Assembly (NCBI GenBank): GCA_947630755.1 | Contig: CANRIU010000017.1 | Coordinates: 1 to 34,879, forward strand | Direction of reading: 5' to 3' | DNA length: 34,879 bases | From: an uncultured Oscillospiraceae bacterium | GTDB lineage: Bacteria > Bacillota > Clostridia > Oscillospirales > Oscillospiraceae | In this document: positions 1-34,879 of the stretch, piece after piece | Position numbering within the stretch: the first letter of the stretch is position 1 | Layout: every line of letters begins with the position of its first letter | Program-made: the position numbers and the translations under genes | Notes under the pieces: generated by a model | What the model was told of the DNA's origin: nothing | Database searches by the model: none | Seen by the model: the letters and a program-made list of their open reading frames with translations, nothing else

Positions 1-881
<881 letters not shown>

Positions 882-1730
882 TCAGGTATTTGCCCCGGCG
901 ATGATCTCGGTTATCTCCTGAGTGATTGCCCCCTGACGGGCGCGGTTGTATTTGAGGCTCAGATCCGAAATCATGTCCTCGGCGTTTTTCGTCGCCGAGT
1001 CCATGGCCGTGCGCCGCGCGCCCTGCTCGGAGGCTATGCTCTCACAAAGAGCGCCGTAGATGAGCCCGCCCAAATACTCCGGCACGATGGAGGAGAACAG
1101 CGTCTCACTGTCCGGCTCGTAAAGTATCTCCCCGGAGGGCCTGCCGACGCCGCCGCTGTGCCCGTGGAGGGGCAGAGCCGTGAGCACCGAGGGCAGCTGC
1201 ACCAGAATCGAGGAGAAGTGGGTGTAGACGATGTGTATCTCGTCAAATTCCCCGTTAAGGAACCTGCGGCAGAGGTCACGGGCCATGGTGAAGCAGTCCG
1301 ACACGGACAAATCCCCGGCCTCAAAATATGCGTCGGTGAGTATGTCGTAGCCGTGCGCCCGGAAATTCTCCACGCACCGCTTGCCGATGGGCACCACGGT
1401 GACGCTTTTGCCGGACATCTCGCTCTCGGCGAGCTTCAGCACATTGTGGTTGTAGCCTCCCGCCAGCCCCCGGTCCCCGGCAATCACGACATAGCAGCTC
1501 TTTTTTACCTCCCGCTCCTCAAGGTAGGGGGAGGTGAAGGACCCGGAGCTCTCCGCGATATAGCACACCGTATCGAACAGTATCTCGAAATAGGGCCGGG
1601 ACTTCGCCACGTTCTCCTGGGCACGGCGCAGCTTTGAGGCGGCGACCATCTCCATAGCCTTCGTTATCTGCTTTGTGCTCTCCATGCTCCTTATGCGGAG
1701 CTTGATGCCCTTCATTGACACTCCGGCCAT
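882..1730 (-). CDS. atpG: ATP synthase subunit gamma
   Basis: The gamma subunit is the central rotor shaft that couples rotation of the c ring to catalysis in the alpha/beta head. The 282-residue protein has the family N-terminal coiled-coil signature around KGIKLRIRSMESTKQITKAM (residues 7-26) and a matching C-terminal helix (SLKYNRARQGAITQEITEII). Length is normal for the family. The ATG at 1730 has an AGGTG site 7 nt upstream, overlapping the end of the spacer after atpA. It lies 13 nt downstream of atpA in the same transcript. Nothing looks damaged. Confidence 0.97.
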   Translation of the reverse strand: MAGVSMKGIKLRIRSMESTKQITKAMEMVAASKLRRAQENVAKSRPYFEILFDTVCYIAESSGSFTSPYLEEREVKKSCYVVIAGDRGLAGGYNHNVLKLAESEMSGKSVTVVPIGKRCVENFRAHGYDILTDAYFEAGDLSVSDCFTMARDLCRRFLNGEFDEIHIVYTHFSSILVQLPSVLTALPLHGHSGGVGRPSGEILYEPDSETLFSSIVPEYLGGLIYGALCESIASEQGARRTAMDSATKNAEDMISDLSLKYNRARQGAITQEITEIIAGANT

Positions 1731-1743
1731 CCCGGTTCACCTC

Positions 1744-3252
1744 TTACTTTGTGAAAATAGCGATATATTCGCCGAGGCAGCGCTTGAGCTCCTCCTCGGT
1801 GTCGGCCTCCAGCTTCCCGGTGGTCCTTATGGCATCCAGCACGTCAAGGCCGTGCTGGTCCATGTAGTCGTAAAGCCCCTGCTCGAACTCCACTATCCGC
1901 TTCGTCTCGATGCTTTTGAGGTACCCGTTTGTGGCGGCGTAGAAGATGCACACCTGGTGGGCGACCTCCACGGGGGCGCCGTTTTTCTGCTTCAGGACCT
2001 CAACTATCCGCTCGCCCTGGGCAAGGCGGTCCTTGGTGTCCTGGTCCAGGTCCGAGCCGAACTGGGCGAAGGACTGGAGCTCCCTGTACTGGGAGTATAT
2101 GAGCTTTAAGGACCCCGCCACCTTCTTCATGGCCTTTATCTGGGCCGAGCCGCCCACGCGGGAGACGGAGATGCCCGGGTTCACCGCGGGCATGACGCCG
2201 GAGTGGAAGAGCTCCGTCTCCAAAAATATCTGCCCGTCCGTAATGGAAATTACATTTGTTGGAATATAGGCGGACACATCCCCGGCCTGCGTCTCGATTA
2301 TCGGCAGGGCGGTGAGGGACCCTCCGCCGTACTCCGGCGCCATACGCGCCGCCCGCTCCAGAAGCCGGGAGTGGAGGTAGAACACGTCGCCGGGGTAAGC
2401 CTCACGTCCGGGGGGACGGCGAATGAGCAGGGAAATGGCCCGGTAGGCCACCGCGTGCTTGCTAAGGTCGTCGTAGACCACCAAGACATCCTTGCCCTGC
2501 TTCATGAAATATTCGCCCATGGTGCAGCCGGAGTAGGGGGCGATGTACTGCATGGGCGCCAGCTCCGAGGCCGTGGCGGAGACTACGATGGAGTAGTCCA
2601 TTGCCCCCGCGGCCTCCAGGGTGGAGACCACCTGGGCCACGGTGGAGCGCTTCTGCCCGATGGCGACGTATATGCAGATGCAGTCCTTGCCCTTCTGGTT
2701 TATTATTGTGTCGATGGCGATGGTGGACTTTCCCGTCTGCCTGTCGCCGATTATGAGCTCGCGCTGTCCGCGCCCGATGGGAATCATGGAGTCGATGGCC
2801 TTTATGCCCGTCTGCAGCGGCACCGAGACGCTCTTGCGCTCGATGATGCCGGGGGCGGGGGCCTCGATGGGGTCAAAGCGCGCCGCGGCTATCTCCCCCC
2901 TGCCGTCGATGGGCTGCCCCAGGGCGTCCACCACGCGGCCTATAAGGGCCTCGCCCACGGGGACGGAGACGACCCTTCCCGTGCGCCGGACCTGATCGCC
3001 CTCCCGTATGCCGGAGTCGGAGCCGAGAATGACTATGGAGACGGAGTTTTCCTCCAGATTCTGGGCCATGCCGTACTCGCCGTTAGGGAACTCGATGAGC
3101 TCGTTCATAAGGCACCTGGTGAGGCCGGAGGCCCGGGCTATGCCGTCGCCCACAAGGATGACGGTGCCGGTCTCGCTCTCCTCGATCTGCTTGGAGTAGT
3201 TTTTTATCTGTGCCTTTATTATCCTGGTTATCTCCTCTGGTCTTAAATCCAT
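1744..3252 (-). CDS. atpA: ATP synthase subunit alpha
   Basis: The alpha subunit forms the non-catalytic nucleotide sites of F1 and supplies the arginine finger to the catalytic sites. The 502 residues include the Walker A motif GDRQTGKS (near residue 169), the segment [14 protein letters not shown] carrying the arginine finger, and the N-terminal [18 protein letters not shown] helix that contacts subunit delta. The ATG at 3252 follows a good AGGAG site (TAGGAGAGTTATACC). It sits 49 nt after atpH and 13 nt before atpG in the normal F-ATPase gene order. Length and motifs are typical and the identification is certain. Confidence 0.98.
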
Positions 3253-3301
3253 GGTATAACTCTCCTACAATAAAATCCGGGAACGGGAACATATCCCGTA
3301 T

Positions 3302-3841
3302 TCACAGCACCATTTCCCGAAGGCCCCGCTCTATCCGCGAGAGCCTGTCCCGGACGGTGCCGTCGTAGCGCTTTCCGGCGCACTCAAGGCGCATACCGCC
3401 AAGTACCGAGGGATCGACCCTCGTCTCCAGAATTATTTTCTTTCCGAACACGGCGTCAAGCTTCGCAAGAAGCGCCTTCCGGGCGCCGACGCTTAATTCC
3501 ACGGCGGTGGTGACGGTGACCTCCATTATGCCGCTGTGGTCGTAGTGCAGCTCCTTGTACGCCTGGAGGCACCCGGAAAGCTCCCGCACCGCCTCCCGGT
3601 CCACAAGCAGCTTCAGAAAGCTCGCCACATATTCGTGGACCCGGCCCGCGAAGGCGCCGTCCAGCGCCCCGCGCCGCTCCTCCTTTGTGAGGGACGGGGT
3701 GGACAGGAGCCGGACGTAGTCGGGGTTTTCGTCGAAGATCCCCTTCACCGTTTTAAGCTCCTCAAATATCTCCCCGTCAAGGTTTTCCTCCCGGGCGAGC
3801 TCAAAAAGTGCCGTGCCGTATATCCGGGCGGCGTCAGTCAT
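3302..3841 (-). CDS. atpH: ATP synthase subunit delta
   Basis: The delta subunit (OSCP homologue) ties the F1 head to the peripheral b stalk. The 179-residue protein opens MTDAARIYGTALFELARE, typical of the family, and ends with the conserved block around VDPSVLGGMRLECAGKRYDGTV. A GTG nine bases further upstream would also give an open frame, but the ATG at 3841 is preferred because AGGTGA is correctly spaced before it. The start overlaps the end of atpF by 8 nt, implying translational coupling. It is transcribed within the atp operon. Confidence 0.95.
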   Translation of the reverse strand: MTDAARIYGTALFELAREENLDGEIFEELKTVKGIFDENPDYVRLLSTPSLTKEERRGALDGAFAGRVHEYVASFLKLLVDREAVRELSGCLQAYKELHYDHSGIMEVTVTTAVELSVGARKALLAKLDAVFGKKIILETRVDPSVLGGMRLECAGKRYDGTVRDRLSRIERGLREMVL

Positions 3842-4343
3842 CGCTCTCACCTAATTTCCCGATGAAATCCATGACAAGCCGCTCATGGTCCGCCTCGGAG
3901 ATCTCCCGCTCCACCACGGTCTCCGCAATGGAGACGGAGATGGAGGTTATCTCGTTTTTGACCTCGTTGAGGGCCTTCCTGCGCTCCTGGGCGATGTCCG
4001 CCTCCGCCTTTGTCATAATGGCGGCGGCGTCCTTTTTGGCGTCGGCGATTATCTCCTGCTCGCGCTTCCGGGCGCGGGAGACGGCGTCAGCCATTATCTC
4101 GTCCCGCTCGGCGCGGGCGGAACTCAGGTGCGCCTCGTAATCCGCCTGGAGCTTTGCGGCCTCCGCCTTGGAGTGCTCCGCGTCGGAATACATATCGTCT
4201 ATCTCCTTCTGGCGGTCGTCGATCATCTTCTTCACGGGCTTGAAGAGGAACTTCTTCAGAATAAGGAATGTGATGATCATGTTGCAGAAGGTCCAGAGTG
4301 CGGTCCAGGGGTTGATCCCGATTATCTGCTCAAATCCCGTCAT
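3834..4343 (-). CDS. atpF: ATP synthase subunit b
   Basis: Subunit b is the membrane-anchored peripheral stalk that holds F1 still against the rotor. The 169-residue product has one N-terminal membrane segment (about residues 13-33, WTALWTFCNMIITFLILKKF) followed by a long charged alpha-helical coiled coil (KKMIDDRQKEIDDMYSDAEH onward), exactly the family architecture. It lies 99 nt downstream of atpE and overlaps atpH by 8 nt. Only one b-type gene is present, so the stalk should be a homodimer. Confidence 0.95.
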   Translation of the reverse strand: MTGFEQIIGINPWTALWTFCNMIITFLILKKFLFKPVKKMIDDRQKEIDDMYSDAEHSKAEAAKLQADYEAHLSSARAERDEIMADAVSRARKREQEIIADAKKDAAAIMTKAEADIAQERRKALNEVKNEITSISVSIAETVVEREISEADHERLVMDFIGKLGESDD

Positions 4344-4442
4344 AGTACCGCTCCTTTCTACTTCACTTCAAATTGAAGGCCAGTGCCTTCCTGCTCCGCG
4401 CCCGGGGGCGCGAGCGATTTTGATTTGGTATTGATTTAAAAA

Positions 4443-4688
4443 TCAATACAGGAAGAGCAGAAGCAGCGCTATGACCAGCGAGTAAATACCGGTGGACTCC
4501 GTGATGGCGCAGCCGAGGATCATGTTGGTCCTGAGCGTTCCGGCGGCCTCGGGCTGCCGCGCCATGCCCTCAAGGGCCTTGCCCACGGCGTTTCCTTCTC
4601 CGAAAGCCGGGCCGATAGCTCCTAGTCCCATGCAGATGCCGGCGCCGATGGCGACAGCGGCCTCTCTTATTGCGGATGCCATATCCAT
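4443..4688 (-). CDS. atpE: ATP synthase subunit c with a Na+-type, two-carboxylate ion site
   Basis: Subunit c forms the membrane rotor ring that carries the coupling ion. The 81-residue protein is two membrane helices joined by the conserved polar loop ARQPEA. Helix 2 reads [19 protein letters not shown]64, S65, T66 and Y69 correspond to the Na+ ligands and supporting residues known from Ilyobacter tartaricus (E65, S66, T67, Y70). Helix 1 has [12 protein letters not shown], placing E31 where Ilyobacter has Q32; a glutamate here is the two-carboxylate motif described for the Na+ ring of Fusobacterium nucleatum. Na+ coupling is therefore inferred from residues, not proven. The ATG at 4688 has a strong AGGAGGT 7 nt upstream. 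Confidence 0.97.
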
Positions 4689-4746
4689 AACATTTACCTC
4701 CTGTAAGATATTACATTTTTATTGTTCAACCGCCTGCGCGGTCAAA

Positions 4747-5607
4747 TCACTGTTTTTTCTCCTCCCTGGGAGGGCAGGCCATGCCGACGTACACCATGGT
4801 CAGAAGCGAGAACACCAGCGCCTGAACGCCGCCGGAGAAAACGTCGAAGTAGAGGCTCAAAACTCCGGGAAGGCCCAGCTGCAATATGGGCACGCTCTCA
4901 AATACCCCGAAGTACTCCAGCGCCGCCGAGACGGCTATGAGCGCCAGCGCGATGCCGAGTATCTTTAACGAGAGCTTTTTCTTCCTCATGCCGAAGAAGA
5001 ACGCCACGCCCCCGAGGACGGCAATGACGATAATCACCGCAATGCCGGAGGACCGGATAAGTCCCAGTATCATGGCGCTCCCCGCCGCGAGGGCGGAGTA
5101 GAGGAGGCTCGTCAGAACGCTGCCGCCCATGATGTTTCCAAAGTGACGAAAGCCCATGGAGACGGGCTGGGCGATGTCGGAGATTATGTTCATGGGGTTG
5201 ATATAGCCCTTTAAAAATGTCTTGAAGCCGCTGTTTTTTATGGTGCAGCCCCAGACGAGGAAGCTGGTCATAAGCGCCCATGTGAGAGTGGTGGATATGT
5301 CCGAGGTGGTGGAGCGGAGTATCCCCGTCATTCCGATGAGGGACCCGCCGAGGGAGCTTAAAAACAGCGCCGCGATGTAGGGCGTCCAGTAGGCGTTGTG
5401 CCTGCCCATGGTCTCCTCCACAAGGCTGTAAATCATGGTGACGCCCTTTTCGGTTATTACCTGCATCCTCCCGGGGCGCTTTTTAAGGTTCCGCCCCAGA
5501 ATTATGCCCGCCGCGCACAAAAGCACCATGACCACAAAGGACGACACCGCCGTCTGGGTTATGACGTTCATGCCGTTTATTTGAAGGTATATTTTCGGAC
5601 CGTTCAC
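4747..5607 (-). CDS. atpB: ATP synthase subunit a
   Basis: Subunit a is the membrane stator that feeds ions to the c ring. The 286-residue protein is strongly hydrophobic with several membrane segments. The family's central motif appears as PVSMGFRHFGNIMGG; R154 is the essential arginine that passes the c-ring carboxylate. A basic stretch (RKKKLSLK) after the fourth or fifth helix and a charged tail (PPREEKKQ) should be cytoplasmic. Its ATG overlaps the stop of the preceding atpI in an ATGA arrangement, so the two are translationally coupled. The sequence is fairly divergent from model species but the arginine motif and context settle it. Confidence 0.95.
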   Translation of the reverse strand: MNGPKIYLQINGMNVITQTAVSSFVVMVLLCAAGIILGRNLKKRPGRMQVITEKGVTMIYSLVEETMGRHNAYWTPYIAALFLSSLGGSLIGMTGILRSTTSDISTTLTWALMTSFLVWGCTIKNSGFKTFLKGYINPMNIISDIAQPVSMGFRHFGNIMGGSVLTSLLYSALAAGSAMILGLIRSSGIAVIIVIAVLGGVAFFFGMRKKKLSLKILGIALALIAVSAALEYFGVFESVPILQLGLPGVLSLYFDVFSGGVQALVFSLLTMVYVGMACPPREEKKQ

Positions 5608-6005
5608 TTTTTCTTACCCTCCCTGCGGAAGAACTCGGCAAGATATATGCTTATCTGGACAAATACAAGGGGCAGGACCGACGCCAGCGGGTCGAGGGAC
5701 GTGGTCTTGAGTACAGCGATATACACCGCCAGGACCGCAAGGAGCCTTATAACCGAGGAGCCCTGCACCACCGCCCTGGCCTTGCCCGGGTCCCCCTCCT
5801 CCGCCCTGTCGGCGGCCCTGGAGACGGTGATAGTCAGGGCAAGGAAGTTTGCGCAGGAGACGACCATGCCGAACACCGCCCCCAGCAGTACGTCTGTGGA
5901 GAATCTGCCGAGAAGGGCGTATGTCCCCAGCTCCAGAGCGGTGAGCAGGGCGACGCCGATGGAAATCCTGATAAACTGCCGTATCTCCGCGTCGTTTTTG
6001 AACAT
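5604..6005 (-). CDS. atpI: ATP synthase subunit I-like membrane protein
   Basis: This 133-residue protein has four likely membrane helices (about residues 14-33, 38-60, 84-100 and 106-124) and a charged tail. Position directly before atpB, the 4 nt ATGA overlap with it, and the hydrophobic pattern match the ATP synthase I family, a non-structural protein reported to help assemble the c ring in several bacteria. The ATG at 6005 has AGGTGA close upstream. It is poorly conserved at sequence level, as is usual for AtpI, so the assignment relies mostly on topology and neighbours. Confidence 0.8.
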   Translation of the reverse strand: MFKNDAEIRQFIRISIGVALLTALELGTYALLGRFSTDVLLGAVFGMVVSCANFLALTITVSRAADRAEEGDPGKARAVVQGSSVIRLLAVLAVYIAVLKTTSLDPLASVLPLVFVQISIYLAEFFRREGKKK

Positions 6006-6009
6006 TTTC

Positions 6010-6273
6010 TCACCTGTGATCGTTGAAATTCGTACCTGTGTCCCGGTCGTCCTCTTTTGCCTGGCGGTCCATGGCCCTGAGATTCTGCCACAGGCTCATA
6101 AAGGCCGCTCCCAGCCCGAGAACGACCCCGGCGGCGACGACCCAGCCCCCCAGGGCGAACCTGTTTCGCAGCCAGACCGCGGCGAGGATGCACAGCACCG
6201 GCGGCACGGCGATGGAAAGGCCGAGCTGCGTGAGCCACACGATATTCTTAAAGAAGTCAAAGCCCTTTTTCAT
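6010..6273 (-). CDS. atpZ: AtpZ/AtpI-family small membrane protein, first gene of the atp operon
   Basis: An 87-residue protein with two membrane helices (about 11-34 and 41-62) and a charged C-terminal end (MDRQAKEDDRDTGTNF). Small two-helix proteins of the AtpZ/AtpI family commonly open atp operons in Firmicutes and have been proposed to act in Mg2+ or Ca2+ transport or assembly; the precise role here is unknown. An in-frame TGA lies nine bases before the ATG, which fixes the start, though the ribosome site (GGCGG touching the ATG) is poor. It lies 4 nt upstream of atpI and about 40 nt downstream of the operon promoter. Confidence 0.75.
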   Translation of the reverse strand: MKKGFDFFKNIVWLTQLGLSIAVPPVLCILAAVWLRNRFALGGWVVAAGVVLGLGAAFMSLWQNLRAMDRQAKEDDRDTGTNFNDHR

Positions 6274-6309
6274 CCGCCATCACGCCGCAGTACTATAATT
6301 CAAAAAAGT

Positions 6310-6338
6310 ATTATAACACCCTTTTCCGGTGTTGTCAA
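6310..6338 (-). promoter_or_regulatory. Consensus sigma-A promoter of the atp operon
   Basis: On the minus strand TTGACA (6333-6338) is followed by a 17 nt spacer and TATAAT (6310-6315), a perfect consensus match 37 nt before atpZ. The spacer contains an inverted repeat, AACACC and GGTGTT around a 7 nt centre, which could be an operator; that part is inference. Confidence 0.92.
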
Positions 6339-6400
6339 CGTCTCCCGCCGCCTCGGCGGGGCAATGATGCCCCGGATTTTCGGAAAATCACGGGGGCTTC
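6339..6400. repeat. Cluster of short palindromes between the U32 genes and the atp promoter
   Basis: Three adjacent inverted repeats are visible: CCGCCGAGGCGG, GGGGCATCATTGCCCC, and a pair GATTTTC/GAAAATC flanked by CCCC/GGGG. None is followed by a clean T-run, so they are weak as intrinsic terminators, but they sit where transcription from the U32 pair must stop before the atp promoter. Confidence 0.45.
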
Positions 6401-8431
6401 TCACTTTATCTGCCTGAAATACAGCCCGCCGGTCCTGGGGGCGGGGAAGGGGAGGCGGTTTATGTACTGATCCACCACCTTCTCCACCTCCTCCGGCGTC
6501 TCCGTGGTGAAGTAGAGCGTCAGAAAATCCACCTCCGGCAGGGCCCTGTCAGCCATGTGCAGGGGGAGGGAGTTTAAAAGCGTCCCGTACCGACGCTCAG
6601 AGCATATCACGGGGAATCTGACCCCCCTCCTGTCCGTGAGCTGCCCCGCACCGCCGCAGTCTCCGCAGCCGGAGCGGCCCTTCACCGGGCAGGCCCGAAA
6701 GCGCATCAGCGGCAGATACCCGTAGGCAATGATCCCCCGGGGAAGCCCGCCGCCGAGGGCGGAGATTTTCCCCATGGAAAGCTCAAAGGACACCGTGGTG
6801 TCCGAAAGCCCCAGCCGCTTGAGCTCGGCAAGGGACGCCGAGTTCATCACGTTCAGCCCCGCGCCGCCGTGGAGGATAAATCCGGCATCCGCCCCGGCTT
6901 TCAGGGCGTAGAGGTTCTCGCAGAGGACATTTTTCACCCCGAGGCGGGATAATTTGTCAAGTCTCCCCTGTAAAGAGCACCTTTCGCTGTCGAAAAACAG
7001 CGAAGGAAGTTCCACCGCCAACTTATCCCCAAGCTTTTCCACAAGCCCGGGGTCCCGCTCCACCTCCCCAAGGGGGAGTATGACGAGCTCCAGCTCCTCC
7101 CACCGCCTCACCTGGGACGCCCTCTCAAACCTGCCGCGAAGGGTCCTCCCGGCGGCGATGTGGGGCTCCGGCGGCTCCGGCGCGGCGTCGTGAAGCTCAA
7201 GCCCCTCAGTAAAGCCCCGTATTTCGGACAGCTTCTCCAGCGCGTCCCGGCGAAGGGCGTTGAGGGCGGAGACGGGGAAAGTGAGCCCCGGCGCGATGTC
7301 CGCCCGGAAGCTTTTAAGGTAATAGGGCGTGCCGCCGGTCTTGCCGAGGCTCCTTTTCGCGCCCTCGGCGTCCAGCGCCCGGGTCCGCGCCGCCTCGGGC
7401 GCGGCGCCCTCGGCACAGACACACTCGTTTTCCGTCCTCACAAAGAGGGAGGAGGAGTCCTTCGTCATGGTGAAGGCCATGTCCACGCCGACGCTCTGCC
7501 GCTCGGCGCGGTAGAGCCCCGCGAGCCTTCCCAGCACCTCTCCCGCCGCGGTCACGTCCTCCTTCTCCCGGTGCCCGAACATGGAGGTATCGCGCTTTCC
7601 CGTGATATACCCGTCGGTAAAGCCGCTCCGGGAGAATACGGCCCTGAGGGCCTCCTCGTCGTAGTCCTCCCCCGCAAGGGCCGCCCTGACGGCTGTCACC
7701 GCCGCGGCGACGTACTCCGGGCGCTTCATCCGCCCCTCTATCTTGAAGGACGCCACCCCGGCCTGAGACAGCTCCCGTACATATTTAATATGTGACATAT
7801 CCTTCAAGGACAGGGCGTAACCCCGCTCCCCGTTATTGAAGTCCAGCCTACATGGCTGGGCGCAGTACCCCCGGTTTCCGCTGCGGCCCCCAAGCATGGA
7901 GCTTAAGCAGCACTGCCCGGAGACGCACATGCACAGCGCCCCGTGGATAAAGACCTCCGTCTCTATCCCGCACCTGGCGGTGATGTACTCTATCTCCCGA
8001 AGGGTCAGCTCCCTTGCCAGCACCACCCGGGAAAAGCCCAGGTCCGCCGCCATCTTCGCCCCGTCCAGGTTGTGTATGCTCATCTGGGTGGAGGCGTGGC
8101 GGGGAAGGTCGGGCAGCCTCTCCCGGAACCTGGCGGCGACGCCCAGGTCCTGGATTATCACCCCGTCGGGCGCGGCGGCGGCAAGCTCCGCTGTCATCCG
8201 GTCGAGCCTTTCAAGCTCATCGTCCATCACCAGGGTGTTCACCGTGACATGGGTTTTTACCCCACGGACACGGCAGTAGGCGAGGGCGTCGGCAAGCCTG
8301 CCGCCGCCGAAATTCTCCGCCCCCTGCCGTGCGTTGAAGCCCCCGGCGCCCAGGTACACCGCGTCCGCGCCGCAGCGCACCGCAGCTATAAGCTGTTCCA
8401 TCCCCCCGGCGGGGGCCAGCACCTCAGCCAT
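6401..8431 (-). CDS. U32-family protein with DUF3656-type extension, RlhA-like rRNA hydroxylation protein
   Basis: This 676-residue protein has the U32 fold from LAPAGGMEQLIAAVRCGADA and the family signature EVFIHGALCMCVSGQCCLSS (residues 159-178). Cysteines at about 167/169, 174/175, 190 and 194 fit the iron-sulfur cluster known in this family. Its length and long C-terminal region match E. coli RlhA, which hydroxylates a cytidine in 23S rRNA using prephenate-derived chemistry; the older label 'collagenase-like peptidase' is probably wrong here. It overlaps the upstream U32 gene by 8 nt, so both are one unit. Substrate assignment is by family only. Confidence 0.85.
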   Translation of the reverse strand: MAEVLAPAGGMEQLIAAVRCGADAVYLGAGGFNARQGAENFGGGRLADALAYCRVRGVKTHVTVNTLVMDDELERLDRMTAELAAAAPDGVIIQDLGVAARFRERLPDLPRHASTQMSIHNLDGAKMAADLGFSRVVLARELTLREIEYITARCGIETEVFIHGALCMCVSGQCCLSSMLGGRSGNRGYCAQPCRLDFNNGERGYALSLKDMSHIKYVRELSQAGVASFKIEGRMKRPEYVAAAVTAVRAALAGEDYDEEALRAVFSRSGFTDGYITGKRDTSMFGHREKEDVTAAGEVLGRLAGLYRAERQSVGVDMAFTMTKDSSSLFVRTENECVCAEGAAPEAARTRALDAEGAKRSLGKTGGTPYYLKSFRADIAPGLTFPVSALNALRRDALEKLSEIRGFTEGLELHDAAPEPPEPHIAAGRTLRGRFERASQVRRWEELELVILPLGEVERDPGLVEKLGDKLAVELPSLFFDSERCSLQGRLDKLSRLGVKNVLCENLYALKAGADAGFILHGGAGLNVMNSASLAELKRLGLSDTTVSFELSMGKISALGGGLPRGIIAYGYLPLMRFRACPVKGRSGCGDCGGAGQLTDRRGVRFPVICSERRYGTLLNSLPLHMADRALPEVDFLTLYFTTETPEEVEKVVDQYINRLPFPAPRTGGLYFRQIK

Positions 8432-9620
8432 CCTGTCTCCTCCTCAGCATATCCCCGCTCTCCGCCTCGATGGGGCAGGGGACGTACAGTATCTCATTCG
8501 GGTGGGGCGCGGCGTCCCGGTGCTCACCCTCCCCGGTCAATATATCCGTCACCTCGAAGCTCCCGGCAATTTTACCCGGGGAGAGCACCTCAAGGCGCTC
8601 CCCGAGCCTGAAATTGTTCCTCTGCCGGACCTTGAGCATCCCGTCCTTACGCCCCAGCACGTTCCCCACGAACACCGCCCCCTGGCGGTAGACCCCGTCG
8701 TTTGCGTGGTGGCCCTTAACGTACCCGTGGTAAAACCCGTCGGCGTAGGGCCTGTGCTTCACACCCTCCAGCTCCCGACGGCAGTAGTTAAGGTCCGCCC
8801 TGCCGTCGAGGGCCATGCGGTAGGCGTTCACTACGCTGGCCACATAGTAGGCGGATTTCATCCGCCCCTCTATTTTAAATGACGTGACCCCGGCGTCGGC
8901 AAGCTCGTCGAGCATGTCGATGCAGTTTAAGTCGTGGGAACTCAGAATCTCCGTAAAGCCCCCCTCCTCGAAGATGGGGAAGTACTCCCCGGGCCGCTTC
9001 TCCTCCATGAGGGCGTAGCTCCACCGACAGGGCTGGGCGCACTCCCCCCGGTTGCCGCTGCGGCCCGTAAGGTGCGAGCTTATGATGCACCTTCCCGACA
9101 CCGCCATGCACATCGCCCCGTGGATGAATGCCTCCAGCTCCAGCTCAGGCGGGGTGTTGGCCCGTATCTCGGCAATCTCCTGTATGGTGAGCTCCCTTGC
9201 CAGCACTATCCGCGACACTCCCATGTCGTGGTAGACCCTGGCGGAGGCGTAGTTCATGCACCCGGCCTGGGTGGAGAGGTGTATCTCCAGCTCCGGCGCG
9301 GCCCGCTTCATGGCGTCGATTACCCCCAGGTCCGCCGCGATCACCGCGTCCACCCCCATGCCCGAGAGGACCCTGGCGTACTCCCCGGCAGCGGGTATCT
9401 CTGAGCTTTTCGCAAAGCAGTTCATCGTCACATATATCCGCTTTCCTGCGCCGTGGACAAGCTCTGCCGCCGCCCGGAGGGCCTCCCGGTCAAACCCGGC
9501 GGACCGGGCCCGGAGCTGGAGCGTCTCGCCCCCCACATACACCGCGTCCGCGCCGAATCTCACCGCCGCCGCCACGCTCTCCATATCCCCCGCCGGGGCC
9601 AGAAGCTCAATGTCACCCAT
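8424..9620 (-). CDS. U32-family protein, TrhP-like tRNA hydroxylation protein
   Basis: A 398-residue U32 protein opening IELLAPAGDMESVAAAVRFGADAVYVGG, with the signature EAFIHGAMCMAVSGRCIISS followed by SGNRGECAQPCRW; the four cysteines again suit an Fe-S cluster. Its size and lack of the long extension match TrhP (YegQ in E. coli, YrrN/YrrO in Bacillus), which with prephenate makes 5-hydroxyuridine at the tRNA wobble position. It is the first gene of a two-gene unit with the RlhA-like gene, sharing 8 nt. The ATG at 9620 has only a weak ribosome site (AAGCGGGG about 8 nt upstream). Function is inferred from family. Confidence 0.83.
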   Translation of the reverse strand: MGDIELLAPAGDMESVAAAVRFGADAVYVGGETLQLRARSAGFDREALRAAAELVHGAGKRIYVTMNCFAKSSEIPAAGEYARVLSGMGVDAVIAADLGVIDAMKRAAPELEIHLSTQAGCMNYASARVYHDMGVSRIVLARELTIQEIAEIRANTPPELELEAFIHGAMCMAVSGRCIISSHLTGRSGNRGECAQPCRWSYALMEEKRPGEYFPIFEEGGFTEILSSHDLNCIDMLDELADAGVTSFKIEGRMKSAYYVASVVNAYRMALDGRADLNYCRRELEGVKHRPYADGFYHGYVKGHHANDGVYRQGAVFVGNVLGRKDGMLKVRQRNNFRLGERLEVLSPGKIAGSFEVTDILTGEGEHRDAAPHPNEILYVPCPIEAESGDMLRRRQDG

Positions 9621-9649
9621 AAATTATACCCCGCTTAAGTGTTTTCCCC

Positions 9650-9678
9650 ATTATACCGCCCTTTCCCGCAAAAAGCAA
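9650..9678 (-). promoter_or_regulatory. Promoter of the U32 gene pair
   Basis: On the minus strand TTGCTT (9673-9678), 17 nt, then TATAAT (9650-9655), ending 30 nt before the ATG at 9620. A second TATAAT closer to the start codon has no suitable -35. Confidence 0.7.
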
Positions 9679-9686
9679 AGAAAAAA

Positions 9687-9940
9687 GGTGCGCCCCGGTT
9701 TCCCGGGGCGCCCAGCTTGTCAAAAAACTCAAATTCAATATTTTTTCCGGCGACATGTGCGTCGGAAAAAATCCCTTTTGTCGCCCAAGTGTGCCCCGAA
9801 GGGGCGCGCGCAGGGCGACAGCAGGGGAATTTCGCGTGAATTTCGCAAAATTCACGCGAAATTCCCCGCACGTTCCCCTTGTCGGAAAAGCCCGAAGGGC
9901 TTTTTCGACAGTCTGGGCGCCCCGGTTTCCCGGGGCGCCC
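9687..9940 (-). repeat. Intergenic palindromic element, copy 1, bracketed by twin hairpins
   Basis: Fills the gap of about 330 nt between the U32 pair and the next gene; no gene is seen in it. Read on the minus strand it starts and ends with near-identical hairpins, GGGCGCCCCGG and CCGGGGCGCCC around GAAA (9915-9940 and 9687-9713). Between them lie a conserved left motif (9885-9913, AAAAAGCCC/GGGCTTTT hairpin after GACTG), a perfect 20 bp hairpin (9824-9867, loop CGCA), a nested hairpin bounded by TGTCGCCC/GGGCGACA, and a conserved right motif (9719-9766, containing CGCCGGAAAAAA then TATTGAATT then GAGTTTTTTGAC). The left and right motifs recur in copy 2 at 16922-17227. The distal hairpin is followed by a T-run and can end transcription of the gene at 9949. 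Confidence 0.85.
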
Positions 9941-9948
9941 GCTGAAGC

Positions 9949-10386
9949 TTATTTGTTTTTTCCCGCCAGATCGTCGTACATCCGCTCATAGAGCCGGAGC
10001 AGCATCTGGTTTGTAGTCTCCCGGCACCGGACCACGTCGCCAAGGGCCTTGGCCTTGGCCTCGCCCATCAGGTTGCCGGGACTGCCCGTCTCTCCGCTGT
10101 CGCCGTTGCCCATGGCGGCGAGCTTGTCGATAGTTTCAATCAAATACGCCGTATCCGCCTGAATGGCGGCGATCTGCCGGATTATAAAGGGAATGGTGAA
10201 TTCCACACCGCTCTGCTCGTTCATATTCTGCGCCTCCAAATCGCAATTCGGCGGGGCCGCGAGACAGATCGTATTTTCATCAATGAATCGCGCCCTGCCA
10301 TTTTTGACAAGACCCCTGGCCCGACGGGGCCAGGTCGATCCGTATTCTTCTCCGTTTTCATCCAGAACACGCACGTTTTTTTCCAT
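9949..10386 (-). CDS. Conserved-looking hypothetical protein (145 aa)
   Basis: No function is recognised. The N-terminal 45 residues (MEKNVRVLDENGEEYGSTWP, then RRARGLVKNGRARF and DENTICLAAPP) look like a compact folded module of a type I recall at the start of several clostridial hypothetical proteins. The middle is helical (IPFIIRQIAAIQADTAYLIE), then comes a glycine-rich linker, and the end is helical (TNQMLLRLYERMYDDLAGK). It is soluble, with no signal peptide. The ATG at 10386 is chosen because GGAGG lies 5 nt upstream; a frame open 33 codons further has no such site. It is divergent from the blaI-type gene and could be part of that regulon, but nothing proves this. Confidence 0.75.
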   Translation of the reverse strand: MEKNVRVLDENGEEYGSTWPRRARGLVKNGRARFIDENTICLAAPPNCDLEAQNMNEQSGVEFTIPFIIRQIAAIQADTAYLIETIDKLAAMGNGDSGETGSPGNLMGEAKAKALGDVVRCRETTNQMLLRLYERMYDDLAGKNK

Positions 10387-10471
10387 GGGTGCCTCCCCCC
10401 TCGTCCGGATATTTGATGATTTATTGATTTTTAAAAATTGACCGCCGTTTTTTGTTATGGGTGCCGTCCCC
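10372..10471 (-). repeat. In-frame duplication of the translation start region of the 145-aa gene
   Basis: The stretch around the ATG (GGAGGCACCCATGGAAAAAA on the minus strand) is repeated 72 nt upstream, near 10445-10471, as GGACGGCACCCATAACAAAA. The second copy has ATA in place of ATG and lies exactly 24 codons away in the same frame. It is probably a local duplication within the 5' untranslated leader. Confidence 0.6.
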
Positions 10472-10483
10472 CGGCCAAGCTTC

Positions 10484-10512
10484 ATTTTACCATCTCAGGA
10501 AGAAAAAAGCAA
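10484..10512 (-). promoter_or_regulatory. Promoter of the 145-aa hypothetical gene
   Basis: On the minus strand TTGCTT (10507-10512), 17 nt, TAAAAT (10484-10489). It leaves an untranslated leader of about 90 nt and lies back to back with the blaI promoter, whose -35 starts only 21 nt away. Confidence 0.65.
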
Positions 10513-10532
10513 GATTTTTTCGCTTCCGGGTA

Positions 10533-10580
10533 TTGACAGGAGAGGTTTAATCTGTTAAACTTGGTTTATCCCATTAAACC
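10533..10580 (+). promoter_or_regulatory. blaI promoter with two tandem operator-like palindromes
   Basis: TTGACA (10533-10538), 17 nt, TAAACT (10556-10561). A perfect palindrome GTTTAATCTGTTAAAC (10545-10560) covers the end of the spacer and most of the -10, and a second, GGTTTATCCCATTAAACC (10563-10580), covers the transcription start. Placement over the core promoter of a repressor gene strongly suggests autorepression by BlaI; binding is inferred. Confidence 0.85.
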
Positions 10581-10596
10581 ACAAGGAGGGACGAAC

Positions 10597-10959
10597 ATGG
10601 CAACACCGAAAATATTTGACAGCGAGTATAAATTCTGCCTCATCCTCTGGGAGCATGAGCCGATAAACTCAACGGAGCTGGTGAAGCTCTGCCGGGAGAG
10701 GCTGGGCTGGTCCAAGGCAACCACCTACACCGTCATCCGCAGGCTTTGCGAGCGGGGAGTCATAAAAAACGAGAACGCCACGGTGACGAGCCTCGTCTCC
10801 AAGGAGGAGGCCCAGGGGGCGCAGCTTGACGAGCTGGTGGAGCGGACCTTTGAGGGGTCTCTCCCGGCCTTCGTCGCCGCCTTCGCCCGCCACAGGAAGG
10901 TGACGGACAGGGAGCTTGAGGAGATACGCCGTCTCATCGACGAATATGAGGAGGAGTGA
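10597..10959 (+). CDS. BlaI/MecI-family winged-helix repressor
   Basis: The 120-residue product is the usual size for BlaI/MecI. The N-terminal half is a winged helix: DSEYKFCLILWEHEPINSTE, then a recognition region at GWSKATTYTVIRRLCERGVI, then the wing. The C-terminal half (LDELVERTFEGSLPAFVAAF) is the dimerisation helix pair. Family members bind DNA as dimers and are cut or released when the partner BlaR1 protease is activated. The ATG at 10597 is preceded by AAGGAGGG. Its stop overlaps a GTG before the BlaR1-like gene, so the two genes form one operon. It very probably binds the two palindromes in its own promoter. Regulated genes other than this operon are not visible. Confidence 0.93.
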   Translation: MATPKIFDSEYKFCLILWEHEPINSTELVKLCRERLGWSKATTYTVIRRLCERGVIKNENATVTSLVSKEEAQGAQLDELVERTFEGSLPAFVAAFARHRKVTDRELEEIRRLIDEYEEE

Positions 10960-10961
10960 GC

Positions 10962-13900
10962 ATGGAGGATATATTTTTAAAGCTATTAAATCTCAGCGTC
11001 AAGGCGGGCTGGCTCGTCCTTGCCGTGCTGGCGGTGAGGCTCATACTCTCCCGCACCCGTGCGCCGAAGTCCGTCATGGTCCTGCTATGGGGGCTTGTGG
11101 GGCTGAGGCTTCTGTGCCCCTTCTCCATTGAGAGCGTGGTCAGCCTCATCCCCTCAAAGGAGCTCATAAGCCCAGAGACCGTGCGCTATGACGCCGCCCC
11201 CACAATACACACGGGCCTTCCGGCAATCGACAGCGCCGTGAACCCCGGCTTCTCCCAGACCTTCGCGCCGGAGGCGGGGGCGTCGGTAAATCCCCTCTAT
11301 GTCCTCACCGTCGCGGCGTCCTGGGTGTGGGCGGCAGGGTGCGCGGCGATGGTCATATACTTTATCTTCTCCGCCGTCTCCCTGCGGCATATGGTCCGGG
11401 GGGCCGAAATGGCGGAGAAGGGGGTATGGCAGTCCGACAGGATCCCCTCGCCCTTTGTATTCGGCTTTCTGCGGCCCAGAATTTACCTGCCCTCCGGCCT
11501 GGAACCCGAAAACCGGGAGTTTGTCCTTGCCCACGAGCGCTCCCACATCCGCCGGGGCGACCACCTCATAAAGCCCCTGGCGTTTCTCGTGCTTTGCGTC
11601 TACTGGTTTAATCCACTCATGTGGCTTGCGTACATCTTCCTCTGCCGGGACATAGAGCTATCCTGCGACGAGCGGGTTTTGGGCGAGCTCGGTCCCGGGG
11701 CAAAGAGGGCCTACTCCACGGCCCTCCTCTCCGCCGTGACCTTCCACCGCCATGTGGCGGCCTGCCCCGTGGCATTTGGGGAGGGGAAGCTGAAGGCCCG
11801 GGTGAAGAACGTCCTGCGCTGGAAAAAGCCCGTGCTGTGGCTGACGGTCCTGTCGCTGGTGATAGTCGCCGTGGTGGCGGTTTGCCTGCTGACGGACCCC
11901 GAGGACGCCAAGGCCGATGAGGACGCCTCCCGCCTCGCGGGGACCTACGTCCTCACCTCCGGCGGTGACGTGGGGACGATCGGCGGGGACTTTACCATAA
12001 GCCTCAGTGAGGACGGCACCATGTCCTACACCGAGGGCTTTTTCTCAAGCCATCTGGGCTATGGCCGCTGGGAGGCGGAGATCGGCCCCTACGGCGTTCT
12101 GGGCGAGAACGCCCTGGAGGCCGGGAGCGGCGAGGACACCATCGTCACCCTCTATGAGGACAACGGCTGGACCTTCCGCTTTCGCGTGGTGGACGGGGCG
12201 CTGGTGTTTATTGCCGAGGGCTCCGACAGCTTCACCTACGCCGACCTTTTGGACGGCGCGCTCTTTGAGCGCGACAGGGGAGAGCCGGGGGGAAGCTCCG
12301 TGGAAAACCCGGCGGAGCACCCCGGCGAGGACCCCGCCGCCCCGGCCACTCTCCTTGGCTCCTACGACTACTATTTTTCCCCCTCGGACCCCTACCCCGT
12401 GAGGTTCACGCTCTACTCCGGCGGGAGGTATGAGTACTCCGTTGGCGGCCCCTCCGCCTACTCCGGCGGCGGGACCTGGACCCAGCGGGGGGACTATATC
12501 GAGCTGGAGGACAAAAGCTTCGAGCCCGCCATCTCGTACCGCTTCGACCTCGCCGACGGCGGCATAGCCTACGCCGCGGCCTACTCAGACCCACTCCCGG
12601 GGATAGAGCTTCCGGACGGGGCGCTCTTTGCCAAAAGCTCCGGCGAGAGCCTCCCCTCCTGGGCAAGCCGCTCCCCCTCGGGCCGCTATGTGATCTCCCA
12701 AAGCTCCGACGAGGAGGAGACAGATGCCCGGATCGTGGACACCACCACCCTCCAAACTGTCTGGAGCGGTACCATGACCCGCAGGTCCGAGACCTGGAAC
12801 GAATATAACGAGAGCCTCCTCGCCCTTCGCCGGGAGGGCGGAGTGTACGTCCTTGACCTTGAGAGCGGCGCGGAGTACACCGTTGACCTGCCGAAAGCCG
12901 AGGAGGGCCGGGAGATAGTGCTGGACTACTGGTACGGCGGCGACTGGCTCTTTTTGCTCTCCTACGGCAGGGAGGACACGGACCACCATTACCTCATCTA
13001 CACCCTGGGCGATGCCTCGGCAAAGAGCCAGGGCACACGGGAGTTTTACGACGAGCTCTTCGGCAAGGCCAACTCCCCCGGCGCGCTCTCCGAGCCCCTT
13101 GGGCGGGCGTTCGATCGGATATTCAGGGCCTCTGCGGGGGATTTTCTTGAAAACCTCTCCCGCCGGCCGGAGAATACCGCCTCCGCCGTCCGTAGGCTCC
13201 TCGTCCTTGACAATTTCGACGTCTCCGTAAATCCGGACCGGGCCTTAAACAGCCTGCGCCAGGACCTTGACGCCCTCCGCAGGGCCGGAGGCGCTCCGGA
13301 GGCCGAGCTGGACGCCCTTGAGGCGGTAATGGAGGATGTGATTGCCGAGGCCAAAAACCGCGGCGCCACCTATCCCACCTTCCGGGGCGTCTCCACACCC
13401 CAGGAGCCCTTTGAGCCGGACATTCAGATCCCCTCCGGCTCCGTCGCCCTTCGCCCCATCCCGGAGAACGTGGGGCTGAGACCCCACGACACGGTGCTGG
13501 AGCTTCCCCCGGTGGAGGGCGGGGACTTTGAGGGCTTTGACGCCCTCACCCTCCCCAGCCTCCCGGCCTGGCGGATTACGGTGACAGAGCCCTCCGCCGT
13601 ATCCGAGAAGCTCCGCGCCCGGGCGGAGAGCGCCGCTAAGAACCTCTGGGGCAGCTTCACGGCGGAGGATATGTACTCAGGCTCCACCTGGTACTATTCA
13701 CCCAGCGTTGAGACAGAGAACGGGGAATATTATGAGCGCCTTATTTTAGAGCCCGGCGGCATATCCTTCCTCGCCCGCTGGGCGGAGGTGGAGACGACGC
13801 CCTTCTACTACGATACCCCCGTTGACGCCGCCACGGCGGTGGACCGGGCCCGCTCTGTTGCCTCCGCCCTGGGGCTTGACGGCGTCACCCGCGAGGCCCC

Positions 13901-14393
13901 CCGTGTCACCACCTCCCGCGGCGGGCAGGAGCACGGCATTTACTGGACCGTGAAGGTGGGCGGCATGGACGCTGTGAACCTCGTCACTGCCAACGTGATT
14001 TGCGGTCATGTGGAGTCTCTGACTCTCAATGTGTGCGCTCTCACCTTCTCCGTGGAGCCGCCCGAGTACTTCCTCTCCCCGGAGAACGCCCTCTTCGCCA
14101 TAAACGAGGCCCGGGCCATAGCCTCCTACGGCGGGGGCGGCAGCGACAACGGTCTTAAAAACGCCCCAAATCCCCTGCGGGTATACCTTGGCTGGAGCAA
14201 TGCCTTCACCGAAAGCCGCGACACATACTCCCCGGCCTATATCTTCCAGTTTGAGAGTGACGAGCTTGTGTCCGAGGGCGTCCCCTACCGCCTCACCGAG
14301 ACCGCCGCCGTGGACCCGGCAACGGGAGACGTGCGCCTTCTGACCCGGGACGAGTTCTGGCCCTCGCCCTATATCCTCGACCCTGCGCGGTAG
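10962..14393 (+). CDS. Giant BlaR1-like M56 membrane metalloprotease with novel extracellular sensor region (1143 aa)
   Basis: The N-terminal ~320 residues are a BlaR1/MecR1-type M56 module: membrane helices near 14-30, 37-52, 111-137 and 290-311, and the zinc motif HERSH at residues 191-195 followed by the conserved CRDIELSCDERVL segment. In BlaR1 this module cleaves or triggers loss of the BlaI repressor. The remaining ~830 residues should lie outside the cell. They begin with two related beta-rich units (about 325-440, LAGTYVL..., and 463-560, LLGSYDY...), each ending in DGALF. A further beta-rich stretch, a helical stretch around 700-800, and a C-terminal region of unknown fold follow. 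No penicillin-binding domain is seen, so the ligand is unknown. The ATG at 10962 is preferred over the overlapping GTG at 10956 because AGGAGGA is 6 nt upstream of the ATG. Confidence 0.88.
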   Translation: MEDIFLKLLNLSVKAGWLVLAVLAVRLILSRTRAPKSVMVLLWGLVGLRLLCPFSIESVVSLIPSKELISPETVRYDAAPTIHTGLPAIDSAVNPGFSQTFAPEAGASVNPLYVLTVAASWVWAAGCAAMVIYFIFSAVSLRHMVRGAEMAEKGVWQSDRIPSPFVFGFLRPRIYLPSGLEPENREFVLAHERSHIRRGDHLIKPLAFLVLCVYWFNPLMWLAYIFLCRDIELSCDERVLGELGPGAKRAYSTALLSAVTFHRHVAACPVAFGEGKLKARVKNVLRWKKPVLWLTVLSLVIVAVVAVCLLTDPEDAKADEDASRLAGTYVLTSGGDVGTIGGDFTISLSEDGTMSYTEGFFSSHLGYGRWEAEIGPYGVLGENALEAGSGEDTIVTLYEDNGWTFRFRVVDGALVFIAEGSDSFTYADLLDGALFERDRGEPGGSSVENPAEHPGEDPAAPATLLGSYDYYFSPSDPYPVRFTLYSGGRYEYSVGGPSAYSGGGTWTQRGDYIELEDKSFEPAISYRFDLADGGIAYAAAYSDPLPGIELPDGALFAKSSGESLPSWASRSPSGRYVISQSSDEEETDARIVDTTTLQTVWSGTMTRRSETWNEYNESLLALRREGGVYVLDLESGAEYTVDLPKAEEGREIVLDYWYGGDWLFLLSYGREDTDHHYLIYTLGDASAKSQGTREFYDELFGKANSPGALSEPLGRAFDRIFRASAGDFLENLSRRPENTASAVRRLLVLDNFDVSVNPDRALNSLRQDLDALRRAGGAPEAELDALEAVMEDVIAEAKNRGATYPTFRGVSTPQEPFEPDIQIPSGSVALRPIPENVGLRPHDTVLELPPVEGGDFEGFDALTLPSLPAWRITVTEPSAVSEKLRARAESAAKNLWGSFTAEDMYSGSTWYYSPSVETENGEYYERLILEPGGISFLARWAEVETTPFYYDTPVDAATAVDRARSVASALGLDGVTREAPRVTTSRGGQEHGIYWTVKVGGMDAVNLVTANVICGHVESLTLNVCALTFSVEPPEYFLSPENALFAINEARAIASYGGGGSDNGLKNAPNPLRVYLGWSNAFTESRDTYSPAYIFQFESDELVSEGVPYRLTETAAVDPATGDVRLLTRDEFWPSPYILDPAR

Positions 14394-14418
14394 CTGATAA
14401 TCAATAAAGCAAAAAAGC

Positions 14419-14457
14419 ATAAAGGACGGTCGGAATTTAATTCCGACCGTCCTTTAT
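14419..14457. terminator. Bidirectional terminator, perfect 39 nt inverted repeat
   Basis: Two 19 nt arms (ATAAAGGACGGTCGGAATT and its exact complement) flank a single central base. It lies between the convergent BlaR1-like and GH105 genes. A T-run follows shortly on the plus side and an A/T-rich stretch on the minus side, so it can serve both directions. Confidence 0.85.
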
Positions 14458-14467
14458 GTGCGTTTTT

Positions 14468-15667
14468 TCAAATCAGATACATGACCTCCGAGCAGGCCAT
14501 GATAAACGGCCCCACGCCCTTGCCCTCGTCCGTGAGGTAGTACTCCGGCTTTTCGTAGTTATTTTCACCGTTGGCGGAGGCTTTGAAGTATATATCCCGG
14601 AGCTGCCCGTCAATGAGCTTGAGCCTGGTCATTGCGGTAAAGGCCCGCAGGGCGCTCTCCCGGTACTCGCTGCCCAGCCACCCCATGCGCGCACCCTTCA
14701 AAAGGGCGTAGGTTATCATCGCCGTACCGCTGACCTCCGGCCTGTTCGTCCCGCTCTCCGTCAGGTCCGCCAGATTCGTCCACACCCCGCAGGGCTTTTG
14801 GTATTTGACCACCCCCCGGGCAAAGGTCTCCAGCGCCTCCCGGCGGCGGGGGATGTAAGCCTCCGGGAGCACCTCCATCACATCCGCCATAGCCATGCCG
14901 TACCAGCCCATGGCACGGGTCCAGAAAAACGGGCACACGTCCCGGGCCGAGCTTCCGGCGTGGTAATATAGGCCGTTTGGCGACAAAAGCTTCTCCGCGA
15001 CCCAGGTGAGCCGCCTGTCCACGCGCTCAAGCTCCCCGCCGTCATCGGTGAGGGCCGCAAACCGCGCCAAAAAGGGCTGGAGCATATATATCCCGTCAAG
15101 CCACACCTTATATCTCGGCGGCCTCGGCTTTGCCCAGGTGTGCCAGTAGTTTCCCCCCAGCTCCTCCTCGGAGTACTCAAGCGGTATGACGTGTCCGGCG
15201 GAGTTTCGCCGCCTGGTGTCCGTGAGGTCCAGATAGAGCTCCCGGCACACGTCCATGTACTCACGGCTCTCGGGCGCGAGCCTCGTTAAAAGCGCCGCCG
15301 TCTTGTAGCAGTCCGCCCCGTGGCGGTCCACATACCCCGCAAGCTCGGGTATGAGCCGATATGTCCCGCCCTCGTCGGCGGCGATCATGGCGTCAAAATA
15401 GCCGCGTATGTAGTCAAGGTATTTTCCGCCCTCGGCGGGGGAGGCCTGCGCCAGGTCCCAAAGCCCCTCCATGACCACGCCGTTATAGTAGCTCCAGTCA
15501 AAAAGATACGGCTCTCCTGCGGGCGAGCGCCTCTCGTTGTCCCAGGTGAAAAAGCTCCCCGTGTCCCTGACGACCCTCCCGGGCACGTTCACCGGGGAGT
15601 CCACCGTCAGGGAGTCAATGTACTCCGCCGCCCGGGCAAACGCCCCGTAAACTGTACTTTTATCCAT
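14468..15667 (-). CDS. Glycoside hydrolase family 105 protein (unsaturated rhamnogalacturonyl or glucuronyl hydrolase)
   Basis: The 399 residues match the alpha/alpha-barrel GH105 family typified by Bacillus YteR/YesR, which removes the unsaturated uronic sugar left by pectin or glycan lyases. The conserved block KVWLDGIYMLQPFLARFA contains D191, equivalent by motif to the catalytic aspartate of YteR; FFWTRAMGWYGMAMADVMEV and RPEVSGTAMITYALLKG are also family hallmarks. There is no signal peptide, so it acts in the cytoplasm on imported oligosaccharides. It stands alone: no lyase, transporter or regulator is nearby. The ATG at 15667 is the first in frame; the upstream ribosome site (AAGGTGGCGGGGAA) is adequate. 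Confidence 0.9.
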   Translation of the reverse strand: MDKSTVYGAFARAAEYIDSLTVDSPVNVPGRVVRDTGSFFTWDNERRSPAGEPYLFDWSYYNGVVMEGLWDLAQASPAEGGKYLDYIRGYFDAMIAADEGGTYRLIPELAGYVDRHGADCYKTAALLTRLAPESREYMDVCRELYLDLTDTRRRNSAGHVIPLEYSEEELGGNYWHTWAKPRPPRYKVWLDGIYMLQPFLARFAALTDDGGELERVDRRLTWVAEKLLSPNGLYYHAGSSARDVCPFFWTRAMGWYGMAMADVMEVLPEAYIPRRREALETFARGVVKYQKPCGVWTNLADLTESGTNRPEVSGTAMITYALLKGARMGWLGSEYRESALRAFTAMTRLKLIDGQLRDIYFKASANGENNYEKPEYYLTDEGKGVGPFIMACSEVMYLI

Positions 15668-15727
15668 TTCCCCGCCACCTTTTCAGTATTGTCAGTATTG
15701 TCCCAACCTTAAAAAAGCCGGGGCTGA

Positions 15728-15762
15728 TTAAAAAAAGCAGCCCGCAACGCGGACTGCTTTTT
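15728..15762 (-). terminator. Intrinsic terminator of tRNA-Ala
   Basis: On the minus strand a 14 bp stem with one mismatch (AAAAAGCAGTCCGC against GCGGGCTGCTTTTT, loop GTT) is followed by more T residues. The first stem base is the last A of the tRNA CCA end, so the terminator abuts the tRNA directly. Confidence 0.85.
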
Positions 15763-15837
15763 GGTGGACCTGAAGAGACTCGAACTCTCGACCTCTCGGA
15801 TGCGAACCGAACGCTCTCCCAGCTGAGCTACAGGCCC
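15762..15837 (-). tRNA. tRNA-Ala, anticodon CGC, CCA encoded
   Basis: Read on the minus strand, the 76 nt folds as a standard cloverleaf: acceptor GGGCCTG with CAGGTCC, D stem GCTC/GAGC, anticodon stem TTCGG/CCGAG around the loop TTCGCAT, and T arm GAGAGTTCGAGTCTC. The anticodon CGC reads GCG (alanine). The acceptor contains the G3:U70 wobble pair, the main identity element for alanyl-tRNA synthetase, which confirms the call. The CCA end is encoded. It has its own promoter and terminator. Confidence 0.97.
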
Positions 15838-15838
15838 A

Positions 15839-15893
15839 TAAGCTGTCCCAAGAGACAGCTTTAACATTATAGCACACTTTTTTGATTTGTAAA
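15839..15893 (-). promoter_or_regulatory. tRNA-Ala promoter and leader hairpin
   Basis: On the minus strand TTTACA (15888-15893), 16 nt, TATAAT (15866-15871). The short leader between promoter and tRNA is almost entirely a hairpin, AAGCTGTC and GACAGCTT around a short loop (15840-15862), probably a 5' processing or stability structure. Confidence 0.75.
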
Positions 15894-15898
15894 GCCTT

Positions 15899-16441
15899 TT
15901 ATTTTGATTCCCTCAGATAATTTTCCGCCTTGAGTATCGCTATCACAGTCTTCGCGTCGGTGAGGGTGTTGTCCATCACCATCCTGTGGAGCTCCGGCAG
16001 GGTGTAATACTCCACATTCAAAAACTCGTCCTCGTCAAGATGCTGCCGCCCGGCGGTGATGTTCTGGGCCAGATACACATAAAGCGTCTCCGCACAGTAG
16101 CCCGGGGAGGGGAGTATGGAGCCCAGACTCACATATTTTTCCGCCTCAAGCCCCGTCTCCTCGGAGAGCTCCCTGACGGCGCACTCCAGCGGGTCCTCGC
16201 CCGCCTCCAGCTTCCCGGCGGGGACCTCCAGCGTCTCCGCCATGAAGGGATAGCGGAACTGCCGGACCATGGGGACCTTCCCATCCGGAGTTATCGCCAG
16301 TATCCCCACGCCCCCGGTGTGGTCCACGACCTCGCGAAAGGCGGTGGCGCCGTTGTCAAGCTCCACCTTGTCGTTGCGGACCCTGATGATGCGCCCAGCA
16401 TATATAACGTCGCTGGATAGGGTTTTCTCACTGAAGGACAT
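15899..16441 (-). CDS. Nudix hydrolase, ADP-ribose pyrophosphatase type
   Basis: The 180-residue protein carries the complete Nudix box, GKLEAGEDPLECAVRELSEE followed by TGL, in which the REL-EE glutamates hold catalytic Mg2+. The N-terminal part (SSDVIYAGRIIRVRNDKVEL) and the segment PMVRQFRYPFMAETLEVPAG resemble the ADP-ribose pyrophosphatase (NudF/YqkG) subfamily, which splits ADP-ribose into AMP and ribose 5-phosphate. The start at 16441 (MSFSEKTL) has an AGGAAAGGCGG site 8 nt upstream; the frame is open 35 codons further but without homologous-looking sequence. It stands alone upstream of the tRNA gene. Confidence 0.9.
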   Translation of the reverse strand: MSFSEKTLSSDVIYAGRIIRVRNDKVELDNGATAFREVVDHTGGVGILAITPDGKVPMVRQFRYPFMAETLEVPAGKLEAGEDPLECAVRELSEETGLEAEKYVSLGSILPSPGYCAETLYVYLAQNITAGRQHLDEDEFLNVEYYTLPELHRMVMDNTLTDAKTVIAILKAENYLRESK

Positions 16442-16603
16442 AAAACATTCCGCCTTTCCTGTTTTCCTACGCACATTATAACTTTCTGACAGCCTCACGT
16501 CAAGGGTGTAAATCACAGAAAGCTTGACATGTTGCACAAAAATCAAATGCCATTTTTGGCGAATTTGTCAGGATGGGATGTTTATTTTTTTGGTGAACTG
16601 GCG

Positions 16604-16609
16604 TATAAT
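16604..16609 (+). promoter_or_regulatory. Probable promoter of the 46-aa small gene
   Basis: A perfect TATAAT lies 68 nt before the small gene's ATG. The -35 at 17 nt spacing is only TTTATT, so the promoter is plausible but not strong. Confidence 0.45.
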
Positions 16610-16676
16610 ATGCCCGTAAGCACAAAAGACCAGTGTGTGGAAACGGACTGCAACAGAGCCTTGGGAGGAATGCGGT

Positions 16677-16817
16677 ATGTTTAAGGGGCTTACAAAAAAA
16701 CTCAGCCGTCTCTTTTCCGAGAAGGTGCTCACTGCGCTGCGGCGGGACGCCGCCTCCGGTGGGTATGTCGAGGACAAGGACTACGCCGCCTACTTAAAAT
16801 CCCGGAAGCGGGGCTGA
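16677..16817 (+). CDS. Small basic protein of unknown function (46 aa)
   Basis: The reading frame codes for MFKGLTKKLSRLFSEKVL, then TALRRDAASGGYVEDKDYAAY and LKSRKRG. The ATG at 16677 has a good GGGAGGA site 8 nt upstream, and a TATAAT lies further up. The first half is a basic amphipathic helix, the end a short charged tail; no membrane segment or signal peptide is seen. An intrinsic terminator follows at 16922. Promoter, ribosome site and terminator together argue that it is a real gene, but I do not recognise a family. It could be a small peptide that binds nucleic acid or membrane surface; that is a guess. Confidence 0.6.
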   Translation: MFKGLTKKLSRLFSEKVLTALRRDAASGGYVEDKDYAAYLKSRKRG

Positions 16818-16921
16818 TAGTGCGGGGAACGGGAATGTCCCGCGGTGTATTATTAGGCTGCCGATCGCGGCCGAAAACCGCCCGCAAGGGCACGCCGGGG
16901 GAGATTTTACGTTTTGGAAAA

Positions 16922-17227
16922 CTGCCGGAGCGATGGGGCTCCGGCGGTTTTTTGACTGGCGAAAAAGCCCTGCGGGCTTTTCAAGCCGTCGACAAAGGCT
17001 TTGCCTTTGTCGACGGAAGAAATTTGCCGGTTCCCTCCATGCACTTCGTACACATCTCCGCGCTAAGAGCCGCCCTACGGGCGGTTGCGCTCCGAAATGG
17101 CGCCTGCGGGCGCACATCCGGGGACCTGAATGGGGCAAAATCCGACGCGCATGTCGCCGGAAAAAAATATTGAATTGGAGTTTTTTGACGATCTGGCTGC
17201 CGGAGCAAAGACGCTCCGGCGGTTTTT
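16922..17227 (+). repeat. Intergenic palindromic element, copy 2, bracketed by twin hairpins
   Basis: This fills most of a 540 nt gap. It begins and ends with hairpins sharing the same stem, CTGCCGGAGC/GCTCCGGCGG, each followed by a T-run (16922-16953 and 17198-17227); the first also serves as terminator for the 46-aa gene. Just inside are the same conserved motifs as in copy 1: the left motif (16954-16982, 27 of 29 positions alike) and the right motif (17141-17189, 46 of 49 alike). The interior differs from copy 1 and includes a 14 bp hairpin CCGTCGACAAAGGC/GCCTTTGTCGACGG around TTT and smaller GCCGCCC/GGGCGGT pairs. No gene is seen inside. Confidence 0.85.
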
Positions 17228-17256
17228 ACATGTTCCACTGGAATATTATGAAAAAT

Positions 17257-17266
17257 GTGCTATAAT
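17257..17266 (+). promoter_or_regulatory. Extended -10 promoter of the DUF2974 gene
   Basis: TGC followed by TATAAT (17261-17266) forms an extended -10; the -35 at normal spacing (CTGGAA) is weak. It lies 94 nt upstream of the ATG. Confidence 0.65.
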
Positions 17267-17281
17267 ATCCCCGCGGGAGCA

Positions 17282-17326
17282 TTGCAGCTTGTCAACAAAG
17301 GCCCAAAGGGCCATTTTTGACAGTCT
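17282..17326 (+). repeat. Stand-alone hairpin related to the element left motif, in the 5' leader of the DUF2974 gene
   Basis: An almost perfect 15 bp stem, TGTCAACAAAGGCCC and GGGCCATTTTTGACA around AAA, followed by GTCTG. The form (TGTC, A-run, CCC, loop, GGG, T-run, GACAGTCTG) matches the left motif of copies 1 and 2. It lies between promoter and start codon, so it would be transcribed in the leader. Confidence 0.65.
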
Positions 17327-17360
17327 GAGGATTATTAAGTACCTTTCGGAGGCGGTCTGA

Positions 17361-18479
17361 ATGTCGGGGCTTATCGATTATATCGCGTGGCGCGGGGACA
17401 TCCCCATTTCCTTTGACGGGCTTAACGAGGCCGACGCCGCGGTGCTGGCGCGGTTCTCCTACTGTCCATTTGAGTACCTCAAGTCCCCGCCGGAGGACTT
17501 CGTCCCAATCTCCCGGACAGCGCAGCTCGCCCTCGAGGACGGGCGCCTCGAAAGTGAGGGCCGCTGGAAGCTTCAGGACCGGGAGCTCATGGAGGCCATG
17601 GGCGCCAGCCGCCGCTTCGGGACGCTGGAGGTCGGGCATTTCATGGACCGCTTCGACGAAAAGCTCCAGACGCAATTCTCCGCCATAACGGTGCGCCTCG
17701 GCCCTGACCGCCATTTCATAGCCTTTCGGGGCACGGACAACACCGTCGTGGGCTGGAAGGAGGACCTCAACATGTCCTTCCTCTGCCCGATACCCGGGCA
17801 GGAGACCGCGGCGGAGTACACCCGCGCAGCGGCGGAGACCCTGGGCGGCTCCCTCGTTCTCGGCGGACACTCCAAGGGCGGGAATCTCGCCGTCTTTGCC
17901 GGGGCATTTTGCGGGGAGGAGACCCAGGGGAGGATAGAGGCCGTCTACAACTTCGACGGCCCCGGCTTTTTTGACAACATCCTTGAGAGCGCCGGATACA
18001 CCGCCGTCTGCCCGAAGATACACACCTATGTGCCCCAGTTTTCCGTGGTGGGTATGCTCCTCGGCCGGGACGAGGAGTCCCGTGTTGTCCACAGCACCCA
18101 GAGCGGACTTCACCAGCACAACATATACTCCTGGGAGGTCCTCGGCACGCGCTTCGTGCGCCTCGGCACCGTCACCGGCGGCAGCCGCCTTCTGGACTCC
18201 GCCCTCAAGGGCTGGATAGCCCAGATGACCCCGGAGCAGTTTGAGATCTTCGCCGACACGATATACAAGCTCATGACGGACACCAACGCCTCCACCCTCC
18301 ACGAGATGCGCGAGCACTGGCTGGAGTCCGCCATAAGCATGGCCCGCTCCGTGGGCGGCCTTGACGAGCAGACCCGCCACGCCGTAATAGAGTGCCTGAA
18401 GCTCCTCGCCCAGAACGCCGGGCGGGAGGTGAAGAGCCGCGGCTGGCGCGAGCGCCCCGGCGAGGAGAAACGCGATTGA
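17361..18479 (+). CDS. Mbeg1-like (DUF2974) alpha/beta-hydrolase, lipase-like
   Basis: A 372-residue protein of the DUF2974/Mbeg1-like family. A class-3-lipase-type core is visible: HFIAFRGTDNTVVGWKEDLN, then GSLVLGGHSKGGNLAVFAG with nucleophile S171 in GHSKG, then VYNFDGPGFF and a histidine-rich stretch STQSGLHQHNIYSW that should complete the triad. The N-terminus (MSGLIDYIAWRGDIPISFDG) is typical of the family. No signal peptide is present, so it is cytoplasmic. The natural substrate of this family is unknown; acyl lipid or ester hydrolysis is inferred. The ATG at 17361 has GGAGG 8 nt upstream. The next gene follows after 30 nt. Confidence 0.9.
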   Translation: MSGLIDYIAWRGDIPISFDGLNEADAAVLARFSYCPFEYLKSPPEDFVPISRTAQLALEDGRLESEGRWKLQDRELMEAMGASRRFGTLEVGHFMDRFDEKLQTQFSAITVRLGPDRHFIAFRGTDNTVVGWKEDLNMSFLCPIPGQETAAEYTRAAAETLGGSLVLGGHSKGGNLAVFAGAFCGEETQGRIEAVYNFDGPGFFDNILESAGYTAVCPKIHTYVPQFSVVGMLLGRDEESRVVHSTQSGLHQHNIYSWEVLGTRFVRLGTVTGGSRLLDSALKGWIAQMTPEQFEIFADTIYKLMTDTNASTLHEMREHWLESAISMARSVGGLDEQTRHAVIECLKLLAQNAGREVKSRGWRERPGEEKRD

Positions 18480-18509
18480 TACTATTTTTATAGAAATGGA
18501 GGTAGAAAG

Positions 18510-19088
18510 GTGTTATTATACCACATGAGCCAGACCTTGAAGTGCGGCGATACGATGACGCCCGATTTTCAAAGGCTGAACGATCTGAGCGAGCCTTTTG
18601 CCCAGGCGTTGGACCACGGCGACGGTTGCTTTTACGCGATGCTGTTGAATGGGAAATATCTATACGCTGTCCTATGCAAATCGGGTTTGCGTGAATGGTC
18701 CAACTATGCGAAATGGGCGACAGAGGGCCTGTTTGAACACATCAGAAGGACTGAATTTCCCGCCTGTTATGGCCGCTTGAACAGTTTTTTCTTCTATGAT
18801 AATTTAGATGACAGCAAAAGACTGTATTGGGAGGCATGGGGAGACGAAACGGAGGAGGAACGCGCCAAAGTCCATCTGTTTGAGGTAGAATTAGACGATG
18901 AAATGCCACAAAGGCGGGATATGACCCTTTACGATAAGGCATACGATGCAATTGAAAAGCAGGATGTGGAAGCCGCCCGCAGCTATGCCAGACAATACTT
19001 TTCGGGTGAACAAAGTGATAAGCCCGTATGGGAATTGTTGAGCAGCAAAAAGGCCGTTGTATATCGGGATATTACCGGAACATTGTAA
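18510..19088 (+). CDS. DUF2441-like protein of unknown function, probably acquired by transfer
   Basis: The 192-residue protein opens MLLYHMSQTLKCGDTMTPDF, a start resembling the DUF2441 family ('YH-S..L..G'), and continues with aromatic-rich stretches (FPACYGRLNSFFFYDNLDDS). No enzyme motif is certain. The YHxS/T opening recalls proteins with an ADP-ribosyltransferase-like fold, but that is a weak guess. The start is GTG at 18510, with GGAGG 7 nt upstream. Base composition is visibly lower in GC than all neighbours and codon choice is less biased (AAA, GAA, TAT and TTG are frequent), which suggests recent acquisition. It ends just before a terminator. Confidence 0.65.
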   Translation: MLLYHMSQTLKCGDTMTPDFQRLNDLSEPFAQALDHGDGCFYAMLLNGKYLYAVLCKSGLREWSNYAKWATEGLFEHIRRTEFPACYGRLNSFFFYDNLDDSKRLYWEAWGDETEEERAKVHLFEVELDDEMPQRRDMTLYDKAYDAIEKQDVEAARSYARQYFSGEQSDKPVWELLSSKKAVVYRDITGTL

Positions 19089-19090
19089 AA

Positions 19091-19124
19091 AAAGGCTGCG
19101 CAAGAGCGCAGCCTTAATTTTTTA
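19091..19124. terminator. Bidirectional intrinsic terminator
   Basis: AAGGCTGCGC and GCGCAGCCTT around AAGA, with a T-rich tail on the plus side and an A-run on the other. It lies between the convergent DUF2441-like and bipA genes. Confidence 0.85.
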
Positions 19125-19147
19125 TAAACCGTATGATTTTAAGCCCC

Positions 19148-20977
19148 TCACAGGTTCTTCGCGCCCTTGAGGGCCTTCATTCTGAGGGCGTGGTCCAGAA
19201 TGGACTTGCGAATCCGCAGGCTCTGGGGCGTGACCTCCAGAAGCTCGTCGTCGGCAAGAAACTCAAGGCACTGCTCAAGGCTCATGGTCCGGGGCGGCAC
19301 CAGTCTCAGCGCCTCGTCGGAGCCGGCGGCACGCATATTGGTCAGCTGCTTTTTCTTGCACACGTTTACCGTGATGTCCTCGTCCTTTGGCGTCTCGCCG
19401 ACGACCATGCCGCCGTAGACCGCGACGCCCGGGGAGACGAACATGACACCCCGGTCCTGCACGCCGAATATGCCGTAGGCCACGGCCTCTCCCGTCTCGC
19501 TTGCCACCAGAGACCCGGTGCCCCGGCGGGAGATGTCGCCCTTGTACTTTTCGTACTTCTCAAAGACGGAGCTCATGATGCCCTCGCCCTTTGTGTCGGT
19601 GAGAAATTCGTTCCTGTAGCCGAAAAGGCCCCGGGAGGGGACGAAGAAGGTCATTTTCATTCTGGACCCCACGGGTGTCATCTCCACAAACTCGCCCCGG
19701 CGGGAGGAGAGCTTCTCAATGATGGACCCCACGGAGTCCTCGGGCACGTCCACGACGACCCGCTCGATGGGCTCGCACCTGGCGCCGTCAATTTCCCGCA
19801 TGAGCACACGCGGGGGCGACACGGCAAACTCGTAGCCCTCCCGCCGCATGGTCTCGATGAGGATACTGAGGTGCATCTCGCCCCGGCCCGCCACGTTGAA
19901 GCTGTGGTCGGAGCCCTCCACCTCGGATACCCGCAATGACACGTCCTTCATGGTCTCCCGGAAGAGACGGTCCCGCAGCTGCCGGGAGGTGACGTACTTG
20001 CCCTCGCGCCCGGCGAATGGGGAGTCGTTGACGGAGAATGTCATCTCCATGGTGGGGGCGGAGATTTTCACGAAGGGCAGGGCCTCGGGCGCCTCCGGCG
20101 CGCATATCGTGTCGCCGATGGATATGTCCGGTATGCCGCTAAGGGCGATGATGCTGCCGGAGCTTGACTCCGTCACGGGCGTGCGGGCAAGCCCCGCGAA
20201 CTCATACAGGCTCACGGCCCTGGCCTTTTTCGGCGCGGCGTCGGGGTCGTGGTAGTTGACAACACTGAGCTCCTGATTCTGCCGTATCACGCCCCGCTCG
20301 ATGCGCCCGATGGCGATGCGCCCGACGTAGTCGTTGTAGTCTAAGGAGCTCACAAGCATCTGGAGGGGCTCGCCGTCGTGGTCCTCCGGGGCGGGAATGT
20401 ACTCCACGATGGTGTCAAAGAGGGGCTTTAAGTCCGTGCCCGGCACGTCGGCGGAGTAGCTTGCGGTGCCCTGACGGCCGGAGCAGAAGAGCATGGGGGA
20501 GTCTATCTGTTCGTCAGTGCAGCCAAGCTCAATGAGCAGCTCCAGTATCTCGTCCACCACCTCCAGCATCCGCTGGTCGGGGCGGTCTATCTTGTTAAGG
20601 ACGACTATCACCCGGTGGCCCAGCTCCAGCGCCTTGGAGAGCACGAACCGCGTCTGAGGCATGGGCCCCTCGGCGGCGTCCACCAGAAGGATGACGCCGT
20701 TGACCATCTTCAAAATGCGCTCCACCTCGCCGCCGAAGTCGGCGTGGCCCGGGGTGTCCACGATATTTATCTTGATGTCGCCGTACTGTACGGCGGTGTT
20801 CTTGGCGAGAATGGTGATGCCCCGCTCCCGCTCCAGGTCATTGGAGTCCATGACCCGCTCCTGCACGGCCTGATTCTCCCGGAACACGCCGGACTGCTTG
20901 AGCATCTCGTCGACCAGAGTGGTCTTGCCGTGGTCAACGTGGGCGATAATGGCTACGTTTCGTATCTTTTTTTCCAA
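19148..20977 (-). CDS. typA: Ribosome-associated GTPase BipA/TypA
   Basis: The 609-residue product is a translational GTPase related to EF-G that binds the ribosome and helps 50S assembly and stress adaptation. The G domain shows [11 protein letters not shown] (from about residue 10), DTPGHADF (G3) and NKIDRPD (G4). The C-terminal half includes the family-specific [18 protein letters not shown] and [20 protein letters not shown] segments. The start is uncertain between TTG at 20977 (protein [10 protein letters not shown]..., AGGGAG about 10 nt upstream, preferred) and GTG at 20986, which is too close to that site. The long frame further upstream is repeat DNA and not part of the gene. It has its own promoter at 21017-21046. 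Confidence 0.96.
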
Positions 20978-21016
20978 AGGTAACACTTCTCCCTGAACGT
21001 AAAATTCAACCGAAGT

Positions 21017-21046
21017 ATTATATAACAGGAGAGCGGGGGATTTCAA
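21017..21046 (-). promoter_or_regulatory. bipA promoter
   Basis: On the minus strand TTGAAA (21041-21046), 18 nt, TATAAT (21017-21022), about 40 nt before the TTG start. It lies between the palindrome array and the gene, so the array is upstream of and outside the bipA transcript. Confidence 0.82.
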
Positions 21047-21099
21047 GCGTTCAAACGCAAAAGCGGCGGGGGGATTTAATATTTTTTTCATCAAAAATG

Positions 21100-22460
21100 A
21101 CGATGGGGGGCGCAGCCCCCGCAGCAGGTCCCCGCCGTCAGGCGGGGATATTCCGCCCGAAGGGCGGAGGGAGAGGTCCCCGAAGGGGACCGGGGGAGCC
21201 GCCGACAGGCGGGGTAAGTCCACCGAAGGTGGACGGGAGAATTGCCTTGAAAAGGCGGGGGAATTCCGCCCGAAGGGCGGAGTGCTTTTGTCCACCTTGG
21301 GAGGTGGACGGGGCATGTTCGTTTTCTCTCTTTTGACCCGTCAAAAGAGAGAAAAGAACCAAAAGAGAGAAAAACGGCCCGGGGAGGGATTTCGATTTTG
21401 CCGTCAAGCGGCACTTCCGCCGCTGCGCGGCTCCCTTTGCCCTCCCCGGGACCCCTCCTTTTAAAAACGACACAGAGAGGGGCCTGCGGGCCCCCCTCTG
21501 GACTTCTCCCGGGGATGCGAGTCGGAGTGGAGAGCGTTTTATCGATAATTAAGCAGGTGAAGCAGAGGGCAAAAACCGGGCTTTCATCGTTGTCACGATA
21601 GTCCAGCTCCCGCGCCCGCATGTCGAGACCTGCCCGAGCCTCCATCGCCGCGCGGTCCTTAATCGAATTGTCTCAGCGTCTACTACCGCTGCCGCTCACT
21701 GGTCTACTGACATACGTCCAGCCTTCACCCCACCCCGCGCGGGGTGGAGTAGAACTACAACTTCCGTCCACAACCGGAGGAGCGGCAGCGGGGATGGTGC
21801 TGAAGTCAATTCGACAAAGCACCGCGCGGAATTCGGGGCGAAAAGAGCTGCCGTCCACCTCCGCGGAAGCCGAACCGCCGTAAAAGGTGAAAACCCCGGT
21901 TCGCGAAAACCACCGCACCAGATGCGCCGAAGAAAAGTGAGAAAAGAGAAAAACCGAAGCCGTGCACCCCGGGGGGAGTCCAGAGGGGGGCCCGCAGGCC
22001 CCTCTCTGTGTCGTTTTTAAAAGGGGATTGTCAAGGGGGAAAATCGAAATCCCCCTTGACCCGGTTTTCTCTCTTTTGGTTCTTTTCTCTCTTTTGACGG
22101 GTCAAAAGAGAGAAAACGAACATTTCCCGTCCACCTCCCAAGGTGGACATATCGCCCCGCCCTCCGGGCGTAAACCCCCGTCTTTTCAGACGGCCCGTCC
22201 ACCTCCGGTGGACTTACCCCGCCTGACGGCGGCTTCCCCGGTCCCCTTTGGGGACCTCACGCCCCGCCCTCCGGGCGGAAAAACCCGTCTTTTCAGACGG
22301 TCCCCGTCCGCCTCCGGCGAACTCACCCCCGCCTAACGGCGGTTTCCCCGGTCCCCTTCGGGGACCTCTCCCTCCGCCTGACGGCGGACTTTCCCGTCCA
22401 CCTCCGGTGGACTTACCCCGCCTGACGGCGGGCCCCCTCCGCCCTCCGGGCGGTGTCCCT
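21100..22460. repeat. Symmetrical 1.36 kb palindrome-array element with long inverted-repeat arms
   Basis: Most of the 1.5 kb between bipA and ldhA is one inverted structure. Each arm is a string of short perfect palindromes, for example GTCCACCGAAGGTGGAC, TCCGCCCGAAGGGCGGA, GGTCCCCGAAGGGGACC and CCGCCGTCAGGCGG. Read outward-in, both arms give the same module order (GGTCCCC unit, CCGCCG unit, GTCCACC unit, GAAAAG unit, CGCCC unit, then GTCCACCTTGGGAGGTGGAC at 21290-21309 and 22129-22148). Inside are a perfect 59 nt inverted match (21315-21373 with 22065-22123), itself holding a 34 nt palindrome, and a perfect 48 nt match (21457-21504 with 21977-22024). The right arm has extra copies of the modules. 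No transposase is present. Confidence 0.88.
21515..21966. other. Unique core of the inverted-repeat element
   Basis: About 450 nt between the arms that is neither palindromic nor clearly coding. On the minus strand one frame from about 21918 is open to an in-frame TGA at the residues SGSGSRR, then continues in the same frame as DNSIKDRAAMEARAGLDMRA and RELDYRDNDESPVFALCFTC into the left arm. It has no ribosome site. It may be a decayed gene, a structured RNA, or neither. Confidence 0.4.
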
Positions 22461-23467
22461 TACGCCCTCTGGGCTTCAACTCCCCCTCGGAGTTCATTCT
22501 CCACCGCCTCCCCGGCGATAAACCTCCTCAGGTTTTCAACCGTCACCTCTGCGATGGCCCTCAGTGCCTCATCAGTAAGAAACGCCTGGTGCCCCGTCAC
22601 CAGCACATTCGGCTGGGACAGAAGAAGATTAAGAGTATCGTCCCTCATGATTTTCCCGCTCACGTCCTCGTAGAAGACGTCCGCCTCCTCCTCGTAGACA
22701 TCGAGCCCCGCGGCGCCGACCTTGCCGGACTTTACGTTGTCGAGAAGTGCCTCGGAGTCTATGAGCGCCCCACGGGAGGTGTTGATGATCACCACCCCGG
22801 GGCGCATGGAGTGGAAGGCCTGGCGGCTCAGCATGTGGTAGGTGGAGGGCGTCAGGGGGCAGTGGAGGGATATGACGTGGGAGAGCTTGATGAGCTCGTC
22901 AAGCCTGACGTACTCAAGCCCCGCGCCCCACCGGGGCTCTAAATCGTAGGCCAGCACCCTCATGCCCAGCCCCCGGCAGATGGAGGCAAACTTCATCCCC
23001 ACCTTGCCGGTGCCCACGACCCCCACGGTCTTATCCGCCAAGGTCATGCCCACAAGGCCATCCAGGCTGAAATTGCGCTCTCTTGTGCGGGTGAAGGCGC
23101 GGTGGGTCCTCCGGGCCAGGGTCAAAAGCAGCGCCAGCGCGTGCTCCGCCACGCTCTCCGGGGAGTAGGCCGGGACGCGAAAGACATGTATCCCCGCCCT
23201 TTGTGCGGCATTGAGGTCCACGTTATTAAACCCCGCGCACCGCAGCGCCACCGCCCGGACGCCGCACTCCGAGAGCACACGCAGCGTCTCGGCCCCCAGA
23301 TCGTCGTTGACAAAGGCGCACACCCCCACGCAGTCCCGGGCCAGCGCCGCCGTCTCCGGCGTCAGCCTACACTCAAGGTACCTAAGCTCCAGCCCCGCGT
23401 CTTTTGAAAAAATGTCGAACCACCTGCGGTCGTAGGGCTTTACGTCGTAAAATGCGATCCTCTCCAT
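22460..23467 (-). CDS. ldhA: NAD-dependent D-lactate dehydrogenase (fermentative)
   Basis: The 335-residue enzyme reduces pyruvate to D-lactate, regenerating NAD+. It closely resembles E. coli LdhA: ALRCAGFNNVDLNAA (substrate side), the NAD-binding GTGKVG at 152-157, and the catalytic residues R232 (NTSRGALID), E261 (VYEEE) and H293 (TGHQAFLT), each offset by 3 from E. coli. The ATG at 23467 has GGAGG 6 nt upstream. The normal family C-terminus ends near ENEL; here an extra tail RGGVEAQRA is encoded by palindromic units of the neighbouring array (GAACTCC/GGAGTT and GCCC/GGGC), so the array has replaced or extended the end of the gene. Confidence 0.95.
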   Translation of the reverse strand: MERIAFYDVKPYDRRWFDIFSKDAGLELRYLECRLTPETAALARDCVGVCAFVNDDLGAETLRVLSECGVRAVALRCAGFNNVDLNAAQRAGIHVFRVPAYSPESVAEHALALLLTLARRTHRAFTRTRERNFSLDGLVGMTLADKTVGVVGTGKVGMKFASICRGLGMRVLAYDLEPRWGAGLEYVRLDELIKLSHVISLHCPLTPSTYHMLSRQAFHSMRPGVVIINTSRGALIDSEALLDNVKSGKVGAAGLDVYEEEADVFYEDVSGKIMRDDTLNLLLSQPNVLVTGHQAFLTDEALRAIAEVTVENLRRFIAGEAVENELRGGVEAQRA

Positions 23468-23576
23468 GCTCGTCCTCCAAATCGTTGATAATTAAGTAGT
23501 ATAACCGCATAAATCCCGGACAATACATGGTGAATAATAAGTCAAAAATACTGTGGAAAAAACGGTAAAACGGGTA

Positions 23577-23612
23577 TATAATAGTAAAATGCGCAATGCG
23601 ATGCGCAATGCG
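23577..23612 (+). promoter_or_regulatory. glyS -10 element and 12 nt tandem repeat in the leader
   Basis: A perfect TATAAT (23577-23582) lies 75 nt before glyS, with a weak -35 (TGGAAA, 17 nt away). Just after the expected start of transcription, ATGCGCAATGCG occurs twice in tandem (23589-23612). No T-box leader is present: the leader is too short and has no T-box sequence. Confidence 0.6.
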
Positions 23613-23656
23613 CGAAAAAATGACGCGGCAGCCAGCCGCGGGAAGGACGTTACCTT

Positions 23657-25054
23657 ATGAAAAATTCCGAAAAAACACTGGACATGATCGTGAACCTGTG
23701 CAAAAGCCGCGGCTTCATCTACGCCGGGAGCGAGATCTACGGCGGCCTTGCAAACTCTTGGGACTACGGCCCTCTGGGCGTGGAGTTTAAGAACAACGTA
23801 AAAAAGGCGTGGCTCAAAAAGTTCGTGCAGGAGTCGCCCTACAACGTTGGCCTTGACGCCGCCATCATCATGAACCCCCAGACCTGGGTCACCACAGGCC
23901 ACGTCTCCAGCTTTTCAGACCCCCTTTTGGACTGCCGCGCCTGCAAGTCCCGCCACCGTGCGGACAAGCTCATCGGCGAGGAGCACCCGGAGGTCAACAC
24001 CGACGCCATGACCTTTGACGAGATGGATAAATTCATCGCCGAGCACGAGGACATGATCTGCCCCGTGTGCGGCAAGCACGACTTCACCCCCATCCGCAAG
24101 TTTAACCTGATGTTCAAGACCGCCATCGGCGTGACGGAGGACTCCTCCTCCACATGCTACCTGCGGCCCGAGACGGCCCAGGGCATATTCGTCAACTTTC
24201 CCAACATCCAGCGCACCACCCGCCGGAAGCTGCCCTTCGGCGTCTGCCAGGTGGGCAAGGCGTTCCGCAACGAAATAACCCCAGGCAACTTCACCTTCCG
24301 CACCCGGGAGTTCGAGCAGATGGAGTGTGAGTTCTTCTGCAAGCCGGGCACCGACCTTGAGTGGTTCACCTACTGGAAAAAATTCTGCATCGAGTGGCTC
24401 AAGTCCCTCGGCCTCAAGGAGGAGAACATGCGCTACCGGGACCACGAGCCGGCGGAGCTGGCCTTCTACTCCAAGGCGACGACCGACATCGAGTACGCCT
24501 TCCCCTTCACCGACTGGGGGGAGCTCTGGGGCATCGCCGACAGGACCGACTACGACTTAAAGCGCCATCAGGAGGCGTCGGGCAAGGACCTGACCTATTA
24601 CGACCAGGAGGCAAACGAGCACTACATCCCCTACGTCATTGAGCCGTCCCTTGGCTGCGACCGAGTTGCCCTGGCGTTTTTGTGCGAGGCATATGACGAG
24701 GAGCACCTGGTGGACGCCAAGGGCAGGGAGGATGTGCGCGTGGTGCTGCGCCTCCACCCCTTCCTCGCGCCCTTCAAGTGCGCCGTGCTGCCGCTCTCGA
24801 AAAAGCTCTCCGACAAGGCCATGGAGATAAGAAACGAGCTGGCAAAGTCCTTTATGGTGGACTTTGACGACGCCGGCTCCATCGGCAAGCGTTACCGCCG
24901 CGAGGACGAGATCGGCACCCCCTTCTGCGTCACCTACGACTTCGACTCCGAGACGGACGGCTGCGTCACCGTCCGTGAGCGTGACACCATGGAGCAGGTC
25001 CGCATACCCATCTCCCAGCTCCGGTCGTACATCGCCGAAAGGGTCAGCTTCTGA
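23657..25054 (+). CDS. glyS: Glycyl-tRNA synthetase, dimeric class IIa type
   Basis: The 465-residue enzyme charges tRNA-Gly. It is the single-chain (alpha2) form found in Gram-positive bacteria, archaea and eukaryotes, not the alpha2beta2 form. Visible are the N-terminal [20 protein letters not shown], motif 2 in [20 protein letters not shown], motif 3 near [20 protein letters not shown], and the C-terminal anticodon-binding domain ([20 protein letters not shown]). A possible zinc-binding set occurs in the insertion (CRACK... and CPVCGKHD). The ATG at 23657 has GGAAGG 11 nt upstream. It heads a cluster of five close-packed genes running to mnmE. Confidence 0.97.
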
Positions 25055-25056
25055 CC

Positions 25057-26913
25057 ATGAGAAAGCTTTGGGATGCCATATGGTTTGACGGGGGCCGGGG
25101 CGGCGCCGACGGCAACAACTACTGGCGCCGTCTCGCCCCGTTCCACTACATATGGGTGGGGGTGTGCCTTGCGCTTATGGGCGCGGCTCTGGGCATCGCT
25201 GCCCTCGCCGTGGGGGCAGTCTACCCCGGACTTACGGACGACTCCCTCTTTCGCACATATTTCGGCGTGCCCCTGATAATAATTTTAAACCTCCTCCCGG
25301 GGCTTTTGCTCACAGCGTTTTTCTACTTCGCCACGGGCCGGGCCTGGTCGTCCTTCCTTCTCACGGCCATCTGTGTCCTTGGCGTCGCCATAGCGGATTT
25401 TTACAAGGTCTCCATCCGGTCGGAGACCCTCTCCGCCTCGGACCTGGGTCTTGTGGGGGAGATGCTCGGCGTCATATCCCGCTACACCCTGCGCTTCTCC
25501 GGGCGGCCGAGGCTCGCCCTTCTGGCCTTCGCGGGGGGAATCGTATTCTCCGCCGCAGTGCTTCGCGGACGCCTTCGCAGCCCCCGGGTGCGCATTATCG
25601 GCGCGGCGGCCACCGCCGCGGCGATCGCGGTCCTCCTGCCCACGGTGTACTTCAATGACACCGTCGCGGCATCCCTTAAAAATGAGGAGGCCGATATAAA
25701 CATCTGGGTGGAGCAGCAGCAGTACGCCGCCCGTGGCGTCATATACTCCTTCCTCCACACCGTCCCCGACGCTTTCCCCCAAAAGCCCGAGGGCTACGAC
25801 TCCCGCACCGCGGCGCAGTACCTTGCGGAGTTTGAGGACGGCTCCATTGAGCCCGACAGGCGCGTGAACATCGTCGCCGTGATGCTGGAGGCGTACACAG
25901 ACCTGTCCGAGTGCCCCGAGATCGCCGTTGACCCGGAGGTATACGCCCCCCTCCATAAGCTCGAGGAGGAGAGTATCCACGGGCGCCTCGTTGTCAACGT
26001 ATTCGGCGGCGGCACCGTGGACACGGAGCGGGCCTTCCTCACGGGCTACCCCTGCGTTGAGGAGTACAGGACATCCACGGACTCCTACGTCTGGTTTCTC
26101 CGCCAAAACGGCTACTACGCCGAGGGCTACCACTCCGGCGACTCCTGGTTTTACAACAGGAAGAACGTGGAGACCGCCCTTGGCATGGAGAACTACTACT
26201 TTCTCTCCGACTACGACTCCACCGACAGGGGGGACAGGGCGTTCTTTGAGCGCCTCCGGGGGCTTATTGACGCCAGGGACGCCTCCACGCCCTACTTTAA
26301 CTTCTCCGTCACCTACCAAAACCACGGCGCCTACATCTCCGAGTACACCGGGGAGCGGGAGTGGCTTGAGAGGGGGACGCTTGACGAGGCAAACTTCAAT
26401 ATCGTCAACAACTACCTCACCGGCATAGCCGACACCGGGGAGAGGATGCTCAGCTTCATTGACTCCCTCCGCGACGACCCGGAGCCCTTTGTGGTGGTGT
26501 TCTTCGGCGACCACAAGCCCTACCTTGACTTCGCCTACGACCGCATGGGGATAAATATGGACATAGGCACCGCGGAGGGCTTTTTCAACTACTACACCAC
26601 CCCCTACATCATCTGGGCAAACGACGCGGCGAAGGCCGCCACCGGCGGGGACTTCACCGGCGAGGGCGGGGACATCTCCCCCTGCTTTTTGATGGACAGG
26701 ATATTTGAGGAGTGCGGCTGGGGCCGGGACGCCTACGGCGGGCTTGTCCACGATGTATCGCAGCGCGTCAGCGTCGTCCAGAGCATGGAGAGCGCCGCCG
26801 TTGTGGAGGGTGAGCTTACGCGCTCCCTTGACGACGCCGACGTGCGGCGCCTTCTCTGGGCGTCATACTACCACAGCCGCAGCTTCACATACAGCGGCGT
26901 GAGGGGATACTGA
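25057..26913 (+). CDS. LTA synthase-like membrane sulfatase (phosphoglycerol transferase family)
   Basis: The 618 residues have the classic LtaS layout: five membrane helices (about 31-53, 70-93, 95-113, 150-168, 178-196) followed by a large extracellular sulfatase-fold domain. Expected active-site residues are in place: E278 (MLEAYTD), nucleophile T320 in GGGTVDTERAF, and D485/H486 (FFGDHKP), which bind Mn2+ or Mg2+ in LtaS. Family members move glycerol phosphate from phosphatidylglycerol onto a glycolipid or glycan, so a role in lipoteichoic acid or a related envelope polymer is likely. The ATG is 3 nt after the glyS stop, with AAAGGG rather far upstream (14 nt), so translation may be coupled to glyS. 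Confidence 0.9.
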   Translation: MRKLWDAIWFDGGRGGADGNNYWRRLAPFHYIWVGVCLALMGAALGIAALAVGAVYPGLTDDSLFRTYFGVPLIIILNLLPGLLLTAFFYFATGRAWSSFLLTAICVLGVAIADFYKVSIRSETLSASDLGLVGEMLGVISRYTLRFSGRPRLALLAFAGGIVFSAAVLRGRLRSPRVRIIGAAATAAAIAVLLPTVYFNDTVAASLKNEEADINIWVEQQQYAARGVIYSFLHTVPDAFPQKPEGYDSRTAAQYLAEFEDGSIEPDRRVNIVAVMLEAYTDLSECPEIAVDPEVYAPLHKLEEESIHGRLVVNVFGGGTVDTERAFLTGYPCVEEYRTSTDSYVWFLRQNGYYAEGYHSGDSWFYNRKNVETALGMENYYFLSDYDSTDRGDRAFFERLRGLIDARDASTPYFNFSVTYQNHGAYISEYTGEREWLERGTLDEANFNIVNNYLTGIADTGERMLSFIDSLRDDPEPFVVVFFGDHKPYLDFAYDRMGINMDIGTAEGFFNYYTTPYIIWANDAAKAATGGDFTGEGGDISPCFLMDRIFEECGWGRDAYGGLVHDVSQRVSVVQSMESAAVVEGELTRSLDDADVRRLLWASYYHSRSFTYSGVRGY

Positions 26914-26914
26914 T

Positions 26915-27262
26915 ATGGGCACCGGACAGGAATTTGCGAAAAAGCTTGGCACAGGCGGGGCGATACTTGTGCTGATTTTGGGAATAATCGCCACCATTAC
27001 CATGTTCATGGTCCGGGGCACCCCGGTGAAGGACTACTCCCCGCCGGAGAGCGGCGAATACTACAGTGCCCACCTGCCGGAGCTTCTGGAGGAGATAGAG
27101 ACTGACCTCCTCCCGAGGATAGACGCCCCCGGGGTGGAGCTTGAGCTTTCGGACGGCCATATAGCCGTCACCGGGCCCGCCCAGGCCCTCCAGACGGCGA
27201 GGCTCGCCATCATCCACTATTTCGACAGTGACCTTTTTGAATTTACGGAGGTTCCGGAATGA
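26915..27262 (+). CDS. Small single-pass membrane protein, unknown function (115 aa)
   Basis: The product has one N-terminal membrane segment (about residues 15-34, GAILVLILGIIATITMFMVR), which fits a signal anchor with the rest outside the cell, followed by a short acidic domain (LPELLEEIETDLLPRIDAPG, then VELELSDGHIAVTGPAQA). I do not recognise the family. The outer domain (beta strand, helix) has the size of a small alpha/beta fold. It starts 1 nt after the LTA-synthase-like gene and its stop overlaps the nadE start (ATGA), so it is co-translated with both. Linkage suggests an envelope accessory role; that is inference. Confidence 0.8.
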   Translation: MGTGQEFAKKLGTGGAILVLILGIIATITMFMVRGTPVKDYSPPESGEYYSAHLPELLEEIETDLLPRIDAPGVELELSDGHIAVTGPAQALQTARLAIIHYFDSDLFEFTEVPE

Positions 27263-29190
27263 GAGACGGATTTATAAAGGTCGCGGCGGCGACACCGAAG
27301 ATAAAGGTCGCGGACTGCGGCTATAACGCTTCTGAGATCATAAGGCTCTGCCGGGAGGCTGCCGCGCTGGGCGTGAAGATACTGGTTTTCCCGGAGCTTT
27401 GCGTAACGGGCTACACCTGCGGGGACCTCTTTTTGCAGGACACGCTCATTGAAGCCGCCGCCGGTGCCCTTGCGCGGATAGCGCAGGATACGGCGGAGCT
27501 CGATATGCTCATCGCCCTTGGGTGCCCGGTGCGGGATCAGTGGAGCGGCAAGCTCTACAACTGCGCCGCCGTTCTCAATCGCGGAAGGCTGCGGAGCCTG
27601 CGCCCGAAAATGGCGCTCCCCAACTACGGGGAGTTTTACGAGCAGCGCTGGTTTACCGCCGGCGGCGAGGGCTGGAGCGGCGACGTGAAGATCGAGGGCC
27701 AGCGCTATGACACGAGTATCAGGACCGACGGCATTTTCTTCTGCGACGCCCTCCCGGATCTCGCCGTGGGCGTGGAGATCTGCGAGGACCTATGGGCCGC
27801 GGACCCGCCCTCCACTGCCCTGGCCCGCGCCGGGGCCACGGTGATTTTGAACCTCTCCGCCTCCAACGAGCTGGTGGGCAAGGCCGCCTATCGGCGGGAG
27901 CTGGTGAAAAACCAGTCCGCCCGTCTGCACTGCGCCTATATCTACGCCGACGCCGGGGAGGGGGAGAGCTCCACGGACCTTGTGTTCGCGGGGCACAACA
28001 TAATCGCCGAAAACGGCGCCGTGCTGGCGGAGAGCCGGTTCAGAACGGGCCTCACGGTATCGGAAATAGACGTGAAGCGTCTCCTCTTTGACCGCCGCCG
28101 GAACACCACCTTCACCAGAAAAAAACTGGCGGAGGAGTTTTGGCGGGCCCCCTTTGACCTTGATCTCACCGACACCGTCCTCACCCGCCCCGTGAGCCGC
28201 AGCCCCTTCGTCCCGGAGGGGAGAGACGAGCGCTCGGAGCGCTGCGGGGAGATATTCAACATCCAGACACAGGGCCTTTTAAAGCGAATGGAGCACACAG
28301 GCTGCAAAAAGCTTGTGGTCGGCGTCTCCGGGGGCCTTGACTCCACCCTCGCAATGCTCGTCTCCGCCATGGCGGTGAGGCGTCTTGGCCTTCCAGCCGA
28401 CGCCCTTCTCGCCGTCACCATGCCCTGCTTCGGCACCACGGAGCGCACAAAGTCAAACGCCATGGTCCTGGCGGAGAAGCTCGGCGCGGAGCTTCGGGTG
28501 GTGGACATCACAAAATCCGTCCGCCAGCACTTTGCGGACATAGGACACGACGAGGCCGACCACTCCGTCACCTATGAAAACGCCCAGGCAAGGGAGCGCA
28601 CCCAGGTCCTAATGGACATCGCAAACGGCCTTGGCGGCCTTGTGGTGGGCACCGGGGACCTATCCGAGCTCGCCCTCGGCTGGGCCACATATAACGGCGA
28701 CCACATGTCCATGTACGGCGTAAACGCCGGGATACCAAAGACCCTGGTGCGCTATGTGGTGGGTTGGTACGCTGACACCTGCGGGGATGCCGAGCTTGCC
28801 GCTGTTTTGAATGACATCCTCGCCACCCCCGTCTCCCCGGAGCTTCTCCCGGCGGAGAACGGGGAGATAAGCCAGAAGACCGAGGACCTTGTGGGCCCCT
28901 ATGAGCTCCACGACTTCTTCCTTTACTACTTCGTCCGCTGGGGCATGGACCCGGAAAAGATATACCGCCTTGCAAGGTACGCCTTTGCCGGGGAATATGA
29001 CGACGAGACAATTTTAAAATGGCTCAGGACCTTCATCCGCCGCTTCTTTGCCCAGCAGTTCAAGCGCTCCTGCCTGCCCGACGGGCCCAAGGTGGGCTCC
29101 GTGGCTCTCTCCCCGAGGGGCGACTGGCGTATGCCCTCTGACGCCGTGGCACGGGCATGGCTTGAGAGGCTGGAGAGCGCCCATGAGTGA
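27259..29190 (+). CDS. nadE: Glutamine-dependent NAD+ synthetase
   Basis: The 643-residue enzyme performs the last step of NAD synthesis, converting deamido-NAD to NAD with ammonia from glutamine. The N-terminal half is a nitrilase-type glutaminase with catalytic triad E46 (FPELCVTG), K117 (LRPKMALPNYGEFYEQR) and C175 (VEICEDLW). The C-terminal half is the ATP-dependent synthetase with the pyrophosphatase loop SGGLDS at 357-362. Length is typical of the long, glutamine-using form. It overlaps the small membrane gene by 4 nt and mnmE by 8 nt, indicating a tightly coupled operon. Confidence 0.97.
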   Translation: MRDGFIKVAAATPKIKVADCGYNASEIIRLCREAAALGVKILVFPELCVTGYTCGDLFLQDTLIEAAAGALARIAQDTAELDMLIALGCPVRDQWSGKLYNCAAVLNRGRLRSLRPKMALPNYGEFYEQRWFTAGGEGWSGDVKIEGQRYDTSIRTDGIFFCDALPDLAVGVEICEDLWAADPPSTALARAGATVILNLSASNELVGKAAYRRELVKNQSARLHCAYIYADAGEGESSTDLVFAGHNIIAENGAVLAESRFRTGLTVSEIDVKRLLFDRRRNTTFTRKKLAEEFWRAPFDLDLTDTVLTRPVSRSPFVPEGRDERSERCGEIFNIQTQGLLKRMEHTGCKKLVVGVSGGLDSTLAMLVSAMAVRRLGLPADALLAVTMPCFGTTERTKSNAMVLAEKLGAELRVVDITKSVRQHFADIGHDEADHSVTYENAQARERTQVLMDIANGLGGLVVGTGDLSELALGWATYNGDHMSMYGVNAGIPKTLVRYVVGWYADTCGDAELAAVLNDILATPVSPELLPAENGEISQKTEDLVGPYELHDFFLYYFVRWGMDPEKIYRLARYAFAGEYDDETILKWLRTFIRRFFAQQFKRSCLPDGPKVGSVALSPRGDWRMPSDAVARAWLERLESAHE

Positions 29191-30535
29191 CCTTATCGCC
29201 GCCCTTGCCACCGCCCCCGCCCGCTCCGCCATCGGCGTGATACGCCTCTCCGGCGAGGGGGCAATAGAGTGCGCAGACAGCCTCTTTCGCGCCGCCTCCG
29301 GCAGAAAAATGGCGGACGCCCCCTCAAATAAGCTCATCTACGGCGGGGTCTACGACAGTGACGGGGCACTTTTGGATACCTGCCTTTGCACCGTCTCCCG
29401 CGCCCCCCGCAGCTACACCGGGGAGGACACGGCGGAGCTTTCCTGCCACGGCTCCCCGGCGGCGCTGAGCGCAATTTTAACGGAGCTTTTCAAAAACGGC
29501 GCCCGTCAGGCCCTGCCCGGGGAGTTTACAAAGCGCGCCTTTTTAAACGGCAGGCTTGACCTCACCCGTGCCGAGGCGGTAGCCGACCTCATCGACGCCC
29601 AGACGAGAGCCGCCGCGGTGAACGCCTCCGGACAGCTGGCCGGGGCGGTGACAAGGAAAACCGACGGGGTCTACTCCCGGCTTCTCGACATCGCCGCCCA
29701 CTTCCACGCGGTGGTGGACTGGCCCGACGAGGACATAGAGGACTTTGAGCTTGTAAACTATTTAAATGTACTTGATGAGTCGGAGAGGACCCTTAAATCC
29801 CTTCTCGCCACCTTCGAGCGGGGAAAGCTCCTCCGTGACGGCGTAAAGACCGCCATCGTCGGCCTTCCGAATGTGGGCAAATCCTCCCTTCTAAACGCCC
29901 TTCTGGGCTTCGACCGGGCCATAGTCACCGCCGCCCCCGGCACCACCCGGGACACGGTGGAGGAGAAGTGCGTCATCGGCGGGACCCTGCTGCGCCTTGT
30001 GGACACCGCGGGCCTTCGGGAGAGCGCCGACGAGGCCGAGCGCATCGGCATTGACCGCGCAAGGCAGGCCATGGCCTCTGCCTCCCTCGTCCTCGCGGTG
30101 CTGGACTCCTCGAGAGCCCTCACAGGGGAGGATGTGGACACGGCGAGAAGGGCCGATATTCTCGTCCTCAACAAGTCGGACCTCCCGTGCCTTTTGACCC
30201 TCCCGCCGGAGCTTGAGAATATCCCGGCGGTGAGCGTCAGCGCAAGGACAGGGCAGGGGATAGACACCCTCGCCGAGGCGATAGCCGCCCGGATAAAATC
30301 CGCCGACGACATCCCCGCGGGGGAGATACTGACAAACGCCCGACAGGCCGGGGAGGTCTCCGCCGCCCTTGACGCTCTGCGCCGTGCCCGCCGGGCACTG
30401 GAGGAGGGCTTCACCCCCGACGCCGTCCTCACGGATCTGGAGGACGCCATGCACGCCCTGGGCCGCCTCACTGGCCGCGACCTCATCCCCGACGTGACCG
30501 ACCGCATTTTCAGCCGGTTTTGCGTGGGGAAATAA
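29183..30535 (+). CDS. mnmE: tRNA modification GTPase MnmE
   Basis: The 450-residue GTPase works with MnmG to add the aminomethyl group at C5 of wobble uridine in several tRNAs. The N-terminal formyl-THF-like domain (MSDLIAALATAPARSAIGVI) and SCHGSPAALSAILTEL are family features. The G domain shows GLPNVGKSSLL (near residues 226-236), DTAGLRES and NKSD, and the protein ends FCVGK, the conserved C(I/V)GK terminus. The ATG at 29183 overlaps the nadE stop; a longer open frame begins inside nadE but does not match the family. In many Firmicutes mnmE lies beside mnmG and jag; here mnmG is absent and a terminator follows. Confidence 0.97.
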   Translation: MSDLIAALATAPARSAIGVIRLSGEGAIECADSLFRAASGRKMADAPSNKLIYGGVYDSDGALLDTCLCTVSRAPRSYTGEDTAELSCHGSPAALSAILTELFKNGARQALPGEFTKRAFLNGRLDLTRAEAVADLIDAQTRAAAVNASGQLAGAVTRKTDGVYSRLLDIAAHFHAVVDWPDEDIEDFELVNYLNVLDESERTLKSLLATFERGKLLRDGVKTAIVGLPNVGKSSLLNALLGFDRAIVTAAPGTTRDTVEEKCVIGGTLLRLVDTAGLRESADEAERIGIDRARQAMASASLVLAVLDSSRALTGEDVDTARRADILVLNKSDLPCLLTLPPELENIPAVSVSARTGQGIDTLAEAIAARIKSADDIPAGEILTNARQAGEVSAALDALRRARRALEEGFTPDAVLTDLEDAMHALGRLTGRDLIPDVTDRIFSRFCVGK

Positions 30536-30542
30536 AAAAATG

Positions 30543-30580
30543 AAAGCTGCCGGAACGGTCAAGCTCCGGCAGCTTTTTTA
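30543..30580 (+). terminator. Intrinsic terminator of the glyS-mnmE cluster
   Basis: A 12 bp stem, AAAGCTGCCGGA and TCCGGCAGCTTT, with a 10 nt loop and a T-run, directly after the mnmE stop. It also lies before the convergent ABC gene. Confidence 0.9.
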
Positions 30581-30603
30581 TTATTTAATTATGGACAGAT
30601 TAA

Positions 30604-32397
30604 TTATTCGCCCTCTCTGTATCCCTCCGCCTGCTTTTGGAACATCAGGGCGTATATGCCGCCCCGGGACATAAGCTCCTCGTGGGTGCCGGACTCGGCT
30701 ATGCGGCCGTGGTCGACCACGACGATGTGGTCCATGTCCCTGACACTGGAGAGCCTGTGGGCTATGAGGATGGTGGTCCCGCCCCGGGTGGAGCGGACGA
30801 GCTCACGGTTCATCTCGTACTCCGCTATGGGGTCGAGGGCGGAGGAGGGCTCGTCTAAAAGGTAGAGGCCGAAGGGGAAGGTGTGGAGCCTGGCCAGAGC
30901 CAGCTTCTGGGCCTCCCCGCGGGAGACGATAATGCCCTTCTCGGAAAACTCCCGGGTCATCTCGCTTCCGGCATCAGCTCCGTTTTTTGCCATGAGATTC
31001 TGCATGTCCTTAGATGACAGAATGTCCTCGAGAGAGTCTCCGGCGCTGTGCAGGAGCTCAATATTCTCCCGAATGCTCATGGCGTAGACGTTGGGGTCCT
31101 GGAAGGCCGCACCTATCCGGGCTCTCAGCTCATGGGGGTCATACTCCCTTATGTCCCTGCCGTTTATGAGGATGCTCCCCTCGGTCACGTCGTACAGGCG
31201 CATGAGGAGCTTCACAAGGGTGGACTTCCCCGCGCCGTTCTCACCCACGATGGCGAGCCTCTCCCCGGGCCCGGCTTTCAGATTTAAATGCCGCAGCACG
31301 AAGGGGCCGTCGGGTGTGTACCTAAAGCCCACATCGCGAAGCTCAAGGGATATGGGGCCCTCCTCCGGGACGGCGCCGCCGCGCTTTGTCTCTATCACGG
31401 AGTCCATGTCGAAGAAGGCGCGGACGCGCTGGGCGTAGCCGGAGAGGCGGTCAAAGTCCTTCACCACCGTGGTGATGTCCCAGAGGTCGTCGGCAAGGTT
31501 AGACGCCGCCACGAACATGGTGATGAGCATTGCGGTGCCCGTTATGCCGCCGACGAAGAAGGACCTTATGATGGTGAGGATAATGAGAAACTGGGACAGC
31601 TCGTACAGTCCGTAGAGCAGTATGTCCAGCCAGAGGACCTTTTTTGAGAATTTTTTGATTACCGCCAGCTTCTTCTCCGACTCCTCGCCGTAATGGCGGC
31701 GGCAGAGCGCCGGGAGGAGGGTGGAGCGCAGGTCGGCGGCGTGGTCCTTTAAGTAGAATATCCTGTGGACGTAGTCAAGACGCCTGTCGTGGGGTATGAC
31801 GGCCTCGTCCCTCGCTATTTCGTACTTGTTCATCCTGGCGTTTATGGGGAGCCTGAGGCAGGCGTACCCGGTCACGATGACGATTGCCCAGGGGGAGACG
31901 GTGGCTATCACGGAGGCCAAGGTCAGGATGCACATGACGCCACGGGTGAGGTTGTTGCACATCTTCACCGCGTCCTCGGCCTTGGTGGCGTAGTTGTCCT
32001 GCGCCCACTTGTACTTGTCGTAAAACTCCGGGTCGTCGATCCGGGCGTAGTCCGTGGCCTCGGCCTTGTCGTAGACAAGGGAGCGTATTTTGAGCTTCAC
32101 CCGCTCGGTGCCCGTCTTGTCAAGCATCTCCCAGTAGTAATCCGACGCCGCGTAGGCGGCGAAGGACACAAGGCATAAAAGCGCCGCTGTTGCCGCCACC
32201 GCGCCGAAGGACCGACCCGCGTCCATGGCGTTCACAACTATCTGGGGTGTGTAGACCTGCAAAAGGTCCCTGAGGGGCCAGATTATGCCGTTGTGTATAA
32301 GGCCGTAGAGCACCACCCAGCGCCCGTACTTCCAAAAAGGCTTAACAAGCCACAAAATATTCCTTATCTTCTGAAAAAATGTAGTATTCTTTTTCAA
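30604..32397 (-). CDS. ABC exporter (membrane and ATPase domains fused) with unusual signature motif
   Basis: This 597-residue half-transporter has an N-terminal membrane domain with about six helices (for example 28-47, 65-86, two in 150-182, two in 250-295) and a C-terminal ATPase domain. Walker A is GENGAGKST at 385-393; Walker B and D-loop read LYLLDEPSSALDP; the H-loop is IAHRLSS. The ABC signature, usually LSGGQ, is VSRGE at 491-495, keeping S and G but with R and E substitutions. The start is TTG at 32397 (KKNTTFFQK), with AAAGGAA about 10 nt upstream. The substrate is unknown. No partner half-transporter is adjacent, so it may act as a homodimer. Confidence 0.9.
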   Translation of the reverse strand: MKKNTTFFQKIRNILWLVKPFWKYGRWVVLYGLIHNGIIWPLRDLLQVYTPQIVVNAMDAGRSFGAVAATAALLCLVSFAAYAASDYYWEMLDKTGTERVKLKIRSLVYDKAEATDYARIDDPEFYDKYKWAQDNYATKAEDAVKMCNNLTRGVMCILTLASVIATVSPWAIVIVTGYACLRLPINARMNKYEIARDEAVIPHDRRLDYVHRIFYLKDHAADLRSTLLPALCRRHYGEESEKKLAVIKKFSKKVLWLDILLYGLYELSQFLIILTIIRSFFVGGITGTAMLITMFVAASNLADDLWDITTVVKDFDRLSGYAQRVRAFFDMDSVIETKRGGAVPEEGPISLELRDVGFRYTPDGPFVLRHLNLKAGPGERLAIVGENGAGKSTLVKLLMRLYDVTEGSILINGRDIREYDPHELRARIGAAFQDPNVYAMSIRENIELLHSAGDSLEDILSSKDMQNLMAKNGADAGSEMTREFSEKGIIVSRGEAQKLALARLHTFPFGLYLLDEPSSALDPIAEYEMNRELVRSTRGGTTILIAHRLSSVRDMDHIVVVDHGRIAESGTHEELMSRGGIYALMFQKQAEGYREGE

Positions 32398-32398
32398 T

Positions 32399-32452
32399 GC
32401 CGGTCAATTCCTTTCTGTTTTTCCGAAAAAAACAGATGAGACGACGACCGGC
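32399..32452 (-). promoter_or_regulatory. Nested hairpin over the ribosome site of the ABC gene
   Basis: An outer stem GCCGGTC/GACCGGC (32399-32405 with 32446-32452) encloses an inner hairpin CTGTTTTT/AAAAACAG (32415-32422 with 32428-32435). The AAAGGAA ribosome site lies between the two stems and one strand of the outer stem lies between it and the TTG start, so folding would limit translation. Regulation is inferred. Confidence 0.5.
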
Positions 32453-32667
32453 AAAAGCCTAAGTCATCGCCTCATCAGTCGATACGCAAGCTCTGCCTTG
32501 ACAAAATATCTATAAAAGCAAACATTTTTTGCAGCTCCTTTCTGTAGTGAGATTTTATTTTTCAGAAATTTTTTATCCGCATCGCTTTTAACCGCCCCCC
32601 TTCCAAAAAATCCTTTCGTATAATGCCATAACTTTCAAAAAAAGTCAAGCATTTTGTATTTTTTCGC
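32453..32667 (-). promoter_or_regulatory. Leader and probable promoter of the ABC gene
   Basis: No gene is seen in this A/T-rich stretch. On the minus strand TTGACT (32643-32648) is followed at 17 nt by CATTAT (32620-32625); a slightly shifted TTATAC is an alternative -10. This gives a leader of roughly 220 nt ending in the nested hairpin at the ribosome site. The long leader has no riboswitch consensus I recognise. Confidence 0.5.
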
Positions 32668-32697
32668 GAAAAAAGCCCTCCGAAGAGGGCTTTTTTC
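32668..32697. terminator. Terminator of the XRE gene
   Basis: A 13 bp stem, GAAAAAAGCCCTC and GAGGGCTTTTTTC, loop CGAA, with A and T runs on both sides. On the plus strand it is followed by AACACTCTGAG, similar to the tail after the element hairpins elsewhere in the window. Confidence 0.85.
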
Positions 32698-32726
32698 AAC
32701 ACTCTGAGCTTTTTATATTTTCTAAT

Positions 32727-33530
32727 TTATTTAAGCTTCTCCAGCCGCTCCCGGAGATTGCGGGAGAGCTCATCGAGGTCATCGTAGAAATCCTCGTCCT
32801 CCCGCATGATGTCGAGGATGGCGGCGGCGCGGGTGAGCTCTGCGCGGGCGCGGGCGGTGTCGCCGCGCCGGATATAGACGTCCGCCAGGGCCTCCATCAT
32901 CAAGGCGGTGTCCTCCAGGGAGATCCACTTCTGGGACCGGGCGGCATTAAACTTTTTCTCCCCGGTGAGAACGTGGGCCATCTCGCCCAGCTTCGTGAAG
33001 TATATCTCCGGGATCTGCTCCAGCGCCCCCTCCGCCGCCTCCAGGTCGCCCTTTTCCCTGTAGGCGTAGGAGAGGAGCCGCAGCGCGTCATAGCGCACCT
33101 CGTCAAGCTTCGCCCTGTCCGCAAGGCGCGAGGCCATGAGGATCATCTCGTCCGGGTCCTTTTTGTAGTCAATGACACACAGGATGTTATTTAGAATTAT
33201 CTCGTTGTCCGGAAACTCCCGAAGCCCCGCCTCCAGCACGGCGCGGCTGCCCGCGGGGTCCGAGAAGCGAAGCTTATAAGCCTCGTCGCAGATCTCCTCC
33301 ACCCGCGCATCCAGCGCGGCGCGGCTGTAGCCCAGTATCTCGTCGGTGGTGACCCCAAAGACCGCCGCAAGGCGCGGGATCTGCGTTATGTCCGGAAGCC
33401 CCGCGCCCGTCTCCCACTTGGAAACGGCCTGGAAGGAGACGTTAAGCGCCCCCGCCAGCTCCTCCTGGGTCATTTTGCGCTCGCGACGGAGGCGGCGGAT
33501 GGATTCGGCCGTTGCGCTGCGTGTTTTCAT
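32727..33530 (-). CDS. XRE-family regulator with helical repeat C-terminal domain
   Basis: The 267-residue protein has an N-terminal helix-turn-helix (ESIRRLRRERKMTQEELAGA, then LNVSFQAVSKWETG, about residues 8-45) of the Cro/C1 type and a long helical C-terminal part with TPR-like spacing (AEGALEQIPEIYFTKLGEMA, ADVYIRRGDTARARAELTRA). This layout is common in Firmicute regulators that sit next to ABC transporter genes. The start at 33530 (MKTRSATAES) is chosen because the seven codons upstream contain the GGGAG ribosome site. It is divergent from ppdK and upstream of the ABC gene, but a terminator separates it from the latter. The effector is unknown. Confidence 0.88.
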   Translation of the reverse strand: MKTRSATAESIRRLRRERKMTQEELAGALNVSFQAVSKWETGAGLPDITQIPRLAAVFGVTTDEILGYSRAALDARVEEICDEAYKLRFSDPAGSRAVLEAGLREFPDNEIILNNILCVIDYKKDPDEMILMASRLADRAKLDEVRYDALRLLSYAYREKGDLEAAEGALEQIPEIYFTKLGEMAHVLTGEKKFNAARSQKWISLEDTALMMEALADVYIRRGDTARARAELTRAAAILDIMREDEDFYDDLDELSRNLRERLEKLK

Positions 33531-33577
33531 AACAAACTCCCTTTTCAAATTTATTCAAAGGCGCCCTCGTTGGAATC

Positions 33578-33606
33578 AGTATATCAATTCCCGGGGAGAA
33601 TGACAA
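33578..33606 (-). promoter_or_regulatory. Promoter of the XRE gene
   Basis: On the minus strand TTGTCA (33601-33606), 17 nt, TATACT (33578-33583), ending 47 nt before the ATG. No clear self-operator is seen. Confidence 0.8.
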
Positions 33607-33687
33607 TAACCGCGTAAATTAGTCGATTCAACCGGGAGTTGAAGCGGGAAGAGCCGGATTTTTGCTGAAATTTTTCCTGCATACCGC

Positions 33688-33716
33688 TTGAAAAATGCTC
33701 GCTTCACTGATATAAT
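33688..33716 (+). promoter_or_regulatory. Promoter of ppdK
   Basis: TTGAAA (33688-33693), 17 nt, TATAAT (33711-33716), with a 60 nt leader and a GAGGAAGGAT ribosome site before the ATG at 33777. It is a strong match, fitting a highly expressed metabolic gene. Confidence 0.88.
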
Positions 33717-33776
33717 GATTAGCGGTTTTTTGTAAGACAAAAAATTAAAATTTTTAATATGAGGAAGGATAAAAAA

Positions 33777-34879
33777 ATGGCAAAAAAGTATGTCTATCTT
33801 TTCTCCGAGGGCAACGCCAACATGCGCGAGCTCCTTGGCGGCAAGGGCGCTAACCTTGCCGAGATGACCAACATCGGTCTGCCTGTGCCCCAGGGCTTCA
33901 CCATCACCACCGAGGCCTGCACTCAGTACTATGAGGACGGCCGCACCATCAACGACGAGATCATGGCCCAGGTCAATGAGTACGTCAGGAAGATGGAGGA
34001 GATGAACGGCAAGAAGTTCGGGGACCTGAAGAACCCCCTGCTCGTCTCCGTCCGCTCCGGCGCCCGCGCCTCCATGCCCGGCATGATGGACACCATCCTC
34101 AACCTCGGCCTCAACGACGACGTTGTTGCCGCCATGATCGCCGGCAACCCCGACCCCAAGTTTGAGCGCTTTGTCTATGACTCCTACCGCCGCTTCATCC
34201 AGATGTTCTCCGACGTGGTCATGGAGGTGGGCAAGAAGTACTTTGAGCAGCTCATCGACGCCATGAAGGAGCGCAAGGGCGTCAAGTACGACGTTGAGCT
34301 CACCGCCGCCGACCTTAAGGAGCTGGCTGAGCAGTTCAAGGCCGAGTATAAGAAGCAGCTGGGCGTTGACTTCCCCTCCGACCCCCAGGTCCAGCTCTAC
34401 GAGGCCATCCGTGCCGTGTTCCGCTCCTGGGACAACCCCCGCGCCAACGTCTATCGCCGTGACAACGACATCCCCTACTCCTGGGGCACCGCCGTCAACG
34501 TCATGCCCATGGTGTTCGGCAACCTTAACAACAACTCCGGTACAGGCGTCGCCTTCACCCGCGACCCCGCCACCGGCGAGAAGAAGCTTATGGGAGAGTT
34601 CCTTGTGAACGCCCAGGGCGAGGACGTTGTCGCCGGCGTGCGCACCCCCATGCCCATCTCCCAGATGGCCGAGCAGTTCCCCGAGGCGTATGCCGACTTC
34701 GTGCGGGTCTGCGACACCCTTGAGAAGCACTACCGCGACATGCAGGACATGGAGTTCACCGTGGAGAACGGCAAGCTCTACATGCTCCAGTGCCGCAACG
34801 GCAAGCGCACCGCCCCCGCCGCCCTGAAGATCGCCTGCGACCTGGTGGACGAGGGCATGATCGACGAGAAGAAGGCCGT
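33777..34879 (+). CDS. ppdK: Pyruvate, phosphate dikinase, N-terminal part (runs off the window)
   Basis: PPDK interconverts pyruvate, ATP and phosphate with PEP, AMP and pyrophosphate; in anaerobic clostridia it usually serves glycolysis in the pyruvate-forming direction. The visible 367 residues cover the N-terminal ATP-grasp domain: YVYLFSEGNANMRELLGGKG, the ATP-binding LLVSVRSGARASMPGMMDTI, and VNVMPMVFGNLNNNSGTGVA followed by FTRDPATGEK. The full family length is about 870-880 residues, so the phosphohistidine and PEP domains lie beyond the window. Codon use is strongly biased to C-ending codons, consistent with high expression. The start and promoter are clear. Confidence 0.97.
   Translation, partial: MAKKYVYLFSEGNANMRELLGGKGANLAEMTNIGLPVPQGFTITTEACTQYYEDGRTINDEIMAQVNEYVRKMEEMNGKKFGDLKNPLLVSVRSGARASMPGMMDTILNLGLNDDVVAAMIAGNPDPKFERFVYDSYRRFIQMFSDVVMEVGKKYFEQLIDAMKERKGVKYDVELTAADLKELAEQFKAEYKKQLGVDFPSDPQVQLYEAIRAVFRSWDNPRANVYRRDNDIPYSWGTAVNVMPMVFGNLNNNSGTGVAFTRDPATGEKKLMGEFLVNAQGEDVVAGVRTPMPISQMAEQFPEAYADFVRVCDTLEKHYRDMQDMEFTVENGKLYMLQCRNGKRTAPAALKIACDLVDEGMIDEKKA

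What the first reader, a model, noticed from the sequence alone, without database searches (positions are those of the whole stretch)
21100..22460. Inverted-repeat element whose arms are ordered strings of short palindromes
The bipA-ldhA gap is not random repeat DNA. Both arms carry the same palindrome modules in the same order, mirrored about a unique core, with perfect 59 nt and 48 nt inverted matches inside. The right arm has extra rounds of the same modules, suggesting growth by unit duplication. If transcribed, one arm would pair with the other to give a stem of some 200 bp. I know of no described family with this exact plan. It could be a non-autonomous mobile element, an RNase III substrate, or a chromosomal structure or protein-binding site.
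Basis: seen in the sequence. Interest (0 to 1): 0.82.

Follow-up and report, generated by a model that had tools for sequence, protein, structure and literature searches.

The report
Repeat element with triple-helix pseudoknot arms
The odd DNA between two genes of a gut bacterium is one copy of a repeat family found in most sampled genomes of its genus, made of two mirrored arms that each appear built to fold into hairpins and a three-stranded knot, and it probably behaves like a small mobile element without genes of its own.

Summary
In detail: 59-nt and 48-nt perfect inverted matches, 9 palindromes left, 15 right. It is no one-off: the own genome holds 26 model matches, and 26 of 34 genus genomes hold it, up to 107 per genome. 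The unit ("U", about 200 nt) is hairpin P1, a fixed linker, hairpin P2, an H-type pseudoknot and outer hairpins. The pseudoknot's first loop is a pyrimidine tract that mirrors, rather than copies, the stem's pyrimidine strand, as a parallel third strand requires: among 25 tract variants, mirror beats direct repeat in 20 of the 21 that differ. Stems and pseudoknot helix covary. Adjacent units are head-to-head in 38 of 39 cases, so arm-core-mirrored arm is the family's plan. In two genomes elements end in a sharp inverted terminal sequence. No target duplication was seen at four elements, no clean empty-site pair, no encoded or consistently co-occurring transposase. Best reading: a MITE-like non-autonomous repeat whose arms act folded. 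RNA or single-stranded DNA, and the mover, stay open. Triple-helix evidence is strong only inside the genus.

The parts
21106..21309 (.). Left outer array: 9 short G+C-rich palindromes
   Evidence: positions; repeat families
21312..21510 (-). Left arm unit U, reverse strand
   Evidence: model R1 hit 21312-21470, 84.4 bits, E 3.8e-19; P1 at 21473-21501
21317..21359 (-). Left S2 stem-loop of the pseudoknot
21360..21376 (-). Left pyrimidine tract R1 (proposed third strand) and start of S1a
   Evidence: sequence; model alignment
21377..21456 (-). Left P2 hairpin with an extra hairpin inserted in its loop
   Evidence: (48 nt there against 6 model positions); the same insert in other own copies
21457..21470 (-). 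Left invariant linker TCGTTTTTAAAAGG
21473..21501 (-). Left P1 hairpin
21515..21966 (+). Core between the arms; holds the genus core motif
   Evidence: (RNA fold z -4.16)
21980..22008 (+). Right P1 hairpin
22011..22126 (+). Right arm unit U, part covered by the model
   Evidence: model R1, 117.7 bits, E 2.6e-27; this stretch is one of the 40 rows the model was built from
22030..22060 (+). Right P2 hairpin with conserved loop AAAATCGAAAT
22060..22063 (+). S1a (CCCG), pairs with the S2 loop (CGGG, 22098-22101)
   Evidence: sequence; covariation of this helix in the family
22064..22078 (+). R1, pyrimidine tract, proposed Hoogsteen third strand (loop 1 of the pseudoknot)
   Evidence: family-wide mirror test; in this copy the tract is mirror-symmetric and cannot decide by itself
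22079..22121 (+). S2 stem-loop
22129..22453 (.). Right outer array: 15 short palindromes in repeated rounds
19148..21001 (-). Flanking gene bipA (its 5' end faces the left arm; exact start not determined)
   Evidence: PF21018 BipA_C 7.3e-47, PF00009 1.4e-56
22460..23467 (-).
   Evidence: PF02826 2.6e-48

Best explanation
The window holds one copy of a MITE-like, non-coding repeat family of this Oscillospiraceae genus. A complete copy is reverse-U, core, U. Each U is a single-strand folding unit: hairpin P1, fixed linker, hairpin P2, then an H-type pseudoknot in which the loop of the long S2 stem pairs with a strand upstream of it (S1), and a 12-15 nt pyrimidine tract between them lies along S2 as a parallel third strand. 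Outer hairpins and, in two genomes, a sharp inverted terminal sequence close the element. SHOWN: multi-copy dispersal; head-to-head plan; covariation of P2, S1 and S2; mirror relation of R1 to S2 within the genus; defined ends in two genomes. INFERRED: the arms act when folded as single strands (RNA, or DNA unwound in replication or transposition); the element is moved in trans by an enzyme that it does not encode; the outer palindromes grow by duplication of end modules.
For: Copies: 26 of 34 genus genomes, 0 to 107 per genome. Plan: 38 of 39 adjacent units within 1.5 kb are head-to-head, spacing 74-1155 nt; the exception is a hit cut by a contig end (from; weakest partners 26-31 bits). Covariation on 40 sequences: 93.3% of cells paired (shuffled 81.0), 192 cells changed on both sides (shuffled 58.3), pseudoknot helix S1 83.5% paired with both-side changes in all 5 pairs; partners slid by 1-3 columns fall to 53-66%. 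Third strand: mean 11.64 of 12 Hoogsteen matches over 56 copies; mirror better in 35 of 36 copies that differ. One copy per tract variant: 17 of 25 perfect as mirror against 4 as direct repeat, mirror better in 20 of 21 that differ, own pairs 291 against swapped 248 (sd 5, maximum 266 of 1000). Ends: 19 and 16 terminal-sequence matches in two genomes, 0 for the backward pattern. Core motif in 16 of 39 cores, shuffled mean 2.35, maximum 7 of 20 shuffles. Presence varies at the bipA-dehydrogenase gap: U in 4 of 10 orthologous gaps including the window, none in 6, of which 4 are 177-252 nt short.
Against: No target-site duplication, judged by eye, at the four elements with both ends seen (L152, L153, L293, L300). 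No clean empty site: of four G005/G020 sites looked at, three are occupied in both (L152/L252; L121/L280; L143 by position) and the L120 site is unclear. No transposase recognised in the cores: the longest frame is under 100 aa in 33 of 38, and one core holds a GNAT gene (the other long frames were not scanned, one only in part). Neither Y1 transposase nor reverse transcriptase occurs in every genome rich in U. Outside the genus the mirror test is inconclusive to negative: 14 of 30 perfect as mirror, 17 as direct, mirror better in only 4 of 14 that differ. S2 shows no G.T over A.C excess. In one search two measures barely exceed the shuffles (further pair types 42 against 38.6, pairs with both-side change 19 against 15.5), the shuffles do not correct for relatedness, and I set the structure from one aligned row, which favours it over the slid versions. 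At two orthologous sites whole hairpins differ as blocks, so part of the own-versus-swapped signal may reflect block exchange between copies. The core motif was chosen after reading some of the cores it was then counted in.
Confidence: 0.7

Rival explanations
1. A cis-acting RNA element at gene 3' ends: the folded arms terminate, protect or process transcripts, and copies spread only by recombination and gene conversion.
For: Crude context of 76 copies: nearest gene on the P4 side converges on the unit in 38 against 17 running away; both sides convergent 19 against divergent 2. P1 mismatches are G.T 32 against A.C 0, as an RNA strand would allow. The right U folds far better than 200 shuffles (z -6.1).
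Against: 28 of the 32 P1 G.T cases are one position in closely alike stems, so few events; S2 has no G.T excess. On the P4 side 21 of 76 copies and on the other side 18 of 76 had no gene called. Copy number 0 to 107 among genomes of one genus suits a selfish repeat better than a required signal. No expression data.
Confidence: 0.2
2. A palindrome cluster of the REP/BIME or PIT/TM type that acts as DNA: it stalls replication or raises local instability, with no transposition of its own.
For: Intrastrand triplex motifs are known, abundant bacterial repeats linked with variable loci (PMC4666352). Cores and outer modules are tandemly repeated in some copies and hairpin classes differ at the same site. 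Many own-genome contigs end inside U.
Against: A fixed composite plan with a core motif and sharp ends is more than a palindrome cluster; instability alone does not keep a pseudoknot helix and a mirror strand in covariation.
Confidence: 0.1
3. R1 resembles S2 only because both are short T/C-rich tracts, or because R1 is a duplicated piece of S2a; no triplex is selected.
For: Direct repeat fits perfectly in 15 of 56 genus copies, and the window's own tract is symmetric. Outside the genus direct repeat fits as well or better.
Against: Inside the genus, tracts that can tell follow the mirror in 35 of 36 copies and 20 of 21 variants; swapping partners loses the match. Ordinary copying of DNA makes direct or inverted repeats, not mirror repeats (general knowledge).
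Confidence: 0.12

Closest known systems
Intrastrand triplex motifs of bacteria (PIT elements, BoxC, TM_ECO; Holder et al. 2015, PMC4666352)
   Same: Multi-copy repeats in which one strand can fold back twice into a triple helix. The order third strand, pyrimidine strand, purine strand is their class IV.
   Different: Their studied repeat is the class II, G/C-rich purine motif of proteobacteria; class IV was 4% of their list. The words pseudoknot and covari- do not occur in that text. Here the third strand covaries with the stem, a pseudoknot helix closes it, and the unit sits in a head-to-head composite.
MITEs and similar small bacterial repeats (review PMC2229807, passages seen)
   Same: Non-coding, dispersed, with inverted ends, moved in trans if at all.
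   Different: That review describes them as under 200 bp and mostly TA-ended, A+T-rich and with target duplications. Here the four elements with both ends seen are 360-832 nt at 51-57% G+C and the window copy about 1.36 kb at 62.5%, and no duplication was seen.
REP/BIME palindromic repeats (PMC3733652, seen only in a search listing)
   Same: The outer arrays are strings of short intergenic palindromes.
   Different: The GTAG/CGTC tags were not looked for here; the palindromes are accessory to a larger conserved unit.
H-type pseudoknots with a loop-1 triple helix, such as telomerase RNA including the pyrimidine-motif helix of Kluyveromyces lactis (review PMC4689454, passages seen)
   Same: Same topology and same kind of triples proposed.
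   Different: No relationship implied; here the tract is 12-15 nt and the host element is a bacterial repeat.
Triple-helix ENE motif in a transposon RNA (PMC12501189, abstract and start of the introduction seen)
   Same: A triple helix carried by a mobile element.
   Different: The ENE pairs with a poly(A) tail in a plant; here the third strand is internal and no poly(A) is involved.

Membership tests
MITE-like non-autonomous element | Many dispersed copies without a protein of their own | tested here: met
   26 of 34 genus genomes; longest core frame under 100 aa in 33 of 38, one GNAT gene as possible cargo
MITE-like non-autonomous element | Terminal inverted repeats at sharp ends | tested here: met
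   In two genomes only: 19 and 16 matches, control 0; abrupt flanks. Not resolved at the window copy
MITE-like non-autonomous element | Target-site duplication | tested here: not met
   None seen by eye at 4 of 4 elements with both ends; so MITE-like, not filed as a MITE
MITE-like non-autonomous element | Autonomous partner with the same ends | tested here: inconclusive
   No partner looked for by its ends beyond; Y1 transposase not found in G005 (45 copies) and G006 (22); Y1 count correlates with copy number (rho 0.45, p 0.008) but so does genome size (0.47)
Intrastrand triplex repeat, class IV | Third strand, pyrimidine strand, purine strand in order, parallel T.A and C.G triples | tested here: met
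   Mean 11.64 of 12 matches over 56 copies in the genus; not established outside the genus
Intrastrand triplex repeat, class IV | Triple helix forms physically | not testable with these tools
   Needs CD, NMR or probing
H-type pseudoknot | Covarying S1 and S2 helices that cross | tested here: met
   S1 83.5% and S2 94.0% of cells paired, both-side changes in 5 of 5 and 9 of 18 pairs
REP/BIME | Tagged 20-40 nt palindromes with a RAYT transposase | not tested
   Tags not searched; only Y1 transposase presence was surveyed
Known RNA family (Rfam 15) | Match above gathering score | tested here: not met
   Window 20900-22700: 6 matches, all below gathering
Group II intron or retron | Reverse transcriptase in the host | tested here: not met
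   No RVT_1 match in G000, G006, G020, G025, G028, all with 22 or more copies; these are draft assemblies

The most novel reading that the evidence does not exclude
A new class of mobile element whose two ends are triple-helix pseudoknots: the mobilising machinery, or a protective factor, reads the folded single strand of each arm, and three-strand covariation keeps that fold while the sequence drifts.
Probability: 0.35. Interest if true: 0.9.

Novelty: new variant of a known kind. Interest (0 to 1): 0.74.

Why it matters
Potential intrastrand triplexes in bacteria have been listed by sequence search, and for the best-studied one stable formation in the cell was not supported (PMC4666352). Here the third strand changes together with the stem across 25 tract variants (19 differ in their first 12 letters) while staying the mirror in nearly all that can tell, which copying errors cannot easily make. 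That gives a family in which a natural bacterial triple helix can be tested by two- and three-strand mutants. The head-to-head plan and the copy numbers from 0 to 107 within one genus also make it a candidate for an undescribed way of moving, and contigs of the own assembly break inside it.

Tried and rejected
One-off local expansion: rejected. Known Rfam RNA: no match above threshold. Plasmid, phage or virus relatives: none by DNA similarity in the plasmid and phage collections and none for one pattern in viral contigs. Group II intron or retron: no reverse transcriptase found in several copy-rich genomes. IS200/RAYT-type Y1 mover: not excluded, but not found in two copy-rich genomes. Resemblance of the core motif to integron attC sites (recalled): dropped on reading, no test made. 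Core as coding sequence: no support. RNA signature by G.T against A.C mismatches: mixed. Empty sites by searching flanks of four G005/G020 elements: three occupied in both genomes, one unclear. Wider reach: the model finds 27 of 147 genomes of the order (own included) but only 2 of 299 of the phylum (own included, the other weak at 6.9e-4); some weak order hits may be chance.

The first bipA tree used a wrong reading frame and is void; one search repeats it with the right one. One search stopped on a script error and was rerun. In one search I gave the model 96 of the loci then held. The 76 copies come from other genomes of the genus, found by a pattern; 61 have distinct pseudoknots; five of these were dropped because the S2 finder scored them under 13. 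An earlier count said 24 of 33 genus genomes; the right figure is 24 of 34 including the own genome, and 0 of 26 outside the genus.

Full report
WHAT IS THERE. Between bipA (19148-21001, minus) and a 2-hydroxyacid dehydrogenase gene (22460-23467, minus) lies a 1.4-kb inverted repeat without a recognisable gene. Outside the conserved arms lie 9 palindromes on the left and 15 on the right, the right ones in repeated rounds, mostly 107-110 nt apart.

IT IS A FAMILY. The own genome (2.19 Mb, 98 contigs) gave 112 matching pieces to the element, many at contig ends, and the H and K modules are identical or nearly so in about 20 of its loci while core pieces are about 83-95% alike. By DNA, 24 of 34 genus genomes (own included) and 0 of 26 others match. 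A covariance model of linker, P2 and S2 (R1) finds 26 of 34 genus genomes, with 107, 98, 82, 74, 54 and 45 matches in the richest and none in eight. In the order 27 of 147 genomes match (16 of 85 genera), in the phylum 2 of 299, own included both times.

THE UNIT U. From 76 copies in other genomes of the genus the unit reads: P1 hairpin; linker TCGTTTTTAAAAGG; P2 hairpin with loop AAAATCGAAAT and a stem that varies; then S1a, pyrimidine tract R1, S2a, loop, S2b; then outer hairpins. The S2 loop pairs with S1a, for example GTTG with CAAC, CTCG with CGAG, TCGC with GCGA. On 40 aligned copies 93.3% of cells pair against 81.0% in shuffles, 192 cells have changes on both sides against 58.3, and all five S1 pairs have both-side changes; two other measures exceed the shuffles only slightly. 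The shuffles do not correct for relatedness. Slid partners, which keep it, fall to 53-66% paired, but I set the structure from one row, which favours the true register.

THE THIRD STRAND. In an H-type pseudoknot loop 1 crosses the major groove of stem 2 (established knowledge). R1 sits there. A pyrimidine third strand must run parallel to the purine strand, so R1 must be the mirror of S2a, not its copy. Over 56 copies the mirror fit averages 11.64 of 12, with 39 perfect, against 10.21 and 15 perfect for the direct repeat; they differ in 36 copies and the mirror wins in 35. With one copy per tract variant (25, of which 19 differ in their first 12 letters) the figures are 17 of 25 perfect against 4, mirror better in 20 of 21, and own partners 291 against 248 (sd 5) when swapped. 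The window's own tract is mirror-symmetric and cannot decide alone. Outside the genus the tracts are mostly shorter and the test does not favour the mirror, though complementary S1-like strings up to 7 nt are seen there.

THE COMPOSITE. Of 39 adjacent unit pairs within 1.5 kb, 38 are head-to-head, reverse-U then U, 74-1155 nt apart; the other is cut by a contig end. So the window's plan is the rule. Cores share a motif, NATTGTCTCNGCGTCTA with up to four changes, in 16 of 39 cases against 2.35 in shuffles; I chose it after reading some of these cores. Cores and end modules can be tandemly repeated. In G005 and G020 elements end in GCTCCTGAGCCGCGGGGCT-like inverted ends, 19 and 16 matches against none for the backward control, with mostly different flanking DNA outside.

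MOVEMENT. Ten loci, counting the window, keep the dehydrogenase next to bipA. Four hold U in the gap; six do not, four of these with gaps of 177-252 nt. At three of four G005/G020 sites looked at the element is present in both; at two of them the hairpin class differs as a block, so exchange between copies or joint change happens. Target duplications were not seen at four elements. Neither Y1 transposases nor reverse transcriptases occur in all copy-rich genomes. The mover is unknown.

RNA OR DNA. P1 shows 32 G.T against 0 A.C mismatches, but 28 of the 32 are one position; P2 5 against 1; S2 14 against 14 on the alignment and 3 against 4 copy by copy. This does not decide. Each strand of a complete element holds one forward U, so either transcript, or either single strand of DNA, could fold it. 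A crude gene context shows preference for convergent neighbours.

KNOWN AND NEW. Intrastrand triplex repeats are a known kind (PMC4666352; I saw the abstract, most of the introduction, part of methods, some results sections, the first part of the discussion and searched passages). U's order is their class IV. [quoted passage not shown] My eight searches found no paper with this element or its strings (open-licence papers only). I file it as MITE-like and triplex-bearing, not as a MITE, because target duplications were looked for and not seen.

Noticed in passing
window 21393-21440; L124; own-genome C12, C22, C63, C73, C75: A hairpin insert of about 48 nt inside the P2 loop of the left arm recurs in several own-genome copies, and a similar one sits at the same place in another species, so hairpins may insert into hairpin loops.
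   Followed up: no
L264; L112; L113: The core or part of it is tandemly repeated, up to about three copies, in some elements.
   Followed up: no
L144 386-1541; L089 1169-1897: Two head-to-head unit pairs bracket an open frame instead of a plain core: a GNAT acetyltransferase (PF00583 3e-18) and a 163-aa frame that reads membrane-like (its first 90 residues gave no Pfam match over cut-off). Possibly captured cargo.
   Followed up: partly
L010, L013, L014, L024, dehydrogenase-bipA gap: The same gap in relatives holds other palindromic repeats and small open frames that read alike (a ...YNYGF... protein; a helix-turn-helix-like one), so this gap looks like an insertion hot spot.
   Followed up: no
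L153, L167, L295, L300 flanks; bipA flank of window and relatives: Several element borders carry a similar TTCGTCA-type flank; it could be a target preference or an outer part of the element.
   Followed up: no
window 21097-21316: Open frames run through the left arm; a mechanical bipA frame extends to 21316 and would mis-start the gene if annotated so.
   Followed up: no
L181 about 985-1060 and 1330-1390: A different repeat, around GGGACGGTTCTTT and its inverse, is nested in the core.
   Followed up: no
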